Shown here piece by piece: positions 1 to 64,000 of a stretch of DNA of 64,000 nt (position 1 is the stretch's first letter; each line of letters opens with the position of its first letter). Location: assembly GCA_016185395.1 (NCBI GenBank), contig JACPNR010000009.1, positions 62,001 to 126,000 of the forward strand. Direction: 5' to 3'. Origin of the DNA: Candidatus Korobacter versatilis. GTDB lineage: Bacteria > Acidobacteriota > Terriglobia > Terriglobales > Acidobacteriaceae. The position numbers and the translations under genes were made by a program. A model generated the notes under the pieces. That model was not told the DNA's origin. It did no database searches and saw only the letters and a program-made list of their open reading frames with translations.

Positions 1-2
1 GG

Positions 3-323
3 TACGCGCGCGTGCGGGGCAGAGCGAACAAGATGGCGGTCTGGCCCGAACTCACGGCGGAGCAGTCCAGCGCCGAATCACGGCTGCTGCTCGCTGCGTG
101 GAGCGAACTCGTGCTGGCCGCGGGCGAAGCCGGCCTCGACCGCTCCGTGAGCTACAAGAACAGCAAGGGCGAGCCATGGACGAGCACCGTCCGCGAGATC
201 ATCACCCACCTCACCATGCACGGAGCGCACCACCGCGGCCAGATCGCCACGCTGCTGCGCGAGAGCGGTCATGAGCCTGCTTACACGGATTACATCCACG
301 CCGTCCGCACCGGCAGGCTCTAG
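3..323 (+). CDS. DinB-like four-helix protein, 5' truncated by window edge
   Basis: The frame is open to the first bases of the window, so only the C-terminal part (about 106 residues) is present. The visible end has the DinB/YfiT-like pattern: a helix with a HxxHHRGQ-like sequence (residues MHGAHHRGQI) that usually supplies metal-binding histidines, followed by a short tail ending in a Tyr-Ile-His segment. DinB-family proteins are four-helix metal-binding enzymes, many acting as thiol-dependent S-transferases. The specific substrate cannot be read. The stop lies 71 bases before the next gene on the same strand. A GTG at base 12 could be read as a start, but it would cut the fold, so I treat the gene as partial. 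Confidence 0.75.
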   Translation, partial: YARVRGRANKMAVWPELTAEQSSAESRLLLAAWSELVLAAGEAGLDRSVSYKNSKGEPWTSTVREIITHLTMHGAHHRGQIATLLRESGHEPAYTDYIHAVRTGRL

Positions 324-394
324 CGGCAAACAGCCTTCCAGCGGCAGGACGCATCTATTCAAGGGCTGTCCGGCTCTTCAGCTCTTTCCTGCCC

Positions 395-1378
395 ATGACA
401 ACGAAACTCCACGTCGGCTCCATGCAGGCCGCAGTGCTGGTCGCGCCCCGCCACCTTGAGATCCGCGAGGTCCCTCGCCCCACGCCGGCCGCGGGACAGG
501 TGCGCGTGCGGCTGGAGGGCTGCGGCGTCTGCGCCTCGAACCTGGCGATGTGGGAGGGCATGCCGTGGTCGCGCTATCCCACCGCGCCGGGCGACATGGG
601 ACACGAAAGCTGGGGGACCATCGACGCAGTCGCTCGCGGCGTGACGAACGTCAAGGAAGGCGACCGGGTTGCGATGCTTTCCTATAAAGCCTACGCGCAT
701 TGCGACGTCGCGCCGGCCACCGCCGTGGTTGCGCTCCCCAAGTCGCTCGACGGCGCGCCTTTCCCTGGCGAGGCCTTCGGCTGCGCCATGAACATCTTCG
801 CGCGCAGCGACATCCAGCGTGGCCACACCGTCGCCATCGTCGGCATCGGCTTTCTCGGCGCCATCCTCACACGCCTCGCCGCGCAGGCCGGCGCGCGCGT
901 CATCGCCATCTCGCGCCGTCCGTATTCGCTTGCAGTCGCGAGCCAGATGGGGGCGCACGAGACCATTCCCATGGAGGACCATCACCGCATCATCGCGCGC
1001 GTCGCCGGCCTGACCAACGGCGCGATGTGCGAGCGGGTCATCGAGGCGGTCGGGAAACAGTGGCCGCTCGACCTCGCGGCCGAGCTGACCGCCACGCGCG
1101 CGCGGCTCATCGTGGCCGGTTACCACCAGGATGGCCCGCGCCAGGTCAACATGCAGCTCTGGAACTGGCGCGGACTCGACGTCATCAACGCGCACGAGCG
1201 TGAGCCGGAGCGCTACATCGCCGGCATGCGTGCGGCTGTCGCCGCGACCGAGGCCGGCGTGTTCGACCCCCGCGCGTTGTGCACTCATTCGTTCCCGTTG
1301 CAACAGCTCGGCGATGCGCTCGATGCGGCCCTCGAGCGTCCCGAGGGTTTCCTGAAAGCGGTGGTGCGGTGTGAGTGA
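395..1378 (+). CDS. Zinc-dependent medium-chain dehydrogenase (alcohol dehydrogenase-like)
   Basis: A 327-residue cytosolic NAD(P)-dependent oxidoreductase of the MDR superfamily. The GroES-like N-terminal half has a GCGVC segment (Cys43, Cys46) and a GHE triad near residue 70, matching catalytic zinc ligands. A Rossmann fold follows with GIGFLG at about 149-154. The four-Cys structural zinc lobe of classical alcohol dehydrogenases is missing, so it resembles the shorter polyol or sugar dehydrogenase branch. The stop overlaps the start of the next gene by 8 bases, implying translational coupling with the Gfo/Idh/MocA oxidoreductase. The pair probably oxidises a sugar or polyol; the substrate is unknown. 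Confidence 0.88.
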   Translation: MTTKLHVGSMQAAVLVAPRHLEIREVPRPTPAAGQVRVRLEGCGVCASNLAMWEGMPWSRYPTAPGDMGHESWGTIDAVARGVTNVKEGDRVAMLSYKAYAHCDVAPATAVVALPKSLDGAPFPGEAFGCAMNIFARSDIQRGHTVAIVGIGFLGAILTRLAAQAGARVIAISRRPYSLAVASQMGAHETIPMEDHHRIIARVAGLTNGAMCERVIEAVGKQWPLDLAAELTATRARLIVAGYHQDGPRQVNMQLWNWRGLDVINAHEREPERYIAGMRAAVAATEAGVFDPRALCTHSFPLQQLGDALDAALERPEGFLKAVVRCE

Positions 1379-2423
1379 GACACGGGCCATCCCTGCGCCG
1401 CTCGCGGGCGAGTCGCCTCCTACTGCTCGGCAAGTCTCGCGTCGCCCTCGTCTCGGCTTTCTTGGCGTCGGCTGGATCGGCCAGGACCGCATGCAGGCCA
1501 TCGCCAGCAGCGGCTCCGCGGAAGTAGCGCTCATCTGCGACGCCTCGCCGGAGATAGCCGGGAAAGCGCTCGCCACGGTTCCCGGCGCAGCTCCGGCTGC
1601 CTGCTTTCGCGACCTGCTCCGTGCCGGACTCGACGGTATCGTCATCGCTACGCCCAGCGCCTTGCATGCGGAACAATCGCTCGCCGCGCTCGAATCGGGC
1701 CTAGCAGTGTTCTGCCAAAAGCCGCTCGGACGCACCGCGGCCGAAGCCGGCGCCGTGATCGCTGCGGCCAGGCGCGCCCACAGACTCCTCGCCGTCGACT
1801 TCTCTTATCGCTTCACCGCCGCTTTGCAGACGGTCCGCGGCCTCGTGCGCTCGGGTGCATTGGGCGAGGTCTACGCCGCCAACGTGCTGTTCCACAACGC
1901 CTACGGACCGGACAAGCAATGGTTCTACGACCCGGCGCTCTCCGGCGGCGGCTGCGTGATGGACTTAGGCGTCCACCTGGTCGATGCCGCGCTCTGGATA
2001 CTGGGGTTTCCAGAAGTCACTGGTGTTTCCAGCCGTCTCTACGCCGGCGGCGCTCTGCTTCCCCCGCGTCCAGCGGTCGTCGAGGACTACGCCACCGCGC
2101 GCCTCGATCTTGCCGGCGGCGTTTCCGTGGACCTGGCTTGCTCCTGGCGCCTGCCCGTTGGGCAGGATTGCGTGATCGCCATCGAGTTCTACGGCACGAA
2201 GGGTGGCGCCGCTTTCCGGAACGTCGGCGGGTCGTTCTACGATTTCACCGCTGAACACTACGATGGCACGCGTCGCACCGCGCTGGCCGGGCCCCCGGAC
2301 GCATGGCCGGGACGCGCCCCCGTGGATTGGGCCGGGCGCCTCGCCGCCGGTGAGGGCTTCGATCCCGCCATCGAGCACGTCGTCTCGGTTGCCGGCGTAC
2401 TCGACTCCATCTACGGCCGCTAG
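1371..2423 (+). CDS. Gfo/Idh/MocA family oxidoreductase
   Basis: A 350-residue NAD(P)-binding oxidoreductase acting on sugars or cyclitols. The Rossmann nucleotide site GVGWIG lies at about residues 32-37, preceded by a 27-residue extension. The EKP motif typical of the family appears here as QKP (CQKPLGR), followed by the GGG-x3-DLGVH segment that carries the active-site histidine region. It starts with GTG inside the preceding dehydrogenase gene (8-base overlap). Its last 4 bases overlap the convergent aroA gene. Family membership is clear; the substrate is not. Confidence 0.88.
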   Translation: MSETRAIPAPLAGESPPTARQVSRRPRLGFLGVGWIGQDRMQAIASSGSAEVALICDASPEIAGKALATVPGAAPAACFRDLLRAGLDGIVIATPSALHAEQSLAALESGLAVFCQKPLGRTAAEAGAVIAAARRAHRLLAVDFSYRFTAALQTVRGLVRSGALGEVYAANVLFHNAYGPDKQWFYDPALSGGGCVMDLGVHLVDAALWILGFPEVTGVSSRLYAGGALLPPRPAVVEDYATARLDLAGGVSVDLACSWRLPVGQDCVIAIEFYGTKGGAAFRNVGGSFYDFTAEHYDGTRRTALAGPPDAWPGRAPVDWAGRLAAGEGFDPAIEHVVSVAGVLDSIYGR

Positions 2424-3718
2424 CGGATGGCCACTCTCTCGAGCAGTGAAAAAAAATCCGGGAACGAGATGCCCACGCAGTCCGCGCCGGTGATCGTGGT
2501 ATCACCCTCCGCGCCCAGCGCCGCTACCGCACACGCCATCGCGATGCGATGGTCGCCGGCAGGGTCGACCTTCGCGCCATGCGGTCGCTGCTTCCCCGCC
2601 ATGCGGAAGCCATCTTCAAACTCCTCGATTTGCACCCCCATCGCCCGCAGGTTCGTCGCCAGCACGGCGATGCGGTCCGACTCCTTCACCCGCAACTCAC
2701 GCGCGTCGCGCACCTCGATCCCGTCGTTGGTGTAGGCGGCGATTGCGCCCAGCACTGGCAACTCATCGATCAGTGCGGCAGTCTGCGCTCCGGCGATGCG
2801 CGCGCCGCTGAGCTTTCCGCCGGTGATCTGTACCGTCCCGACAAGCTCGCCATGCCGCTCCTCGACCTCGAGCATCCGTATCGTCGCGCCCATCCCCGCC
2901 AGCACGTCGAGGATGGCCGCCCGCGTGGGGTTCAGCAGCAGCCCATCAATCACCAGTCTGGATCCCGGAAGCATCGCCGCCGCGCACAGGAAGAACGCCG
3001 CCGAAGAAATATCCCCGGGGACGTAGGCGTCGATGGCATGCAGCGGCTGTCCACCGCGGATCGTGGTCCGGTTCCGTTCGCGTGTGACCTCTGCCCCGAA
3101 TGCGCGCAGCGCGAGCTCGCCGTGGTCGCGCGTGCGCTGCGGCTCCTCCACCGCCGTCACGCCTTCCGCCAACAGTCCCGCGAATAGCAGGCAGGATTTG
3201 ACCTGAGCGCTTGCGACGGTGAGCTGGTGCTCCACGCCATGCAGTGCCCCGCCGCGCACCTTTAACGGCGGCCGTCCGCCATCTTCTCCCGCGATGGACG
3301 CACCCATGCGGCCCAACGGCTCGATGATCCGCGCCATCGGGCGCCGCGAGAGCGATCCGTCCCCGCGCATCTCGGTCGCGAACGGCTGCGCCGCCAGGAT
3401 GCCCGCGAGCATCCGCATGGTCGAACCGGAATTCCCGCAGTCGAGTGGCCCGGAGGGCTCCTTGAGACCCCGCCCTCTGCCCTCCACCTTCACCGTCCCG
3501 TCCGCATCTCGCACGACCGCGCACCCGAGCGCGGCCATGCAGCCCAGCGTGCTGGCGCAATCCGCGCCGGAGGCGAAGTTGCGCAACACCGACGTCCCGT
3601 CCGCGGTCCCGGCGAGCATGGCGTAGCGGTGCGCGATGGATTTATCTCCCGGCAAGCGCAGGCTTCCGCCGATCTGCCGCGCCGGCCTCACCACCACGTG
3701 TTTGCCTCCCACCGTCAT
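2420..3718 (-). CDS. aroA: 3-phosphoshikimate 1-carboxyvinyltransferase (EPSP synthase)
   Basis: The sixth step of the shikimate pathway, joining shikimate-3-phosphate and phosphoenolpyruvate in the cytoplasm. It is 432 residues, the normal length, with two inverse alpha-beta domains. Visible motifs are PGDKSIAHR near residue 23, GNSGSTMR, SRRPMARI, SAQVKS, RTRDHGE and LNPTR, with KESDR and DPAGDHRIAM in the C-terminal half. The combination GDKS, SAQxK, RxHxE and NxTR is what is described for class II enzymes rather than the enterobacterial class I type. The gene stands alone and converges on the preceding oxidoreductase with a 4-base overlap. Confidence 0.96.
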   Translation of the reverse strand: MTVGGKHVVVRPARQIGGSLRLPGDKSIAHRYAMLAGTADGTSVLRNFASGADCASTLGCMAALGCAVVRDADGTVKVEGRGRGLKEPSGPLDCGNSGSTMRMLAGILAAQPFATEMRGDGSLSRRPMARIIEPLGRMGASIAGEDGGRPPLKVRGGALHGVEHQLTVASAQVKSCLLFAGLLAEGVTAVEEPQRTRDHGELALRAFGAEVTRERNRTTIRGGQPLHAIDAYVPGDISSAAFFLCAAAMLPGSRLVIDGLLLNPTRAAILDVLAGMGATIRMLEVEERHGELVGTVQITGGKLSGARIAGAQTAALIDELPVLGAIAAYTNDGIEVRDARELRVKESDRIAVLATNLRAMGVQIEEFEDGFRMAGKQRPHGAKVDPAGDHRIAMACAVAALGAEGDTTITGADCVGISFPDFFSLLERVAIR

Positions 3719-3927
3719 ATCGCGTCAACGTCTTTCGGACATCACCCGAGTTGCCCGTCGGTAACCAAAATATCTCCGCCACCTGTTTCGGCAGGGACAA
3801 CTCTGCTCCACCAGACTCATCAGACCTTCGTAGCACTGGCGGTGTAACGCCGGTGCCGAGCGGTTCCAGGTCCTTGAGTCCCTGCCTCTTGAGTCCGGTC
3901 GCCCCTCGAATCATTCAGGGTAGACAC

Positions 3928-4947
3928 ATGCTTCACCGGGCTATCGTTGCATCTCTTCTTCTTTCGCTCTCGCTCGTTCCTGCCTTCGCGCAACACAACA
4001 GGGTAGGCGGCGCCAGTCCCTTGCAACAGATCGAAGGCGATCCGAACGCCACCGGCCTTGGCGGCAGCGTCCGCAGCGCCGATAACAAACCGGCTGCCGA
4101 TGTCCGCATCGAGGTCGTGAACGTGGCCACCGGCCAGACCGTCGGCGACACTTACACCCGCCAGAACGGGACCTTTGATATTAGCAACATCCCCAACGGA
4201 GCCTACGAGGTTCGTGCGGTGATGGGCTTTGACGAAGTCCGCGAGCGCGTCGACACGCGTGGCGGAGGCGCCACCGTCAACCTGCGCTTCCAGCGCAGCG
4301 AAGCAACCGGCGCCGGCGGACGGCATACGGTTTCGGTCGCCCAGCTGAAAGTACCGGGCAAGGCGCGTGACGCTTTCAAAAAGGCGCAAAGTGCCATGGG
4401 CAAGCAGAAGCTCGACGACGCTTCGAGATTTGTCGAGGAGGCCCTCGCCGCTTATCCCGAATACAGCGACGCTCTCACCCTGCGCGGCGTCCTCAAACTG
4501 GATGCCGGCAGACCAGAAGACGCCTGCGAAGACCTCGACCACGCCATCAAGATCGATTCCGGCAATTCCATGGCGTACATCGCGATGGGCGCCGCCTACA
4601 ACCTGCTTTCGAAGTATGACGACGCGCTCCGCAGCATCGATCGCGGCGTCTCCCTCGCGCCCACCGCGTGGCAGGGATACTTCGAGATGGGCAAGGCCTT
4701 CCTCGGCAAGGGCACCTACGACGCCGCCCTGCGCCAACTGAACAAGGCCGAAGAACTGGGCCCCAAGGACTATGCCCTCATCCACTTGGTGAAGGCGCAC
4801 GCGCTGCTCGGGATGAAAAACTATTCTGAAGCCATGGCGGAACTGCAGTGGTACATCGAAAGAGCGCCCGCCGACCAGCAGTCCGCGCAAGCCAAGCAGA
4901 CGCTGGAGAAGGTCCGCTCGTTCGCGGCCGTCACTCCCGCGAAGTGA
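3928..4947 (+). CDS. Exported TPR protein with N-terminal carboxypeptidase-regulatory-like domain
   Basis: About 339 residues, starting at the ATG that opens a clean signal peptide (hydrophobic core LLLSLSLVPAFA followed by Q). Residues about 35-110 look like a beta-sandwich CarboxypepD_reg-like domain (pattern VxNVATGQT...NGTFDISNIPNGAYEVRA). From about residue 130 to the end there are four or more tetratricopeptide repeats. This architecture is common in exported proteins of Acidobacteriota and suggests a periplasmic or cell-surface scaffold. A bidirectional terminator directly follows the stop. A longer in-frame start at 3751 exists but would bury the signal peptide. Confidence 0.82.
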   Translation: MLHRAIVASLLLSLSLVPAFAQHNRVGGASPLQQIEGDPNATGLGGSVRSADNKPAADVRIEVVNVATGQTVGDTYTRQNGTFDISNIPNGAYEVRAVMGFDEVRERVDTRGGGATVNLRFQRSEATGAGGRHTVSVAQLKVPGKARDAFKKAQSAMGKQKLDDASRFVEEALAAYPEYSDALTLRGVLKLDAGRPEDACEDLDHAIKIDSGNSMAYIAMGAAYNLLSKYDDALRSIDRGVSLAPTAWQGYFEMGKAFLGKGTYDAALRQLNKAEELGPKDYALIHLVKAHALLGMKNYSEAMAELQWYIERAPADQQSAQAKQTLEKVRSFAAVTPAK

Positions 4948-4960
4948 CCCGCTGGAATAA

Positions 4961-4988
4961 AAAAGCCCTGCCGGCGGGCAGGGCTTTT
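4961..4988. terminator. Bidirectional Rho-independent terminator
   Basis: A perfect 12-bp stem (AAAAGCCCTGCC) with a GGCG loop, flanked by A-runs on one side and T-runs on the other, between two convergent genes (TPR protein and the small unknown protein). It can end transcription from both strands. Confidence 0.9.
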
Positions 4989-5001
4989 GTCTTTTCCGGA
5001 C

Positions 5002-5406
5002 TCAGCGGCGCGCTCCCGCCTCCGCCATCGTCTCCTTCAGCACGTCCGGCGGCACCTCGCGTAGCTGCAGGCTCACTTCGAACATCGGTGTCTCGGAGCC
5101 CCGCCCCCAGCGGTTGACTTCCCAATGCGCGCGCAAAGCTTTCAAGTCTACTCGCTGCGAAAGGTCGAGCAGTAGCGGATGCTGCCCGGCGTAGAACTTC
5201 TGCGGAAACACCGCCAGCGGCTTGGGTTCCCATGTGGTGCCATCCACCGAACCGATCACGCTGACGTCGAGCGCTTCTTGCTCCACGATCCTGGTGATGT
5301 CCAGCGTTAGTAAGAACACCTTGCCGGGGGCCGTGAGCGTAACGACAGGGCCGTCGCCCTTGGAGGTAAGCACCGTGCCGGCAGGGATCAGGTGAGTCTC
5401 TTTCAT
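5002..5406 (-). CDS. Small protein of unknown function, beta-rich
   Basis: 134 residues without a signal peptide or membrane segment. The sequence alternates hydrophobic and polar residues, with TAPGKVFLLTLDITRI and DVSVIGSVDGTTW segments, suggesting a beta-sandwich. I do not recognise a named family. It lies alone between two terminator-type hairpins, so it is probably its own transcription unit. Confidence 0.6.
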   Translation of the reverse strand: MKETHLIPAGTVLTSKGDGPVVTLTAPGKVFLLTLDITRIVEQEALDVSVIGSVDGTTWEPKPLAVFPQKFYAGQHPLLLDLSQRVDLKALRAHWEVNRWGRGSETPMFEVSLQLREVPPDVLKETMAEAGARR

Positions 5407-5469
5407 CGCGATGGATTGTAAATGCCCGGGAAGCTCTTTTTCAAAGCCCGTGCGGTCCCGCCAAAGTGA

Positions 5470-5495
5470 AAAGGCTGCCGTCGCCGGCAGCCTTT
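5470..5495 (-). terminator. Rho-independent terminator after the FecR-like gene
   Basis: An 11-bp stem AAAGGCTGCCG / CGGCAGCCTTT with a 4-base loop, 17 bases beyond the stop of the FecR-like gene on the minus strand. The T-rich side follows in that direction. Confidence 0.75.
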
Positions 5496-5511
5496 GGGTC
5501 CTAGATCCGGT

Positions 5512-6126
5512 TTACGGGACGAGGTGGCTGGTTTCCCCCGTGGTGTACCAAACGATCAATCCCGACGCAACGCCGATCAGGATGCCGGCAGCGGCCAGTT
5601 TCTTGTTGCTGTGTCCCTCGGCGTTGTTGTTGCTGTTCGAGTTCGCGTTCTGGAACATCTGCTGGCTGCCGGCCGCGAGCGGCGTGACCACGCCGGCGCG
5701 CGCTACGAGCAGCTTGCCGCTCGTTACTTTGATCTGTGTGGAATCCGCCGTGCGGCTCACCTGATACGCCGCCGGGCCTTCCGAGGGCGTGAGCGTGAGG
5801 TCGCCGACCTGCGCGGTGCCATTCGGAGACAGCGTCATGGCGGCGGCGCCCTGGTCGAGCGCAACCGAGCGCGGGCCCAGCGTCAGCGAGGAATTTGACG
5901 CCAACTGCACGGTCGCGTCCTTGCCGCTTAGCATCGCACCGGAGTCATTCCCCGTCTTCACCCGGTCGCCATCGAACACGGTGGAGACGCGCGTGACCTG
6001 GCTGTCGTTCACCAGGACGGTCCCGTTCGGTTCCAGCATCGCGGCCGCGTCCGCAAACACGTTGCCGGCAAGAAACACCACGAGTACGGCGATTGCAACG
6101 GCCCGAAATGCGATTCCTCGAGACAT
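5512..6126 (-). CDS. FecR-domain-like exported protein with C-terminal membrane segment
   Basis: 204 residues. The start was set at 6126 because GGAGG lies 9 bases upstream and a signal peptide (VAIAVLVVFLAGNVFADA) begins there; a longer reading to 6183 lacks this. The middle resembles FecR-type domains: a DGDRVKTGNDSGAML segment followed by repeated short beta motifs. Near the C-terminus is an Asn-rich linker and a single hydrophobic helix (LAAAGILIGVASGLIVWY). FecR-like domains in anti-sigma factors sense signals or bind surface ligands; no sigma factor is next to it, so its role is open. Confidence 0.7.
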   Translation of the reverse strand: MSRGIAFRAVAIAVLVVFLAGNVFADAAAMLEPNGTVLVNDSQVTRVSTVFDGDRVKTGNDSGAMLSGKDATVQLASNSSLTLGPRSVALDQGAAAMTLSPNGTAQVGDLTLTPSEGPAAYQVSRTADSTQIKVTSGKLLVARAGVVTPLAAGSQQMFQNANSNSNNNAEGHSNKKLAAAGILIGVASGLIVWYTTGETSHLVP

Positions 6127-6209
6127 TGAGGGTCCTCCACTACTTAGTCGCGAATGGTACGTTAGCGGCCACGCCCCGGTCAACGGGAAAGTCCTTCCCT
6201 TTTCGGCAC

Positions 6210-7460
6210 TTACAGCGAACTCATGTTGGCCAAAAACTCGCCGTTCGAGCGCGTCTTGCTGAGTTTATCGATCAGCAACTCCATCGCCTCCACCGGCGAC
6301 AGCGGGTTCAGCACCTTGCGCAGCACCCAGATGCGCGCCAGGTCTTCCTTGGGGATGATGAGCTCCTCCTTGCGCGTGCCCGAGCGCTGAATGTCGATGG
6401 CCGGAAACACGCGCTTATCGGAGAGCTTGCGGTCGAGGATGACCTCCGAGTTACCGGTGCCCTTGAACTCCTCGAAGATGACGTCGTCCATGCGGCTGCC
6501 GGTCTCGATCAGGGCCGTCGCGATGATGCTGAGCGAGCCGCCCTCCTCGATGTTGCGGGCCGCGCCAAAGAACCGCTTCGGCCGCTGCAGCGCGTTCGAA
6601 TCCACGCCGCCGGAGAGCACTTTGCCGCTCGGCGGCACGATGGTGTTGTAAGCGCGCGCCAGGCGCGTGATGGAATCCAGCAGGATGACCACGTCGCGCT
6701 TGTGCTCGACCAGCCGCTTGGCCTTTTCGATCACCATCTCGGCGACCTGCACGTGGCGCGCCGCGGGCTCGTCGAAGGTCGAGCTGATGACCTCGCCCTT
6801 CACCGAGCGCTGCATGTCCGTGACTTCTTCCGGACGCTCGTCGATGAGCAGCACGATGAGCACGACCTCCGGATGATTGGTGGTGATGGAATTAGCGATG
6901 TTCTGTAGGATCATCGTCTTGCCGGCGCGCGGCGGAGAGACGATCAGCGCGCGCTGGCCTTTGCCCAGCGGCGTGAGCAGGTCCATGACGCGCGCCCCGA
7001 TGTTCTCCCGCACGGTCTCGAGCTTCACCCGCTCCTGCGGATACAGCGGCGTCAGGTTGTCGAACAGGATCTTGTTGCGCGCTTCATCCGGCGATTCGAA
7101 GTTCACCGCCTCGATCTTGACCAGCGCGAAGTATTTCTCGCCTTCGTGCGGCGGTCGCACCTGGCCGCTCACCGTGTCGCCCGTCTTCAGGTCGAACTTG
7201 CGGATCTGCGAGGGCGAAACGTAGATGTCGTCGGGGCCAGGGAGATAGTTGTAGTCGGGCGAACGCAGGAAGCCGTAGCCATCCGGCAGTATCTCCAGGA
7301 CGCCTTCCGCGAAGATGTGCCCTTCCTTCTCGCTCTGGGCCTGCAGGATCTTGAAGATGAGGTCCTGCTTGCGGAGCCCGCTCGCACCGGGGAGGTCGAG
7401 CGACCGTGCGATCTTGGTCAGCTCCGTGATGTTCTTTTCTTTGAGTTCTGCGATTGTCAT
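6210..7460 (-). CDS. rho: Transcription termination factor Rho
   Basis: A hexameric RNA-dependent ATPase that ends transcription. The 416-residue protein is close to the E. coli length. In order: N-terminal helical Rho_N domain (about 1-45), cold-shock-like RNA-binding domain with GYGFLR near residue 65, then the RecA-type motor with Walker A SPPRAGKT, Walker [14 protein letters not shown], and [10 protein letters not shown] in the secondary RNA-binding loop region. I chose ATG 7460, which has AGGTG just upstream, over GTG 7466. There is no large insertion in the RNA-binding domain such as some actinobacterial Rho proteins carry. Confidence 0.97.
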
Positions 7461-7586
7461 GTTCACCTGCGGTGGGATTTTTTTGGAAGAGGGGGGAAAG
7501 CGAGCGACGGACGCGCCAGCCAGACTCGGGAGGGTGGTGCGCTTCGCGGCGCTGGTGCGGAGGTGCCGGCGCGCCGCGAAGCAGTA

Positions 7587-7808
7587 TTATGCAGCCCGCT
7601 TGTGTGATTCTGCAAGCACTTCCGTGCGGCCCATCACGGTCTCGGGTTCCGCCACCGCCGCGCCCACCTTGGTCAGGATGTCGTTCATCGTGTCCTGGAT
7701 GCGGAGGCTCGGCTTGTGGAACCGGCGCGTGGCCTTGGACGCGAGCTGGCACAGCTCATAGCGGTTACGGACCGTCTTTACCGCCGGGAAAACCAGGTCA
7801 GAACGCAT
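7587..7808 (-). CDS. rpoZ: RNA polymerase omega subunit
   Basis: A 73-residue protein. The segment NRYELCQLASKATRRF fits the conserved N-terminal helix of omega, which clamps the C-terminus of beta-prime during polymerase assembly. The tail is shorter than in enterobacteria. It lies upstream of rho on the same strand with a 126-base gap, so two core transcription genes are adjacent. The family call rests on this one conserved stretch and on length. Confidence 0.75.
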   Translation of the reverse strand: MRSDLVFPAVKTVRNRYELCQLASKATRRFHKPSLRIQDTMNDILTKVGAAVAEPETVMGRTEVLAESHKRAA

Positions 7809-8141
7809 ATCGTGTCTCCTCTATCTGTTGCCGACCGCGCCCAGGAAGGCAGCTCAAGGACAATGAAGCCCGTAAACCGCTCAACTTGCCTGAGTTTCCT
7901 TGGGATAGTACGGTCTGCGCCAACCGTATAGATGCCCTAACGGCACCCTAAGTTGCTCTCTTTTTCGCTGGGCCGGCAAGTGTCAACTTGCGCCAGAGGG
8001 ACTTAGACTAAGTCCTGTTAACCGGTAAGTCAACAGTTTTGGGACCTGCGGCGTGCCCAGAGAGTAACTTCCAAGGCTTCACCGCCGAGGCGCCGAGGCC
8101 GCCGAGAAGACCCGTTTCACTTGTCAAAGAGCGAAAAGCTT
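7809..8141. other. Gene-free stretch upstream of rpoZ
   Basis: About 330 bases without a credible gene. It probably holds the rpoZ promoter on the minus strand (a TTGACA lies at 7981-7986, but I could not match it to a well-spaced -10). It also holds the 17-bp palindrome at 7999-8015 and a copy of the CCGAGG-type repeat at 8078-8110. Confidence 0.5.
7999..8015. repeat. Palindrome GGACTTA-GAC-TAAGTCC
   Basis: A perfect 7-bp inverted repeat with a 3-base centre, about 190 bases upstream of rpoZ. A closely related palindrome lies upstream of hrcA at 25640-25659. Confidence 0.7.
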
Positions 8142-8184
8142 TTCACACGAAGGACACGAAGGTCACACGAAGGGGCACGAAGGC
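8121..8184 (+). repeat. ACACGAAGG-type dispersed repeat, copy A
   Basis: Begins with TTGTCAAAGAGCGAAAAG, then tandem CACGAAGG units separated by short spacers. It ends 4 bases before the SDR stop codon. Copy B (9301-9355) shares both the leader and the tandem part; copies C (30625-30719) and D (35479-35547) have the tandem part in both orientations. Confidence 0.85.
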
Positions 8185-8187
8185 GGA

Positions 8188-8997
8188 TCACTTCCCTGCG
8201 GTGGCGGCCGCGACCGCTCCCCGGCCCGCCAGGAACCCGCCGTCGAGCACCAGCGACTGGCCGGTCATGAAGCTGGCGCGGTCCGAGCACATCCACAGGA
8301 CAGCCTCGGCCACCTCCATCGGCTTGCCGAAGCGCCCGATGGGATGCATCCCCACCGCGAACGGCCGGACCTCGGGCGCGCCGAACAGCCGCTCGCCCAT
8401 CGGCGTCTCGATGACCGCGGGACAGATCGCGTTGATCCGTATCCCCTGCGTGGCGGTCTCGAGCGCCGCGGCTTTCGTGAGCCCGATCACCGCGTGCTTC
8501 GACGCGCAGTAAGCCCCCGCGCCCGCCGCGCCGATCCATCCCGCCACCGACGCCATGTTGACGATGGCCCCGCGGCTTCCGTCGGGAGACGCAGCCTGCT
8601 TGAGCATCTGCCTTATCTCGTGCTTCAGGCACAGCCACATGCCCTTCAGGTTGATGTCGAGGACGGCGTCCCAGTCGGCTTCCGTCTGTTCCGCGACCGG
8701 CGCCCACATGCCTTCGATGCCGGCGTTGTTGAAGCCAATGTCCACGCGCCCGAACTTCGCGACCGCCTGCGCGAACAGGGCGGCGACGTCGGCGGCCTTG
8801 GCCACGTCCGTTTTGACGAAGATGCCCTCGCCGCCGGCAGCGCGGACCAGGTCGAGTGTCTCCTTGCCTTCCTTTTCGCGGCGCCCGGCGACAATTACCT
8901 TCGCGCCCGCCTGCGCGAACAGGATGGCCGTGTCGCGCCCGATGCCCGACGTCCCGCCGGTGATGACCGCGACCTTGTTTTCCAGTTCCTTCGTCAT
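8188..8997 (-). CDS. Short-chain dehydrogenase/reductase (SDR)
   Basis: 269 residues, a classical SDR. The NAD(P) motif TGGTSGIG is near residue 14, NNAG near 91, and the active-site Tyr-x3-Lys is seen as YCASK near 163. The C-terminal LVLDGGFLAG segment is typical. It reduces or oxidises an unknown small substrate in the cytosol. It stands alone, bracketed by two copies of the ACACGAAGG repeat, and a TTTCCGG-type repeat begins about 55 bases upstream of its start. Confidence 0.9.
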   Translation of the reverse strand: MTKELENKVAVITGGTSGIGRDTAILFAQAGAKVIVAGRREKEGKETLDLVRAAGGEGIFVKTDVAKAADVAALFAQAVAKFGRVDIGFNNAGIEGMWAPVAEQTEADWDAVLDINLKGMWLCLKHEIRQMLKQAASPDGSRGAIVNMASVAGWIGAAGAGAYCASKHAVIGLTKAAALETATQGIRINAICPAVIETPMGERLFGAPEVRPFAVGMHPIGRFGKPMEVAEAVLWMCSDRASFMTGQSLVLDGGFLAGRGAVAAATAGK

Positions 8998-9051
8998 GGC
9001 TCCTCCGAAGGACGAAGCGTAGTGATGTGGCGGCGCGGGGTCAACCGGATT

Positions 9052-9140
9052 CAGTTTCCGGTCTCCGGTTTCCGGTTTCCGGTCAACGGCACCACGGACG
9101 AAGGGCTGGGATCACCGCCGAGCTCGCCGAGAGCGCCGAG
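9052..9140 (+). repeat. Left composite repeat of the accessory island
   Basis: Two units: a 32-base unit of TTTCCGG repeats (9052-9083) and a CCGAG-rich unit (9112-9140). The same two units recur in the same order on the opposite strand at 13394-13323. By eye the 32-base units match at 28 positions in inverted orientation. Confidence 0.8.
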
Positions 9141-9191
9141 AATGCTCACCGGCCAATAGTCCAGTCCGCCTCGGCGGGCGGATGGGATCAG

Positions 9192-9211
9192 CCCCGCGCT
9201 TCAGCGCGGGG
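9192..9211. repeat. REP-like hairpin with TTCA loop
   Basis: CCCCGCGC-TTCA-GCGCGGGG, a perfect 8-bp stem. A hairpin with the same TTCA loop but a different stem occurs at 13096-13115. A CTTTCCACTCTG-type repeat follows at about 9232-9300. Confidence 0.75.
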
Positions 9212-9231
9212 AAGACGGAACATAAAAGACC

Positions 9232-9297
9232 CTTTCCACTCTGCCCGCCGCGGCGGGCCGGCGCGCAGTCCCGCAGAGCGGGACGTAGCGCCCGAAT
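9232..9297 (+). repeat. CTTTCCACTCTG-type dispersed repeat
   Basis: Begins CTTTCCACTCTGCC and continues with a GGCGCGCAGTCCCGC segment. Related copies begin at about 10238 (short) and 13137 (with CCAGCGCGCAGTCCC), and a more diverged one at 9439-9480. All lie between genes of the 9-13.4 kb island. Confidence 0.65.
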
Positions 9298-9300
9298 GAA

Positions 9301-9355
9301 TTGTCAAAAAGCAAAAAAAGCGTTCACACGAAGGACACGAAGGTCTCACGAAGGC
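9301..9355 (+). repeat. ACACGAAGG-type dispersed repeat, copy B
   Basis: Shares the TTGTCAAA leader and the tandem CACGAAGG core with copy A at 8121-8184. Confidence 0.85.
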
Positions 9356-9604
9356 GAGGACTCGAGTCCGCGGTTAGCGGACGGCAGAATGTAGCCCGGC
9401 GGCGTAAGCCCCGGGTAGCCGTAAAACAATCCCCTTTCCGCTTGCCGAAGGCCCGCGCGCAGCGAAGCGGAGCGCGTGAATAAACGGCCTCACCTTCGGG
9501 ATGCTGGGCGCCGAAGCCATCAACGGCCGCAAGATCCAAAACATTACGCTTTCGGCGCAAGCGCGACTGCGCATAGGCTAAGGATGGGCAGGAGTCCCCA
9601 ACAG

Positions 9605-10186
9605 ATGAACCAACCAGGGAAAGCGCGGGTTACTAAGGAGAGGGACGTGCGAATCCACGCCGAGCTATGGCACACGTCCAATTGTCTGCTCAAGGCTGGA
9701 CAAGAAGAACCGAGGGGCTCGGCGCATCAGTTCAGGGCTAGCCTCATCTTTCGCGCCTTCGCCTTGGAAGCTCTCTTGAATTGGCTCGGGCCGAGGCTTA
9801 TCCCGCACTGGAATTATTTGGAACGACTGAAGCCAATTGAGAAATTGAATTTGTTGGCCGATTTGATCGAGGCGAAGCCGGATTACGGCGCGCGACCGTG
9901 GCAAATCGTGAAGGACCTATTTGGCTTTAGAAATGCGATTGCGCATGGGAAACCCGAATCCCTAAGCGACGAAACGACAGAGGACTTGGACGACTTTCTG
10001 GATGCAAAGCTCGGTCAGTATTTACAAACCGCCTGGGAACTTTTCTCGACTGAAGACAACGCGGTTCGCGCAAAAGAAGATGTCCTAAAGATTGCGACCA
10101 TTCTTTATGAAAAGGCCAACGTAGAACATGACGGGCCAAAAGGACCTTTCAGTTTCGGTTTTCAGATTCACGGCGCGAGCCTTTAA
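9605..10186 (+). CDS. HEPN-like protein, putative RNase or defence component
   Basis: 193 residues and mostly helical. The ATG at 9605 was chosen because AGGAG lies 10 bases upstream and the longer reading to 9476 runs through repeat sequence. The segment FGFRNAIAHG near residues 107-115 contains R-N-A-I-A-H (Arg109, His114), the Rx4H motif of HEPN domains, many of which are metal-independent RNases in toxin-antitoxin and anti-phage systems. Lower GC and many Leu/Glu/Lys codons set it apart from neighbouring housekeeping genes. No partner antitoxin is adjacent on the same strand. The family call is from the motif and helix pattern only. Confidence 0.6.
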   Translation: MNQPGKARVTKERDVRIHAELWHTSNCLLKAGQEEPRGSAHQFRASLIFRAFALEALLNWLGPRLIPHWNYLERLKPIEKLNLLADLIEAKPDYGARPWQIVKDLFGFRNAIAHGKPESLSDETTEDLDDFLDAKLGQYLQTAWELFSTEDNAVRAKEDVLKIATILYEKANVEHDGPKGPFSFGFQIHGASL

Positions 10187-10306
10187 AAGACTCGCGAGGC
10201 GACGCGCCTGACCCTCGGTAGCGCAAGAGAGAGAAAGCCTTTCCACTCTGTCAACGGAGGAGCGGAGGCCGGTGGACTTTTGTTGCTGCAGCTCAGACGC
10301 CGCCGG

Positions 10307-11002
10307 TCAAATCAGGCCCAAGTCCTTCTTCATTTCTAGAAACTCGTCAGTACAGCCAGCCTCTTCAGCTGCTCTAAGTTGGGCCTTCTTACCTTCGCGG
10401 AGGACGTGCACTAGCCATTCGTAGTCAGTAACGTCCAAAAGCTCGGGAGTACACCACACACCGTCGAACTTAAGGCGTATCGCGTTCACCGCTCTCCGGC
10501 CAGCATCGACCAACGAGCCAATCTCAGCGTCCAGAGCAGGAAGCTGATCTAGCGCGTCTAAGTGAAAGTGGGTTTTGTCGCGATGCGCCAGCAACTTGTC
10601 ACGTATCGTCTTAACCGCATCCAGGGCGCCGGATGCCTCGGCCAGAGACTCCCGCGCCTCTTCAATTCCCTTTAGGGCGTCGCTGGCGCCGCTCTCAAAT
10701 TCTTCAACCTTTTGCGCCGCGACTTCTAGTAGGTACTTGAGCGTCACAGCCCTGCTGGAGGGGTCATATAACCGGGTTATGATGATGCACGACATCTCGA
10801 GCAGTGCGGTCTGAGTGAGTGCGAAGTATGTAGGCGCTATTCTCAGTATCGTCTCTACGCGCAACTGCGACGACATCCCCGCATAGACCTTTCGATAAGC
10901 GTCTGCCTTGACAAGATCGAAGAAGAGCCGGTCGCACAACTCGGAAAGGGATATTGCACCTGGTGTCGCTGCAGGAGCCATGTTCTGCGGTTCCACGGTC
11001 AA
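10307..11002 (-). CDS. AbiU2-like HEPN domain protein
   Basis: 231 residues and helical. The sequence IRDKLLAHRDK near residues 133-143 contains Arg134 and His140, an Rx5H motif. The wording R-D/N-K-x-x-A-H-R-D is characteristic of the AbiU2-like HEPN group associated with abortive infection. It starts with TTG, preceded by AAAGG, and overlaps the stop of the upstream gene by 4 bases, so it is the third gene of a nuclease/unknown/HEPN operon. Later starts at 10996 (GTG) and 10981 (ATG) are possible. Confidence 0.65.
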   Translation of the reverse strand: MTVEPQNMAPAATPGAISLSELCDRLFFDLVKADAYRKVYAGMSSQLRVETILRIAPTYFALTQTALLEMSCIIITRLYDPSSRAVTLKYLLEVAAQKVEEFESGASDALKGIEEARESLAEASGALDAVKTIRDKLLAHRDKTHFHLDALDQLPALDAEIGSLVDAGRRAVNAIRLKFDGVWCTPELLDVTDYEWLVHVLREGKKAQLRAAEEAGCTDEFLEMKKDLGLI

Positions 11003-11553
11003 CGCAAGCCTTTCGGATCCATTCCCTTTAGTGTCCGCTCGGCACGTTCCAAGGCTTCGTCTGTCTCCGCCTTAGGACTCCCCTCAATGAATAATTTCGC
11101 CAGATTTGCTTGCCATTTCGCTGCACCGCCATTTGGGTCAAGGACACTGAGGTCATTCAACCTGGGTGCACCAAGGAGTGCAAACCTAACCAAGTCGAAC
11201 GGATAGCAGTACTCCGGCTCGACAGCTCCCGGCGCAAAGACTTTACATACAGGTACAAAGTTGCGGCTACAGACGGCGTAGTGGTAGGGATTTCCTTTCT
11301 CGACTTTGTAGCCGTCAGCTTGAAGCTTCTCAATTGCCTCCGCAAGCCGGGCATTCAGTTCACGGCGTTCAATGTCCCATTCAATCGCGAGGCCGCGTAG
11401 CCATGCGGTTTTATCGTGGTCGTCAATCTCTTTCAGCAACTCTTCTTCCGAGATGCCTCTTCGGACCGCTACTTCCTTGATTCGCTTTTCATCGAGATGA
11501 TGCGGTATGCGGTTCGTTTGGTAGTACGCATCAAACTCTTCTTGCTCTGTCAT
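10999..11553 (-). CDS. Unknown protein in the HEPN/nuclease operon
   Basis: 184 residues. The start at 11553 has a strong AGGAGG 6 bases upstream; an apparent longer frame to 11853 lies inside the preceding gene. The N-terminal 60 residues are charged and helical, with EEELLKEIDDHDK. The middle carries a Cys/Tyr-rich stretch (PYHYAVCSRNFVPVC). I do not recognise a family. Position argues it is functionally tied to the upstream nuclease candidate and the downstream HEPN protein, with which it overlaps by 4 bases. Confidence 0.6.
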   Translation of the reverse strand: MTEQEEFDAYYQTNRIPHHLDEKRIKEVAVRRGISEEELLKEIDDHDKTAWLRGLAIEWDIERRELNARLAEAIEKLQADGYKVEKGNPYHYAVCSRNFVPVCKVFAPGAVEPEYCYPFDLVRFALLGAPRLNDLSVLDPNGGAAKWQANLAKLFIEGSPKAETDEALERAERTLKGMDPKGLR

Positions 11554-11587
11554 CCTTCCTCCTGTGGATGGGTGCACTTGCGCCTCT

Positions 11588-12532
11588 TTAGAGTCCCCCG
11601 CCTTCGGCGATGCCAACCTGAAGTGCTTCCGAAACTGCCTTCTGGTTCTTGTCAAGATCAACTGCGAGCAATCTAATTCGAATTGTGTCGCTCTCCATCC
11701 TGTACGCGTCGAGGCCCAGGCTCTGCAGCTTCTGCAACGTGGATTCTGTGTTTGCGTCTCCCACACGGATATTGACCATGCAATGCTTATCGCGTTTTCG
11801 GGGAGTGAACCATGCAAAATTCCGCTTCGCGCCTCCGATCGCGATGTGCCCATCGTTGTATGTGATTCGCGGATTGGCTGAATCCCTCGACAACAAAGCT
11901 ATGCACTTCTCAAAGACGCTGAACGACTCAGCGCCTGCATACTCCTGCCACGCCTGCCTGCTAGAGCCTGCGATCTGATCGGGCTCGCGGCCTTCGGGGG
12001 TCTCGTATATGTCGAGGATTTTTGTGAAGTTGAGCGTCAGTTTCCCATCCACCGTCAGAGTGTCCAGCTTGATCGCGATGATCGGCACCGAACGATTCAG
12101 CAGCCAAATCACGTTGAAAAAACGATTCGTGATCTCTTCCGCAACCAGCACTGCCCGATGTTCGAAATTAGGCCACCGGCGGGTCTCGATGTCCCAGTAT
12201 TCCAACGTTCGGATGATGTGACTCTCGTCCGTCGGTCCAAGCATTACCTCGATCTCGAACATCGTCTGGCTGTCGGGATCGAGAAAAACGAAATCCAATC
12301 TGCCGCCGGCATGTTGCCGCACTTCCCTCCCGACAGGTTTGAGATCTCCCAAACCCAAGATGGAAGGGTTCGCCATGATCGTGCGCTGGAGCCACGCCTC
12401 GTCATAGCCGGCCCCGCGGAGAGTCAATCTTTGGCACGGAACATAAGGGTTTGGCACCAGCACCTCCAGATACGGCGTTATCGGAGCGGGAGTCTGACTC
12501 CCGTAACCAGGTCTGTCAAGACGGCTACGCAC
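11588..12532 (-). CDS. Putative PD-(D/E)XK-like nuclease
   Basis: 314 residues. The N-terminal part YDEAWLQRTIMANPSIL resembles the helix found before nuclease cores of the NucS/DUF91 type. The core GGRLDFVFLD (Asp80), about 12 residues, then MFEIEV (Glu93, Glu95), fits the D...ExX pattern of the fold, although the final Lys of ExK is Glu. A conserved-looking helix EYWDIETRRW follows. The C-terminal 100 residues form a second unknown domain. It is the first gene of the operon; the GTG start at 12532 is uncertain. An upstream AT-rich 80-base gap, shared with the divergent Cys/His gene, probably holds both promoters. Confidence 0.5.
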   Translation of the reverse strand: MRSRLDRPGYGSQTPAPITPYLEVLVPNPYVPCQRLTLRGAGYDEAWLQRTIMANPSILGLGDLKPVGREVRQHAGGRLDFVFLDPDSQTMFEIEVMLGPTDESHIIRTLEYWDIETRRWPNFEHRAVLVAEEITNRFFNVIWLLNRSVPIIAIKLDTLTVDGKLTLNFTKILDIYETPEGREPDQIAGSSRQAWQEYAGAESFSVFEKCIALLSRDSANPRITYNDGHIAIGGAKRNFAWFTPRKRDKHCMVNIRVGDANTESTLQKLQSLGLDAYRMESDTIRIRLLAVDLDKNQKAVSEALQVGIAEGGGL

Positions 12533-12614
12533 TGAGCGCCCCGAGCAGTTTACTTTCGCTATTTATTCTCTTGCTACTTGACAGCTTTTCAAAACATGAA
12601 ATAATCCATTACTT

Positions 12615-13058
12615 ATGTATAGCAATGTGAAACAACTCCCCTTGGCTCAAGACTTTACCCCTCAACCGGGATTTCCAAAAGACTTAGCGGCCAAAGCCGC
12701 GCAACCACCACAAAACAAAAGACCGGCGCAGCCGGAGGGGAGGGGGGTAATCCCGGTTATTCCGCCACCGGTCCTAAGCCAGCCGTTCAGAAAGCCGCCG
12801 TTTATAAGAACGTGCAGCGGCACGAAAGCGGACGGCACCCGCTGCGGCTCCCCCGCCCTTCGCGGGAAATCCCACTGCTACTACCACGTCCCCGGACGTC
12901 AACGAACCAGCAGAAGGAAACGTGAGACTGTTTTACCCAACCTCCGCGATCCTCAACGGATGCTCGCCTGGGCCATGATGAACCTCGCCGTCGGCCGCAT
13001 CGACACCAAGGCCGCCGGCCAGCTCATCTACGCCGTCCAACAACACCTCTACCAATAG
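12615..13058 (+). CDS. Acidobacteria-type Cys/His mini-protein
   Basis: 147 residues. The centre has CSGTKADGTRCGSPALRGK followed by CYYHV, that is Cys-x8-Cys-x9-Cys-x2-His, a likely zinc site. It is followed by an Arg/Lys stretch (RQRTSRRKR) and a C-terminal helix with IDTKAAGQLIYAVQ. The N-terminal third is Pro/Gln-rich and low complexity. I recall many paralogous proteins with this Cys/His core and IDTKxAG tail in Acidobacteria, all of unknown function; the basic patch suggests nucleic acid binding. It is divergent from the nuclease operon. Confidence 0.65.
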   Translation: MYSNVKQLPLAQDFTPQPGFPKDLAAKAAQPPQNKRPAQPEGRGVIPVIPPPVLSQPFRKPPFIRTCSGTKADGTRCGSPALRGKSHCYYHVPGRQRTSRRKRETVLPNLRDPQRMLAWAMMNLAVGRIDTKAAGQLIYAVQQHLYQ

Positions 13059-13068
13059 AGGTGGCAGC

Positions 13069-13086
13069 CCCCGACTTAAGTCGGGG
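13069..13086. repeat. Perfect palindrome CCCCGACTTAAGTCGGGG
   Basis: An 18-bp perfect palindrome 11 bases after the stop of the Cys/His gene. It may act as a transcription end or belong to the REP-like set. Its GACTTAAGTC core also occurs upstream of hrcA. Confidence 0.75.
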
Positions 13087-13095
13087 CGGTGGAAG

Positions 13096-13115
13096 CACCG
13101 GCCTTCAGGCCGGTG
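13096..13115. repeat. REP-like hairpin with TTCA loop
   Basis: CACCGGCC-TTCA-GGCCGGTG, an 8-bp stem with the same TTCA loop as the hairpin at 9192-9211. A CTTCCACTCTG repeat follows at 13137. Confidence 0.75.
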
Positions 13116-13322
13116 AAAAAGATCGGCGCGCAGCGCCTTCCACTCTGCCGAAGGCCAGCGCGCAGTCCCCGCCGTTGGGATGAAGCGCAAGAAAGCTCTT
13201 TGAAAACTTGCACAGCAGATTCCTCGCTCGCGCTCCCTCCCGCTGACGCGCTCGGCTCGCGCGGCTCGGAATGACAAGGAATGACGGGATGCTGACGCGG
13301 GCATGAATGCCCACTCTTCCAC

Positions 13323-13394
13323 CGTCTCCGCGCCCTCGGCGCCTCGGCGTTGAAGTTCGGCCACCGGAAACTGGAAACCGGGAACGGGAAACTG
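13323..13394 (-). repeat. Right composite repeat of the accessory island
   Basis: On the minus strand this reads the 32-base CAGTTTCC...GGT unit (13394-13363) and then the CCGAGG unit (13354-13323), mirroring 9052-9140. It ends 4 bases from the yifB stop. The rest of the gene-free 13059-13397 stretch holds the two hairpins and the CTTCCACTCTG repeat. Confidence 0.8.
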
Positions 13395-13397
13395 CCG

Positions 13398-14963
13398 TCA
13401 CGCCCAATACGTCCTATCCAGCGTCCGATACTGGATGGCCTCGGCGATGTGTTTCGGCTGGATGGCGGCTGAGGCTTCGAGGTCGGCGACGGTCCGCGCT
13501 ACTTTGAGGATGCGGTCGTGGGCGCGGGCGGAGAGTCCTTGCTGCGCCATGGCGCGCTCGAGCAGGTGCTCGCAGTCGGATGAAAGATCGCAGTAGACGC
13601 GGATCTCGCGCGAGCCCATTTGGGCATTCGCATAAATGCCGGCGAAGATCTTCTCGCCGGCGGCGGCGAAGCGGTTGAGCTGGACTTCGCGGGCGCGGAC
13701 GGCGCGGGCGAGTATCTTCTCGGAACTCTCGGGTGAGGAGGCGCCGCGCATCTCCTTGTAGTTCACCGCGGGGACGTCGATGTGGATGTCGATGCGGTCG
13801 AGCAGCGGTCCCGAGATCTTGGAGACGTAGCGCTGGATCATGGGTCCGGTGCAGTGGCACTCGCGGTGGCGCTGGTCGTTGTGGTATCCGCAGGGACACG
13901 GATTCATCGCCGCGGCGAGCATGAAGCGCGCGGGGAAGGTGAGCGACATGGCGGCGCGGGCGATGGAGACGTGTCCGTCTTCGAGCGGCTGGCGCATGAC
14001 CTCGAGCACGTTGCGCGGGAACTCGGGCAGCTCGTCGAGGAAGAGCACGCCGTGGTGCGCGAGCGAGACCTCGCCGGGGCGCGGGATCATGCCGCCGCCG
14101 ATGAGGCCGGCGTCGGAGATGGTGTGGTGCGGCGAGCGGAACGGGCGGGCGCCGACCAGGCCCGCGCCCGGCTCGAGCACGCCGGCGACGCTGTGGATCT
14201 TGGTGGTCTCGAGCGCTTCGTCGAAGGTGAGCGGCGGCAGGATGGTGGGGATGCGTTTGGCGAGCATCGTCTTGCCGGAGCCGGGCGGGCCGATCATGAG
14301 GATGTTGTGTCCGCCGGCGGAGGCGACTTCGAGGGCGCGCTTGGCCGTCTGCTGGCCGCGGACGTCGGAGAAATCCACGCTGAAGCGGCGGGATTCGTTG
14401 AGCGTGGCGTCGGGATCGACGGACACCGGCTTGATGCTGTTGCCGGAGTTCACCAGCTTGACGACGTCCACCAGCGACTTGACGGGATAGACATTCACGC
14501 CGGCGACCATGGCGGCCTCGCGCGCGTTGACCTCGGGCACGATGAGGTTCTTGATGCCCTTGTCGCGGACGGCGACGGCGATGGGCAGCGTGCCGCGGAC
14601 GCCACGCACGCCGCCATCGAGTGAGAGCTCGCCGACGAGGACGTGGTCGGGGAGAGTCTTGTGGGCGAGCGCGCCGTAGCAGCCGAGGATTCCGAGCGCC
14701 ATGGGCAGGTCGAAGCCGGAGCCTTCCTTCTTGATGTCGGCGGGAGCGAGGTTGATGGTGATGTGCGTGGGAGGGACGTCGTAGCCGCAATTCTTGAGCG
14801 CGGCGCGGATGCGCTCGCGGCTCTCGCGCACGGCGGCATCGGGCAGGCCGACGGTGTTGAAGTAGCCGCCGTCAGAGGCCTGTAGGCCGGAGACGTCCAC
14901 CTCGACCTCGATGATATTCGCGTCGATGCCGTAGACCGCGGCGCTGAGCGTCTTAAAAAGCAT
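13398..14963 (-). CDS. YifB/ComM family Mg-chelatase-like AAA+ ATPase
   Basis: 521 residues. The start at 14963 was chosen because the family begins with [14 protein letters not shown]; the longer frame to 15005 adds a non-conserved tail. The N-terminal ChlI-like fold (1-170) is followed by the AAA+ core, with Walker A GPPGSGKT and Walker [11 protein letters not shown] Cys cluster follows ([18 protein letters not shown]), then the C-terminal helical Mg_chelatase_C domain ending in [13 protein letters not shown]. ComM-type proteins are hexameric branch-migration helicases in natural transformation. It is monocistronic here. Confidence 0.93.
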
Positions 14964-15154
14964 GAGCCGATGAGATATAGCGCGGCCTGGCCGGCTTGTA
15001 ACCACGAAGTGTTTTTTGTCCGGATTCTGGAACAGCGGACAAACCGCGTGGATTGCGGCTTATGCCCGCGCCGAGAGCAGGACGCCCTGCTCCGCCGCAA
15101 AAAGAAGCGCCGGCGAGTCGCCGGCGCCTACCGCGTCAATCTTCTTGCCGCTTT

Positions 15155-16348
15155 TTACCGTTCGACGGCCATTGCGACCGCGTTACCGCCGCCGAGGCAG
15201 AGCGCCGCGATGCCGCGATGCACGTTGCGCCGCTGCATCTCGTAGATGAGCGTGACGAGCACGCGCGCGCCGCTCGCGCCGATGGGATGTCCGAGGGCGA
15301 CGGCGCCGCCGTTCACGTTGACGCGGCTCGAGTCGAGGCCGAGTTCCTTCGTCACCGCGAAGGCTTGGACGCTGAACGCTTCGTTGAGTTCGTAGAGATC
15401 CACGTCACCGGCCTTCCATCCCGTCTTCGCCCAGATCTTGCGGACGGCGTCGACGGGCGCCATCATCACCCAGGCGGGATCCACTCCGCTCGTCGCCTGC
15501 GCCACGATGCGGACCATCGGTTCTTTGCCGAGTGCTTTCGCTTTCGTCGCGCTCGTCACCACCAGCGCGGCGGCGCCGTCGTTCATTCCGGGCGCGTTGC
15601 CGGCGGTGACGGTGCCGTCCTTCTTGAAGACGGGCTTGAGCTTGGCGAGCGTTTCGAGCGTGGTGTCCTCGCGCGGGCCTTCGTCCTTATCGAACTTGAC
15701 GGGCGGGTCGCCCTTCTTCTTTCCCGGGACCTCGACGGGAACGATCTGCGAGCTGAAGCGGCATTCCTTCCACGCCGCGATCGCTTTCTGGTGCGACTTC
15801 ACGGCGAACTCGTCCTGCACCTCGCGCGAGACCTTGTACTTGTCGGCGACGTTCTCGGCGGTCTGGCCCATGTGGTAGTTGTTGTAGATCTCCCAGAGGC
15901 CATCGTGGACGACGGCGTCGATGATCTGACCGTTGCCGAGGCGATATCCTTTGCGCGCTTGCGGGAGCAGGTAGGGCGCGTTGCTCATGGATTCCATGCC
16001 GCCGGCGACGACGATCTCCGCGTTGCCGGTCTGGATGGCTTGCGCCGCGAGCGCGACTGCTTTCAATCCCGAGCCGCAGACTTTGTTGATGGTCATGGCG
16101 CCGACGCTGGGTGGAAGTCCGCCGAGCAGCGCGGCCTGGCGTCCGGGATTCTGGCCGAGTCCCGCGGAGACGACGTTGCCCATGATGCACTCGTCGATCT
16201 GCGCGGGTTCGAGGCCCGCGCGCTTCACCGCCTCGCGCACCGCGACGGCGCCGAGCTGCGGCGCGGTCAGCTCGCTCAACCCGCCCTGGAATTTCCCGAT
16301 CGGCGTGCGTACGCCGGAGATGATGACTGCGTCGTCCATGGTCGGCAT
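15155..16348 (-). CDS. Acetyl-CoA C-acetyltransferase (thiolase)
   Basis: 397 residues, full length for a thiolase II. It condenses two acetyl-CoA, or cleaves acetoacetyl-CoA, in the cytosol. The acyl-enzyme cysteine sits in [10 protein letters not shown] near residue 90, GMESMS follows, and the catalytic His and second Cys are in [14 protein letters not shown] and CLGGGNAVA near the end. No beta-oxidation or PHB partner is adjacent, so degradative and biosynthetic roles cannot be told apart. Confidence 0.95.
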
Positions 16349-16451
16349 GAAGACTCCTATAAGGATGGCAACGGCATGAGGAACCGTTCATTATAAGATG
16401 CGACCGTCCGGCGGCGGTCGCAATTCCCGCCCGCCCAGGAGACGCCTCACC

Positions 16452-17285
16452 GTGCAATGCCCGAGCTGTGGGAACGGGAACGCCGACGCTGCCCGCTTCT
16501 GCCCGCGCTGCGGCGGCGCGCTCTCTTCCGCAGGCGATGGGACGCCGGAGCCGGCGGCCACGGTCGTTGTCCCAAATCTTCTCGACCAGAAGCAGAAGGT
16601 CGCGAGCTACTGGCACACGCTGCTCATCGTCGTGATCATGCTGGCCGTCTCGATGAGCGGACAAACGCGTTCCAAGCGCGTGCTGCGCGCCGGGTCGCGG
16701 CCGCTGCTCTACACCAGCGGAGTGGTGATGCAGTGGACGCTGGTTGGCGTGGTGTGGCTCGGCATCAAGCGCCGCGGGTATTCGCTGCGACAACTCACCG
16801 GGCGTCCGTGGCGCGGCCTGGACGACTTCCTGATCGACGTGGCCATCGCCGCGGTGTTCTGGATCGGGGTCGCCATCGTGCTCGCGTCGCTCGGCTATGC
16901 GATGGGCATGCAGAACAAGGTGGAGGAGCTGCGCAAGGCGATCGAGTTCATGGCACCGGCAAACATTTTCGAGCTGTGCGTGTTCTTCGTGCTCGCGGTG
17001 AGCGCGGGGATATGCGAAGAGATCGTGTTCCGCGGGTATCTGCAGCGCCAACTCGGCGCGCTCTCGAAGAGCGTGCTGGTGGGAGTGCTGGCGTCGGCGA
17101 CGGTCTTCGGCGCGTCGCACTTGTATGAGGGGCCGGAGCGCATGCTGCTGATCGGAGTGTTCGGCGCGATGCTCGGCACGCTGGCCGCGCTGCGCAAGAA
17201 CCTGCGACCCGCGATGATCGCGCACACCTGGCAGGATATTTTTGCCGGCGTGGGACAATTCCTGATGCGCACCGCGCGACCGTGA
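16452..17285 (+). CDS. CPBP-family intramembrane protease with N-terminal zinc ribbon
   Basis: 277 residues. The GTG at 16452 was chosen because AGGAGA lies about 10 bases upstream and the protein then opens with the zinc ribbon CPSCG...CPRCGG (four Cys within 20 residues). Six or so membrane helices follow. The CPBP/Rce1 motifs are EEIVFRGYLQ, FGASHLYEG and HTWQD, giving the glutamate and histidines of the intramembrane glutamic protease site. The upstream ATG at 16398 is in frame but has no site at good distance. It is divergent from the thiolase gene. Substrate unknown. Confidence 0.85.
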   Translation: MQCPSCGNGNADAARFCPRCGGALSSAGDGTPEPAATVVVPNLLDQKQKVASYWHTLLIVVIMLAVSMSGQTRSKRVLRAGSRPLLYTSGVVMQWTLVGVVWLGIKRRGYSLRQLTGRPWRGLDDFLIDVAIAAVFWIGVAIVLASLGYAMGMQNKVEELRKAIEFMAPANIFELCVFFVLAVSAGICEEIVFRGYLQRQLGALSKSVLVGVLASATVFGASHLYEGPERMLLIGVFGAMLGTLAALRKNLRPAMIAHTWQDIFAGVGQFLMRTARP

Positions 17286-17339
17286 CAACTTTTCGCGTGC
17301 GGCCCGCGTCCGCGCGCGCGCGCAAAATGTTTTTTTCAC

Positions 17340-17368
17340 TTGACACTGATTTTGAATGACTCTATACC
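17340..17368 (+). promoter_or_regulatory. Strong sigma-70-type promoter for the micro-ORF
   Basis: A perfect TTGACA at 17340-17345, a 17-base AT-rich spacer, and TATACC at 17363-17368. It lies 52 bases before the micro-ORF start. Confidence 0.75.
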
Positions 17369-17420
17369 TTCATCTAATCGCAATAGCAGCAACGTTGCGA
17401 CCAAAGGGAGAATAAAAACC

Positions 17421-17471
17421 ATGGCAGCTAAAAAGGGCAAGAAAAAGGCCGCGAAGAAGAAAAAGCACTAA
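17421..17471 (+). CDS. 16-residue lysine-rich micro-protein
   Basis: The ORF reads MAAKKGKKKAAKKKKH and then TAA: nine lysines in 16 residues, plus one Gly and four Ala. AAAGGGAG ends 10 bases upstream of the ATG. A strong promoter at 17340-17368 and a Rho-independent terminator at 17498-17527 bracket it, giving a self-contained unit of about 155 bases. Composition resembles tails of H1-like or ribosome- or DNA-binding proteins, so nucleic acid binding is a guess. Alternatively the unit is a small RNA and the ORF incidental, though the SD and start are well placed. Confidence 0.6.
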   Translation: MAAKKGKKKAAKKKKH

Positions 17472-17497
17472 GAGCGGCTTCACACCGCAACAGAAAC

Positions 17498-17527
17498 GGG
17501 GGACGCGAAAGCGTCCCCCAAAGTTTT
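17498..17527 (+). terminator. Rho-independent terminator
   Basis: A 9-bp stem GGGGGACGC with a GAAA tetraloop, then AAAG and a run of six T. It ends the micro-ORF unit and lies between it and the convergent rmuC gene. Confidence 0.9.
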
Positions 17528-17540
17528 TTACGGCGGAGTT

Positions 17541-18671
17541 CTACTCTCCGGCGCTGAGGGCGCGCTTCTTCTCCTCGAAGAGCGACTTCTGCGCGTCCGT
17601 TCCCGACAGGCTCTGCAACCGGTTCTCGAGTTTCCCCAACTCGCGCACGCTCAATTCGTAGTTGTTCACCGCGTTCTTCAAGTGGGTGCCGAGCTTGCCG
17701 AAGACGGCGTCGAATTCCTCCACTTCGAGTTTGAGCGACTGGATCTCCCGCAGGATGCTCTCCGCGCGCTGGCTCACGCGCATGCCGTTCATGCCCACGA
17801 TGATGGTCTGGAGATAGGCGTAGAGCGAGTTCGGCGAAACGGGAAACACGCGGCGCTGCACGCAGTAGTCGTAGAGGTCGTCGCCGTTCTCATCGCGGAT
17901 GATGGCCTCGTAATACACGTTCTCCGCCGGCACGTACATCAGCGCGAGCGGCAGCGTGCCTTCGGCCGGGCGGATGTATTTCCCGGCGATCTCGTCGATG
18001 CGCCTGCGCACGTCTTTGATGAACTCGCGGCGCATCGCCTTGCGCTCCGCGTCACTCGCAGCCGACGCCATGCGCCGGAAGTTCTCGAGCGAGAACTTGG
18101 AATCGATGACCACGCCGCCTTGCGGCAGATGCACCAGCGCGTCAGCGATGTCGCCGGACGAGAACCGGTACTGCACCTCGTATTGCTCGCGGGCGAAAAC
18201 TTGCGAGAGCAGGTTCTCGAGCTGCATCTCGCCCACGCCGCCGCGCAGCTTGGGCGCGCTGAAGATGCGCTCCAGGTCGCCCAGTCCCTTGGACACCTCG
18301 GCGATCTGGCGCGCCTGCTCGCTCATCTCGCCGACTTGCTTTTGCAGGCTGGCGAACGCCGTCTGCACGTTCGCCATGCGGTCGTTCACCGTCTTCGAGG
18401 TCTGCGACATCGCGCTGGCATTCGCGTCGAGCCGGTTCCCAACGTCGCTGCGGACGGCTTCGAGCGACGTCTGCACGTTGCTGGCGATGGCGCGGACCTG
18501 CTCGGCGATCAACTGGATGGACTTCGAGTTCGTCTCGCGCAGGATGTTCACGTCGTTGCGCAGCGCCTCGACCTCAGGCGCGGCGCCCGATGACTTACCG
18601 CGCAGCACGCTGACGACCGCGACGAGCACGGCCAGGGCAGCAACGACAGCGAGCACGATCTCGAGCGCCAT
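17541..18671 (-). CDS. rmuC: RmuC-family DNA recombination protein
   Basis: 376 residues. A single N-terminal membrane helix (IVLAVVAALAVLVAVVSVL) is followed by a coiled coil to about residue 135. Then comes the RmuC domain with a PD-(D/E)XK-like core (GDIADALVHLP...GGVVIDSKFSLENF). RmuC proteins limit inversions at short repeats in E. coli. It follows the large helicase-nuclease gene with no gap and is probably co-transcribed with it, which suits a shared DNA-repair role. Confidence 0.93.
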   Translation of the reverse strand: MALEIVLAVVAALAVLVAVVSVLRGKSSGAAPEVEALRNDVNILRETNSKSIQLIAEQVRAIASNVQTSLEAVRSDVGNRLDANASAMSQTSKTVNDRMANVQTAFASLQKQVGEMSEQARQIAEVSKGLGDLERIFSAPKLRGGVGEMQLENLLSQVFAREQYEVQYRFSSGDIADALVHLPQGGVVIDSKFSLENFRRMASAASDAERKAMRREFIKDVRRRIDEIAGKYIRPAEGTLPLALMYVPAENVYYEAIIRDENGDDLYDYCVQRRVFPVSPNSLYAYLQTIIVGMNGMRVSQRAESILREIQSLKLEVEEFDAVFGKLGTHLKNAVNNYELSVRELGKLENRLQSLSGTDAQKSLFEEKKRALSAGE

Positions 18672-21611
18672 CTAGTTCACCCCGCCGGCGGTTCCCCGCT
18701 TCTCGATGTTCACCAGACCCTCCTCAGAACTCTGTTCGATCGCCGGACACAGATCTTTATAGCCACACCACTTGCAATGGAAGCCGGGGTCGGCCTCGAA
18801 GTCACCGGCGCGGATGCGGCCGGCGACCTCGCGCACTTTTTCTTCGGTCCTGCGCAGCGCCGCTGGCGTGCGCTTGCTCGCCACGCCGGTGTTGGTCACC
18901 AGGTTATAAAGGACGAGGCGGTCAGGTTTCCACGCGGCGTCGATCTTGGGCGCGGCGAGCGCGTAGATGGAGAGCTGCAAGGATTCTTTCGCGTCCTTCT
19001 CGTCTTTGGCTTTGCCGGTCTTGTAGTCGACGATCTGGATGGCGCCGTCGGCGAGGCGGTCGATGCGGTCGATGCGTCCGGAGACGGTGATGCCTTCGAT
19101 CTCGACGCGGAAGGTCTGCTCGGTCGAGAGGACGGTGAATGTACCCGCGTCGGCGCGACGCGCGGCGAGGAAGTCGGCGAGCTGCTGCGCGCCCTCGCGC
19201 TCATAGAGCATGCGCTGCGTGGGGTCGTCGATCCTGGTAGTGGCCAGCTCGGCGCGGAACTGCGCGAGCATGGCGTCGTCGGACGGCGTGTTGCCGGCGA
19301 GGACCTGGTCGTAGTACTGCTTCAGCAGCGCGTGCATGATGCCGCCGTATTGCAGCGCGGCGGTCGGTTCTTCGGAGAGGCGCCAGTCGTACTTGATCTT
19401 GAACTTGAGCGGACAAGTCTCATAGCTCTCGATGGCCGACGCACTGAGCGCCATGGTGGCGAGTTCGGTGCGGGACGGCAGCATGAGCCAGGGCGCGACG
19501 GCGGAGACGCCCGGCAGCGCGGCAGCGGCAGCGGCGAGGTCGAGGGTGACGGCGCGGGGCGCGCGCTGCTCCCAGAGCGTGCTTGCGTCCTTCTGCTCCA
19601 ACATCTCACGCAGATACACGGTGGGGACGTTGCCGCTGCGCCAGTCTTTTTTTGCCATCAGCGTGAGCGAATCTTGCGCGCGCGTCATGGCGACGTAGAA
19701 GAGGCGGCGTTCCTCCTCGGCGTGCAAGTCCTTGGAGTCGCGGCCGGCGGCTGCGTCGCCGCGCAATTCGCGCGGGAACTCGAAGAGCACTTCCCGGTAA
19801 CTCATGGGGAATGAGCTTTGCGAGACGCGGACCACGTAGACGTGGCGGAACTCGCGTCCTTTGGCGGTGTGCGCGGTCATGAGGCGCACGGCATCGTCCT
19901 CATCCTCGGGCGGCAACGGGACGGTGCCGCCGAACTCGCGGAACATGTCGAGGTACTTGAGGAACGCCAACACGGTCCCGTCGCCGGCGATGGGCTTGCG
20001 CTCCCAGGCGGCGACGAATGCGACGAAGGTCTGCATGGCCTTCGATGCGCCGAAGGCGAAGCGTTTGCGGACCGCCTCGAGATAGGCGGCCGCCTTCGTC
20101 GCATGCGGCGGTGCGAGCTTATTCATCTCCGCGATGGCGGCGATGACCTTCTTTCCTGCCGGCGTCTCGCCCAGCACGGAGTAGAAAGCGGTGTCGCGCT
20201 TGCTGGCGGCGAGCTGCTCGCGCAGTTTCTGCGGCGCGAGTCCGAACTCGCGGAGCGCAGCGAAGCGCAGCAGCGGCGCGTTCTCGGATGGCGCGGTGAG
20301 GGCGCGCATGGCGGCGAGGACGTCGCGGACGTCGGAGACCTCGAGCGCGTCGAGCCCTTCGACCACGAACGGGATGGCGCGACGCCGGAGCTCGTCAACC
20401 AAATCCTCGCGATGGGAGGCCATGCGGTAGAGGACGCAGAAATCGGAGTAGGCAGCGCCGGCCCGCACGCTCTCCTCGATGTCGCTGGCGATGTGGAATG
20501 CTTCCTGTTCCCCGCCATCGTGGATGATGAGGCCGACGCGCGCGGGCGCGAGCGCTTCACCCTGGGCGCGCGCCTGCGCTTCGCGCGCCGACTGCAATCC
20601 CTCGCGCACGAGCGCGAGTTGCGGCGCGGCGGCGACCATCTGGTTCTTCTGGATGACGCGATAGGCGCTGCCGAGGATGGGCGAGAGCGAGCGGTAGTTC
20701 TCGGCGAGCGCGACGTGCTCGACCGTGGGGAAGGCGCGGCGGAAGCTCTCGAACGCGGCCGCGCTTGCGCCGCGGAAATGGTAGATGGCCTGGTCGGGAT
20801 CGCCGACGGCGAACACGTTCTGCTCGTCGCCGGCGAGCAGGCGCACCAGCTCGAGCAGCGCCTCGTTCGAATCCTGGAACTCGTCCACCAGGATGTAGCG
20901 GGCCTTGGCGCGCTCTTCCGCCAGCACCTCGGGACGCTCGCGCAGCAGCTCCACCGCGCCGGTGATCTGCATGCCGAAGGTGCCGAGGTTGTTGGCGGCG
21001 AGCATCGCCTCCACTTTGCCATAGACGGCGGCGATCTCCTGGCAGCGCGCGACGATCTCTTCGGGCGTGAGCGCGTCGTGGTCCTTGCTGGAGCTCACGC
21101 GCGGCAGCGGGGCGCGGCCGGCCTTCACGTCGTCCACATATTGCGAGTAGCGCGCGGCGGGGACCAGCTCATCGTGGCAACGGGAAAAGAAGTCGGTGAG
21201 GTTGTTGAGGAACTTTCCGGGATCGGCGGCGCGGCGAAAGATGTTCAGCGGCAGCTCGGGCAGGCGCTGCCGCAGGAAGACGCGCAGGTCGAAGTCGTCG
21301 AGCACCTGGAAATTGCGCTTGTGCTTGTCGAGCAGAGCAAACGCATAACTATGGAAATTGAGCGCCTGCAAGTCGCGGGCCTCGCCCTTGAGCTTCGCCT
21401 GCACGCGCCGGCGCAGCTCGTTCGCTGCCTCGATGGTGTAGGTGAGCGCGACGATCTCGCCGGGCTTCGCCAGCTTGCGCTGGACCAGGCGTGCTACGCG
21501 CTCGGTGAGCACGGTCGTCTTGCCCGTGCCGGCGCCGGCGACCACGAGCATGGGCCCGCGGGTGTGGTCGATGGCCGCTTTCTGCCGCGGATTGAAAACG
21601 CGCTCCGGCAC
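18672..21611 (-). CDS. UvrD/Rep-type helicase with C-terminal RecB-family nuclease
   Basis: 979 residues. Superfamily 1A motor: Walker A AGAGTGKTT near residue 27, Walker B VDEFQDSNE near 247, GDPDQAIYHFRGA, and the C-terminal motif TAHTAKGREF near 595. From about residue 720 is a RecB-type PD-(D/E)XK domain, with YETCPLKFK, GRIDRID, IVDYKTGKAK, and three closing cysteines (CKWCGYKDLC). The four cysteines fit the iron-sulfur staple seen in AddB-type nucleases. Probable role: end resection in double-strand break repair. No AddB or RecC partner is next to it, but rmuC follows directly. Confidence 0.92.
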   Translation of the reverse strand: MPERVFNPRQKAAIDHTRGPMLVVAGAGTGKTTVLTERVARLVQRKLAKPGEIVALTYTIEAANELRRRVQAKLKGEARDLQALNFHSYAFALLDKHKRNFQVLDDFDLRVFLRQRLPELPLNIFRRAADPGKFLNNLTDFFSRCHDELVPAARYSQYVDDVKAGRAPLPRVSSSKDHDALTPEEIVARCQEIAAVYGKVEAMLAANNLGTFGMQITGAVELLRERPEVLAEERAKARYILVDEFQDSNEALLELVRLLAGDEQNVFAVGDPDQAIYHFRGASAAAFESFRRAFPTVEHVALAENYRSLSPILGSAYRVIQKNQMVAAAPQLALVREGLQSAREAQARAQGEALAPARVGLIIHDGGEQEAFHIASDIEESVRAGAAYSDFCVLYRMASHREDLVDELRRRAIPFVVEGLDALEVSDVRDVLAAMRALTAPSENAPLLRFAALREFGLAPQKLREQLAASKRDTAFYSVLGETPAGKKVIAAIAEMNKLAPPHATKAAAYLEAVRKRFAFGASKAMQTFVAFVAAWERKPIAGDGTVLAFLKYLDMFREFGGTVPLPPEDEDDAVRLMTAHTAKGREFRHVYVVRVSQSSFPMSYREVLFEFPRELRGDAAAGRDSKDLHAEEERRLFYVAMTRAQDSLTLMAKKDWRSGNVPTVYLREMLEQKDASTLWEQRAPRAVTLDLAAAAAALPGVSAVAPWLMLPSRTELATMALSASAIESYETCPLKFKIKYDWRLSEEPTAALQYGGIMHALLKQYYDQVLAGNTPSDDAMLAQFRAELATTRIDDPTQRMLYEREGAQQLADFLAARRADAGTFTVLSTEQTFRVEIEGITVSGRIDRIDRLADGAIQIVDYKTGKAKDEKDAKESLQLSIYALAAPKIDAAWKPDRLVLYNLVTNTGVASKRTPAALRRTEEKVREVAGRIRAGDFEADPGFHCKWCGYKDLCPAIEQSSEEGLVNIEKRGTAGGVN

Positions 21612-21718
21612 GATGTACCCCAGAGCGAAGATTATGCGAAGCCGAGGGCAAGGGCAATGAGGAAATCAGCTTATTTTGTGGAAAATCGGGAAGTCAGCCG
21701 CCGCTGCGGGAGCGAGGA

Positions 21719-22420
21719 CTACGCTAGTTCGCTGGCGGCGATGGCCAAAGCCGCGATGGCCGCAGTCTCGGCGCGCAGGATGGTCGCCCCGAGGGACGCT
21801 GCCTGCCATCCATGCTGGAGGAAGAGCGCGAGTTCCTCTTCCCCCCATCCGCCTTCCGGACCGATGGCCAGCCGCACGGGACGAATGGATCTCGCCAGCG
21901 CCTGCTTGAGCGACGTCTGTTCTTCCGTCTCTGCGAGCACGATGCCGGCGGCGCCGTGGAGCGCAGCGTTGAGCTTCACCGGTTCGGCGACCTCCGGTGG
22001 CGCAATGCGCCGCGATTGCTGCGACGCCTCGTGCGCCAGCCTCCGCCAACGGTCGGAACGCTTGGCTGCCGATTGCGCCAGGTGCCTCTCCGTCCGCTGG
22101 GCGATGACCGGGACGATGCGCGCGACGCCCAACTCCGTGGCCTTCTCGATGGCCCACTCCATGCGGTCGAACTTGAAGACGGCAAGCAGCAACTCGACGG
22201 GCAACTGCTCCGCTGCGGGGAGTTCCTCGCCCAACTCGAACTCGACGCGCGCGTCGGAGACGGAGACGACTCTTCCCCGCCGCACGGTTTCGCCGGTTGA
22301 GATATCGAACTCCTGCCCGACCTTGGCGCGCAAGACGCGCGCCAGGTGCGCGGCGTTCTCGCCGGTGAGTGCGGCACGGTTGGCGTGAGTCTCGTCGGCG
22401 ATCCAGCGGCGGCGCGTCAT
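21719..22420 (-). CDS. rsmE: 16S rRNA m3U1498 methyltransferase, RsmE family
   Basis: 233 residues starting at ATG 22420 (MTRRRWIADE), which overlaps the preceding gene by 4 bases; the frame to 22654 runs through that gene and is not used. A PUA-like N-terminal domain precedes a SPOUT knot with the motifs EKATELGV, IGPEGGW and LGATILRAETA. It methylates N3 of a uridine in the small-subunit rRNA using S-adenosylmethionine. Confidence 0.93.
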   Translation of the reverse strand: MTRRRWIADETHANRAALTGENAAHLARVLRAKVGQEFDISTGETVRRGRVVSVSDARVEFELGEELPAAEQLPVELLLAVFKFDRMEWAIEKATELGVARIVPVIAQRTERHLAQSAAKRSDRWRRLAHEASQQSRRIAPPEVAEPVKLNAALHGAAGIVLAETEEQTSLKQALARSIRPVRLAIGPEGGWGEEELALFLQHGWQAASLGATILRAETAAIAALAIAASELA

Positions 22421-22812
22421 TTCACGTTCGGAAAGCGCAGCACCAGCCACCAGATGAGGATGGCGGCGAGCGCGTGGAATGCGCCGAAGATGCGGCTGAG
22501 GTAGGTGAGGCTGGCGCGGTCGGGATAGGCGGTATTCAAGAGCTGCTCGGCGCCATTGAGCACGCCGATGAGCGCGGCCACCCACATCCAGGCGGCGATG
22601 TGGCCGAAGAATCCGTAGACGAGGATGATGGGAGAGCCGACGACGATGGCCCATCCCCAGATGCGCTGCCGGTGCCGCTTGCGCTCGTCGCTCATCTTGT
22701 CGGCCATGACGGCGGCGAACTGCCCGGGCAGGCCGAGCCGCGCCAGGGCCGTGATGATGCTGATCACGAACAGGAACCAGACGTAGAAGCGACCGAGATC
22801 GAAGCTAGGCAA
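22417..22812 (-). CDS. Small membrane protein of unknown function
   Basis: 131 residues with about three to four hydrophobic helices (VWFLFVISIITALARL, WAIVVGSPIILVYGFFG, AAWMWVAALIGVL, LAAILIWWLVLRF). No family recognised. It overlaps dnaJ upstream by 8 bases and rsmE downstream by 4, so it is fixed in the hrcA-grpE-dnaJ-x-rsmE operon. Confidence 0.75.
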   Translation of the reverse strand: MPSFDLGRFYVWFLFVISIITALARLGLPGQFAAVMADKMSDERKRHRQRIWGWAIVVGSPIILVYGFFGHIAAWMWVAALIGVLNGAEQLLNTAYPDRASLTYLSRIFGAFHALAAILIWWLVLRFPNVK

Positions 22813-23935
22813 AGATGTCTTTCACGCGGCTGAACAACGAGCGCCGCTGCGGTTTATTGTCCACCTGCGTCAAGGAGTCGAGTTCTTCCAGCAGCTCGCG
22901 CTGGCGCTTCGAGAGCTTTGCTGGCGTCTGGACGCGGACTTCCACGAAGATGTCTCCGCGGCCATGGCCGCTCACCGCCGGCACGCCTTTGCCGCGCAGG
23001 CGGAAGCGCGTGCCGCTCTGCGTCCCGTCGGGAACCTTCAACGTGTGCTCGCCGTCGAGCGTCGGGACGGCGAGCTGGGCGCCGAGTGTGGCCTGCGTGA
23101 ACGAGATTGGCACGACGCAATACAGGTCTTTGCCGTCGCGCTCGAAGAACGCATGCTCTTTCACGTGCAGGATGATGTACAGGTCTCCGGGCGGACCGCC
23201 GTGGACGCCGCTCTCGCCCTGCTCGGAATAGCGGATGCGCGTGCCATCCTCGACGCCGGCGGGTACCTTCACTTCCAGCTCGCGCGTCCGCATGGCGCGG
23301 CCCTCGCCCTTGCACGTCTTGCATGGATCCTTGATGAGCTGGCCGGCGCCACGGCACTCCGGGCACGTGCGCGAGATGGAGAAGAAGCCCTGCTGATAGC
23401 GGACCTGTCCGCGGCCTTCGCACGCGCGGCAGGTCGCGGCAGACTTCCCGGGCTCGGCGCCCGAGCCCTCGCAGGTCTCGCAGGTCTCGCGCCGGCGGGT
23501 CTTGACCGTTTTCTTCGCCCCGGCCACGGCCTCATCGAACTCGAGGTCGAGGTCCTCGCGCAAGTCGCCGCCGCGTTGCGCGCGGTTGCGGCGGCCGCCG
23601 GCGGCGCCACCGAACATGTCGGCGAAGCCGAATATCTCGCCGAAGATGTCGCCGAAGCCTTCGAAGATGGTGGGATCGAATCCGGCGGGGCCGCCCGCGC
23701 CCGAGACGGCGGCGTGCCCGAAGCGGTCGTAGGCGGAGCGCTTGTCCACGTCGGCGAGCACGCTGTAGGCCTCGCTCGCTTCCTTGAACATCTCCTCGGC
23801 TTCCGGTTTATCCGGATTGCGGTCGGGATGGTACTGGAGCGCGAGCTTGCGGTAAGCGGTCTTGATCTCCACGTCGGTCGCCGTGCGGCTCACGCTCAAC
23901 ACTTCGTAGTAGTCGCGTTTTGTCCGGGTCGTCAG
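22805..23935 (-). CDS. dnaJ: Chaperone DnaJ
   Basis: 376 residues when read from CTG at 23935. A GTG further in at 23902 would remove the invariant KRDYYEVL of the J domain. In this frame a TAA lies upstream with no ATG, GTG or TTG between it and that motif. AAAGGA lies 8 bases before the CTG. The J domain has HPDRN. A Gly/Phe region and four CxxCxGxG zinc motifs (CETCEGSG, CRACEGRG, CPECRGAG, CKTCKGEG) follow, then the C-terminal substrate domains. It works with DnaK and GrpE in protein folding. grpE ends 18 bases upstream; dnaK is not in the window. Confidence 0.95.
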   Translation of the reverse strand: MTTRTKRDYYEVLSVSRTATDVEIKTAYRKLALQYHPDRNPDKPEAEEMFKEASEAYSVLADVDKRSAYDRFGHAAVSGAGGPAGFDPTIFEGFGDIFGEIFGFADMFGGAAGGRRNRAQRGGDLREDLDLEFDEAVAGAKKTVKTRRRETCETCEGSGAEPGKSAATCRACEGRGQVRYQQGFFSISRTCPECRGAGQLIKDPCKTCKGEGRAMRTRELEVKVPAGVEDGTRIRYSEQGESGVHGGPPGDLYIILHVKEHAFFERDGKDLYCVVPISFTQATLGAQLAVPTLDGEHTLKVPDGTQSGTRFRLRGKGVPAVSGHGRGDIFVEVRVQTPAKLSKRQRELLEELDSLTQVDNKPQRRSLFSRVKDIFA

Positions 23936-23953
23936 GGGAGGTTCCTTTGGGAA

Positions 23954-24550
23954 TTATTTCTTTGGGTTGCGAGCGACGCGCACCATCGCGGGCCGCAGTA
24001 AGCGGTCTTTCAACTTGTAGCCGCGTTGCAGTTCGTCGAGCACGTGATGGTCTTTGGCGCGGTCGGTGTCCACCATCTCGACGGCCTCGTGTACGTGGGG
24101 GTCGAAGGGATGTCCTTTCGCGTGGAGCGGCTGGACGCCGAGCTTGGCGAGCGAATCCTGAAGCTGCTTGTGGATCAGCTCCACCCCGGACTGGAACTCG
24201 CGAGCGTTGTCCTTGTGGGCCAGCGCGCGCTCCATGCTATCGAGGATGGGCAGCATCGCCTTGACCGCGTCGGTGAGGGCGTAGTCGCGGAAATCCTGCT
24301 GCTCTTTCGCGGTGCGCTTGCGCACGTTCTCGAACTCGGCCTGCTGACGCGCGAGGCGTTCGAGCAGCGCGTCGCGCTCGGCGCGCAGACGGGTGAGCTC
24401 GTCCGCTACCGGCCGCGACTGGTTCTCTGACGCGCCGGCCTGGCTCTCGACGAAGCCGTCGTCTTCCGCCGCGGGCAGCTCGTGCCCGGGGTTTTCCAGT
24501 TCCACGCTCTTGTCGTTTTTACCGTTCGGTCTCATTTGGTTTCGGGTCAT
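23954..24550 (-). CDS. grpE: Nucleotide exchange factor GrpE
   Basis: 198 residues: an acidic, disordered N-terminus (about 1-48), a long coiled coil (ELTRLRAERDALLERLARQQ), and the C-terminal beta domain with HPFDPHVHEAV and GYKLKDRLLRPAMVRV. It releases ADP from DnaK. The start overlaps hrcA by 4 bases. Confidence 0.96.
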   Translation of the reverse strand: MTRNQMRPNGKNDKSVELENPGHELPAAEDDGFVESQAGASENQSRPVADELTRLRAERDALLERLARQQAEFENVRKRTAKEQQDFRDYALTDAVKAMLPILDSMERALAHKDNAREFQSGVELIHKQLQDSLAKLGVQPLHAKGHPFDPHVHEAVEMVDTDRAKDHHVLDELQRGYKLKDRLLRPAMVRVARNPKK

Positions 24551-25596
24551 GGCTCCGGTTCGTTGAGGATCTTGTCGAAAAGTTGCGCGATGTACGACAC
24601 GGCGGTGATGGTGTGCTCGTAGTCCATGCGCGTGGGGCCGATGACCGCCAGCGAGCCCATCACTTCCTTGCCGACGCGCGCGGGCGCGCCGATGAGGACG
24701 AAGTTGCGCATCTCCGGCATGGCGTCCTCTAGTCCGATGACCACGCGCACCGCTTCCTGTTTCTCGTCCACGTAGGCGGAGAGCAGTTCGATGACACGCT
24801 GCTTCTCTTCCAGCGTGCGCAGCAGTTGGCGCAAGCGGTCGCGGTCTTCCTCATTGACGAGCAGGTTCGACACGCCTTCCAGGAAGACCGTGCGCGGCGA
24901 TTCCCGGCCGAGCGCGCCGCCCTGGTAGAGCTGTTTCACGCTCTGCATCAGGCGGTCGTATTCGCTGCGCTCTTTCTCGAGGCGCCCGGCGAGTTCGAGG
25001 CGGATCTTCTCCATGGTCCAGCCGCGGAAGTTGTCGTTGAGGTAGCGGCTGGCGGCGTCGAGGTCGTCCTGCGAGAGGTCGCGCTCGGTGCGGAAGACGC
25101 GGTCACGCACCACGCCGCCCTTCGTCACCACCACGCCGAGGATGCGCTTTTCCGCCAGCCGCGAGAAGTGGATGTGATCGAGCGCGTTGCTCGGTCCCGC
25201 GCCCGCGACGGCCACGCCGACGCAGCTCGACACCAGCGAGAGCACGCGCGACGTCCGCTCCATGAACTCCTGCGGATCGCTCACGCCGCTGAGGGTGGTC
25301 TCGATGAGTCCTTGATCGGCTTGCGAGAGGTGCGCCTTGCCGGAGATCTGCTCGACGTAATAGCGATACGCCTGCGAGGTGGGCACGCGTCCCGCGGAAG
25401 TGTGCGGCTGCTCGAGGAATCCCACGTCGGCGAGGTCGGACATCACGTTGCGGATGGTCGCGGCGCTCAGTCCTTCTTTATGCGCGCGCGAAAGCGTGCG
25501 CGAACCGACCGGCTCGCCCGTCGCGATATACGTCTCGACGATGGCCGTGAGGATCTCGCGCTCGCGTGGTCCGACCGTGGGTAGATTCGACGCCAT
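24547..25596 (-). CDS. hrcA: Heat-inducible transcription repressor HrcA
   Basis: 349 residues: winged helix at the N-terminus (REREILTAIVETYIATGEPVG, SAATIRNVMSDLADVGFLEQPHTSAGR), GAF-like middle, and C-terminal LIGPTRMDYEHTI. HrcA normally binds CIRCE (TTAGCACTC-N9-GAGTGCTAA). I see no CIRCE within 150 bases upstream; a different palindrome lies at 25640-25659. It is first in the chaperone operon. Confidence 0.96.
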   Translation of the reverse strand: MASNLPTVGPREREILTAIVETYIATGEPVGSRTLSRAHKEGLSAATIRNVMSDLADVGFLEQPHTSAGRVPTSQAYRYYVEQISGKAHLSQADQGLIETTLSGVSDPQEFMERTSRVLSLVSSCVGVAVAGAGPSNALDHIHFSRLAEKRILGVVVTKGGVVRDRVFRTERDLSQDDLDAASRYLNDNFRGWTMEKIRLELAGRLEKERSEYDRLMQSVKQLYQGGALGRESPRTVFLEGVSNLLVNEEDRDRLRQLLRTLEEKQRVIELLSAYVDEKQEAVRVVIGLEDAMPEMRNFVLIGAPARVGKEVMGSLAVIGPTRMDYEHTITAVSYIAQLFDKILNEPEP

Positions 25597-25630
25597 GCTA
25601 CTTCTGTACCGAACGACTGCCTTAAATACT

Positions 25631-25978
25631 TTAGATGCAGCGACTTAGACTTAAGTCGCAGACATTCCGGCAACTTCGATTGTAGGGGAGTAATGCGGAT
25701 GCGGTCAAACGCTTGGCAGTCCGGGCATCAGACTGCCAAGCGCGGTCCGCTTCGAGCTGGGTGGCCAAAGGCGCGCGGAGCTTTACGAGGATGCGGTTGG
25801 TGGGTCGTGGAGAAGGTGAGGGCGATTGGGCAAGCGGAGACGGCACGAAGGCCGCCAACAGCCACAGCGACAAACAAACGACCAGCCGGTTACGGCCCAA
25901 TGGCGATCTCCATGGTTCTGGGGGAGATGTTTCAGAGCCTGTGTACCGTTTACAGTGCCGCTTCATTCTAACGGACAT
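25631..25978 (-). pseudogene. Possible 5' remnant of an exported protein gene
   Basis: The frame encodes a signal-peptide-like segment (RLVVCLSLWLLAAFVPSPLAQ), a Ser/Pro linker, and then RILVKLRAPLATQLEAD, a start recalling propeptides of secreted subtilases. It stops after about 70 more residues with no domain. It lies between the RHS N-terminal fragment and hrcA, a place already showing rearrangement. It could also be non-coding. The only plausible start giving a clean signal peptide is a TTG at about 25913. Confidence 0.3.
25640..25659. promoter_or_regulatory. Palindrome upstream of hrcA, possible operator
   Basis: GCGACTTA-GACT-TAAGTCGC, an 8-bp inverted repeat 44 bases before hrcA. It is not CIRCE. 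It shares ACTTAGAC-TAAGT with the palindrome upstream of rpoZ (7999-8015) and GACTTAAGTC with the REP-like palindrome at 13069-13086, so it may equally be a dispersed repeat. Confidence 0.4.
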
Positions 25979-26006
25979 TCTTTGCGCTCATTCTCATTCT
26001 CGACCC

Positions 26007-27032
26007 CTACTGCGGGTAGGTCACCGTTACCGCCTGGACGCCGTTGGCGCGGGCGGAGGTCAGCCCGCGGCCGAGGGAGTCGTAGGTGTGCGACTCGAGG
26101 ACGACCCCCTGGTTGTCCTTCACCGCCGTGATCAGGTTCTGGGCGTTGTACTCGTAGGTGATGTGAGTCCCGTCGGGCTTGGTGACCTGAGTCAGGCGGT
26201 TAGAGGCATCGTAGGTGTAGGTGAGCGAGATGCCGAAGTCAGTGGTCACGCTCTGGACAATGTAGTAAGTCGCCTCCGTGCTGCCGTAATTAAAATACAG
26301 ATGACGACCGGGCTGGTCTACGACGCTGATGAGACGAGTGCCGTTGGTGTCGTAATTGAGCGTGGTTGTTACGCCGTTCCGGTCGACGATGGTCTTGAGC
26401 GAGCCGCTGGAGTAGTCGAAGGTGCGCTTGGAGCCGTCCTGGAAGGTCAGCGTCCAGAGGTTGGTGCCGTTGAAGCTGAGCTTGCTGGCGTCGTTGGAGG
26501 GCGCGGCGGTGAGGTAGGCGGAGCTGGCGGTGTCGTAGCCGAAGGACCAGAAGCTGCCGTCGCCACGCTGATACTTGATGAAACTGTCACTGCCTTGGGA
26601 GACTCTCTCCTCGTAGTTCGACCTCCAGTGGAGTCCAAAGATCCCGGTTTCAGTCGGGCCGAGTTGCGTCGACGGATAGATACTGTTCCAAGTTCTAGAG
26701 AGCGCAACGCCGCCACCCAGTCCCGGAACGCTTAGGTCAGCATTGTCGACATACACGTTCCCGTTAGCCAGATTAATCGGATTGCCGCAGGCCGGGCAGC
26801 GATGTCCGAGTGCGGTTTCCTGCGCACCATTCGGAGGCGCACACTTCGAGGTGCGCACAATGCAGTAGAAGAAGCCACCACCCCCGCCACAGGTGACCCA
26901 TCCCGGTGGCGGCTGGGTCGCACCGGTAGTATCGACAACCACCGTGCAGGCCGCACCGGACTGCGCTTTGGCGGCAACGCTTAGGCAGCAAAAGCACGCC
27001 ACCAAGATGGCCAACAGGATGCCTCTTCTCAT
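26007..27032 (-). CDS. RHS protein, N-terminal half only
   Basis: 341 residues starting at ATG 27032, where a signal peptide begins (RRGILLAILVACFCCLSVAAKAQS). A Cys/Gly-rich patch, then a segment with CPACGNPINLANGNVY (DUF6531-like entry to RHS proteins), then YD repeats (DGSKRTFDYSSG, SLTYTYDASNRLTQV). It ends at VTVTYPQ and a TAG with no core closing motif or C-terminal domain. The start overlaps the stop of the membrane gene by 4 bases. The matching C-terminal half lies upstream in the operon, so the order is reversed relative to an intact gene. Confidence 0.75.
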   Translation of the reverse strand: MRRGILLAILVACFCCLSVAAKAQSGAACTVVVDTTGATQPPPGWVTCGGGGGFFYCIVRTSKCAPPNGAQETALGHRCPACGNPINLANGNVYVDNADLSVPGLGGGVALSRTWNSIYPSTQLGPTETGIFGLHWRSNYEERVSQGSDSFIKYQRGDGSFWSFGYDTASSAYLTAAPSNDASKLSFNGTNLWTLTFQDGSKRTFDYSSGSLKTIVDRNGVTTTLNYDTNGTRLISVVDQPGRHLYFNYGSTEATYYIVQSVTTDFGISLTYTYDASNRLTQVTKPDGTHITYEYNAQNLITAVKDNQGVVLESHTYDSLGRGLTSARANGVQAVTVTYPQ

Positions 27033-27439
27033 AGACTCTGCCCCTCTCCCTTTGATTGCGCTGAAAATGACATGAAGGTGCGGATTGCGAGCGCGCAAAT
27101 CACTGCGATTATTGGGGTCACGAACAGTGACAGAACGGCACCTTCGCCCTCAGTCCACCACCGAAACGCGCCTGATGCCAAGACACCACATACGCCTGAC
27201 ACACACGCAGTCGCCCGTAACGCCGGAAAAACCTCTCGGTTGCGGAACGCCGCGAAGTAGAGAATCGCGCTCAGAATTACTGCTACTAACAAACCGACAA
27301 TCCCCGCGGAAACGACCATGATAAGAACATTCAAGTGAGGAAAGTACCCGACGAGTCCTTGCAAGGCTCCGATGGCCAAGCCAGCTAGAGAAGCCTTCGA
27401 CAAGATCTTTGGTAAGAGATTCGTTTGGTTCAGAGTCAT
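27029..27439 (-). CDS. Membrane protein, candidate immunity protein to the RHS C-terminal domain
   Basis: 136 residues with about four hydrophobic helices (LAGLAIGALQGLVGYF, VLIMVVSAGIVGLLVAVIL, TACVSGVCGVLASGAF, LFVTPIIAVICALAI). Its ATG overlaps the stop of the upstream RHS C-terminal gene by 4 bases (ATGA), the arrangement usual for polymorphic toxin and immunity pairs. The family is not recognised; the immunity role is inferred from position. Confidence 0.55.
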   Translation of the reverse strand: MTLNQTNLLPKILSKASLAGLAIGALQGLVGYFPHLNVLIMVVSAGIVGLLVAVILSAILYFAAFRNREVFPALRATACVSGVCGVLASGAFRWWTEGEGAVLSLFVTPIIAVICALAIRTFMSFSAQSKGEGQSL

Positions 27440-29694
27440 TTCACGTTCAGACACTTGAATGGCCTCCTTCCGCGCTGCCCCACCCACTGGAGGCCCTGAT
27501 CCAAGAGGCTAACAGCCGCACCACCGACGGCGCGCACTAGCCCGTAATTTGCAGACCATTCCATCGTCAGAGGATCCCACCATTTTTTGGTTCGGTCATA
27601 CCCCACTGCATAACAAAATGCGTGGGCTGCAGTGGAGTCCGTTCCATACTTATACGAACACTGTAGGCACCCCCGAACAACCTGTCCCCAGCCGCTGTCG
27701 CCGCCGTTCCGGTACATGAAATTGGCGTTCACATACATGTAGGAGAAACAAGGATCATACGGTGGCGCGCCCGCGTCGGACGATACGGGAGGAGCATTTC
27801 GACAACACTTAGCGGCCGCTCGGATGCCGCCTCTAGTGCCGTTGCAGTCGCATGGCGCTTCGGGAACCATGCCCGAGGGATCAAAATAGTTGATTGGATT
27901 GTTACGGACATAGCTGTACAGCGTGTGATCCGAATTACCCCAAACTGGATCTTCCGCTAGGAACCTCCCGAGGCTAGGGTCGTAGTATCGGGCGCGGTAG
28001 TAATAAAGACCAGTTTCCGCATCTAGCTCTCTGCCGGTGTAGCGGAGCGGATTCGTGATGCTGCTGCCGAGAATCTGTTTGCCGAACGAATCGTAGGTGT
28101 ACACAGCTTGTGCTGAACCACTGCCGTCAGTGAGCGACGTGACCGTGCCGAGCCCATCGACTTGGTAGTAGAAAACCGTCCCTGAGCGCGACATGGCAAC
28201 CGCCTGGTCGACACGATCACTATTTGCATACCGAGCGACTAGCCCGCCTGTGCTATTCACCTCTTCAGCGATGTCAACGGCGTCGTAAACATAGTTCGTC
28301 GTTCCGGAGCTTGACGACTTTTGGATACGCCGGCCCATCGGGTCGTACTTGAAGCTGACAATCCCACCGTTGTTCGGCAGCGTGACCGACGTCAGGCGGT
28401 TCTCAACGTCCCAGGCGTAGCTGGTCGTGCCGCTCGAGTCCACCTTGGTCAGCGTGTTGCCATTGTTGTCGTAGGTGAAGGTCGCGGATGACATCGAGGT
28501 CAGTTCATTCGAGCTGTTGTAGGTGTAGGACGACGTGCCGAGCGAGCTTTGCCGGTTGCCGACCGCGTCGTAGCTGTAGCTCTCGGTGGTGTTGCCGGCC
28601 TGTGCGACCTGGGTGAGCTGGTAGATCAGATCGTAGGTGTAGCTGTCGGTGGTGCCGTTGATCTGGTTGGTCTTCGACAGGCGGTTGCCGACGCTGTCCA
28701 CGGTGTATGTGGCGCCGTCGATGGTCGTCGTCCCGCCCGCTTGGTGCAGGACGGAGAGCAGCCGCGACATCGAGTCGTAGCTGTAGCTGGTCGAGATGTT
28801 GTTTGGACGCGTGAGCGAGGTGCGACGGCTGAGCGTGTCGTAGCTGAAGCCGAAGCTGCCCGCCCACTGGTTGGTCAGGTTGGTGAGCCGGTTCAACGTG
28901 TCGTAGGCGTAGCTGTTCGTGCTCCCATCGGGAGCCGTGAACGAAGCCCGGTTCGAGGCGGCGTCGTAGGTGTAGGTGTTGGAGAAGGTCTGGCCGGTGA
29001 GGAAGGCGTACTGCACCGTCGTGGTGCCGAGTCGGCCCATGTTGTCGTAAGTGAAGCCGTAGGTGCCAGTCGGAGCGGTGACCTGGGTGAGGCGGCTGTC
29101 CTTGTCGTAGGTGTAAGCGACGGCGGTGGAATCCGGATACGTCTTTGAGTTCAGCCGATCGAGCTCGTCGTGGGCGTAGTTGATGGTCTGGCTCTTGCGG
29201 TCGGTCTTCGAGGTCAGGTTGCTGGCGTCGTCGTAGACGTAGCTCTCGGCCAGGCCGGAGGGGAAGGTGGTCTGGGTGACGCGGGCCAGCGGATCGTAGG
29301 CGAACGTGGTCGTGTGGTTGTTCGCGTCGGTGATCGAGGTCAGGTTGTTCTCGGCGTCATAGGCGTAGCTGGTGGCGTGGCTGGCCGCGTCGGCGACGGT
29401 GAGCAGGCGGTCGGCGTCGTCGTAGGCGTAGAGGGTGCTGTGGTTGTTCTGGTCGGTCGCGGAGGTGCGGCGGCCGCGCGTGTCGTAGGCGAAGCTCGCG
29501 ACCGAGTTGTCCGGGTAGGTGATGCTCGTCAGCCGGTTGCCAAGGTCGTAGGCGAACTGCGTGTGGTGGTTCTGCGCGTCGTAGACGTCAGTGCGGTTGC
29601 CGCGCGCGTCGTACCCGTAGGTGGTGACGTTCGACTGAGCGTCGGTGACGGTCTGCACCAGGCCCGCCGAGGTGTAGGTGATGGTGGGTGACAT
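27436..29694 (-). CDS. RHS/YD-repeat protein, C-terminal half with toxin-like tail
   Basis: 752 residues. About 20 YD repeats (pattern xLTSITYPDNSVASFAYDT) run from residue 10 to about 560, then the RHS closing core YYYRARYYDPSLGRF, LAEDP and NNPINYFDPSG. The last 143 residues form a variable domain with nine cysteines and two Trp-rich parts (KKWWDPLTMEW). There is no signal peptide: the ORF opens 20 bases after the mrp stop with YD repeats already under way. Variable RHS tails are typically toxins. The N-terminal half appears downstream. Confidence 0.85.
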   Translation of the reverse strand: MSPTITYTSAGLVQTVTDAQSNVTTYGYDARGNRTDVYDAQNHHTQFAYDLGNRLTSITYPDNSVASFAYDTRGRRTSATDQNNHSTLYAYDDADRLLTVADAASHATSYAYDAENNLTSITDANNHTTTFAYDPLARVTQTTFPSGLAESYVYDDASNLTSKTDRKSQTINYAHDELDRLNSKTYPDSTAVAYTYDKDSRLTQVTAPTGTYGFTYDNMGRLGTTTVQYAFLTGQTFSNTYTYDAASNRASFTAPDGSTNSYAYDTLNRLTNLTNQWAGSFGFSYDTLSRRTSLTRPNNISTSYSYDSMSRLLSVLHQAGGTTTIDGATYTVDSVGNRLSKTNQINGTTDSYTYDLIYQLTQVAQAGNTTESYSYDAVGNRQSSLGTSSYTYNSSNELTSMSSATFTYDNNGNTLTKVDSSGTTSYAWDVENRLTSVTLPNNGGIVSFKYDPMGRRIQKSSSSGTTNYVYDAVDIAEEVNSTGGLVARYANSDRVDQAVAMSRSGTVFYYQVDGLGTVTSLTDGSGSAQAVYTYDSFGKQILGSSITNPLRYTGRELDAETGLYYYRARYYDPSLGRFLAEDPVWGNSDHTLYSYVRNNPINYFDPSGMVPEAPCDCNGTRGGIRAAAKCCRNAPPVSSDAGAPPYDPCFSYMYVNANFMYRNGGDSGWGQVVRGCLQCSYKYGTDSTAAHAFCYAVGYDRTKKWWDPLTMEWSANYGLVRAVGGAAVSLLDQGLQWVGQRGRRPFKCLNVK

Positions 29695-29713
29695 GGCTGA
29701 GCGGATCGCCAGA

Positions 29714-30559
29714 CTACTGGATCTGGACCACGCCCTCGGGCGCCGCGGCTTTGACTTCGTCGAGGCGCGCCTTCACGCGTTCGGCGAAGGCGTAGAAGGA
29801 CTTAGCATGCTCGGCGTCGGGCCCATCAAGCGAGACGGGAGAGCCGGAGTCGCCACCCTTGCGGATATCGGGTGCGAGCTCGATGGTCCCGAGAAATGGC
29901 AGGTTGAACTCTTTCGCGGTGCGCTCCGCGCCGCCCTTCGAGAAGATGTCGATCTCGTGGTGGCAATGCGGGCAGGTGAAGTAGCCCATGTTCTCGACCA
30001 TGCCGAGGATGTCCACTTTCACCTGGCGGAACATCTCGATGGCCTTGCGCGCGTCTTGCAGCGAGACGTCGGAGGGCGTGGAGACGATGATCGCGCCGGT
30101 GAGCGGGACCGTCTGCATGAGCGAGATGGCCACGTCGCCGGTGCCCGGCGGCAGGTCGACGACGAGATGGTCGAGCGTGCCCCAATCCACCTGCTGCAGG
30201 AACTGGCGGACCATCTGGTGCAGCATGGGGCCGCGCCAGATCAGCGGCTTGTCGCCGGGATTCAGGAAGCCGACGGAGATGAGCTTGACGCCGTAGTTTT
30301 CCAGCGGCTCGATGCGGTTCTCGCCCACGACGCGCGGCTGCGCGCTGGCGTGCATCATCAGGGGGACGTTGGGGCCGTAGACGTCGGCATCGAGCAGGCC
30401 GACCTTGTGGCCGAGCTTGGCCAGCGCGATGGCGAGGTTCACGGCGATGGTGGTTTTCCCGACGCCGCCCTTGCCGCTGCCCACGGCAACGATGTTGTCT
30501 ACGCCCGGGATGGGTTGCGGCCCGCGCTGCGGCGGCCCGCCGGCATGACTGTGGCTCAC
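29714..30559 (-). CDS. Mrp/NBP35-family iron-sulfur carrier ATPase
   Basis: 281 residues. The deviant Walker A GKGGVGKTT is near residue 29. DADVYGPNVP, LPPGTGD and a CPHC pair (YFTCPHCHHE) near residue 200, for the bridging cluster, follow. The N-terminal DUF59/MIP18 domain seen in many bacterial Mrp proteins is missing. It delivers Fe-S clusters to apoproteins. The RHS C-terminal fragment begins 20 bases after its stop, which looks like a junction. Confidence 0.93.
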   Translation of the reverse strand: MSHSHAGGPPQRGPQPIPGVDNIVAVGSGKGGVGKTTIAVNLAIALAKLGHKVGLLDADVYGPNVPLMMHASAQPRVVGENRIEPLENYGVKLISVGFLNPGDKPLIWRGPMLHQMVRQFLQQVDWGTLDHLVVDLPPGTGDVAISLMQTVPLTGAIIVSTPSDVSLQDARKAIEMFRQVKVDILGMVENMGYFTCPHCHHEIDIFSKGGAERTAKEFNLPFLGTIELAPDIRKGGDSGSPVSLDGPDAEHAKSFYAFAERVKARLDEVKAAAPEGVVQIQ

Positions 30560-30624
30560 GGATGACCTCTCTGGAACCTTTGATTATACGCGGGCTCGGG
30601 AGCGATGGAGCGAGCCCCAAAAGC

Positions 30625-30719
30625 ATCACACGAAGGACACAAAGGTCACACGAAGGCGTTGAAGGGCGACACAATCCCGGTGAAACTCTTTCGTGCTGCC
30701 TTCGTGTCCTTGGTGTGAA
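30625..30719. repeat. ACACGAAGG-type repeat pair, copy C (inverted)
   Basis: Left arm at 30625-30657 reads TCACACGAAGGACACAAAGG...; right arm at about 30699-30719 reads its approximate reverse complement. It occupies most of the 164-base gap between mrp and the thioesterase gene. Confidence 0.85.
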
Positions 30720-30723
30720 CGGT

Positions 30724-31272
30724 TTACTTGCGCGCGGCTTGCTTGCGCTCGGCCTGCTCGGCCATGCGATGTTCGCGGCGGCGCCCGGCGCCATCGTAGC
30801 GGCGCTGCTCTTCCGGCGATTCGGGGATGACCGGCGGGACTTCGAGGCGGCGTCCCTCGAGATCGACGGCGACGAAGGTGAGGTAGGCGGAGCTGATGTG
30901 GCGCGTCTGGCCGGTGATGTAGTTCTCCACCCAGCACTTCACGCCGATCTCCATGGAGGTCTTGAAGGCGCGGTTGACGCTCGACTTCAGGACAAGAAGA
31001 TCGCCCACGTGGACGGGCGCGAGGAAGTCGAGGTGGTCCATGGACGCGGTGACGACGTAGCTGCGCGAGTGGCGATGCGCGGCCATGGCGCCGGCGACGT
31101 CAATGAGCTGCATGAGGCGGCCGCCCATCAGGTTGCCGAGCGGGTTGGCATCGTTGGGGAAGATGACCTCGGCCATCTGCGACTGCGAGGCGCGGACGGA
31201 GCGCGGCTCGAGCGTGCGTGGCAGGTTGGTCTCGATGGGAGTCTTCGGGGGTGAGGGCTTGCCGTCGTTCAT
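30724..31272 (-). CDS. Acyl-CoA thioesterase, hotdog fold
   Basis: 182 residues. A single hotdog domain with NPLGNLMGGRLMQLIDVAGAM near residue 43, whose Asn and Asp pattern is that of YciA/BACH-type thioesterases, and DHLDFLAPVHVGD. It hydrolyses acyl-CoA, chain length unknown. The last 30 residues are Arg/Glu-rich and disordered. Confidence 0.9.
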   Translation of the reverse strand: MNDGKPSPPKTPIETNLPRTLEPRSVRASQSQMAEVIFPNDANPLGNLMGGRLMQLIDVAGAMAAHRHSRSYVVTASMDHLDFLAPVHVGDLLVLKSSVNRAFKTSMEIGVKCWVENYITGQTRHISSAYLTFVAVDLEGRRLEVPPVIPESPEEQRRYDGAGRRREHRMAEQAERKQAARK

Positions 31273-31310
31273 GTTGGCGTTTGTCGTGAGCTTCTTTTTT
31301 TCCGCGGCGT

Positions 31311-31754
31311 CTATTTCGCGGCGGCCCGGGCGGCGATGGGATGCCGCGCCAGGTAAGAGTCAAGATAACACTGCGCCTTGGTCTGCACACGCTCGTCCGG
31401 GTGCGGGGCCTGCCATTTCGCCAGCGCCGGATCGTAGCGCAGTTCGCCGTCGGCCACCGGCGCGTGCCCGCGCTCGAGCAGATACTGGATGGAGATCAGC
31501 GCGTCGCCGCTGTTCACGGAAGCCGGCCGCGCCATGAAGCGAACCGAGTCCGCGTCGCGCTCTGCCGGCAGCCGGGGACAGGTCTTGGCGTATCCGATAT
31601 TGCAGAGCTCGCGCAGCTCGTCTTGCGACGGCTGGTAGGGTTCCGGCTGCGCGCAGCAGTGTCCGGTGAAACCATCGCCCAGCGGCAAGCGGGCGCGGTG
31701 CTGCCACAGTTCGGTATCGCAACGCTGCTCGGGGATGAAATAAGGACAAGCCAT
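31311..31754 (-). CDS. Cys-rich protein of unknown function
   Basis: 147 residues. I started it at ATG 31754 (MACPYFIPEQRC); a longer frame to 31904 has no support. Seven cysteines in the N-terminal half (CPYF, RC, HCC, LC, TC) could bind a metal. The second half is HPDERVQTKAQCYLDSYLA. I recall similar short proteins from Acidobacteria, with no known role. No partner is evident apart from the divergent TPR gene. Confidence 0.65.
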   Translation of the reverse strand: MACPYFIPEQRCDTELWQHRARLPLGDGFTGHCCAQPEPYQPSQDELRELCNIGYAKTCPRLPAERDADSVRFMARPASVNSGDALISIQYLLERGHAPVADGELRYDPALAKWQAPHPDERVQTKAQCYLDSYLARHPIAARAAAK

Positions 31755-31884
31755 CGGTCTGCTTCCGTGGGATCCTTCGCGCGCGGCGCGCTGGATGACA
31801 CGCGATGCGCGGATTCTATCGCAATCCTGATTTGACGTTTTCCACTGATGTGCAGAAAATGGCGTGCAGAAGATGTATCTGACT

Positions 31885-32199
31885 ATGACGACGCGCGCCG
31901 ACATGCTGCAAGAGTTCCTCGCGGAGAACCCGAACGACGCTTTCGCGCGCTACGGCCTGGCGATGGAATATTCCAACGCCGGCGACACCGAGGCCGCACT
32001 GCGCGAGTTCGCCGCGCTGCTTTCCGCGAATCCGGATTACACCGCGGGATACTTCATGGCCGCGCAGGCGCTCGCCCGCGCCGGCCGCAACAGCGAAGCG
32101 AAGCAGCGCTTGCAGGAAGGCATCGCCGCGGCCGAGCGCACCGGCAACCAGCATGCGAAGAGCGAGATGAGCGCGATGCTGGAGGAGCTGGGCGGGTGA
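31885..32199 (+). CDS. Small TPR protein
   Basis: About 104 residues: two to three tetratricopeptide helices-pairs (FARYGLAMEYSNAGD, AGYFMAAQALARAGR). The start could also be ATG 31873 or GTG 31864; none has a convincing binding site. No signal peptide. Probably a protein-protein adaptor. Confidence 0.75.
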   Translation: MTTRADMLQEFLAENPNDAFARYGLAMEYSNAGDTEAALREFAALLSANPDYTAGYFMAAQALARAGRNSEAKQRLQEGIAAAERTGNQHAKSEMSAMLEELGG

Positions 32200-32218
32200 C
32201 GAAAGGTCAAACCACAAC

Positions 32219-32290
32219 AGGAGGAGGGGAGGAGAAGAGGTTAGAACCTATAAGATCTAGAACTTCATTTTTTAATCCTCCCCTCCTCCT
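32219..32290. repeat. Polypurine/polypyrimidine inverted repeat
   Basis: A perfect 15-bp arm AGGAGGAGGGGAGGA at 32219-32233 and its complement at 32276-32290, with a 42-base loop. It lies between convergent genes and may act as a transcription end or be a repeat remnant. Confidence 0.75.
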
Positions 32291-32302
32291 CTCCTCCTGG
32301 CT

Positions 32303-33133
32303 TTATTTTTTGGCCGGCGGCTGAGCTGCCGGCTCTGATTCCGTCCGCTTCATGCCCTTCTTCATCGTCCGGTCCACCAGCGCCGGCGAGTGCTGGTACA
32401 TGCGGATCGCCCACTGATTGCTCGCGGGCACAACGATCTCGCGCTTCCCTTTCAGGTAGGCCTTCAAGGTCGCGTCGGCTACGTCCTCCGGCGTGGCGCC
32501 GGGGCGGTCCGCGCCGCCGTAGCGGTAGCGTTCCTTGCCGCGCACGAGGTTGGAGGCGAAGTTGGTCTTGATGTAGCCCGGGCAGACGTTGAGCACGTTC
32601 ACGCCTGTGCCCGCGAGTTCGACGCGCGCAGCGTGGGAGAAGGCGTTGAGCGCGTGCTTGGTGGCGCAGTAGGCCGCCATGTAAGGCACGGCGATGTAAC
32701 CGGCAACGCTCGAGATGTTGATGATGGCGCCCGAGCCCTGCGCCTTCATCTGCGGGATCACGGACTGCATGCCGTTGAGCGCGCCGAAGAGATTGGTGTC
32801 GAACATGCGGCGGACCTCGGCCATCTCCATGTGCTCGACCGAATCGTTGAGGCCGTGGCCGGCGTTGTTGATCCAGACGTCGATGTGGCCGAATGTCTTG
32901 AGCGCCAGGTCGCGGAGGCGGTCGACGTCTTCGCGCTGGGTGACGTCGCACTTGGCGGCCATGGTCTTTTCCAGATGCTTGAAGCCGATGCGCGCGCGTG
33001 CCGCTTCCACGCGGTTGAGTTCGCGGGACGACATGAGGACGTCCGCGCCTTGCTCCACGAACGTGCGCGCCAGTGCTTCGCCGATGCCCATGGAAGCTCC
33101 GGTGATGACGACTGCCTTGCCTTTGAGTCTCAT
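32303..33133 (-). CDS. Short-chain dehydrogenase/reductase (SDR)
   Basis: 276 residues from ATG 33133; the frame to 33169 adds 12 residues before MRLKGKAVVITGAS. The NAD(P) motif TGASMGIG, NNAGHG and active-site YCATK are visible. The C-terminal 40 residues are basic and hydrophobic, as in acyl or membrane-associated SDRs. Substrate unknown. It is divergent from the Lon-N-like gene with a short gap. Confidence 0.88.
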   Translation of the reverse strand: MRLKGKAVVITGASMGIGEALARTFVEQGADVLMSSRELNRVEAARARIGFKHLEKTMAAKCDVTQREDVDRLRDLALKTFGHIDVWINNAGHGLNDSVEHMEMAEVRRMFDTNLFGALNGMQSVIPQMKAQGSGAIINISSVAGYIAVPYMAAYCATKHALNAFSHAARVELAGTGVNVLNVCPGYIKTNFASNLVRGKERYRYGGADRPGATPEDVADATLKAYLKGKREIVVPASNQWAIRMYQHSPALVDRTMKKGMKRTESEPAAQPPAKK

Positions 33134-33186
33134 GTGGCTGCTTCTATCGGCTTGGCGCAGGCAAGTCAAATAGAATGTTTCTTCTC

Positions 33187-33792
33187 ATGCCGCTGCTGCC
33201 GCTTTTCCCGCTCGAGTTGGTGCTGTTCCCCGGCGTCCCGTTGCCGCTGCACATCTTCGAACCGCGCTACAAAGAGATGATCGGCGAGTGCCTGCGCGAC
33301 GAGACGGAGTTCGGCATGGTGCGCGCGAGCGAGAAGGGCGTGGCCGGCGTGGGCTGCACCGCCGCCATCCTCGACGTGACCAAGCGCTACGACGATGGAC
33401 GCATGGACATCCTCACCGAAGGCCGACGGCGCTTCGAGATCGCCGGCGTCAACGAGGAGCGCGCCTTCCTGCGCGGTGACGTGACCTTCTTCGACGATGA
33501 CCCGAGCGAAGCTTCCGTCGCGGCCTCGCAACATGCCATCCGCCTCTATCTCGACCTGCTCGCGCTCGCGGATGTCGAAGCGGAGAACCCGCCCGAGCCC
33601 GGGCCGCAGCTCTCCTTCCTCATCACCGCCGGGCTGCCGCTCGAACTCGACTTCAAGCAGACGCTGCTCGAGACGCGCACGGAAGCGGCGCGTATCGGCG
33701 CCATCGTCACGTATTACGAAGCGCTGGTGCCGCGGCTGAAGCGGGCGCTCAAAGCGCGTAAGAAGGCGGGAGGCAACGGGCACGCGGTGTGA
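33187..33792 (+). CDS. Lon N-terminal-domain protein (LON substrate-binding domain, no protease)
   Basis: About 201 residues; ATG 33175 is an alternative start, but the family opens with PLLPLFPLELVLFPG. The PLHIFEPRY segment and FGMV near residue 45 are hallmarks of the Lon substrate-recognition domain. No ATPase or protease part is present. Stand-alone proteins of this kind are widespread and their function is unsettled. Confidence 0.9.
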   Translation: MPLLPLFPLELVLFPGVPLPLHIFEPRYKEMIGECLRDETEFGMVRASEKGVAGVGCTAAILDVTKRYDDGRMDILTEGRRRFEIAGVNEERAFLRGDVTFFDDDPSEASVAASQHAIRLYLDLLALADVEAENPPEPGPQLSFLITAGLPLELDFKQTLLETRTEAARIGAIVTYYEALVPRLKRALKARKKAGGNGHAV

Positions 33793-33798
33793 ATGAAG

Positions 33799-33880
33799 AT
33801 TTCAGATCGCAGATTGCAGAATTGGCTGAAGACCTCGATGCGCACACCGCCATAATCTGCAATCTGCAATCTGCAATCCG
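33799..33880. repeat. ATTGCAGATTGCAG-type repeat pair
   Basis: A short left arm (TCAGATCGCAGATTGCAGA, 33802-33820) and a right arm of three AATCTGCA units (33853-33878) in opposite orientation. They lie between the Lon-N-like and ChlI-like genes. Confidence 0.7.
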
Positions 33881-33949
33881 GCGACACAGGCGGCATTTTC
33901 GCCCGGCGTATAATCCAATCCCTGGAACCATCGAAGGGGGCCCGCTCTC

Positions 33950-35470
33950 ATGTCCGTTCCCCGCAATCTTCCCGCCAGCCTGGGCGAACTGCGCCGCAGT
34001 AGCTTCTCGGAAGAACGGCTGCGCTCGCGGCGCGTGAAAGACGAGCTGCGCGAGAACCTGATCGCCAAGCTGCGCGCGGGGGAGAACGTCTTCCCTGGCA
34101 TCGTGGGCTACGACGACACGGTAGTGCCGCAGCTGGTGAACGCCATCCTGTCGCGCCACAACTTCATCCTGCTCGGGCTGCGCGGGCAGGCGAAGAGCCG
34201 CATCCTGCGGGCGCTCACCGGCCTGCTCGACGCGGCGACGCCTTACGTTGCGGGCTGCGAGATCCACGACAATCCGTACGCGCCGATCTGCAAGCGCTGC
34301 CGCAACCTCGTCGCGGAACAAGGCGACGCCACGCCCATCGCGTTCCTGAGTCCCGACGACCGCTACGTGGAAAAGCTGGCCACGCCCGACGTGACCATTG
34401 CCGACCTCATCGGCGACATCGACCCCATCAAGGCGGCGCGCGGCGGACACGACCTCGCCAGCGAACTCACCGTGCACTATGGACTATTGCCGCGCGCGAA
34501 CCGCGGCATCTTCGCCATCAACGAGCTGCCGGACCTTGCGGGCAAGATCCAGGTGGGGTTGTTCAACATCATGCAAGAGGGCGACGTGCAGATAAAGGGC
34601 TACCCCATCCGCATGCCGCTCGACGTTGCCATGGTGTTCAGCGCGAACCCGGAGGACTACACCGCGCGCGGGAAGATCATCACGCCGCTCAAGGACCGCA
34701 TCGGCTCGGAGGTGCGCACGCACTATCCCGCGACGGTGGAGGAAGGCATCGCCATCACGGCGCAGGAAGCGTGGGTTGCGAGAAACGGAAAAGCGGACGG
34801 TCTGCAGATGCTGGTGCCGCCGTTCATCCGCGAGGTGATCGAGCGCATCGCCTTCAGCGCGCGCGAGGACAAGAAGATCGACAAGCGTTCGGGCGTGTCG
34901 CAGCGGCTGCCCATCAGCGTGATGGAGAACGTGATCTCGAACGCGGAGCGGCGCGCCATCCGTAACAAGGAAGACCACGTCGTGCCGCGCGTCTCCGACA
35001 TCTACGCCGCCATGCCGGCCATCACCGGCAAGCTCGAGCTGGAGTACGAAGGCGAGATGCGTGGCGCCGACAACGTGGCGCGCGAGCTGATCCGCGCCGC
35101 CGTCGCCAAGACCTTCGACCGCTACTTCAAAGACGCGAACTTGCAGCAGGTCGTGCAATGGTTCGACCTGGGCGGCGAGATAAAGGTCGCGGACACCGCG
35201 CCGGCGAAGGAAGTGATCGGCGGACTGAAGAACATCCAGGGACTGCTGGACAAACTATCGGCCATCGAAGTTTCTGGCAAAGACCGTCCGGAGATGCAGG
35301 TTGCGGCGGCGGAGTTCGTGCTCGAAGGGCTGCACGCGCACAAGCGCATTGGGCGCAGCGAGGAGCGAGTGTTCTCCGCCGGCGAGAAGCAGGTACAACC
35401 CAAGCGCAGCGAAGCGGCCGCGGGACGCGAAGACTTTCCGCCGGCACGGAATCGGCGTCCTTACAACTGA
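33950..35470 (+). CDS. ChlI-like AAA+ ATPase
   Basis: 506 residues resembling magnesium-chelatase subunit I and MoxR-type ATPases. The P-loop is LLGLRGQAKS near residue 75. Other marks are a Cys cluster (AGCEIHDNPYAPICKRC), Walker B region NRGIFAINELPDL, sensor 1 VFSANPEDYT, and arginine-finger region RIGSEVRTHYP. The C-terminal 90 residues add a helical extension and a basic tail. The next gene encodes a VWA protein, so the pair probably forms a MoxR/VWA-type chaperone that loads or activates an unknown protein. Confidence 0.87.
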   Translation: MSVPRNLPASLGELRRSSFSEERLRSRRVKDELRENLIAKLRAGENVFPGIVGYDDTVVPQLVNAILSRHNFILLGLRGQAKSRILRALTGLLDAATPYVAGCEIHDNPYAPICKRCRNLVAEQGDATPIAFLSPDDRYVEKLATPDVTIADLIGDIDPIKAARGGHDLASELTVHYGLLPRANRGIFAINELPDLAGKIQVGLFNIMQEGDVQIKGYPIRMPLDVAMVFSANPEDYTARGKIITPLKDRIGSEVRTHYPATVEEGIAITAQEAWVARNGKADGLQMLVPPFIREVIERIAFSAREDKKIDKRSGVSQRLPISVMENVISNAERRAIRNKEDHVVPRVSDIYAAMPAITGKLELEYEGEMRGADNVARELIRAAVAKTFDRYFKDANLQQVVQWFDLGGEIKVADTAPAKEVIGGLKNIQGLLDKLSAIEVSGKDRPEMQVAAAEFVLEGLHAHKRIGRSEERVFSAGEKQVQPKRSEAAAGREDFPPARNRRPYN

Positions 35471-35478
35471 GAAAAACC

Positions 35479-35547
35479 TTTCACACGAAGGACACGGAGG
35501 GTGCACGAAGGTCCTCCATCGGCTTCTTCGTGCGAACTTCGTGTGAA
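35479..35547. repeat. ACACGAAGG-type repeat pair, copy D (inverted)
   Basis: Left arm TTCACACGAAGGACACGG..., right arm ending TTCGTGTGAA. It fills the 91-base gap between the ATPase and VWA genes, which are otherwise an expected operon. Confidence 0.85.
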
Positions 35548-35561
35548 CCGGTCCTAGGCAG

Positions 35562-36800
35562 ATGAAATTCACGAAGTATTCCAAGTACGTGGCCGATCCC
35601 GCCGGCGAGATGAGCCTGGAAGACCTGCTCGGCGCGCTTTCCGACTACCTGCTGCAATCCGGCTTCCGTGATTCCTACGGCTTTTACGAGATGGGTGGCG
35701 ACCAGGAGCACACCATGGAGGAGCTGCGCCAGGCCATCCAGGACGCGCTCGAGAACTCGGAGTGGGACGAGAACCTGCGCGAGCAGCTCGAGCAGATGCA
35801 GATGGAAGGCCAGCTCGACCAGCTCATCGAGCAACTCATCGAGCGCATGCAGCAGCAGGACTTCATCACCATCGGCCAGCCGCACGACCCGGCCAAGCAA
35901 TCATCGACCGGCGGACAGAGCGGACCGGCGCAGCACGTGAAGTTCGAGGTCACGGACAAGTCGCTCGATTTCCTCGGCTTCAAGACGCTGCGTGACCTGC
36001 TCGGCTCGCTCGGCAAATCGAACTTCGGGCGGCACGACACGCGCGACCTGGCCACCGGCGTGGAAGCCTCGGGAGCGTCGAAGCTCTATGAGTTCGGCGA
36101 CACGCTGAACCTCGACATCAACGCCACGCTCTCGAGCGCCATCCAGCGCGAAGGGCTCGGACTGCCGCTCAATCTCGAGTACTCCGACCTGCGCGTTCAC
36201 CAGTGCGAGTATCAGTCGTCGTGCGCCACCGTCCTCATGCTCGATTGTTCGCACTCGATGATCCTGTACGGCGAGGACCGTTTCACGCCGGCGAAGAAGG
36301 TGGCGCTGGCGCTCTCGCACCTCATCCGCACGCAGTATCCGGGCGATTCCCTGTCGCTGGTGCTGTTCCACGATTCGGCGGAGGAAGTGCCGCTCTCGCA
36401 GCTGGCGCGCGTGAAGGTGGGGCCGTACTACACCAACACGCGCGAGGGACTGCGGCTGGCGCAGCGCATCCTCGACCGCCAGCACAAGGACATGAAGCAG
36501 ATCGTGATGATCACGGACGGCAAGCCTTCCGCGCTGACGCTGGAAGACGGACGCATCTACAAAAACGCCTTCGGACTCGACCCGCTGGTGGTGAGCCAGA
36601 CGCTCGAGGAAGTCTCGAAGTGCAAGCGCGCGGGCGTGCTCATCAACACGTTCATGCTGGCGTCGGACTTCGGGCTCGTCCAGTTCGTGCAGAAGGTGAC
36701 GGAGATGTGCCGCGGCAAGGCTTATTTCACCACGCCGTACACGCTTGGTGAATACTTGCTGATGGACTATATGAGCCGCAAGACCAAGACCATCCACTAA
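35562..36800 (+). CDS. VWA-domain protein partner of the ChlI-like ATPase
   Basis: 412 residues. The N-terminal 130 residues are Glu/Gln-rich helices ([20 protein letters not shown]). The VWA domain starts at about residue 215 with a full MIDAS: DCSHS, the Thr region, and TDG in [12 protein letters not shown]. Cytosolic, without a signal peptide. MIDAS VWA proteins next to MoxR/ChlI ATPases act together in metal insertion or complex remodelling. Confidence 0.9.
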
Positions 36801-36821
36801 AGGAAAAGAGGCTCGCAACCG

Positions 36822-37079
36822 TTACATCTTGGCGCCGATGGGGCCGTCGTGGCCTTCTTCTTTCTTCACCGCGGATTCCGCCGCCTGGAAGCCGATCTTC
36901 GCGTGCGTGCCGTCGCAGAACGGCTTGTTCACCGAGCCGCCGCAGCGGCAGAGCGAGATGCCCGGCTTGCCGGTCAGATCGTAGGCGTTGCCGTCGGCAT
37001 CGGTCAGCTTCAACTGGCTGAGGTCACCTTCCACGCGGAAAGGCCCATTCTTCTTGGCAGTGATCTTGATCTCTCCCAT
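36822..37079 (-). CDS. CDGSH-type iron-sulfur protein
   Basis: 85 residues. ATG 37079 is preferred over 37091 because GGAGG lies 6 bases before it. CRCGGSVNKPFCDGTH carries the three Cys and one His of a 2Fe-2S CDGSH domain. The first 40 residues form a small beta domain; the tail is Lys/Glu-rich. Redox or cluster transfer role. Confidence 0.92.
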   Translation of the reverse strand: MGEIKITAKKNGPFRVEGDLSQLKLTDADGNAYDLTGKPGISLCRCGGSVNKPFCDGTHAKIGFQAAESAVKKEEGHDGPIGAKM

Positions 37080-37152
37080 TCGTTCCTCCATTCATTTCTC
37101 AACCGCACCATCATAAAGGATGCGGCGGTGATGGCGAGTGCGCCAATCTCCG

Positions 37153-39378
37153 CTACTTGCGGAAGGCCACGTTGACGAGCAGCTTGTCGCCCTCGATGTC
37201 GACCACGTTGCAGAAGGTGCGCTCGCCGCGGCGCGTGAAGTCGAGTCCGACGCGCGAGTTCCCGACGCGGAGATTGCGGATGTGGAGGTAATCGAGCCAG
37301 TCCGGTAATTTCGGGTTCACGATGTTCAGTTCACGGCGCGGCACGCTGGGACGTATTCCCAGCACGGAATTCACCATGAGGAAGAGCGCGCCCGAGGCCC
37401 ACGCCTGCGGCGAGCACGACACCGGGTAGTGGACGGGACCATCGGACTCGCGGCGCTGCACACCGCAGAAGAGCTCGGGCAAGCGGTAGTCGCGGAAGTT
37501 CATGGCCGCCTGGAAGAGCGTGGTCAGGCAGTGGAGCGCGGGCTCGCGCAGCTCGTTCAGCGCCATGCCATGCGCGATGAGGGAGTTATCGTGCGGCCAG
37601 ACCGAGCCGCGGTGGTAGCTGAGCGGGTTGAAGACGCGCTCGTCGCGGGACATGGTCCGCCATCCCCAGCCGGAGAACATGTCGTCCTGCATCATGCGGT
37701 TGGCGACCGTGCGGGCGCGCTCTTTGCCGATGATGCGCGTGAACAGCAGGTGCCCAGCATTGGACGCGATCACTTCCAGCGGACGCTTGTCGCGGTCGAG
37801 CGCCATGGCGTAGAAACCGCGCTGCGGCATCCAGTAGGCCTTCTCAAAGCGCTTGGCGAGGTCCGCCGCGTCGCGCTTCAGCTGGTCGGCGCGCTGAGCA
37901 TCGCCGAAGGAACGCAGGAGCGACGCCATGCGATACTTCGCGTCGTAGACGTAGCCTTGCACTTCGGAGAGCGCGATGGGCGGCTGCGCGACCACACCGT
38001 CGCGGTGCATGTTGGCGTCCCAGGAGTCCTTCCAGCCCTGGTTCGCCAGGCCCTTGGGCGAGCGCCGAAGATATTCCACGAAACCATCGCCATCGAGGTC
38101 GCCGTAGTTGGCGATCCAGTCGAGCGCCTTGTACGCCGCGGGCAAGAGGTCGGAGATGAGCTGCTCGTCGCCCGTCCAGTTGAACGTCTCGCCCAGCAGG
38201 ATGAGGAACAACGGCGTGGAATCGATGGAGCCGTAGTAGGGACCGAAGGGCATCTCCCCGGAGCGCGTCATCTCGCCGCCGCGATACTCGTGCAGGATCT
38301 TGCCGGGCTCCTCGTCGCGCCAGTCGTTGACCTCCTTCCCCTGGTGGCGCGCGAGCACTCGCAGCGTGCCTTGCGCGAGCGCGGGATTCAGCGAGAGCGA
38401 CTGGTAAGCGGCGATGATGGCGTCGCGCCCGAACATGGTGGCGAACCAGGGGATGCCGGCGGCGATGATGTGCTCGTCGCCGTCCGGGATCTGCAAGGCG
38501 TGGAAGTCGCTGATGCCTGTCTGGAGGGCCTGGTCGAAGACGCCGTTCGAACTTTCGAAGCGCGTGGATTCGCGCTCCCACTGCGCGTAGGCGGCGCGCC
38601 GCATGCGCAGGCTGCCGGGGAAATCCGGTTTTTTCGGCGCGCGGCTCTTCAGTCCTTCGACCAGTGGCGTGACGGCCAGGCGTATCTCGACCCGCTTCCG
38701 CGGCCCAAGCTGCACCTTCCAGTGCGCGGTGCGGTCCTCGATGCGCGCCGGCTGCGGCGACATCTCGATGGCCGTCTGCCGCATGACGTTGTCGAGACCG
38801 CGGTAATAGAAGGTCAGGGTGTTGCCGCGGACCAGGGGACGGAAATACTGTCCGTGGCGCTCGCGGGCGCAGCCGCGGGCCTGGAATACGTCGACGAAGT
38901 CGGCGTCGAAGGTCATGGCCACTTCGAAGGTGACGTCCACCAGGTTGAAGTTGTCGAAGCTGATCTGGTCGAAGAACACTTCATCGGCCAGGAGTTGCTC
39001 GCGCCGGATGTGGATGGTGTTCTCGGGAACCTCGTAGGACTCGCGCAGCGCGATGTTCCCGGTGGTCAGCTCGATCTGCGAGGCGAACGTCTTCTCCGTC
39101 GAAGCGGAGAGGACCACAGTCCGCTGGCCGCCAACACGCAACTCGAGCTGGCTGAGGAAGCGCGCGTCATCGTGGAAGAAGCCGACGTCCGGCGCGCCGG
39201 GGGGCACGATCTCGCCGGAGACGACGGTCGACAGGAAAGTTTTGCCGTCGATCAACGTGAGGTTGTTGACCTTGCGCGGCTCGAGCAGCTGAAAGGCGAC
39301 GCGCGGCTCTACGAAGTGCGATTCGACCGGCTCGAGGCCGTGGTCGCGTTCGCCCGGGGTTTTCGGGACCGTGCTCAT
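37153..39378 (-). CDS. Amylo-alpha-1,6-glucosidase / glycogen debranching-like enzyme
   Basis: 741 residues: N-terminal GDE-type beta domain (about 40-250, with TFLSTVVSGEIVPPG), then an (alpha/alpha)6-barrel with the motifs WFATMFGRDAIIA, YRGGEM, GDGFVEY, and NQGWKDSWD. The family trims alpha-1,6 or related glucosyl branches, but related enzymes act on other sugars. It is the last gene of the glycan cluster and overlaps the GT4 gene upstream by 4 bases, so its natural substrate may be the cluster's product rather than glycogen. Confidence 0.88.
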   Translation of the reverse strand: MSTVPKTPGERDHGLEPVESHFVEPRVAFQLLEPRKVNNLTLIDGKTFLSTVVSGEIVPPGAPDVGFFHDDARFLSQLELRVGGQRTVVLSASTEKTFASQIELTTGNIALRESYEVPENTIHIRREQLLADEVFFDQISFDNFNLVDVTFEVAMTFDADFVDVFQARGCARERHGQYFRPLVRGNTLTFYYRGLDNVMRQTAIEMSPQPARIEDRTAHWKVQLGPRKRVEIRLAVTPLVEGLKSRAPKKPDFPGSLRMRRAAYAQWERESTRFESSNGVFDQALQTGISDFHALQIPDGDEHIIAAGIPWFATMFGRDAIIAAYQSLSLNPALAQGTLRVLARHQGKEVNDWRDEEPGKILHEYRGGEMTRSGEMPFGPYYGSIDSTPLFLILLGETFNWTGDEQLISDLLPAAYKALDWIANYGDLDGDGFVEYLRRSPKGLANQGWKDSWDANMHRDGVVAQPPIALSEVQGYVYDAKYRMASLLRSFGDAQRADQLKRDAADLAKRFEKAYWMPQRGFYAMALDRDKRPLEVIASNAGHLLFTRIIGKERARTVANRMMQDDMFSGWGWRTMSRDERVFNPLSYHRGSVWPHDNSLIAHGMALNELREPALHCLTTLFQAAMNFRDYRLPELFCGVQRRESDGPVHYPVSCSPQAWASGALFLMVNSVLGIRPSVPRRELNIVNPKLPDWLDYLHIRNLRVGNSRVGLDFTRRGERTFCNVVDIEGDKLLVNVAFRK

Positions 39379-40436
39379 GCCACCGCTTCTCCGAGGTCTG
39401 CCGGCACGGCCGCGCCCGGCGCCGCCAACAACTCAGCGTAGAGGTCCTGATACTCCTGCACCATGCGCGCGATGGAGAAGCGCGCTTCCGCATCCGCGCG
39501 TACCGCTGCGGGCGGCAGCGCCAAATGCCTCGCGTGGTCCGCCATTTCGTCCACGTTGCGGCAGAGGTGGCCGGAGACGCCCTCGTTGACCACCTCGGGC
39601 ACCGAGCCCCCCGGCAACGCGAGCACGGGAGTGCCGCAGGCCATCGCCTCGATCATCACCAGGCCGAACGGCTCGTCCCACTGGATGGGGAACAGCAGCG
39701 CGCGCGCGCCGGCGAGCAGCTCGTTCTTCTCCGCCATGTCCACTTCTCCGATGTACTGGATGAACTTGCCGTCGATCTGGGGCAGCACCTCGCGCTCGAA
39801 GTACGCGCGGAACACGGGCTGCACCTCGCCCGCGATCTTCAGCGGGATGCCCGCCTTCTTCGCGGCGGCGATGGCGAGGTCAGGGCCCTTGACGGGCGCG
39901 ATCCGTCCGATGAACGCCAGGTAGTCCCGCTTCCCCGCGCCACACTGATACTGGGTGAAATCGAGGCCGTGATGGATGGTCCGCAGCCGCGGGACACGCT
40001 CGAGGCGCCGCTGGAAATCGCTAATGGTGACGTATTGCACCTTGGGGAAGTGCTCGAATATCTCGCTCAGTTCCGCGACATGCGGATGATGCATCGTGTA
40101 GACGACCGGCTGTTTCACGAAGCGGCTGAACACGATGCCCGGCACGTTGTTCACGTGGATGAGGTCGCAGCCGGCGGCGGCGGCATCGCGCAGCGCCCAG
40201 CTCGCGTGGTTCAGGTCTTTGAGGTTGTCGTAGACCTCGCCGGCGATGGGCCACTGCGCCTGGGGATAAAGCGCGCGCCGCTCGACCTTCACCGTGGATT
40301 CGCCGTTGGTGTAGACCACAACGTCGAGGCCGCGCTGCTGCAGGCCTTCCGCGAGTTGCGCAATGAACAGCTCGGTACCGCCGTAATGTGTTGGCGGGAC
40401 GGCTATGAACGGCGAAGCGACGAGCGCAATCCTCAT
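39375..40436 (-). CDS. Glycosyltransferase family 4
   Basis: 353 residues with a GT-B fold: N-terminal HYGGTELFIAQLAEGL, and the donor site EPFGLVMIEAMACGTPV with the E-x7-E signature. It transfers a sugar from a nucleotide donor. 98 bases separate it from the next gene upstream; this is the only sizeable gap in the glycosyltransferase run. Confidence 0.92.
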   Translation of the reverse strand: MRIALVASPFIAVPPTHYGGTELFIAQLAEGLQQRGLDVVVYTNGESTVKVERRALYPQAQWPIAGEVYDNLKDLNHASWALRDAAAAGCDLIHVNNVPGIVFSRFVKQPVVYTMHHPHVAELSEIFEHFPKVQYVTISDFQRRLERVPRLRTIHHGLDFTQYQCGAGKRDYLAFIGRIAPVKGPDLAIAAAKKAGIPLKIAGEVQPVFRAYFEREVLPQIDGKFIQYIGEVDMAEKNELLAGARALLFPIQWDEPFGLVMIEAMACGTPVLALPGGSVPEVVNEGVSGHLCRNVDEMADHARHLALPPAAVRADAEARFSIARMVQEYQDLYAELLAAPGAAVPADLGEAVA

Positions 40437-40534
40437 GCATCTCCGGGACGGATGTTTTGGGTAGCTGAATGTGTCTCCCTTAGAGAGATGCCAAATCGCG
40501 TCACGGTGTTGGCGCGAGGGCAGCGCGGCGGCGC

Positions 40535-41629
40535 TTAACTCGCGACGGCATCTTTATGGCGAGCGTGGACGGCAGCGATGGCGGCTTCGAACTCGAGCGC
40601 GCGATGCTCGCTGGTATGCGCGGAGAGCACACGCCACTGGGCGCGTTCGCCGATGCGCAGCAAATCTGCATCGTCGTAACCGGTGATGTAGCGGGCCACG
40701 TCATCCGCGGAGTTGGGCAGCAGGACCTCTTCGCCCGGCGTGAAGAAGGTGTCCAGCCCGGCCCAAGTGTCAGAGGCGATGGCGGCGCCGCACGCCGCCG
40801 CTTCAAAGAGGCGGACCGAGGGCGAGTATCCGGCGTGCACCATCTCGCGCCGCGTGACGTTCAGCGTGATGCGGGCCGAGGAATAGAACTCGGGATGCCA
40901 CTGCGGATTGAGATGGTTCATCCGCTTCACGTTCGGCGCCCACTTCACCTGGCGCGGATACTGTGGCCCGGCAACGATGAAGCGCTGGTGCGGCAAGCGC
41001 CGCGCCGGCCCATGCAGCAACTCCTCGAGCTTCGGCTGCCGGTCGGGCGCGTAGGTCCCCATGTAACTGAGGTCGCAGGTGAACTTGGCGCGCGGCGGCA
41101 CCCGGCGATAACGCTCCGGGTCGAATGAGCAATAAAGAGGCAGCGCGCGCCGGGGGCCGTAACGCGCCCCGATCTCGCGCAGCATCGGCCCGCCGGTGAA
41201 GCTGAAATAAATGTCGAAGTCGCGGAGCTGCTCGGCCAACAGATACTCGGTGGCGCCTTGCATCCGGAGGGCGGCGACGGTGATGGGCGTGTCGATGTCG
41301 TAGAACGTCTTTACTGGGCGCGCGGCGTCGAGCATCTCCTGGTTCGCGGCGATTCCGTCGGGAAAATACGAGCCGACCATCGCAACATCGGCGTCGCGCA
41401 GGTCGCGCCGCACTTGTGGCAGCGTCTTCTTCCAATCGTCGTAAAGGCGCAACTGGCAGAATTCGGGGTGGGGCAGGTCGCGATTGTCGCGATACCAATG
41501 GGCGTCACGCTCGTAGAAGACGATCTTGTGGCCCCGGGCCGCGAGTGCGCGGCACAGCGAGCGGAAGGTGGTGGCGTGTCCGTTGCCCCACGAGGATGTG
41601 ACCGCTAGTCCGAAGATGACGAGCTTCAT
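40535..41629 (-). CDS. CgeB-like glycosyltransferase (1 of 3)
   Basis: 364 residues with a GT-B fold of the CgeB / Glyco_trans_1_2 type. Marks: the opening FGLAVTSSWGNGHATTFRSL, the middle CDLSYMGTYAPDRQ, and SVRLFEAAACGAAI near residue 270. About half the features are shared with the next two genes, indicating tandem duplication. The Gly-His-Ala region is in the acceptor half. Overlaps the upstream gene by 4 bases. Confidence 0.87.
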   Translation of the reverse strand: MKLVIFGLAVTSSWGNGHATTFRSLCRALAARGHKIVFYERDAHWYRDNRDLPHPEFCQLRLYDDWKKTLPQVRRDLRDADVAMVGSYFPDGIAANQEMLDAARPVKTFYDIDTPITVAALRMQGATEYLLAEQLRDFDIYFSFTGGPMLREIGARYGPRRALPLYCSFDPERYRRVPPRAKFTCDLSYMGTYAPDRQPKLEELLHGPARRLPHQRFIVAGPQYPRQVKWAPNVKRMNHLNPQWHPEFYSSARITLNVTRREMVHAGYSPSVRLFEAAACGAAIASDTWAGLDTFFTPGEEVLLPNSADDVARYITGYDDADLLRIGERAQWRVLSAHTSEHRALEFEAAIAAVHARHKDAVAS

Positions 41630-42711
41630 GCTGCCACCTCGGCGGCGGCCCGGGCTGCCATCACGATCCCTTCCACGGCGCGCGCGCGACGGTCATAGGT
41701 GTGCTCACGCAGCGCGCGGGCCCGCATCGCGGCGCCCACTTCCCTGGTCCGCTCGCGCGAGGTCTCGCGAAGATGGCGTACCACGTCTTCGGCCGACGAC
41801 GCGACGAGTATCTGCTCGCCGGGCGTGAAGAACTGTTCTACTCCCGTCCATGCGTCGGTCACGACGCAGGCGCCGGCTCCCGCCGCTTCGAAGATGCGCG
41901 TGGGCGGAGAGAAGCCCGCGTCCGCCATGGAGTCGCGGTTCACGTTCAGCACGATGCGCGCGGAACAGTTCACGCGGTTGTGGTCGCCCGTGGGCACGTG
42001 GCCGAGCCAGCGGACGTTGGCCGGCAGCCGCTTCGTTCCCCAGCCTTCGCCGCCGAGCAGGAACGCAAGCTCCGGCGCGAGCTCGGCCGCGCGCAAAAAG
42101 AATTGCTCGATACGCCGCTCCCGGTCGGGCAAGCGATTGGCGACGAGTGCAAGGTCGCAGGCTAGTCCAGCATCGGCTGCGACGGGGTGGTGCGTCTCCG
42201 GGTCGAGGCCGTTGTAGATGGCGTGGCAGTTCTTGGCGCCGAGACGGCGGTAACGCTCCGCGACGGAGGCGCCGCCGCCATAGGTAAAGATGAAATCGTA
42301 TTCCGGGATCAGAGCGCGGAAGGGGTCACCAGCATCCTGCTCCACGCGGGTGAGCGTGGCGGGAGCGTCCACATCCCAGAACGCGACGGACGTATCTGCC
42401 GAACGGCATTCGAGGACGCGCTGCTCAAGTAAGGCGTCGTCCACGCCGATGCCGCTGTGCTTCACTACCAGGCCGGCAGCGCGCGCTTGCTGCAGCAGCC
42501 CGCCAATATCTTCCGGCGAGCGATAGACGATGCTCTGCGCGTAGAAGAAATCGCCGGCATCGCGGTGGGCCTGGCGGTCGTATGCGTCGGGCTCGGCGAA
42601 GGTGACCTCGTGCCCGCGCCGTGCCAGGTTCTTGTAGACGCCGCGATAGTAGGTAGCCGCGCCGTTCCAGTAGCAGGAGACGAGGCTCGACCCGAAGCCG
42701 AAAATCTTCAT
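41626..42711 (-). CDS. CgeB-like glycosyltransferase (2 of 3)
   Basis: 361 residues, same architecture. Marks: FGFGSSLVSCYWNGAATYYR at the N-terminus, CDLALVANRLPDRE in the centre, and TRIFEAAGAGACV at the donor site. FTPGEQILVASS near the C-terminus matches FTPGEEVLLPNS of its downstream paralogue. Overlaps both neighbours by 4 bases. Confidence 0.87.
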   Translation of the reverse strand: MKIFGFGSSLVSCYWNGAATYYRGVYKNLARRGHEVTFAEPDAYDRQAHRDAGDFFYAQSIVYRSPEDIGGLLQQARAAGLVVKHSGIGVDDALLEQRVLECRSADTSVAFWDVDAPATLTRVEQDAGDPFRALIPEYDFIFTYGGGASVAERYRRLGAKNCHAIYNGLDPETHHPVAADAGLACDLALVANRLPDRERRIEQFFLRAAELAPELAFLLGGEGWGTKRLPANVRWLGHVPTGDHNRVNCSARIVLNVNRDSMADAGFSPPTRIFEAAGAGACVVTDAWTGVEQFFTPGEQILVASSAEDVVRHLRETSRERTREVGAAMRARALREHTYDRRARAVEGIVMAARAAAEVAA

Positions 42712-43835
42712 GCCGCGACTTCCTCAGCCAGCTCCGCACAGATCCCCAGCAACTGCTCGGCGCGATGCTCGCAGGTATGCCGGCGGCGGAGGGTCTCGAG
42801 ACCATTCGCGGCCATTTGCCGACGCGCACCCTCGTCGGCGAGCAGCTCGCGCAGCAGCGCGGCCATGTGGGCGCCGTCCCGCGCGACGAGATAATCTTCG
42901 CCGGGGCGGAAGAGGCCTTCCGCATCTTCCCAGGGCGCGCACACCAGCGGCGTGCCGCAGGCCAGCGCTTCGAACACGCGGATGGTCGGGATGCCGCTCA
43001 GCCCGTTGGCATAGTGTCGCCGCGGGATGTGTACGGTGAGCGCGCTCGCCGCATACGCTTCCGGCGCGCGCAGGTTGGGGAGATAGCCGGCGAATTCGAT
43101 GCCCGCATCCGCCAACGCCTGCTTCGCTTCCTCGGGATAGCGCACGCCATGCACCTTCGTGCGGCCGTTCAACTCCATCGCCGGCTGGATGAGGAACTCG
43201 CTCAGCTCGCGCGTGCGTTCCTCATCTCCCCAGTTGCCGATCCAGAGCAGGTCGTGCGTCTTCTCCGCCGGGAGCGGCTTGAAGTTCTCGATGTCGGCGG
43301 CTTCGTGCAGCGTCCAGACGCGCTCCATGCCGAAGCCATCGCGATAGATGCGCGCAATGGGCTCGCCGAAGGCCAGCACGCCGTCGAACAAGTGGAGATG
43401 GAAGCGCAGCAGCTCACGCGGGTCGGAGAGCGCGCGGTGGTGGGTATCGTGCAGCAGCACGTAGAACCCGAGCTGCTGCTTGAGCGCCAGGATGGCGTTC
43501 ACCAGCACGGGATCGCTCCACTCGTGGACCAGGACGACGTCGGCGCCACGCAGCTCGCGCAGCAGGAAGGCGCTGAGCGTGTGATCGAGGTTGTAGAAGC
43601 GGATGTCGAGCTCGGGAAATATCTTGCGGAAGTGGTCGATGGCGTCGATGGCGCGCTCGCCTTCGTGCCGGACGAGGTTGGAGAGCGACCACGAGCCCAG
43701 TTGCTCGTAGCAGCGCACGTTGCTGCCGGCGCGCACCAGGATGCGCGCCAGTCCGCGCAGGAAGTGCGCGTTGCCGTGGTTCCAATCGGAGACCCAGGAG
43801 TGCGCGAAGATGCGGATATTGAGGCCCTGGTTCAT
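42708..43835 (-). CDS. CgeB-like glycosyltransferase (3 of 3)
   Basis: 375 residues, the most diverged of the three. Marks: FAHSWVSDWNHGNAHFLRG at the N-terminus, LHDTHHR near residue 148, LLWIGNWGDEER, and TIRVFEALACGTPLV at the donor site. Overlaps both neighbours by 4 bases. Confidence 0.87.
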   Translation of the reverse strand: MNQGLNIRIFAHSWVSDWNHGNAHFLRGLARILVRAGSNVRCYEQLGSWSLSNLVRHEGERAIDAIDHFRKIFPELDIRFYNLDHTLSAFLLRELRGADVVLVHEWSDPVLVNAILALKQQLGFYVLLHDTHHRALSDPRELLRFHLHLFDGVLAFGEPIARIYRDGFGMERVWTLHEAADIENFKPLPAEKTHDLLWIGNWGDEERTRELSEFLIQPAMELNGRTKVHGVRYPEEAKQALADAGIEFAGYLPNLRAPEAYAASALTVHIPRRHYANGLSGIPTIRVFEALACGTPLVCAPWEDAEGLFRPGEDYLVARDGAHMAALLRELLADEGARRQMAANGLETLRRRHTCEHRAEQLLGICAELAEEVAA

Positions 43836-44965
43836 GCGGCGAGGGCCCCGGCCTGTGCGACGTTGGAATAGAGCGTCATGTAGTCATCCACCATGCGGTC
43901 GGTCGAGTAGCGTTTCAAGGCGCGCTGGTAGGCGCGGTTGGCGTAGTCGAGGCGCAGCGCGGCGTCATCCTGCAAGCGCGTGAGCGTCTCGCCCAGCGCG
44001 CGAGCGTCATTGCGATGGAAGTACAGGGCGTCGTCGCCCCAGACCTCGCGGAACGTGGGGACATCGTTGGCGACGATGGCGCAACGGGAGAGCGCCGCTT
44101 CCACCGGCGCGAGGCCAAAGGGTTCGTAGCGCGAGGTGGCGGCGTAGACCGAGGCGCGTCCGTAGAGCTGCCGCAACTGCGCTTCGCTCTGCGGGCCTTT
44201 GAAGTGGACGCGGCTGCGCGTTGTCCCGGTGAGCACTCCCTGGCCGCGCAGCGCCAGCTCGGGATGCTCCTCCGCGCCGACGATGTAGAACGGCATGGGC
44301 AGCTCGGCCTGCGCCAGCAGCGTTACCTGCTTGCCGGAATCCCAGATGCGTCCGACGCCCAGCCCATAGTCTTCCTTGGTGACGTGCGGGTTGAACAGCG
44401 CCGGAGTCCGCCCGTTGTAAATGACCGACCCGTGCTGCGGCGCGCCGTAATGCGTGTCGATCTGTTCCAGCATCCACCGGGAGGGCGCGACCACCGCCGT
44501 TGCTTCGCGCACGCCGCGGCCGACCGACTCGCGATACCAGCGGATCCATGCCGACTCGGGCGGCGGCGCGCCGTGCACGGCCACCCACCAGCTCATCACG
44601 TCGCTGTGCGCCACGACGAGCTTGGGTATTTCCACCTTCAGCGCACCGTAGTAATACTGGTTCAGGTGCAGCAGGCCGGGCTTGACCTCGCGGGCCACGC
44701 ACGCCAGATACTCCGCGCTGGCCTCGAGGTCGGCTTCGGCATCCTGCATCCACTCGAGCTTGAACGCCGTGGGACGGAAGTCCACGTCCGGCAGCCCGTC
44801 GAGCCATTGCGACTGTTCGTGGCTGGGGATCTCGCCGAAGCTCACCAGCGTCACTCGCACGCCGCGCTTCGCGAGGCCGGTGACCAACTCGCGCGCGTAC
44901 GTCCACACGCCGCCGATGGTGTCCGCGGTGACCAGCACGTGCGCGGGATGGTTGCGGCTCATCAT
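43832..44965 (-). CDS. Glycosyltransferase family 4
   Basis: 377 residues. The start is at 44965, where the ATG overlaps the stop of the epimerase gene; a much longer frame to 45484 is inside that gene. GT-B fold: TADTIGGVWTYARELVTGL at the N-terminus and YEPFGLAPVEAALSRCAIV at the donor site. Initial sugar or chain-extending step, unknown acceptor. Confidence 0.92.
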   Translation of the reverse strand: MMSRNHPAHVLVTADTIGGVWTYARELVTGLAKRGVRVTLVSFGEIPSHEQSQWLDGLPDVDFRPTAFKLEWMQDAEADLEASAEYLACVAREVKPGLLHLNQYYYGALKVEIPKLVVAHSDVMSWWVAVHGAPPPESAWIRWYRESVGRGVREATAVVAPSRWMLEQIDTHYGAPQHGSVIYNGRTPALFNPHVTKEDYGLGVGRIWDSGKQVTLLAQAELPMPFYIVGAEEHPELALRGQGVLTGTTRSRVHFKGPQSEAQLRQLYGRASVYAATSRYEPFGLAPVEAALSRCAIVANDVPTFREVWGDDALYFHRNDARALGETLTRLQDDAALRLDYANRAYQRALKRYSTDRMVDDYMTLYSNVAQAGALAA

Positions 44966-46071
44966 GCGGTGCGCGGCAACTCCTGGAGCGGGATGGAGAA
45001 GCCCGTCTCCTTCGCTGCCACTCTTGTCTGCGGGAGTGCGGCTTGCGGAAGCAGGCTGCGGTGGCGCGTCCACCAGTCGAGGACCGCGTCGAGGGTCTCG
45101 CGCAGCGAGGTTTCCGGATGCCAACGGGTCTCGCGCGTGAGCCGCGCGTGGTCGGTCACGTAGATGACCTGGTCGCCCGGACGCATCGGCTGGGTCGCGT
45201 ACCGCAGGCGGCGTCCCGTCATGTTCTCGATCTGTCCCACCAGTTCGAGCAGCGAGGTGGTGTTCTCCGCTCCGCCGCCGACGTTGTAGATCTGACCTTC
45301 GGTGAGGCCACGCTTCTCGACGATGGCTTCGAATGCGTTCAACAGATCGCCGACGTAAAGGACGTCGCGCACCTGGCGCCCATCGCCGTAAATGGTGACG
45401 GGAACGCCTGCCATGGCGGAGTAGAGGAAGTGCGCGACCCATCCCTGGTCTTCGTTGCCGAACTGCCGCGGACCCGCCACGCAACTCATGCGCAGGATGA
45501 CCGTGGGGATGCCGTAGCTGCGCGCGTAATCGTGCACGTACTGCTCGGCCCCGCCCTTGGAGCAGCCGTAGGGCGAGTGGAAGTCGAGGGGCTGCGTCTC
45601 GGAGACGCCACCACCATCGGCGTAGCGATAGCGTTCACGCGTGACGACGAGCGGGCGGTTTCCCATCTCGCCGTAGACCTTGTTCGTGGAGGTGAACAGC
45701 AGGAATGGGCGGTGCCCGGCCTCGCGCACCGCTTCGAGCACGTTGAGTGTGCCGCCGAGGTTGACGTCGAAGTCGTGGCGCGGGTCGTCGAGCGACCTGG
45801 TGACAGCCGTCTGCGCGGCGAGGTGGTAGATCTCGCTCGCATTGCGGACGGCGCGCGCGACCGCGTTCGGGTCGCGAACGTCGCCGACGGTGACCTGCAG
45901 GCGTTGCGGGTCCGCGCTGCGCTGCAACCACTCAAGGTTGTGCCGCACGCCGCGGCGCGAGAGGTCGTCGAAGAGGTGCACCTTCGCCGCGGACGTTGCC
46001 AGCAGGCGCTCCGCCCAATTCGAGCCGATAAAGCCGGCGCCGCCGAAGATCAGCACGTTCCTGTCTTTCAT
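44962..46071 (-). CDS. NAD-dependent epimerase/dehydratase, CDP-paratose 2-epimerase-like
   Basis: 369 residues from ATG 46071 (AGGAAAG 2-8 bases before it). SDR fold: GGAGFIGSNW near residue 10. The active-site stretch TSTNKVYGEMGNRPL and YGCSKGGAEQYVHDY, then GPRQFGNEDQGWV, closely recall CDP-paratose/tyvelose 2-epimerases. It would interconvert a nucleotide sugar used by the neighbouring transferases; the exact sugar is not certain. A 35-base gap separates it from the upstream epimerase. Confidence 0.88.
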   Translation of the reverse strand: MKDRNVLIFGGAGFIGSNWAERLLATSAAKVHLFDDLSRRGVRHNLEWLQRSADPQRLQVTVGDVRDPNAVARAVRNASEIYHLAAQTAVTRSLDDPRHDFDVNLGGTLNVLEAVREAGHRPFLLFTSTNKVYGEMGNRPLVVTRERYRYADGGGVSETQPLDFHSPYGCSKGGAEQYVHDYARSYGIPTVILRMSCVAGPRQFGNEDQGWVAHFLYSAMAGVPVTIYGDGRQVRDVLYVGDLLNAFEAIVEKRGLTEGQIYNVGGGAENTTSLLELVGQIENMTGRRLRYATQPMRPGDQVIYVTDHARLTRETRWHPETSLRETLDAVLDWWTRHRSLLPQAALPQTRVAAKETGFSIPLQELPRTA

Positions 46072-46106
46072 TTCTTTCCTCTTGGCGCCGTTCCTCGCAA
46101 CGCCCA

Positions 46107-47249
46107 TCACGCCGTCAATCCGTGATGTTCCAATTCTGCCGCCGCTTCGGCCGCGCGGTCTTCCGCCGACTGCGCGCGCAGCCATTCCGCCAGTTCGCGG
46201 ATGCCTTCCGCAAAGCTGTGCCGCGGCTGGTAGCCCAGCGTGCGGCGCGCGCGGCCGATATCCGCGAAGCAATGCCGGATGTCGCCGGCGCGATACTTCC
46301 CTGTGAACTCTGACGCGACCTCGCGGCCGAGGGTCTGCGCGAGCGTCTGCGCGACCTCGCGGATGGAGACCGGGCTTCCCGAGCCGATGTTCATTGCCAT
46401 GCCGTCGGCGCCGGCACGCTCCATCGCCAGCAGGTTGGCGGCGACCACGTCACGCACGCTCACGAAATCGCGCATCTGCATGCCGTCTTCGAAGACCAGG
46501 GGCGCGCGCCGGTTGAGCAACCGTGCCGCGAAAATGGCCGCCACTCCGGTGTAGGGATTCGAGAGCGCCTGCCGCGGTCCGTAGATGTTGAAGTAGCGCA
46601 GCGCCACGACCGGCAGGCCGTAGGTGCGTCCGTAGAGCAGGCAAAGTTCTTCCTGGTCCTTCTTCGAGAGCGCGTAGACGGAGGTGCATTGCAGCGGCTT
46701 GCTTTCATCCGTCGCGATGGGCGTGAGCGCTTGTCCGCACCGTGGGCATTTCACTTCCCACTCGTGGGCTTGCGTCTGCTCGCGGGACCGCGGCCCCGGC
46801 GCTTGCTCGCCGCAATGCTGGCACAGGTACTTCCCTTCGCCGTAGATGGACATCGAGGACGCGACCACCAGCTTTTCCAGCTTCGTCTTGCGATCGAGCA
46901 GCGCCTGCAACAGGTTCGCGGTGCCCTGGGTGTTCGCCGCCATGTAATTCGCGATCTGGTACATGGACTGTCCCACGCCGACCGCAGCCGCGAGATGGAA
47001 CACGACTTCCACGCCGGCGACCGCGTCGCGCAGCGCGGCGATATCGCGCATGTCGCCGCGAATGAACTCCACGTCTTTTGCCAGATACTCCGGCAGGACG
47101 CCGGCGCCGTGCACCTGCTCGGCCAGATTGTCGAACACGCGGACCTCGTGCCCTTGCGCGAGCAGCGCGTCTACCGTGTGCGAACCGACGAAGCCCGCGC
47201 CTCCGGTGACCAGCACGCGTTTGGGATTCGGAGAAGATGCCGCCATCAC
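46107..47249 (-). CDS. NAD-dependent sugar epimerase with zinc-ribbon insertion
   Basis: 380 residues (ATG 47246 is an alternative start). The SDR motif TGGAGFVGSH is at about residue 16. Between the catalytic Ser region (SSMSIYGEG) and Tyr-x3-Lys (YALSKKDQE) there is a 40-residue insertion with CQHCG and CPRCG, a likely four-Cys zinc ribbon. UDP-glucose 4-epimerase-like core follows (YFNIYGPRQALSNPYTG). The upstream glycosidase gene overlaps its start by 1-4 bases. Confidence 0.9.
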   Translation of the reverse strand: MMAASSPNPKRVLVTGGAGFVGSHTVDALLAQGHEVRVFDNLAEQVHGAGVLPEYLAKDVEFIRGDMRDIAALRDAVAGVEVVFHLAAAVGVGQSMYQIANYMAANTQGTANLLQALLDRKTKLEKLVVASSMSIYGEGKYLCQHCGEQAPGPRSREQTQAHEWEVKCPRCGQALTPIATDESKPLQCTSVYALSKKDQEELCLLYGRTYGLPVVALRYFNIYGPRQALSNPYTGVAAIFAARLLNRRAPLVFEDGMQMRDFVSVRDVVAANLLAMERAGADGMAMNIGSGSPVSIREVAQTLAQTLGREVASEFTGKYRAGDIRHCFADIGRARRTLGYQPRHSFAEGIRELAEWLRAQSAEDRAAEAAAELEHHGLTA

Positions 47250-48172
47250 GCCGCCCCCGCTTCCGTCAACGCCGGTTCATGCCGGCGCGCCTTCGGTCCG
47301 TAGCGTCCCACCGCCCATGCTGCGAACTCGCCAAACGCCTGCGGGTCCTTCGGTGGGCTGGTGTAGTGCGGCGCGAGCCCAAGATGCTCCGGCGTAAAAC
47401 ACAGAGTCATCGTGGTATCGAACTCGGCCAGCGCGGCCATCTGGCGGTCGAACCACTGCTCGGCGCCGGGACGAAAGCGGTCTGCCCAACTGATGCCCGT
47501 GCGCAGATGGCGCACGCCGAGCTTGCGCAGCCACTCTACGCCGGCGTCGAGCCGCGGGTCCTCGTAGTGGAACCACTGGCACACGCCCATGCCGGGAGGA
47601 AAATGCTGCGCCGCGGGCTTCGGTGACATGTCCTCGCGCACGAGGCCCATGTAGTAGTGCCGGTAGTACGCGCTGCCCTCGGCCTCTTTGTGGCGGGTGG
47701 TGGCCGTCCACGCCGCGGGCAGATCGAACAAGCTGTACCAGTGGACGCGCTCGACCAGAGGCAGCAGCAATTCCGCCGTGCGCGCCAAGCCCCAGTCCTG
47801 CACCTCTTCCGCGCCGAAGGAGGAAACGCCGGCCTCCGAGACCCACACCGGCTTGTCGCCCGCGACCGCGCGAATCTCCGCGAGTTTCTCCGGCCACTCG
47901 TGTATCTGCCAGTGGTTCCAGTCGAGCGGGAAACCGTGCACGGCGACCGCGTCGACCGCATCGACCACGCCGTAGGTCTTCAGCAACTGCATGAAGTTGG
48001 GATCGATGGGCGAGATGCCGCCGAGCACGATGCGCAGCTCCGGGTCCACGCGGCGGATGGCCTCGACGCCGGCCAGCGCCGTGGCCGCGAACAACCTCCA
48101 ATCGGGATCGAGCTTGAAATCCCAGTGCGAAAGATTGTTCGGCTCATTCCAGAGCATCACCGCTTCCACCAT
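47246..48172 (-). CDS. Circularly permuted TIM-barrel glycosidase (GH39-like)
   Basis: 308 residues. The sequence opens with LWNEPNNLSHWDF, the acid/base strand that normally lies mid-barrel, then LGGISPIDPNF, AVHGFP, and VSEAGVSSF (the likely nucleophile Glu). After residue about 200 it continues with GMGVCQWFHYEDPR, LRTGISWADRF and CFTPEHLGLAPHYTSPP, which resemble the first three strands of such barrels and should come before the WNEP strand. The order is therefore C-half then N-half. The whole set of segments is present, so the barrel can close. Likely a xylosidase- or glycanase-like enzyme in the glycan cluster. Confidence 0.75.
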   Translation of the reverse strand: MVEAVMLWNEPNNLSHWDFKLDPDWRLFAATALAGVEAIRRVDPELRIVLGGISPIDPNFMQLLKTYGVVDAVDAVAVHGFPLDWNHWQIHEWPEKLAEIRAVAGDKPVWVSEAGVSSFGAEEVQDWGLARTAELLLPLVERVHWYSLFDLPAAWTATTRHKEAEGSAYYRHYYMGLVREDMSPKPAAQHFPPGMGVCQWFHYEDPRLDAGVEWLRKLGVRHLRTGISWADRFRPGAEQWFDRQMAALAEFDTTMTLCFTPEHLGLAPHYTSPPKDPQAFGEFAAWAVGRYGPKARRHEPALTEAGAA

Positions 48173-48208
48173 GCTGGCGCTTCTCCCGTAGTTCGTGTGC
48201 CGCGGTGC

Positions 48209-49030
48209 TTAGAGCAGTCCTGCAAGTTCGAGGTCGAGCACGTACTGGCCATCGCGCGGCTTGAGCTCGCCGGGCGCGCAGATCCACGTCTCCGGTTCGG
48301 GATGGCCCACGATCTCGAGTCCGGTGGAGCGCAGCATCGCCTCCGCGGCGGCGCGGTTGGGGATCCACCAGTTGGTCGGGTCGCCCGCGTATTTGTGCTC
48401 GATGAAGTAGGCCGCGGGCCAGCGCTGGTCCTCGAAGATGTTCTTCTTCCAGAAGTGATAGTCGTGGTTCCACTCGGCCACGTCTTCGGAGCCGCGCACC
48501 ATCGTCTGGAAGACGAGGCGGCCGTTCGGCTTCAGCTTCTTCACCACCATGTCGAGCGCGAGCAGCGGATAGCGCAAGTGGTAGAGCAGGCCCATGAAGA
48601 AGACGAAGTCGAACTCTCCCGCGACTTCGTCCACGTGGTACACCGAGCGCTTCTCGAGCTCGATGTCCTGCCCGAGCGTGGCGGCGGCGAACCTTGCCTG
48701 GTCGAGATAGCGGTCGTCCACGTCAATGCCGAGCACGCGCGCCGCGCCCCGCCGCTTCATCTCGATGGAATAAAAGCCGCCGTTGCATCCGATGTCGAGC
48801 ACGCTGGCGCCGGTGAGGTCCGCCGGCAACGCCGGCGCAATGTGCTTCCACTTCACGTTGGGGAAATCGCCGAGGAAATGATCGGGCGCGGTGCGCACAC
48901 CACCGAGTTCGAGGTTATGGAACCAGTCGCCGAGTTCGGCGATGCGACGGGCAATGTCGATCGCCGCGACGGGAGCGGTCACGGCAGCAGTCGCAGTGTT
49001 CTCGAGCGGAAGCTTGAGGGCGGTCGACAT
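48209..49030 (-). CDS. SAM-dependent methyltransferase (TIGR04290-like)
   Basis: 273 residues from ATG 49030; GTG 49039 is an alternative. A 50-residue N-terminal helix region (IAELGDWFHNLELGGVRTAP) precedes the class I Rossmann fold, with VLDIGCNGGFYS near residue 80 and FDFVFFMGLLYHLR. The N-terminal wording matches my recollection of a methyltransferase family found in uncharacterised glycan clusters with CgeB-like transferases. First gene of the cluster; 36 bases separate it from the glycosidase. Confidence 0.82.
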   Translation of the reverse strand: MSTALKLPLENTATAAVTAPVAAIDIARRIAELGDWFHNLELGGVRTAPDHFLGDFPNVKWKHIAPALPADLTGASVLDIGCNGGFYSIEMKRRGAARVLGIDVDDRYLDQARFAAATLGQDIELEKRSVYHVDEVAGEFDFVFFMGLLYHLRYPLLALDMVVKKLKPNGRLVFQTMVRGSEDVAEWNHDYHFWKKNIFEDQRWPAAYFIEHKYAGDPTNWWIPNRAAAEAMLRSTGLEIVGHPEPETWICAPGELKPRDGQYVLDLELAGLL

Positions 49031-49240
49031 TCCTAACACCGGTGTTTTCTTGTGCTTGCGGCGGAGGTGCGGGGCCCGGGACTCGTGAGCTTAGATTGCA
49101 GAGAGACAGAGGCAGGATGCCTGCCCGAGATGCTGCTCGCCGTTTGTGGCAGCGCGCTCGGAAGACACGAGCCGGCACGCAGCCCGCCCCGTCGTGCGCA
49201 GCGCCGCGTACCGCTCGAAAAACCTAGATGGTTTGCTTCG

Positions 49241-49387
49241 TCAGATGGCGCGCCGGCCGGTCACGAGGTTGATGACAACGACGATGAGAGCGATCACCAG
49301 CAGGAGATGGATCAGGTTGCCGGCCACGTGGAAGCCCCAACCGAGGAGCCACAGGATCAGAAGGATCGCGAAGATAGTCCAAAGCAT
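49241..49387 (-). CDS. 48-residue membrane protein, lmo0937/DUF5670-like
   Basis: Too short for usual ORF tracks. Reads MLWTIFAILLILWLLGWG at the N-terminus and ends VVVINLVTGRRAI. Two hydrophobic helices separated by a short GFHVAGN loop. AAGGTGA is 6 bases before the ATG. The arrangement matches lmo0937-family small membrane proteins, whose role is unknown. It lies between the NtrC-like regulator and the glycan cluster. Confidence 0.8.
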   Translation of the reverse strand: MLWTIFAILLILWLLGWGFHVAGNLIHLLLVIALIVVVINLVTGRRAI

Positions 49388-49520
49388 AGAGGGTCACCTT
49401 AGCCAGAGGGGAGCTGGCGGTCTTCCCTAGCTAAGAGTGGGTAGCTGCTGCCTGAGTTGTCTCGGGCAGCGCCGGATGAAAGCTTTCGTTTTCGGGCCAG
49501 GGATTCGCGGCAGGTCGGCC

Positions 49521-50954
49521 TTAGAACTGCGTGCCGTACTCCTTCAGCTTGCGATAGAGCGTGGTCTTACCGATGCCGAGCCGGCGGGCCGCTTCCAGTT
49601 TGTCGCCATTGAGCACGCGGATGGTCGAGAGGATGGTCTGCTTCTCGATCTCGGCGATGGGGACGATCTGCGGGCCGTTCAGCGCAGGCTGCGGCGGCCC
49701 CATGAACATCTCCGCGTTCTGCAGCGCGGTGGGCAGGTCGCCGAGATGGACGATGGGCCCGGAACTGAGCGCGCACGCGCGCTCCAGGCAATTCTCCAGT
49801 TCGCGGACGTTGCCGGGCCACTCGTAGCCCATCAGCCGCTGCAGCGCGTTGTCGCTGATGGTGCGCTCGACGTTGCCGCGGGCCGTGCCGTCGGCGCCCG
49901 ACATCCGCTCAAGGAACCTCCCTACCAGCAGCGGTATATCCGCCTTGCGCTCGCGCAGCGGCGGGATGCGGAGGTTGACCACGTTCAAGCGGAAGTACAG
50001 GTCTTTGCGGAAAGTCCCGGTCTCGCACGCGGTCTCGAGGTCGCGATTACTCGCGGCCAGGATGCGGGCGTCGATGGGGATGCGGCGCGTCCCGCCCACG
50101 GGACGTATCTCTTTCTCCTGCAGGGCGCGCAGCAGTTTCGATTGCAGGTCGGTGGGCAGCTCGCCGATCTCGTCGAGAAAGACGGTGCCGCCTTGCGCCA
50201 GTTCGAGCAGCCCCTGCTTGGAACGCGTGGCGCCGGTGAATGCGCCTTTCACATGGCCGAAGAGCTCGCTCTCGATGAGCGTGGGCACGAGCGTGCCGCA
50301 ATCCACCGGCAGGAACGGCTTGTCGCGATGCGGTCCGGAAGAATGGATCGCCCGCGCCACCAATTCCTTGCCCGTACCGCTTTCGCCGAGGATGAGCACT
50401 GGATGCGTGCTCACCGCCACCTTGGAGACGATGCGATACAGCTTCTCCATCTGCGGCGACGCCCCCACGATGTTGGCGAAGCCGTCTTTCGAGCGCAGCT
50501 TGGCGCGCAGCATGCGGTTCTCGCCCAGTATCTTCACGTGGCTGCGCACGCGCTCGAGGAGCAGGCGCAGCTCGTCGCGGTCGAAGGGCTTGGTGAGGTA
50601 GTCGTAAGCGCCGAAGCGCATGGCCTGCACGGCGTTCTGCACCGTCCCAAAATCCGTCATCAAGACGACTTCGGCCTGCGGCCGGCGTTGCTTCACCTCG
50701 CGCAACACCTCCAACCCGCCGCCATCGGGCGAGCGCAGGTCGAGCAGGACCACGTCGATGGGCTGCTGTTCCAGCGTCTCGTACGCCGCCAGGGCATCCG
50801 GCACCAGGTGCGTGACGAAGCCGAGGTCCTCGGCCACCTGCTTGCACGACTCGCGCGCGGCGCGGTCGTCGTCCACGATCAGCACGTTCAGCAATTCCGC
50901 GCTCTCCCGCCGTTCGACTTTCGCGGACGTGGCAGCAGCATGACTGGTCGCCAT
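49521..50954 (-). CDS. Sigma-54-dependent response regulator, NtrC family
   Basis: 477 residues. Receiver domain (about 22-140): VDDD acid pocket, phospho-Asp in LLDLRSP, and KPF. AAA+ domain (170-400): Walker A GESGTGKE, GAFTGA for sigma-54 contact, and DEIGELP. Fis-type HTH at the C-terminus (ARRLGIGKTTLYRKLKEY). No histidine kinase gene is adjacent, so it is an orphan; it lies next to the small membrane gene and may control the glycan cluster. Confidence 0.95.
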   Translation of the reverse strand: MATSHAAATSAKVERRESAELLNVLIVDDDRAARESCKQVAEDLGFVTHLVPDALAAYETLEQQPIDVVLLDLRSPDGGGLEVLREVKQRRPQAEVVLMTDFGTVQNAVQAMRFGAYDYLTKPFDRDELRLLLERVRSHVKILGENRMLRAKLRSKDGFANIVGASPQMEKLYRIVSKVAVSTHPVLILGESGTGKELVARAIHSSGPHRDKPFLPVDCGTLVPTLIESELFGHVKGAFTGATRSKQGLLELAQGGTVFLDEIGELPTDLQSKLLRALQEKEIRPVGGTRRIPIDARILAASNRDLETACETGTFRKDLYFRLNVVNLRIPPLRERKADIPLLVGRFLERMSGADGTARGNVERTISDNALQRLMGYEWPGNVRELENCLERACALSSGPIVHLGDLPTALQNAEMFMGPPQPALNGPQIVPIAEIEKQTILSTIRVLNGDKLEAARRLGIGKTTLYRKLKEYGTQF

Positions 50955-51016
50955 TGGCTTCCTCTCTTCGTTGTCTTGGCTGAGGCCCTGATTGGTACTG
51001 ATAAGTGCAGTTTTGG

Positions 51017-51210
51017 TTCCGAAATCGGGACGGAAGCGCTAACTCACTGATCGCAAAGAAAATCCGCCTGTTTCGAGAGGGGAAAGAAGACAGGGCTTCC
51101 TCCCAATCGAGTTCCATAATAGAACTTACCTTTGGGAAGCATAGCTATGTTATTGAAACAAAGGAAGTCTTATTGTGGGACAAGTTCCCGCTGCTTCCCA
51201 AATCGGGACG
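51017..51210. promoter_or_regulatory. Two copies of TTCC(G/C)AAATCGGGACG upstream of the NtrC-like gene
   Basis: 16-base elements at 51017-51032 and 51195-51210, identical at 15 positions and 178 bases apart (about 17 helical turns). The TTCC...GGGA part is partly palindromic. They lie in the 330-base gap between the divergent-from-nothing NtrC start (50954) and the propeller gene end, so they may be operator sites. The rest of the gap shows no gene. Confidence 0.4.
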
Positions 51211-51237
51211 TAACTCTCCGGGCGAGCGTACCCTCCC

Positions 51238-51268
51238 AAAAAGAAGGGCCGCTCGCGAGAGCGGCCCT
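51238..51268 (-). terminator. Rho-independent terminator of the propeller gene
   Basis: A 10-bp stem AGGGCCGCTC with loop GCGA, read on the minus strand, followed by TTCTTTTT. Confidence 0.9.
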
Positions 51269-51286
51269 GGAGCTGGAGCAAGAGGA

Positions 51287-53347
51287 CTACCGCACGTTGC
51301 CGTTGCCCGCGTTCTTCGAGGCGCGGCTGGCGGCGCTGGTGGGCTGTGCCACCACGCCATCGAAGGCAGTCGCGGCGAACAGGCGTCCGCGCGAGGCGCT
51401 GAGGCCGCGCAGCATCCAGCCGGCTTCGCCGATGCGGCGCCACCGCATGTCGGCGGGCGTGGCTTGGAAGACGCCGCCCTTGCGGTCGATGGCCAGGATG
51501 CGTCCGCCCTCGGCGTCATAGGCCACGGTGCTGAAGTTCCCCGTGGGGCCCGACTCGTGATGCCAGGTGTCGCCGGCGTCGGTGGAGCGGAACGAACCCA
51601 CGCGCGTGGTGATCCAGATATTGCCGGACCCATCGATGGTCGTGCCGGTGATGGGCTGCACGAAGTTCGGCAGCTTGGCCGCATACCAGGTGATGCCGCC
51701 GTCGAGTGAGACCATCAGCTTGGTCAGCCCCGCGGCCGCGATCATGTGTGCGCCTGCCGCCGGGCTCACGCCCACGTTGAGGATGTCGCGCTCGCCGGCC
51801 ACGTCGCCGCCGTGCCAGGTACGGCCTTCGTCGGCCGTCCACAGCAGGCCGCTCGAGGTGGCGGCGTACCACTTCTCCGGGGTCACTTCTAGGTCATTCA
51901 CGCGCGCCTTGAATTCCGTGACCTCGCGCGTGGTCTTGGTCTCGGGCACGACCTTCACGGTCGCCTTCTGCTTGCCCTTGGCCGGGACCTTCACCTTCTT
52001 CGACGTGGTGACGGTGCGCTCGAGCACGACGGTGTTGATGCCTTCCCAGCGCGCTGTCTTGGGGTCGAACAGGAAGATGCCGCTGTTGGTGCCGGCGAGG
52101 ACCTTGTCCTTATCGGTCTGGCGCAGCGCGAACACGTCGCGCCCGCCCAAGCCGAAGCTGATCTGGCTCCAGTTCCCGCCCTCGTCATGCGAGACGAACA
52201 CGCCGCCGTATTCTTTGTCGTTGATGAGTCCGGCGTAGACGGTGTTGGAATCGTGGCGGTCGGCGAGCACGGCCGCGACCTGGCGGTGGGCAAAGCCGCG
52301 GTTGGTGGCGAGGAAGGTGGCGCCGGCGTCGCGGCTGGCGAGCACGCCACTGCGGTCGGTGGCGATGGTCACGCGCCTGGAATCACGCGGATCGATCATC
52401 ACGTCGTTCACGATGAGGTTGGCCGCGGTGATGCGCCTCCAGCTCTTGCCCGCGTCTTCGGTGCGCCACAGGCCTTCGGTGGTGCCCGCGTAGACGGTGT
52501 CAGCGCGGTTCGGGTCCTGCTGCAGCACGCGGGTACGGCGCGCGGAGAACGGGATACCCTGCGCCTTGCGGAACAATCCGCCGGCGTTCTCGCTCTTGTA
52601 GATACCGGAGCAGGCGCTGATGTAGACCACCTGCGGATCGCTGCGGCTGATGATGATGGAGAACACGTCGGAGTCGTCGATCACGCCCTGCTTGATGTGC
52701 TGCCAGGTCTTGCCGCCATCCGCGGTCTTCCACGGCAGGTGCCAGGTGCCGGAGTAAATGACGTCGGGATCCTTCGGGTCGATGGCCACCGACTCGATGT
52801 TCTTGATCTCGGCATGGTTCACCGGCGAGATGCGCTGCCAGGTCTCGCCGCCGTCTTCGCTGCGGAACACGCCGTCGAGCGCGCCGATGGCGAGCACCTT
52901 CGGGTTCGAGGCCGAGAGCGCCAGCGCGCGGATCGACTTGCCGTGGACGTCCTTCAGTATTTGCCAGGTCTTGCCGCCGTCTTTGCTGCGAAACACGTCG
53001 CCGGCGTTGTTGTCTTCCACGCTCCACGCGCCCACGTACATCGTGCCGGAGACCGGGTCGATGACCATGTTGTCGAGCACGAAGTCGTGCCCGCCGAGGC
53101 TGGCAAAGCGCGTCCAGGACGCGCCCGCGTCGGTAGAGAGAAAGAGCCTGCCGGCGCTGGTGCCCAGGTAAACGCGGTCCGGGTTCAGCGGATCGTAGGT
53201 CAGGCTGCGGACGTCGCCGCCATCCGGCCCGATGGGCCGCCAGTCGGCCGCCGTCTGCGCGAGCGCCGGGAGGGAAAGAAGCGCTACCACCAGGAAAAAC
53301 AGAGCTGCTGCCTGCCAGCTCTGCAACCGTCTCGAAAGGGACTCCAT
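51287..53347 (-). CDS. Exported sortilin/BNR-type beta-propeller protein
   Basis: 686 residues starting at 53347, where a signal peptide (AAALFFLVVALLSLPALA) begins; the frame to 53452 is not supported. About ten BNR/Asp-box repeats (SxDxGxTW pattern, such as SKDGGKTW, SEDGGETW, SRDAGATF), as in VPS10/sortilin propellers. A Lys-rich insertion (KKVKVPAKGKQKATVKV) lies near residue 455. Such proteins bind ligands or stabilise surface complexes. It is followed by a terminator. Confidence 0.88.
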   Translation of the reverse strand: MESLSRRLQSWQAAALFFLVVALLSLPALAQTAADWRPIGPDGGDVRSLTYDPLNPDRVYLGTSAGRLFLSTDAGASWTRFASLGGHDFVLDNMVIDPVSGTMYVGAWSVEDNNAGDVFRSKDGGKTWQILKDVHGKSIRALALSASNPKVLAIGALDGVFRSEDGGETWQRISPVNHAEIKNIESVAIDPKDPDVIYSGTWHLPWKTADGGKTWQHIKQGVIDDSDVFSIIISRSDPQVVYISACSGIYKSENAGGLFRKAQGIPFSARRTRVLQQDPNRADTVYAGTTEGLWRTEDAGKSWRRITAANLIVNDVMIDPRDSRRVTIATDRSGVLASRDAGATFLATNRGFAHRQVAAVLADRHDSNTVYAGLINDKEYGGVFVSHDEGGNWSQISFGLGGRDVFALRQTDKDKVLAGTNSGIFLFDPKTARWEGINTVVLERTVTTSKKVKVPAKGKQKATVKVVPETKTTREVTEFKARVNDLEVTPEKWYAATSSGLLWTADEGRTWHGGDVAGERDILNVGVSPAAGAHMIAAAGLTKLMVSLDGGITWYAAKLPNFVQPITGTTIDGSGNIWITTRVGSFRSTDAGDTWHHESGPTGNFSTVAYDAEGGRILAIDRKGGVFQATPADMRWRRIGEAGWMLRGLSASRGRLFAATAFDGVVAQPTSAASRASKNAGNGNVR

Positions 53348-53458
53348 TGTTTTCAACACCTTCTGGTGCGGCCAGGGACACCCTCTATGAGATGCACTGC
53401 GGCACACAAGATGCCACAGCGGCCCGGGGGAGGCCAGATTACTCTCGACCAAAGGAAA

Positions 53459-53487
53459 CGGCCGGTAGGAACATGTCCTACCGGCCG
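53459..53487 (-). terminator. Rho-independent terminator of the OmpA-like gene
   Basis: A 12-bp stem CGGCCGGTAGGA with a 5-base loop, followed on the minus strand by TTTCCTTT. Confidence 0.8.
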
Positions 53488-53506
53488 GATTGTACCCGAC
53501 TTTAGA

Positions 53507-55039
53507 CTACTGCGCGGGCTTCTTCGCCGCCTTCTTCTTCATCGGCTTGGGAGCGGGAGCAGTCACGACGGTCGTGTTGCCTTCGTTGAAGGTAGCGCCG
53601 GCCGGGACAAGGTAGATCTCCACGCGCCGTCCGCCATCTGCACCCGTACGGGTCTCGAGGCGGCTCGCGTCGATCTGCTTCTCCGTGACCAGGTAGTCCT
53701 TGGTGTTGGTGGCACGGTGCGCGTCCACGTCCTTCGGCTTCTCGGCGGCGTCCTTCATGCCGACGATGACCACTTTCGCGTCCGCTTCACGTTGCATGCG
53801 CAGGGCCACGTCATCCAGTGCCGCCTTGCACGTGTTGTCCACGCGCGCCGGCTTCACCTTGTTCGGGAAAGCGCATTCGTTGATCTTGCTGGCTTCGAGC
53901 TTCTGCGGCACTTCCACATTCACGTTGGTGCTCGCGGTGCTGCTCAAGCCGCGCGCGTCCGTGCACGTGGTGGTGACCGTGGCCGAGCCGGCGCCCATGC
54001 CCGAGGTATCGAGCGTGGCGTTCATGCCTTCGCCGGCGATCTTGCCCATGCTCGTCGTCCACGCCAGCGGCTGCAGCTGGGCGTTATCCGGGCTGGTGCA
54101 AGTGCAGGAGATGGTCGAAGGCTGGCCGGACTGCACGGTGGCCGGATTGGCCGAGCAGGCGATCTGCGGCGGGTTCTTCGGCTTGTCTTTCACCGTGAAG
54201 CTGGCCGTGCAATCGGCCATCATTTTGGAATTCTTCTTGTCGGTGACGTGCGCGCTGGCGGTGTAGCTGCCGCCGGTCATCCCGGTGGTGTCGATCTGCG
54301 CGGTCGCTCCGTTGCCGGTGGCCTTGCCGCCCGAAGACTTCCAGTCGTAGGCCAGTTCGTGCTTGGGATTGAAGTTGCTCGGGCTGGCCGTAACGGTCAC
54401 GCCCTCGCTCTCCATGACTTCTGCGGGGCTCGCGCTGCAGGTGGCCGCAGGCGGCACCGGCGGCGTGAGGCTACCGAGGTTGAACACGAGGCCCGAGCTG
54501 AGGCGGACGCCGTTGAACTCATCTTGCGAACCGAGCGTAAAGCTGTGGTTCGAGCGGACCCAGTCGGCCTGCAGCACGCGCCAGCTCAACAGCTTGGTGA
54601 AGCGCAGGTCCATACCGCCACCGATCATGGTGAGGAACTCGGTCTCGGAGAACCCGAGCGGTGAGGCCTTCTGGAAACCAAAGAGCGCGTGCGCGAAGGG
54701 AATGAAGTGGTCCATCGGATAGCGGATCGTCGGTCCGAAGCCGAAGTTACCGACGTTGATCTTGTCGGAGTAGTGGCCGCTGGTGTCGAAGGTCAAACCG
54801 ACGTAACGGTTGAAGTTCCACGTGACGGCGCTGTTGAAGCCCTTGACCATCGAGGGCGCGATCCCTGGCGTGAGCGGATTCTGATCGCCCGGGTTGTAAT
54901 AGGAATATCCGACAAAAACATCCATGCGCGGGTCGGGCAATTCGCTCTGCGCGAACGCCGCGGACGCAAGGAGCGTGAACGCGAGGACCGCCACCAGCGC
55001 AACGGCACGGCGAATCGAACCCTCTTTACGAGTTTGCAT
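53507..55039 (-). CDS. Outer-membrane beta-barrel protein with Ig-like repeats and OmpA-type C-terminus
   Basis: 510 residues. Signal peptide (AVALVAVLAFTLLASAAFA), a beta-barrel of about eight strands (about 33-200, GYSYYNPGD, GLTFDTSGHYS), two Cys-containing Ig-like domains (CSASPAEV... and CSANPATV...), then an OmpA-like peptidoglycan-binding domain (about 390-485; ADAKVVIVGMKD, ATNTKDYLV, RRVEIYLV). The tail is Lys-rich (KPMKKKAAKKPAQ). It would anchor the outer membrane to the wall. Confidence 0.88.
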   Translation of the reverse strand: MQTRKEGSIRRAVALVAVLAFTLLASAAFAQSELPDPRMDVFVGYSYYNPGDQNPLTPGIAPSMVKGFNSAVTWNFNRYVGLTFDTSGHYSDKINVGNFGFGPTIRYPMDHFIPFAHALFGFQKASPLGFSETEFLTMIGGGMDLRFTKLLSWRVLQADWVRSNHSFTLGSQDEFNGVRLSSGLVFNLGSLTPPVPPAATCSASPAEVMESEGVTVTASPSNFNPKHELAYDWKSSGGKATGNGATAQIDTTGMTGGSYTASAHVTDKKNSKMMADCTASFTVKDKPKNPPQIACSANPATVQSGQPSTISCTCTSPDNAQLQPLAWTTSMGKIAGEGMNATLDTSGMGAGSATVTTTCTDARGLSSTASTNVNVEVPQKLEASKINECAFPNKVKPARVDNTCKAALDDVALRMQREADAKVVIVGMKDAAEKPKDVDAHRATNTKDYLVTEKQIDASRLETRTGADGGRRVEIYLVPAGATFNEGNTTVVTAPAPKPMKKKAAKKPAQ

Positions 55040-55202
55040 GTAGCACCCTCCGGAAACTTTGAATAAGACCAGTGAACAGCAGGGGTTACGGAACCAATGG
55101 GAAAGGGCCGGACAGCGTAGGCGGAGACAGAAACTCCGACCGCGCGCCGATTATACGGCAACCCGGTCGGAGCGCAAAGGGAAAGTGCTTTATTTCAGTT
55201 GT

Positions 55203-56225
55203 TTACTGGTTCGACGCGCTCCCGCTGACCGCCAGGACCACCTGCGTGCCACTCTCCAGCTTCACGTTCTTGCCGGTCGAGCTGATGGTGGCGCCCTGCG
55301 CCGTGGCGGCGCTGGTCGCCTGGTTCAAGGTCACACCCGGCATGCCGACCGCGCCGTGTGCCGCCGAGGTCAGCTCGCCGGTGGTGCTCAGGCCGGCATT
55401 GGTCGCGCCGCGGGTGGTGGCGCCCACCGTGCTGCCCACATTGCTGGTGGTGCTGCCAACCGCGCCGCCCGCCGTGCTAGCTGCTCCGCCAGCCACGCCG
55501 CCCGCAGTCGAGCCGACGCCGCCGACTGCGGAGCCAACGCCGCCGGTGGCGCCGCCCGAACGTGACATGCCACCCGAGGGACCTACTCCGCCCCCAGTGC
55601 TACCCATGCCACTGGCGCTGCCGGCGCCCATTACGTCGTCGTTGCCGGCCGAGGCCACGGACTGGGCCGCCGCCAACGCCTGCACCGTGACATTCAAGGG
55701 CATCCGTTCGCCATTCTTCAACACCGCCTGGTCGAACACGATGCCAAGGGTGGAATCGGAGTCGCCCTTCGCTTTCGCGGTCGCCTGCGTCACGTGGCCG
55801 ATGATCTTCGAACCACGCGGGATCACGGTCTTGCCTTCGGACTTCACGTCCGATGTGGTCTTGGCTTCGACGGCGTCACCGCTCTTCGCTTTCTTGCTGT
55901 CGATGCTCTTCGTGAGTGCGGCGTTGATGGTGCTCCCGTTCGCCAGGCCGGCGTTTGCGCCGCTCTTGTCCGCGCTCGCGTTGGTTTGGGTGGATGTGTT
56001 CCCGCTGGCCGTGCCGGTGGTGGCGCCTTTGGCGGGATGTTCCGCGTTCGCGTCCTGCGTGGCTGATGTGCCGGTGCTGGTGCTCGCCGAGGCGCCCGAC
56101 GGGCCCGTCTGCGCGCTCGCGCCGGTCTGCGCCGAGCCCTGTGTTTGCCCCGAGGCGGATGTCTGTGCCATCGCGATGGCGGCGAAGACCGCCACGACGA
56201 ATACCAAGAACATGTATTTCTTCAT
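55203..56225 (-). CDS. Exported Gly/Ser/Thr-rich protein with a conserved core
   Basis: 340 residues. Signal peptide (YMFLVFVVAVFAAIAMA), a low-complexity Gln/Ser/Thr part to about residue 90, then a structured segment (GSTINAALTKSIDSKKAKSG, VIPRGSKIIGHV, FDQAVLKNGERMPL) like a beta domain seen in VirB10/TrbI-type or related exported proteins. A Gly/Ala/Ser-rich region (GGVGSTAGGVAGG) follows. Function unknown; the low-complexity parts suggest a surface or matrix role. Confidence 0.65.
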   Translation of the reverse strand: MKKYMFLVFVVAVFAAIAMAQTSASGQTQGSAQTGASAQTGPSGASASTSTGTSATQDANAEHPAKGATTGTASGNTSTQTNASADKSGANAGLANGSTINAALTKSIDSKKAKSGDAVEAKTTSDVKSEGKTVIPRGSKIIGHVTQATAKAKGDSDSTLGIVFDQAVLKNGERMPLNVTVQALAAAQSVASAGNDDVMGAGSASGMGSTGGGVGPSGGMSRSGGATGGVGSAVGGVGSTAGGVAGGAASTAGGAVGSTTSNVGSTVGATTRGATNAGLSTTGELTSAAHGAVGMPGVTLNQATSAATAQGATISSTGKNVKLESGTQVVLAVSGSASNQ

Positions 56226-56518
56226 GCTGGTTCCTCCTGTGTCCGTCCTGCCGATAGGACGATGAAACTGAGAGTGCCCGTCTGAATGTTGGGTCCTGTG
56301 CGGTTGGACCGCGTTAAACTCAGATGCCGCCCGTCTGCCCTTCGTCTATTTTCACGCGTTAATTTTTTCGCACCATGAGTTAACTAGTTAGTACACTGTG
56401 GTTTAGCGATTCATTTGCCTGGGAAAGAGACGGGCGGCGGCTGGGCTGCATCCTACTCAGACGTCGGCCCCAGCAGCTTCTGACCGCCGCCCTTGCGGGC
56501 ACAATCCAGGAAGTCCCT
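56226..56518. other. Gene-free stretch between the exported protein and the sigma-54 regulator
   Basis: 293 bases. An AT-rich part at 56355-56420 holds the perfect palindrome TAACTAGTTA at 56381-56390 and may carry the divergent promoters. No ORF or strong hairpin seen. Confidence 0.5.
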
Positions 56519-57919
56519 ATGGCAGAAGAAAAGATCCTGATCGTCGAAGACGAAGAGAATGAGCGCCACGGGCTGGCCGAGCTAGTCGCCGCCTGGGGCT
56601 ACCGTGCGGAGACCGCCAAAGACGGCATCGAGGGGCTGGAGAAAGTCATCTCCTGGCAGCCCACCATTGTTATCACCGACTTAAAGATGCCGCGCATGGA
56701 CGGGCTGCAACTGCTCGAGCGCATTGGCGAGCAGAGCGTTCCGGTGATGGCCATCCTCGTGACCGCGCAAGGTTCCGGCGAGATCGGCTTCGAGGCGGGA
56801 CGCATCGGCGCGTACAGCTACATCGAGAAGCCCATCGACCCGCAGCGGTTGCGCGACCTGTTGCACCACGCCGCGCGCCAGCGCGGCACCGAGCGCGAGC
56901 TGGAAGTCGCGCGCCGCAAGCTGCGCGATACCGGCCTGCTCGGCTCGCTCATCGGCGAATCGCGCAAGATGCAGGAAGTCTTCCGCCTCATCGAGATGGT
57001 GGCGCCCTCCACCGCCTCCGTCCTTATTACCGGAGAGAGCGGGACGGGGAAAGAGATGGTCGCGCGCACGATCCACGAACTCAGCCCGCGCAAGAGCAAG
57101 CCTTTCGTCGCCATCAACTGCTCCGCGATCCCCGAGACGCTCATCGAGAGCGAGATCTTCGGGCACGAGAAGGGCGCCTTCACCGGCGCGGCGGAGCGTC
57201 GCGCCGGCTGCTTCGAACTCGCCGAAGAAGGCACGCTCTTGCTCGACGAGATCGGCGAGATGCCCGCCGCCACGCAGGCAAAGCTCCTGCGCGTGCTGGA
57301 AGAGCGCAAGCTGCGCCGCCTGGGCAGCAAGGTGGAGACGGACGTGGACGTGCGCGTCCTCGCCGCCACAAACAAGGTCCCCGAGGAAGCGGTCGCGCAC
57401 GGAGAGCTGCGCCAGGACCTCTATTACCGGCTCAACGTCTTCAACCTCCACATGCCGCCGCTGCGCGACCACAAGGAAGACCTGCCGCAACTGGTCGCTT
57501 CCCTGCTGGCGCAAGTCGCGAACAAGCATTCCCGCAACGTCACCTCCGTCAGCGAGCCGGTGATGCATCTGTTCCAGCATTACGGATGGCCGGGCAACGT
57601 CCGCGAGGTGCGCAACACGCTGGAGCGCGCCGTGATCGTGTGCGAGTCTGCGACGGTCGAGCCGAAGCATCTGCCGCCGGGATTCGGCAACCAACTCGCC
57701 AAGGCGCCAGTGTCGGAAGCGAACAGCATCCGCCTGGGCGTGGGCACCACGGTCGAGGAAGCCGAGAAGCAGCTCATCCTCAAGACGCTCGAGACCACGA
57801 ACAACAACAAGACGCGCGCCGCCGAGATCCTGGGCATCAGCTTGAAGACGCTGCACAACAAGCTGAAGGAGTACAACAGTGGCGGTCCGCACAGTATCGC
57901 GGCGGAGACGGGGACCTAG
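56519..57919 (+). CDS. Sigma-54-dependent response regulator
   Basis: 466 residues. Receiver (1-120) with VEDE, phospho-Asp in ITDLKMP, and EKPID. AAA+ with GESGTGKE, GAFTGA, and DEIGEMP. HTH near the end (AAEILGISLKTLHNKLKEY). The histidine kinase gene follows after 16 bases, so the two form a two-component system activating sigma-54 promoters. Confidence 0.95.
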   Translation: MAEEKILIVEDEENERHGLAELVAAWGYRAETAKDGIEGLEKVISWQPTIVITDLKMPRMDGLQLLERIGEQSVPVMAILVTAQGSGEIGFEAGRIGAYSYIEKPIDPQRLRDLLHHAARQRGTERELEVARRKLRDTGLLGSLIGESRKMQEVFRLIEMVAPSTASVLITGESGTGKEMVARTIHELSPRKSKPFVAINCSAIPETLIESEIFGHEKGAFTGAAERRAGCFELAEEGTLLLDEIGEMPAATQAKLLRVLEERKLRRLGSKVETDVDVRVLAATNKVPEEAVAHGELRQDLYYRLNVFNLHMPPLRDHKEDLPQLVASLLAQVANKHSRNVTSVSEPVMHLFQHYGWPGNVREVRNTLERAVIVCESATVEPKHLPPGFGNQLAKAPVSEANSIRLGVGTTVEEAEKQLILKTLETTNNNKTRAAEILGISLKTLHNKLKEYNSGGPHSIAAETGT

Positions 57920-57935
57920 GCTAAGCTAGGACGGC

Positions 57936-59867
57936 ATGCTCCCCCGGCTGCGCCTCAAGACGAAGCTGGTCCTGGCCATCAGCGGCATGGTCGTGGCGGT
58001 CGTTGCCACGCTCTCGTTCGTCTACGTTTCCCGCCTGGTGCAGAACCGCATGGAGGAGGCGTTCGAGACCGGCGACTTCGTCGCGCACCAGGTCTTCCAC
58101 GCCACCCGCCAGGCGCTCGAGATCGACCTGAGCAACGTGCGGCTCAAGACGAACGACCCGGCGGAAGTCGACGCCGTCGTCGAGAACGCGCTCCAGACCG
58201 ACGCCGGCATCAAATCGCTCATCGAGTCCATCGTCGGCTACTCGCCGAACATCTACGACGTCGCCATCACGGACACGAACGGGCGCGCGCTGCTCCACTC
58301 CGACGCGCGCGCCATCGGCGCCACCGTCCCGCGCCGCGAACAGTTCCAGAAGATCCGCGAAGGCGGGCTGTTGCGCCAGCTCCGGCTCGTCTACGGCCGG
58401 CCCGGCGTCTACGAGGTCCCCATCGCGCTCGAGCGCGACGGCAAACCTTTCGGCACCATCCGCGTGGGACTCTCCACCGTCTTCCTGAAGAGCGAGCTGC
58501 AACCGCAGATGAACCGCGCGCTGCTCTTCTCCGGCACGTCCATCTTCCTGTCGCTCATCCTCGCAGCCATCGTGTCGAACATCGCGCTGCATCCGCTGGA
58601 ATCCATCGCGCGCCGCCTCGACCTGCTCAGCGCCGGACAGATCGCCGTGCCCGACACCAAAGCGGGCAACGACGAAGTGGGTGTGGTGACCACGAAGATC
58701 GACCGCCTCGGCCAGCAGATGCGCGACGTCCAGGAAGTCTTCTCCGCGCTCAAGGAAAACCTCGACCAGATCATGGCCAACCTGCAGGACGGCCTGATGC
58801 TGTTCACGCGCGACCACCGCGCCGTGCTAGTCTCGGCTTCGGTGGAGAGTTTTGTCGGCCGGCCGCGCAGCGAGATGCTGGCGCACACCGTCAGGGAGAT
58901 ATTCGATGACTCCACCGACCTCGGCCGCCTCATCCTCACCAGCTTCGAGCTGCACCATCCGCTCGACCTGCGCGAGGTGCAGCTCGGCGGACGCCGCGTG
59001 CAGGTCTCGCTCGACTTCATCGAGGAGCGCGGTCAGCCCATCGGCGCGATGCTCACCATGCGCGACGCCGAGTCCGTGCACCGCATCGAGGACGAGATCG
59101 AGCTCTCGCGCCGCCTCGCGGCGATCGGCAGGCTGACTTCGGGAGTGGCGCACGAGGTCAAGAACCCGATCAACGCCATCGTGGTGCATCTCGAAGTGCT
59201 GCGCCAGAAATTGAAGGACGTGGACCCCGACACGCGCCGCCACATGGAGATCATCAACAGCGAGATCCGCCGGCTCGACCGCGTGGTGCAGACGCTCGTC
59301 GACTTCACCCGGCCGGTGGAGTTGCGCCTCGCCGAGATCGACCTGCGCCGCGTGGTGGAGGAGGTCGTGCTGCTCGCGTCCCCCGAGGCCGAGCGGCATG
59401 GCATCCGCATCGTGCACCACACGGCGCCCTCGCCGCTGCCTGTGAACGTGGATGCTGACCTCATCAAGCAAGCCGCGCTCAACATCGCCCTCAACGGGGT
59501 GCAGGCGATGAGCGCGGGAGAAACGCCGCGCGGCGGCACGCTGACCATCACCACCGCCGCCGAGGGCGACGAGGCCGTGGTCACCATCGCCGACGAAGGT
59601 CCCGGCATCGCGCCCGAGGTGCGCGACAAGATCTTCAATCTTTATTTCACGACCAAGAAGACCGGCACCGGCATCGGGCTTTCCATGGCGTACCGCGTGT
59701 TGCAGCTCCACAACGGCGCTATCGATCTCGACGCGCACTCCTCCACCCACGGCGCAACCTTCCACCTCCGTTTACCATTGCAAGAACGGACGACTGGACA
59801 GGATGCGACCGTGGACGTTCGTAACCAGGGCAACGACCAGAAGGAAGTCGCGGCCCAGGGCAGTTGA
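57936..59867 (+). CDS. Membrane sensor histidine kinase
   Basis: 643 residues. Two membrane helices (LVLAISGMVVAVVATLSFVY; LLFSGTSIFLSLILAAIVS) bracket a periplasmic sensor of about 170 residues. HAMP (about 205-255), a PAS-like domain (about 270-385), H-box GVAHEVKNPINAI, N-box, and GTGIGLSMAYRVL complete the kinase. Partner of the preceding regulator. The signal is unknown. Confidence 0.95.
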   Translation: MLPRLRLKTKLVLAISGMVVAVVATLSFVYVSRLVQNRMEEAFETGDFVAHQVFHATRQALEIDLSNVRLKTNDPAEVDAVVENALQTDAGIKSLIESIVGYSPNIYDVAITDTNGRALLHSDARAIGATVPRREQFQKIREGGLLRQLRLVYGRPGVYEVPIALERDGKPFGTIRVGLSTVFLKSELQPQMNRALLFSGTSIFLSLILAAIVSNIALHPLESIARRLDLLSAGQIAVPDTKAGNDEVGVVTTKIDRLGQQMRDVQEVFSALKENLDQIMANLQDGLMLFTRDHRAVLVSASVESFVGRPRSEMLAHTVREIFDDSTDLGRLILTSFELHHPLDLREVQLGGRRVQVSLDFIEERGQPIGAMLTMRDAESVHRIEDEIELSRRLAAIGRLTSGVAHEVKNPINAIVVHLEVLRQKLKDVDPDTRRHMEIINSEIRRLDRVVQTLVDFTRPVELRLAEIDLRRVVEEVVLLASPEAERHGIRIVHHTAPSPLPVNVDADLIKQAALNIALNGVQAMSAGETPRGGTLTITTAAEGDEAVVTIADEGPGIAPEVRDKIFNLYFTTKKTGTGIGLSMAYRVLQLHNGAIDLDAHSSTHGATFHLRLPLQERTTGQDATVDVRNQGNDQKEVAAQGS

Positions 59868-59889
59868 GGAATATCTTGGTCAACGCTCG

Positions 59890-60516
59890 ATGAACCCACG
59901 CCGCCATTTCGTCGCCCTCGCGCTCTTGCTCGCGCTCAGCACGAGCGGCTGCTCGTGGTTCCATCGCCGCAAGCCGCAGCCGGTGCCGCCGCAGGCGCAA
60001 GCACCCAGCACGACCACCCCCGCCGAGAACACCGCGGCGACGAACACGCTGCCCGCCGCGCCCGAGCCCATGCCGGAAAAACCGGCGCCGCAAACGACCG
60101 CTCCCAAGCCGAAACCAAGACCCAAAGCCACCACGCACGCGAAGAAACCGGCTACGGCGCCGCCGCAGGCAGTCGCACCGGCCAAGCCTACGGAGCAGGC
60201 GAGCGCTGCGCCGCCGCCGCGCATCGTGATCCAGGAAGGCGGCGCCGCTCCGCCGAATGGCTCACAGGTCACCGCGGCCATGCCGCACGACGTGGCCACG
60301 GACAATCAGCGGACGACGCAGCAACTGCTCGACGCCACCGAGGGCAACCTCCGCAATCTGCGCCGCACCCTCAGCGCGGACGAACGCGGCATCGTGGAGC
60401 AGATCCGCTCCTACATGCAGCAGGCACGCGGCGCCAGCAAGGATGGCGACCTCATCCGCGCCCACAACCTCGCGCTCAAGGCGCACTTGCTGTCCGATGA
60501 GCTCGTCAAGCGGTGA
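59890..60516 (+). CDS. Putative lipoprotein with Pro/Ala-rich linker
   Basis: 208 residues starting at ATG 59890 (a longer frame to 59803 lies in the kinase gene). Lipobox LSTSGCSW gives Cys21. A Pro/Ala/Lys-rich linker to about residue 115 could span the periplasm. The C-terminal 70 residues are helical (LLDATEGNLRNLRRTLSADE) and similar in style to short TPR-like helices. No known family. Confidence 0.75.
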   Translation: MNPRRHFVALALLLALSTSGCSWFHRRKPQPVPPQAQAPSTTTPAENTAATNTLPAAPEPMPEKPAPQTTAPKPKPRPKATTHAKKPATAPPQAVAPAKPTEQASAAPPPRIVIQEGGAAPPNGSQVTAAMPHDVATDNQRTTQQLLDATEGNLRNLRRTLSADERGIVEQIRSYMQQARGASKDGDLIRAHNLALKAHLLSDELVKR

Positions 60517-60621
60517 GTCTTCGCGGCTGCTTACATCCCGGACGCCTTGCTCCCCCGAAGATTTTGGTAAGGTAGGGCTCTCTCGCCCGGACGGGCTCGA
60601 GATGTAAGAAGAAGAGAGACC

Positions 60622-62256
60622 ATGCGCAATCTGAGCGTCCTACTTTTCGCCTTCACGTTGATCGTCCCGGCGTTCGCCGACGAAGCGCACCACCACGAGA
60701 TGCCGGCCTCGGGCAACTACGGCACCGTCCATTTCCCCACGTCGTGCTCGGCCGCGGCGCAGCCGAAGTTCGAGCGCGCCGTCGCCATCTTGCACTCGTT
60801 CGGGTACGAGACCGCGCGCAAGGCCTTCGAAGGCGTAGCGCAGCAGGACACACATTGCGCGATGGCGTATTGGGGCGTCGCGATGACGCAGTATCACGGG
60901 CTGTGGCGCCAGGTGTGGCCGGCCGAGGGCAAGGCCGCGGTGGACAAAGCCCGCGCCGTGATCGCCGGCAACGCGAAGGCGACCGCGCGCGAACGCGCCT
61001 ACATCGAGGCCCTCGGCAACATCTTCGATCAATCCGCCACTCCGCTGCCCAAGCGCGAACTCGCCTATGAGCAGGCCATGGCGAAGCTGTACGCGGACTA
61101 TCCCAACGACCACGAAGCCACCATCTTCTACGCGCTCGCGCTCGACGTGGACGCGCCGCCCACCGACAAGACCTACGCCAACCAGAAAAAGGCGCGCGAC
61201 ATCCTCGTGCCCATCTTCAAGCAGGAACCGAACCATCCTGGCCTGGCGCACTACATCATCCACGTCTCCGACTTTCCGCCGCTCGCCGCCGACGCGCTTT
61301 CCGCGGCGCGCCGCTACGCGCAGATCGCACCCAGTTCGCCGCACGCGCAGCACATGCCTTCGCACATCTTCACGCGGCTCGGCCTGTGGGATGAAGCCAT
61401 CGCGTCGAACCGCGCCTCCGCCGCCTCCGCCGAACGCGACCAGCTCGCCACCAATTCCGCGGAAGCGTTGGGACAGCGCATGCACGCGCTCGACTACCTC
61501 GAGTACGCCTACCTGCAGGAGGGCCGCTACGTCGACGCCCGCGAGATCGTCATCCTCGCCAAGCGCGTCGGCGAGGAGGGCGTCGGCGGCAGTACTGCGA
61601 AAGGCAAAGGCATGAACGCCATCGGCGGATACGCCGACGCGGCGATTCCGGCGCGCTTCGCCCTCGAGCGCCACGAGTGGGCGGAGGCCGCCGCGCTTCC
61701 CGACCCCACCGGCATGACCGCGAACGACGCCATCACCTGGTACGCCAAGGGCCTTGGACTGGCGCACACCATCGACGTGGAAGAGCTCGCGCGCGATACG
61801 GCTCGCGTTCGCGCCGTCGTAGGAAAGCTCGCGGCCATTCGCGACCACCTCTCAGGATCCGGCGACGCTTATTGGGCGAACCAGGTCGAGATCCAGCGCC
61901 TGCAAGTGCTGGCCTGGGCGGAAGGCGCGGAGCAGGACATGGACGGCGCGCTCCAGCACGCGCGCGCCGCCGCCGACCTGGAAGACGCCACCGAGAAGGC
62001 TCCCGTGACCCCCGGGCCGGTCCTTCCCGCGCGCGAGAATCTGGCGCAGATGCTCATCCTCATGGGAATGCAGAAGACGGCGATGCCGGAGCTGGAAAAA
62101 GTTCTCGAGACCTCGCCCAATCGCTTGAACCCGATGGCGGCACTCGCCTCGATCGCGCGCGACTTCGGCGATGCGGAAAAGGCGAAGCTCTACCAGGCGA
62201 AGGTGGATGAGTTGAAACGGAAGACGATCTTGAAGCAGGTCAGCGCGCCCAAGTAA
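60622..62256 (+). CDS. Exported TPR-repeat protein
   Basis: 544 residues. Signal peptide (LSVLLFAFTLIVPAFA), then His-rich EAHHHEMP, then about nine TPR-like helical pairs to the end. Several motifs (CAMAYWGVAMTQYHGLW, HPGLAHYIIHVSD, SPHAQHMPSHIFTRLGLWDEA) recur in a large family of periplasmic TPR proteins in Acidobacteriota. Histidine clusters could bind metal. Function unknown. Confidence 0.85.
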   Translation: MRNLSVLLFAFTLIVPAFADEAHHHEMPASGNYGTVHFPTSCSAAAQPKFERAVAILHSFGYETARKAFEGVAQQDTHCAMAYWGVAMTQYHGLWRQVWPAEGKAAVDKARAVIAGNAKATARERAYIEALGNIFDQSATPLPKRELAYEQAMAKLYADYPNDHEATIFYALALDVDAPPTDKTYANQKKARDILVPIFKQEPNHPGLAHYIIHVSDFPPLAADALSAARRYAQIAPSSPHAQHMPSHIFTRLGLWDEAIASNRASAASAERDQLATNSAEALGQRMHALDYLEYAYLQEGRYVDAREIVILAKRVGEEGVGGSTAKGKGMNAIGGYADAAIPARFALERHEWAEAAALPDPTGMTANDAITWYAKGLGLAHTIDVEELARDTARVRAVVGKLAAIRDHLSGSGDAYWANQVEIQRLQVLAWAEGAEQDMDGALQHARAAADLEDATEKAPVTPGPVLPARENLAQMLILMGMQKTAMPELEKVLETSPNRLNPMAALASIARDFGDAEKAKLYQAKVDELKRKTILKQVSAPK

Positions 62257-62258
62257 CG

Positions 62259-62669
62259 CTACAGCTCGATGGTGCCTTCCCACTGCTGGAACTTCTCCAG
62301 GTCGTCGCGGATGGAGGCCATCACCAGCCCGAGCACGGCCGCATCGTCGATGTATCCCAGCACCGGGATAACATCCGGGACCAGGTCGAACGGATCCACG
62401 AAATAGATGACGGCGGCGAGCGCCACCAGGATCGTCTTCTTGGGCAGCTTGGTATAGGTCTTGTTCTTCCACGCGCGCAGCAGGCGCAGGAGCGCGCTCA
62501 GGTCGCGCCAGAAACTGAGCAGCTTGTTGCGATTGCGCTCGGATTTGCGCACCGCATCCTGCAGCAGGCGCGAGGTCTCGCGCGTATGGCGGAACAAGCG
62601 CGCTGCCTCGCGCTCTTCGCGCGCGAGCGCCTCGCGTATCTCCTGCTCGCCCATCACGTTGTCTCGCAT
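62259..62669 (-). CDS. DUF1232 (YkvA-like) membrane protein
   Basis: 136 residues; ATG 62654 is an alternative start. The N-terminal 50 residues are Arg/Glu-rich helix; the second half holds the DUF1232 segment AVIYFVDPFDLVPDVIPVLGYIDD. Family function unknown. It converges on the preceding TPR gene with 2 bases between stops. Confidence 0.9.
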   Translation of the reverse strand: MRDNVMGEQEIREALAREEREAARLFRHTRETSRLLQDAVRKSERNRNKLLSFWRDLSALLRLLRAWKNKTYTKLPKKTILVALAAVIYFVDPFDLVPDVIPVLGYIDDAAVLGLVMASIRDDLEKFQQWEGTIEL

Positions 62670-62699
62670 CGCCTCTAAGGATACATCGAATCGCGCGGG

Positions 62700-63970
<1,271 letters not shown>

Positions 63971-64000
63971 GGTTTTCTCCCGCTCTCGTTCTTCCTCCGC

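Follow-up and report, generated by a model that had tools for sequence, protein, structure and literature searches.

The block at positions 9052–13394 of the window (the whole 64,000-nt stretch of Candidatus Korobacter versatilis DNA analysed) is probably accessory DNA within the loop of a nested hairpin whose arms were already resident at this site of the chromosome. The block is framed by inverted arms, its genes differ in composition from their neighbours, it is absent from relatives, and T-type arms are found at the yifB gene in two other genomes, G001 and G003. The point of entry of the genes is inferred to be the centre of the palindrome. The features are collected in Table 1.

Table 1. 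Features of the omega–yifB interval and its flanks (window coordinates)
Feature	Position	Strand	Basis
rho	6210..7466	-	Pfam, synteny
Small gene resembling RNA polymerase omega; left flank conserved	7587..7808	-	By eye from sequence; blastn
C1, solitary CCGAG arm outside the T/C frame	8077..8107	+	Repeat search
TTGTCAAAGAGC + CACGAAGG (H) module	8111..8173	+	Repeat comparison
SDR oxidoreductase, native composition, GC3 0.90	8188..8997	-	Pfam, composition, synteny
T left arm, heptamer (TTTCCGG)n, period 7, distal arm of hairpin at yifB 3' end	9052..9083	+	Repeat search, period analysis
C2 left arm, CCGAG units, just inside T left arm	9113..9142	+	Repeat search, period analysis
Further hairpin/repeat modules CCCCGCGCTTCAGCGCGGGG, CTTTCCACTCTGCC, TTGTCAAAAAGC, CACGAAGG	9189..9354	+	Repeat and fold analysis
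i1, weak HEPN-like ORF, GC 0.52	9476..10186	+	ORF list, Pfam/PADLOC, composition
i2, AbiU2 HEPN protein, PF18734, E 8e-17	10307..11002	-	Pfam
i3, orphan ORF	10999..11568	-	ORF analysis
i4, PD-(D/E)XK-type nuclease-like protein	11588..12532	-	Model match NucS/EndoMS; PADLOC PDC-S11 E 2e-7
i5, small Cys/His protein, multicopy family, 6 places in own genome	12615..13058	+	Pfam, genome search
Right-hand hairpin modules CCCGACTTAAGTCGGG, CCGGCCTTCAGGCCGG, CCTTCCACTCTGCC	13066..13180	+	Repeat and fold analysis
C right arm, CCGAG-type, just inside T right arm	13325..13355	-	Repeat search, pattern search
T right arm, begins few bases past yifB stop codon	13363..13394	-	Repeat search, arm comparison
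yifB, Mg-chelatase-like AAA ATPase, core right flank	13398..15005	-	Pfam, blastn

A preliminary description had reported two inverted 32-base TTTCCGG units with 28 of 32 bases equal, each accompanied in the same order by a CCGAGG-type unit, and a further repeat standing singly outside. The repeat search of the window recovered all of these. The outer arms (T) are inverted 32-nt sequences with 88% complementarity (28/32), the inner units (C) were found at 9113–9142 and 13325–13355, with T and C in identical outside-in order at both island ends, and the solitary outside copy is C1. The best inverted partner of the C right arm is in fact C1 (31 nt, 90%), which outscores 9113–9142. The H module at 8111–8173 has a direct copy at 9291–9354 (81% over 64 nt). 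The island arms and the other hairpins have inverted arms that form a stem (repeat search and folding), and the repeat classes here consist of tandem 7–9-nt units, occur in opposite-strand pairs and many copies and are mostly intergenic. Genome-wide pattern searches gave 31 sites for the TTTCC heptamer (1 with a reversed-pattern control), 105 for CACGAAGG (control 0) and 43 for CCGAGG (control 6); each of the three classes greatly exceeds chance expectation. Comparison of the hairpin modules with Rfam returned nothing beyond weak, sub-threshold Acido-Lenti-1 matches.

Direct repeats of CTTTCCACTCTG at 9232, 10239 and 13136, which are island-local (3 of 5 matches at ≤1 mismatch), were considered as cassette borders and rejected, as only 13–14 nt were shared and alignment gave no common structure. 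Arm co-variation was likewise considered as proof that the stem is maintained; identity between own arms often, though not always, exceeded cross-genome identity, and co-variation was therefore not relied on.

The five island genes are compositionally foreign, with GC of 0.52–0.59 and GC3 of 0.54–0.67, against 0.62–0.69 and 0.75–0.905 for the flanking genes including the SDR gene, which bears out the earlier remark that they are unlike their surroundings. The start of i1 is uncertain, the ATG at 9584 being likely. The distribution of i2 is patchy (3/150 family genomes), and i4 occurs in 7/150. The active-site residues predicted for i4 are D80 and E95. A PADLOC search of the island gave no full known anti-phage system, returning weak single-gene PDC-S11 and HEPN matches alone; the island genes are probably anti-phage or defence genes. 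Pfam detected no transposase or integrase inside the island, in agreement with the earlier statement that it lacks a transposase of its own, and tblastn with an IVP protein detected no S23/IVP ORF in the window.

In many relatives, synteny shows rho, omega and yifB as a nearly contiguous core trio. The block is absent from this interval in the closest relative and in the other relatives compared (synteny, blastn), the outcome that the preliminary description had proposed to look for. In G001, of the same genus, homology ends at ∼7965 and picks up again at 13394 (blastn), so that the variable stretch also contains the SDR gene, which is missing from the omega–yifB interval in the relatives compared. 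The extent first proposed, 9052–13394, thus holds for the placement of the arms, but the variable stretch is wider (∼7965–13394) and its low-GC part is narrower, being confined to ∼9.6–13.06 kb. Neither a target-site duplication nor a junction was seen; in the only empty site from the same genus, the junction sequence has diverged too far, and none of the relatives compared is a same-species genome in the exact pre-insertion state.

Heptamer arrays were scanned for in ∼300 kb around the yifB genes of 20 relatives, using shuffled sequence as a control. Arrays were found in G003 (+122, facing another arm at +5), in G001 (+748) and at one unrelated site 10.8 kb away, with no others, and the shuffles of the yifB surroundings gave zero; the arms of the window lie at +9 and +4322 relative to yifB. 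The G003 hairpin is intact, with a ∼120-bp loop and a pair that folds with a 13-bp stem, and is without the block. G001 also lacks the block and has the far T arm, the proximal one being missing. The T hairpin at the yifB 3' end thus appears to be orthologous across relatives and older than the block. The heptamer letters in G003 are unlike those of the window, so an independent gain of a hairpin at a favoured position is possible.

Nesting of the same two hairpin types was found at G000:C5:98142. A T palindrome occupies this site in G000, G001, G025 and G003, and in G000 only, a ∼90-bp C hairpin is located exactly at its centre, the composite folding at z -7.9. At this second site, then, three other genera keep the T hairpin without the C hairpin. 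At the FadB/FadA site, H-type arms enclose a GxxExxY gene in G000, G001 and G025, and G003 has the hairpin without the gene.

Applied to the island, loop insertion would have proceeded in layers. The heptamer hairpin T, immediately past the yifB 3' end and apparently predating the block, would be the resident layer, and the CCGAG hairpin C, at the centre of T, the second. Inside C, low-GC genes and further hairpin modules may then have accumulated, leaving the arms 4.3 kb apart. Entry would most likely have been by capture after cleavage of a cruciform or breakage during replication. T and C/H would correspond to the two tandem-unit arm types framing small single-gene elements elsewhere, and gene-less copies of such elements would be the dispersed hairpins. 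Observations that count against loop insertion include the missing proximal T arm in G001 and the better-matching competitor of the C left arm outside the frame, at 8077.

Another explanation, which we consider unlikely though the most serious of the alternatives, is that genes turn over especially often in the omega–yifB interval, which also collects dispersed hairpins, the T/C symmetry being accidental. Five relatives have different genes in the interval and no T arms, and solitary half-elements are present elsewhere. The block itself holds several other repeat modules and may therefore have built up serially at a variable spot, in which case the symmetry would be partly fortuitous. By chance alone, ∼0.08 inverted heptamer pairs would be expected within 5 kb, which is not tiny; nevertheless, chance placement of the arms is unlikely because the inner units match and relatives bear arms at the same site. 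The shared outside-in order of T and C at both ends, the heptamer arms that G001 and G003 also have at this yifB site, and the exactly central C hairpin in the C5 precedent all speak against accident.

It is improbable that the T/C arms are terminal inverted repeats acted on by an enzyme encoded elsewhere, with the five genes as cargo. The preliminary description had seen a mobilised cassette here, and part of that impression stands: the DNA is accessory and foreign, has inverted composite ends with no transposase between them, and arms of the same kind bound single-gene elements. Mobilisation by the arms, however, does not fit the genome-wide data. There is no second long-range inverted T pair in the genome, the CACGAAGG (H) class has no excess of +/- pairs at 1–10 kb (6/51), and across the genome long-range pairs of arms show no enrichment. 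None of the other island genes accompanies the i4 homologues, found at 26 loci across many phyla, and their flanks contain no matched arms. Heptamer arms also appear older at the site than the block, two genomes having related ones at yifB without it. Mobilisation of the REPIN/RAYT kind was rejected, since the eight Y1 transposase (Y1_Tnp) loci of the genome have no H or C arms nearby. At two of these loci a T-like match with 2 mismatches is present.

That the arms are mere transcription terminators or mRNA-stabilising hairpins, with genes inserted independently beside them, is very improbable: hairpins of these classes do lie directly past stop codons and in gaps between genes for ribosomal proteins, and fold strongly, but this would explain neither a unit length specific to the gene family (below) nor gene-bearing and gene-less forms at one site, and such a role could fit as a secondary function.

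Arms of this kind were found, in several bacterial phyla, around two widespread small-gene families. Matched inverted tandem-unit arms are present at 23/30 GxxExxY (PF13366) loci and at 23/30 S23/IVP (PF05635) loci, compared with 1/176 and 1/177 shifted control intervals, 1/600 random intervals, and none of the control genes (yifB 0/18, i5-family 0/12). An arm period of 7 was obtained at 23/27 S23 loci and 0/27 GxxExxY loci: S23 arms are built of 7-nt units (T type), in tandem 7-mers whose letters vary from locus to locus, and GxxExxY arms of 8–10-nt units (C/H type). Gene family and arm period are thus associated. All ten gene loci examined in the own genome are framed by arms (10/10), an S23 ORF lies between arms at 7 own-genome loci, and the same pattern occurs on plasmids of four other phyla. 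The candidates i4 and i5 were rejected as genes belonging to the arms, their other homologues being without them. We found no paper in the open-licence literature tying S23 or GxxExxY genes to tandem-unit arms.

A broader interpretation, offered tentatively and with somewhat less than even confidence, is that two kinds of selfish hairpin element have these two unrelated families, the S23/IVP four-helix bundle and the GxxExxY PD-(D/E)XK proteins, as their genes, and that each kind sets the unit length of its arms (7 nt; 8–10 nt) but not their letters. The cyanobacterial short tandemly repeated repetitive (STRR) heptamers, the multicopy repeats of Geobacter and the CACGAAGG, CCGAGG and TTTCCGG repeats would then be gene-less descendants, and the elements would enter hairpin centres, making these landing places for foreign genes such as the island. 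If true, several bacterial intergenic repeat families of unclear source would have a common origin, and two large protein families of unknown function would gain a genomic context rule. The rule is simple, gene family predicting arm unit length, and is testable on any genome collection. A further suggestion of this reading is that chromosomes acquire accessory genes at hairpin centres.

Among known systems, STRRs are intergenic tandem 7-mers of cyanobacteria, and to our knowledge no description treats them as the arms of an element carrying an S23 gene; plasmid S23 genes of Nostoc, Calothrix and Anabaena are framed by heptamer arms of the STRR kind. REPIN/RAYT (REP) elements are similar in being dispersed intergenic hairpins with gene-less copies in large excess, but a REP is a tagged palindrome, whereas the arms here are tandem units. 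Unlike a transposon or MITE, the block does not occur in several copies with shared ends moved as a unit. It resembles a defence island in having an AbiU2 HEPN and a PD-(D/E)XK protein together between core genes, although it is not a known system, its PADLOC matches being weak single-gene ones. The multicopy 'global regulator binding sites' of Geobacter metallireducens (classes 1–4), read as IHF/HU binding sites, share tandem units (7–9 nt in classes 1–3), opposite-strand pairs at variable distance, intergenic and intragenic positions and many copies, but the available portion of that paper describes no link to S23 or GxxExxY genes and no nested insertion (PMC2700814). The island differs from the intervening sequence (IVS) of 23S rRNA in lying between omega and yifB, outside the 23S rRNA gene, without an S23 ORF, and the annotated S23 loci here differ from it in lying between protein-coding genes, including on plasmids. 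The Coxiella 23S rRNA IVS, which contains an S23p/IVP ORF (PF05635) and is described as selfish, sporadic and horizontally acquired, is nevertheless alike in being a small element whose inverted terminal arms form a stem around the ORF (PMC4990558).

The inverted 32-nt heptamer (TTTCCGG) arms placed by the preliminary description on either side of a block of five genes (i1–i5, between an omega-like gene and yifB) match at 88%, and the CCGAG units adjoining them lie on the inner side of each. The right-hand CCGAG arm has its best partner (31 nt, 90%) in a solitary copy outside. Heptamer arms of the window have a period of 7, and the CCGAG arms and those of a third class, built of CACGAAGG/CACAAAGG-type units, a period of 8–9. 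The five genes are, as had been supposed, unlike their surroundings, with GC of 0.52–0.59 and GC3 of 0.54–0.67, against GC3 of 0.75–0.905 around them. Homology of the same-genus genome G001 to the window ends at ∼7965 and starts again at 13394. Since the rho–yifB distance is only 0.65–1.5 kb in G001 and seven other relatives (G003, G010, G011, G012, G022, G027, G030), the neighbouring oxidoreductase (SDR) gene is also an insertion relative to these; its composition is native, unlike that of i1–i5, which form the foreign part. Five other relatives carry quite different genes in the interval, which is therefore a site of gene turnover.

Coordinates of features (window positions unless a contig or extracted locus, L, is named; G000, the window's own genome)
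Feature	Position	Remark
Heptamer arms	9052-9083; 13363-13394	inverted
Solitary CCGAG copy	8077-8107
SDR gene	8188-8997
64-nt direct repeat, 81%	8111-8173; 9291-9354	one each side of SDR gene
Short direct repeat CTTTCCACTCTG(CC)	9232; 10239; 13136	between island gene groups, nearly island-confined
Nested hairpin	G000:C5:98142-98293 (L139:6143-6294)	compared with L259, L245, L240
i5 paralogue	G000:C2:71966-72370 (L009:1379-1783)	TTTCCGG unit within reading frame
Heptamer-like matches	L115:1398; L116:1215	two mismatches; 2 of 8 Y1 transposase loci
GxxExxY remnant, another genus	G018:C14:126316-126498 (L034)	directly after yifB, same site as island
GxxExxY loci	L185:1254-1740 (G000:C11); L219; L205-L234	matched inverted arms of tandem 8–10-nt units, letters locus-specific
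S23/IVP loci	L264-L293; L294-L299; L302; L303-L312	matched inverted arms of tandem 7-nt units, cyanobacterial plasmids included

Among the island genes, i2 is an AbiU2 HEPN protein (Pfam, E 8e-17), i1 has a weak HEPN match, i3 gave no match and i5 is one member of a Cys/His family that is multicopy. The i4 family (core GRLD...YEVExQLG..DESHIIRTLEYWDIE) is present in Cloacimonadota, Fibrobacteres, Bacteroidota, Acidobacteria, Verrucomicrobia and others; compared with PDB structures, the AlphaFold model of i4 (pLDDT 80.6) hits NucS/EndoMS (E 3e-5), a PD-(D/E)XK nuclease fold, and PADLOC matches the protein to PDC-S11 (E 2e-7). We infer a role in defence. Distribution is patchy (i4 in 7 and i2 in 3 of 150 family genomes), and i1–i3 were beside i4 at none of 26 i4 loci from GTDB.

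When ∼300 kb of sequence surrounding the yifB genes of 20 relatives was scanned for tandem GTTTCNN, G003 had a match at +122 and G001 one at +748, each oriented as the distal arm, and there was one further unrelated site; shuffled sequence gave none. The window's heptamer arms lie at +9 and +4322 from yifB, and G003 has a facing arm at +5, which folds with that at +122 into a 13-bp stem enclosing an interval of ∼120 bp. The heptamer arm at yifB appears older than the block, and the simplest history is that a single heptamer hairpin followed yifB and that in the window its loop has expanded to 4.3 kb. It is possible that hairpins were instead gained independently at a favoured position, since the heptamer letters differ between genomes at this site. 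Mobilisation of the block as a cassette by its terminal repeats, as first proposed, was not borne out, there being no other inverted heptamer pair at 1–10 kb in G000, no excess of CACGAAGG +/− pairs at that spacing (6/51), no CACGAAGG or CCGAG arms flanking any of its eight Y1 transposase genes, and no matched arms at i4 and i5 homologues elsewhere. The island is an accessory insertion, and a resident nested hairpin best accounts for the symmetry of its borders.

Such hairpins are common in G000 (2.48 Mb, 15 contigs, 90% complete), of which the window is C7:62001-126000. Pattern searches, with reversed patterns as control, found 31 heptamer sites (control 1), 105 CACGAAGG sites (control 0) and 43 CCGAGG sites (control 6), many CACGAAGG copies being + then − pairs ∼50 bp apart, i.e. 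hairpins. Single sites carry nested, gene-bearing and gene-less forms. At C5:98142, heptamer and CCGAG arms form a single nested hairpin (fold z −7.9, far under shuffles), in which the heptamer palindrome is common to four genera (G000, G001, G025, G003) and the CCGAG hairpin, at its exact centre, is in G000 only. At FadB/FadA, G000, G001 and G025 carry a GxxExxY gene framed by CACGAAGG/CACAAAGG arms, and G003 has the hairpin without the gene. Both are precedents for insertion at hairpin centres, with gain or loss both possible.

The arms are linked to two gene families. When 260 bp on each side of GxxExxY (PF13366) and S23/IVP (PF05635) genes were compared, one locus per genome, matched inverted arms (score ≥32) were present at 23/30 loci of either family, against 1/176 and 1/177 shifted-flank controls, respectively, 0/18 yifB, 0/12 i5-family and 1/600 random intervals. 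Pairing flanks across different loci within one family gave 50/870 and 23/870, because some loci have a common unit type. The best-matching arms had period 7 at 23/27 S23 loci versus 0/27 GxxExxY loci (Fisher p 3e-11), the latter having periods of 8–11. Within G000, arms matched at all seven S23 and all three GxxExxY loci examined, one S23 locus having only a 14-nt pair (score 28); elements span 321–554 bp and unit letters vary by locus. In other phyla, 9/10 S23 loci had period 7, including cyanobacterial plasmids of Calothrix, Nostoc, Anabaena (score 56, with the shifted control also high at 40), Pseudanabaena, Stanieria (a weak signal) and Geminocystis, with units such as TAGGGAG and AGGTGAC; Gemmatirosa S23 arms had period 8, and GxxExxY arms in Gemmatirosa, Bernardetia and Sphingomonas period 8–9. 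The S23 element lies between cas6 and cas4 on the Anabaena and Pseudanabaena plasmids (L305, L307), and the Sphingomonas GxxExxY element between fabD and fabG.

We infer that palindrome centres may be entry points, cruciforms perhaps being cut, or broken in replication, and then repaired by capture. The island itself is moderately interesting; the rule relating gene family to unit length is the part deserving pursuit, and the open-licence papers searched gave no report tying tandem-unit arms to either family. GxxExxY, placed by Pfam in the PD-(D/E)XK superfamily, readily suggests itself as a candidate enzyme for cutting hairpins or cruciforms, and S23/IVP is related to Avd, the nucleic-acid-binding protein of diversity-generating retroelements.

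Follow-up and report, generated by a model that had tools for sequence, protein, structure and literature searches.

A lysine-rich micropeptide gene of Acidobacteriota whose transcript may double as a small RNA

We analysed a stretch of 64,000 nt from Candidatus Korobacter versatilis (hereafter the window), in which a first-pass annotation had pointed to a compact unit of about 190 bases with a perfect -35 box, a 17-base spacer, a good -10 box, a Shine-Dalgarno (SD) sequence, a 16-codon ORF with nine lysines and a terminator. These elements are all present at 17340–17529 and conserved well beyond chance; the -10 box TATACC is there too, but agrees with TATAAT at four of six positions and is only moderate. 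A conserved 5'UTR hairpin (17378–17384/17394–17400) was absent from that annotation. In order, the unit comprises TTGACA-17-TATACC, GGGAG as SD-like element, ATG-16 codons-TAA and a strong terminator hairpin:

17340–17368, plus strand: promoter, with -35 TTGACA (17340–17345), a 17-nt spacer and -10 TATACC (17363–17368)
17378–17400, plus strand: 5'UTR hairpin 1 from fold prediction, stem 17378–17384/17394–17400
17404–17414, plus strand: invariant AAGGGAGAATA, the SD region, with GGGAG (17406–17410) ten bases 5' of the start codon
17421–17471, plus strand: 16-codon ORF MAAKKGKKKAAKKKKH with nine Lys and stop TAA; in-frame length changes, third-position variation and AAA/AAG Lys codons among relatives
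17498–17529, plus strand: intrinsic terminator GGGGGACGC-GAAA-GCGTCCCCC (stem 17498–17519), followed by AAAG and T6 (17524–17529)

The promoter sits within a conserved TTGAC...TGACTCTATAC block, and TTGACA-N17-TATAC occurs once in the window versus 0.01 times in shuffles. A second strong promoter-like site (TTGACA, 16 nt, AATAAT preceded by TG) was noted at 12578–12605 on the plus strand, upstream of the ORF at 12615–13058. The terminator stem begins 26 nt past the ORF stop and lies between the micropeptide unit and the convergent rmuC (end 17541); it scores as terminator-like on the minus strand too, and judging by this score 17498–17529 may also terminate rmuC. Positions 17541–22654 hold the convergent gene group that adjoins the unit: rmuC, a UvrD-like helicase with a PD-(D/E)XK nuclease domain, and rsmE.

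Used as a DNA query, the 206-base unit gave a single match in its own genome, and 102 of the 150 family genomes had a match to the region by DNA similarity alone. A search of Acidobacteriota relatives, which the first-pass annotation had proposed, bore the unit out: a covariance model built from 60 sequences aligned over promoter, 5'UTR, ORF and terminator had matches in 164 of the 200 order genomes, covering 56 of 57 genera; for the class the figure was 71 of 151 and for the phylum 29 of 199, with overlap between the three samples and some units without the frame among the matches. Conservation in 102/150 and 164/200 genomes implies that the unit is not a chance pattern; a chance ORF is ruled out by this conservation and by the coding signature given below. 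In the order genomes the unit nearly always occurs once, at a single syntenic position: it comes after thiolase and a CPBP/Rce1-like protease and before UvrD-PDDEXK or rsmE. The gene that follows it runs convergently and is rmuC in the window and the UvrD-like helicase in most relatives; this helicase neighbour persists in only some families of the class. In g8, g66, g31, g44 and g64 rsmE is co-directional 3' of the unit, often just past the terminator (lower-case g numbers are code labels for genera, G numbers denote genomes and L numbers loci).

A pattern matched against 84,980 species genomes yielded 71 loci, all titled Acidobacteriota, with Terriglobia or Terriglobales/Acidobacteriales/Acidobacteriaceae as the finer titles among them. 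The scan preset parts of the promoter, the SD region and ATGGC; conservation of these parts was judged on the 30 similarity-fetched loci and is the same there. Promoter, SD region and terminator show the strongest conservation of the unit. TGACTCTATAC is nearly invariant in the 60-sequence alignment and also in the similarity-fetched loci L001–L030, AAGGGAGAATA is invariant across the 60 alignment rows (partly preset in the search pattern for L031–L101), and the terminator stem GGGGACGC..GCGTCCCC is nearly invariant among relatives. Farther covariance matches are K-rich mini-genes of the same build: their -35 is strong, a 5' hairpin is frequent, the SD consists of purines and the terminator closely follows the stop. 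Their peptides in other orders and classes include MAAKKKAKKKKR, MAKKAAKKAAKKGGKKR and MATKKPAKKAAKKPAAKKTSKKK. Lys/Ala-rich peptides are of low complexity and give no reliable alignment across classes, and distant homology is based on architecture and partly on synteny. Two phylum-level matches, L159 and L164, are ends of longer Lys-rich H1-like proteins and not micropeptides.

Comparison among relatives shows the hallmarks of a translated, lysine-rich frame whose amino acids are under selection. Every one of the 525 Lys codons in 63 non-redundant units is AAG (365) or AAA (160), and Asn codons are absent. In codons 4 and 5 and in the two Lys codons before the last residue, positions 1 and 2 are invariant and position 3 is variable in the same units, and variation is in general concentrated at third codon positions; such AAR-only Lys codons and third-position variation indicate that the frame is translated. 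Peptide length changes are all in frame, the stop always follows K-K-[HKR], and the peptide is retained where the 5'UTR differs, both in other orders or classes and as extra copies elsewhere in some genomes, which argues for selection on the peptide. Extra copies such as L230, L242, L243 and L187 (MATKKKAAKKAAKKKKH, MATKKKATKKAAKKKKR, MATKKKAAKKKKH) lie at other loci without the conserved 5'UTR. The earlier reading as a peptide gene therefore stands, with Lys codon and third-position data pointing to selection at the amino-acid level on a usually single-copy gene, and so does the expectation that gene callers miss it, the ORF being too short for the usual ones. Across relatives the peptides measure 11–32 aa and consist almost entirely of K, A, G, S, T, P, H and R; in the closer set they measure 13–30 aa with K, A, G, S, T, P, H and one V only. 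MAAKKGKKKAAKKKKH has 9 Lys among 16 residues and no hydrophobic, acidic or aromatic residue. Such a composition precludes autonomous folding and predicts binding to polyanions, with nucleic acid as the likely partner; composition is also what makes the binding of nucleic acid, ribosomes or acidic surfaces, as first suggested, plausible.

The 5'UTR of relatives contains two small hairpins, the second just 5' of AAGGGAGAATAG. A GCAAC..GTTGC stem equivalent to hairpin 1 is kept with few compensatory changes, and the stem of hairpin 2 compensates between groups (TTCCAT/ATGGAA, TCGATT/AATCGA, TCGATC/GATCGA, TCGATG/CATCGA). The mean folding z-score of the 5'UTR in 63 sequences is a modest -1.6. In the window hairpin 1 is retained and hairpin 2 lost, and the 3'UTR holds no GGCAA.

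In g31, g44, g64 and the g34 species G173 and G211 we found units that keep CTTGAC-17/18-TATAC, the 5' stems, GGGAG and the terminator and have lost the Lys frame. A second model built from frameless units detected the frameless RNA in all 8 g31/g64 genomes missed by the first (E 1e-16 to 4e-32). It gave a weak match or none in three g44 genomes, and no match in g34 genome G212. All g31 and g64 genomes examined contain such units, and by domain matches frameless units occupy the orthologous place, with thiolase and CPBP protease upstream and rsmE downstream. Most of them are missing a usable alternative start near GGGAG; in a few g31 RNAs an ATG 20–23 nt from GGGAG opens a different basic frame, which is not retained genus-wide. 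The RsmE tree gives at least two separate frame losses, one in g31+g64 and one in g44, which stands beside the frame-bearing g8 and g66; the frameless g34 species would add further losses. In our reading the g64 region may be ORF-derived (GGCAAATGGCAACCAAG to GGCAAACGCAACCAAG, start codon gone). The 55-nt frameless stretch that runs from GGGAG up to the terminator is 90% identical among nine g64 species, versus 63% in the 5'UTR, 28% and 25% in the flanks and 41% at rsmE four-fold sites, which argues against a decaying pseudogene in g64.

The pentamer GGCAA occurs 50 times in 22 frameless RNAs versus 3.2 expected from shuffles and 19 times in 3'UTRs of coding units versus 2.5 expected, both counts coming from related sequences and being indicative only. 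In the g31 frameless RNAs L184, L190, L272, L276 and L282 we noticed a small hairpin (GCGGT-GGCAAAG-GCCGC / ACCGC) that carries GGCAAAG in its loop, as though displayed for recognition. The gene hfq is encoded in 10 of 10 genomes checked. CsrA titration was also considered, since AGGGA fits ANGGA, but the g64 units lack the longer motif. Phage carriage was dismissed, the two IMG/VR pattern matches being unrelated proteins.

According to the first-pass annotation, relatives that keep promoter and terminator without the frame would speak for a small RNA instead of a peptide. Exactly this is seen in g31, g64, g44 and single g34 species, whereas 63 frame-bearing units are under coding selection; the frameless units mean that the unit is more than a peptide gene. 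Their conservation indicates an RNA-level role in the frameless relatives that selection has kept without the peptide. This role is seen in derived lineages only and may have originated after the loss of the peptide. A pattern search for another short copy replacing the peptide in frameless genomes gave longer Lys-rich proteins, of which L261 is a DUF6496 protein and the others share its C-terminal sequence. The DUF6496-type family also occurs in peptide-bearing g34 genomes and is thus no substitute for the lost peptide. These longer proteins (L246–L268, e.g. L261:1517–1843), present in frameless and frame-bearing genomes, combine a C-terminal domain (DUF6496 in L261) with micropeptide-like starts, and a common origin of the micropeptide and these Lys-rich tails is conceivable.

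We favor, with a probability of roughly 55%, a transcript with two roles: it would be the small mRNA of a polycationic micropeptide, which probably binds nucleic acid, and at the same time a small RNA. A sigma-70-type promoter would give rise to a monocistronic transcript of about 155–160 nt, structured in its 5'UTR and ending at a strong terminator, and this transcript would be translated into the lysine-rich 16-residue peptide, presumably an unfolded polycation that binds RNA or DNA via its charge, like free-standing H1-tail segments. At least two lineages appear to have lost the frame while keeping the promoter, GGGAG, GGCAA-rich single-stranded segments and the terminator under strong selection, and a trans-acting RNA is probable there, working through base pairing of GGCAA (Hfq is encoded) or through the binding of a GGCAA-recognising protein. 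Since the peptide appears to be translated and the RNA is kept without the frame, a dual-function transcript is the simplest account; relatives that lost the peptide and kept the RNA suggest that both products are probably functional. In the window's own genome the main product is probably the peptide, because the 3'UTR is without GGCAA and hairpin 2 is missing. A broader formulation is tentative, and we give it slightly less than even odds: a widespread Acidobacteriota micropeptide gene (a free-standing H1-tail-like polycation of 11–32 residues) combined with a trans-acting small RNA with GGCAA recognition motifs, from which several lineages independently dropped the peptide so that the RNA alone remains.

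If the transcript were a plain mRNA, the frameless relatives would be decaying remnants or locally rewired leaders. Such a peptide gene pure and simple agrees with the peptide being retained in other classes and in extra copies with different UTRs, and G173 and G211 of g34 do resemble recent decay. We nevertheless consider it unlikely, as all examined g31/g64 genomes carry frameless units conserved far above flanks and rsmE four-fold sites, and the RNA was kept in both of at least two independent losses. A non-coding small RNA, with the ORF as a by-product of A/G-rich RNA, would account for the RNA retained without the frame in g31, g44 and g64; it is very hard to reconcile with 63 units in which all 525 Lys codons are AAR and AAC and AAT are absent, or with third-position variation, length changes that respect the frame, K-K-[HKR] before the stop and a peptide retained with unrelated UTRs.

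The unit could also be a cis-acting leader or attenuator of a downstream gene, the peptide then being a lysine-sensing leader peptide. The co-directional rsmE after the unit in g8, g66, g31, g44 and g64, with the unit directly upstream of it in g31, g44 and g64, is what such a leader would predict. This arrangement is limited to part of the family: in the window and most relatives the convergent rmuC or UvrD-like helicase leaves no downstream target to attenuate, and in the frameless G173 rsmE is missing from the surrounding 6 kb or so, which renders a leader improbable. Small size and high basicity would also suit a secreted cationic antimicrobial or signalling peptide. The peptide lacks a signal sequence and a hydrophobic face, genes for processing, export or immunity are absent beside it, and it keeps one chromosomal place across an order, unlike bacteriocin genes, so that we attach hardly any weight to secretion.

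Acidobacteriota are among the commonest soil bacteria, and the unit would give them an almost order-wide gene of 11–32 codons that escapes standard annotation. Several lineages have removed the frame naturally and kept the RNA, so the two proposed transcript functions could be examined separately in existing species. The peptide comes close to the smallest natural H1-like basic tail, offering a clean test of charge alone in a bacterial cell.

The 16-mer MAAKKGKKKAAKKKKH itself is too short to scan, and longer relatives were used for protein-family searches. No Pfam or NCBIfam family was found at cut-off for the micropeptides and no relevant match in PDB. Most micropeptides gave no match at all to HC2 (PF07382), NF038052 or NF038053; the longest relatives reached E 0.0014 and 0.056 for HC2 (best 19.2 bits versus a cut-off of 40) and 14–16 bits for NF038052/NF038053 versus cut-offs of 80–135, which places them outside these families. 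DUF6496 (PF20106) did not match the micropeptides, and the longer protein L261 scores E 5e-21. At gathering score the window matched nothing in Rfam 15, and seven relatives gave only chance miRNA/snoRNA-type matches at a permissive threshold. In the papers searched for small RNAs and Lys-rich small proteins of Acidobacteria, we found no description of this gene. A 2022 survey lists 4 annotated small RNAs in Acidobacteriota (PMC9029176), and the Acido-1 and Acido-Lenti-1 RNA motifs (RF01686, RF01687) are candidate small RNAs of Acidobacteria (PMC2864571).

The micropeptides share K, A, T, P repeats and a polycationic tail without folded core with bacterial histone H1-like proteins (Hc2/HctB PF07382, Burkholderia H1-like NF038053, AlgP), but measure 11–32 residues versus roughly 190–200 model positions and have their own 5'UTR and terminator. 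The DUF6496 proteins of the same genomes likewise have Lys-rich N-terminal tails (starting MATKKASKK...); in contrast to the domain-free micropeptides they carry a C-terminal domain, lie at other loci and have no common 5'UTR. SgrS/SgrT and SR1/SR1P are dual-function small RNAs, with which the unit has in common a short transcript, a small ORF, a separately conserved RNA segment, an intrinsic terminator and Hfq in the genome. VcdRP is a further dual-function small RNA (PMC8672173). As expected of this class, the short transcript carries an ORF that appears translated and under selection, and RNA conserved apart from the ORF is seen in the relatives, not in the window itself. Unlike in the known cases, target and base pairing are hypothetical here, the peptide is a K-rich polycation, and peptide and RNA functions separate naturally between lineages.
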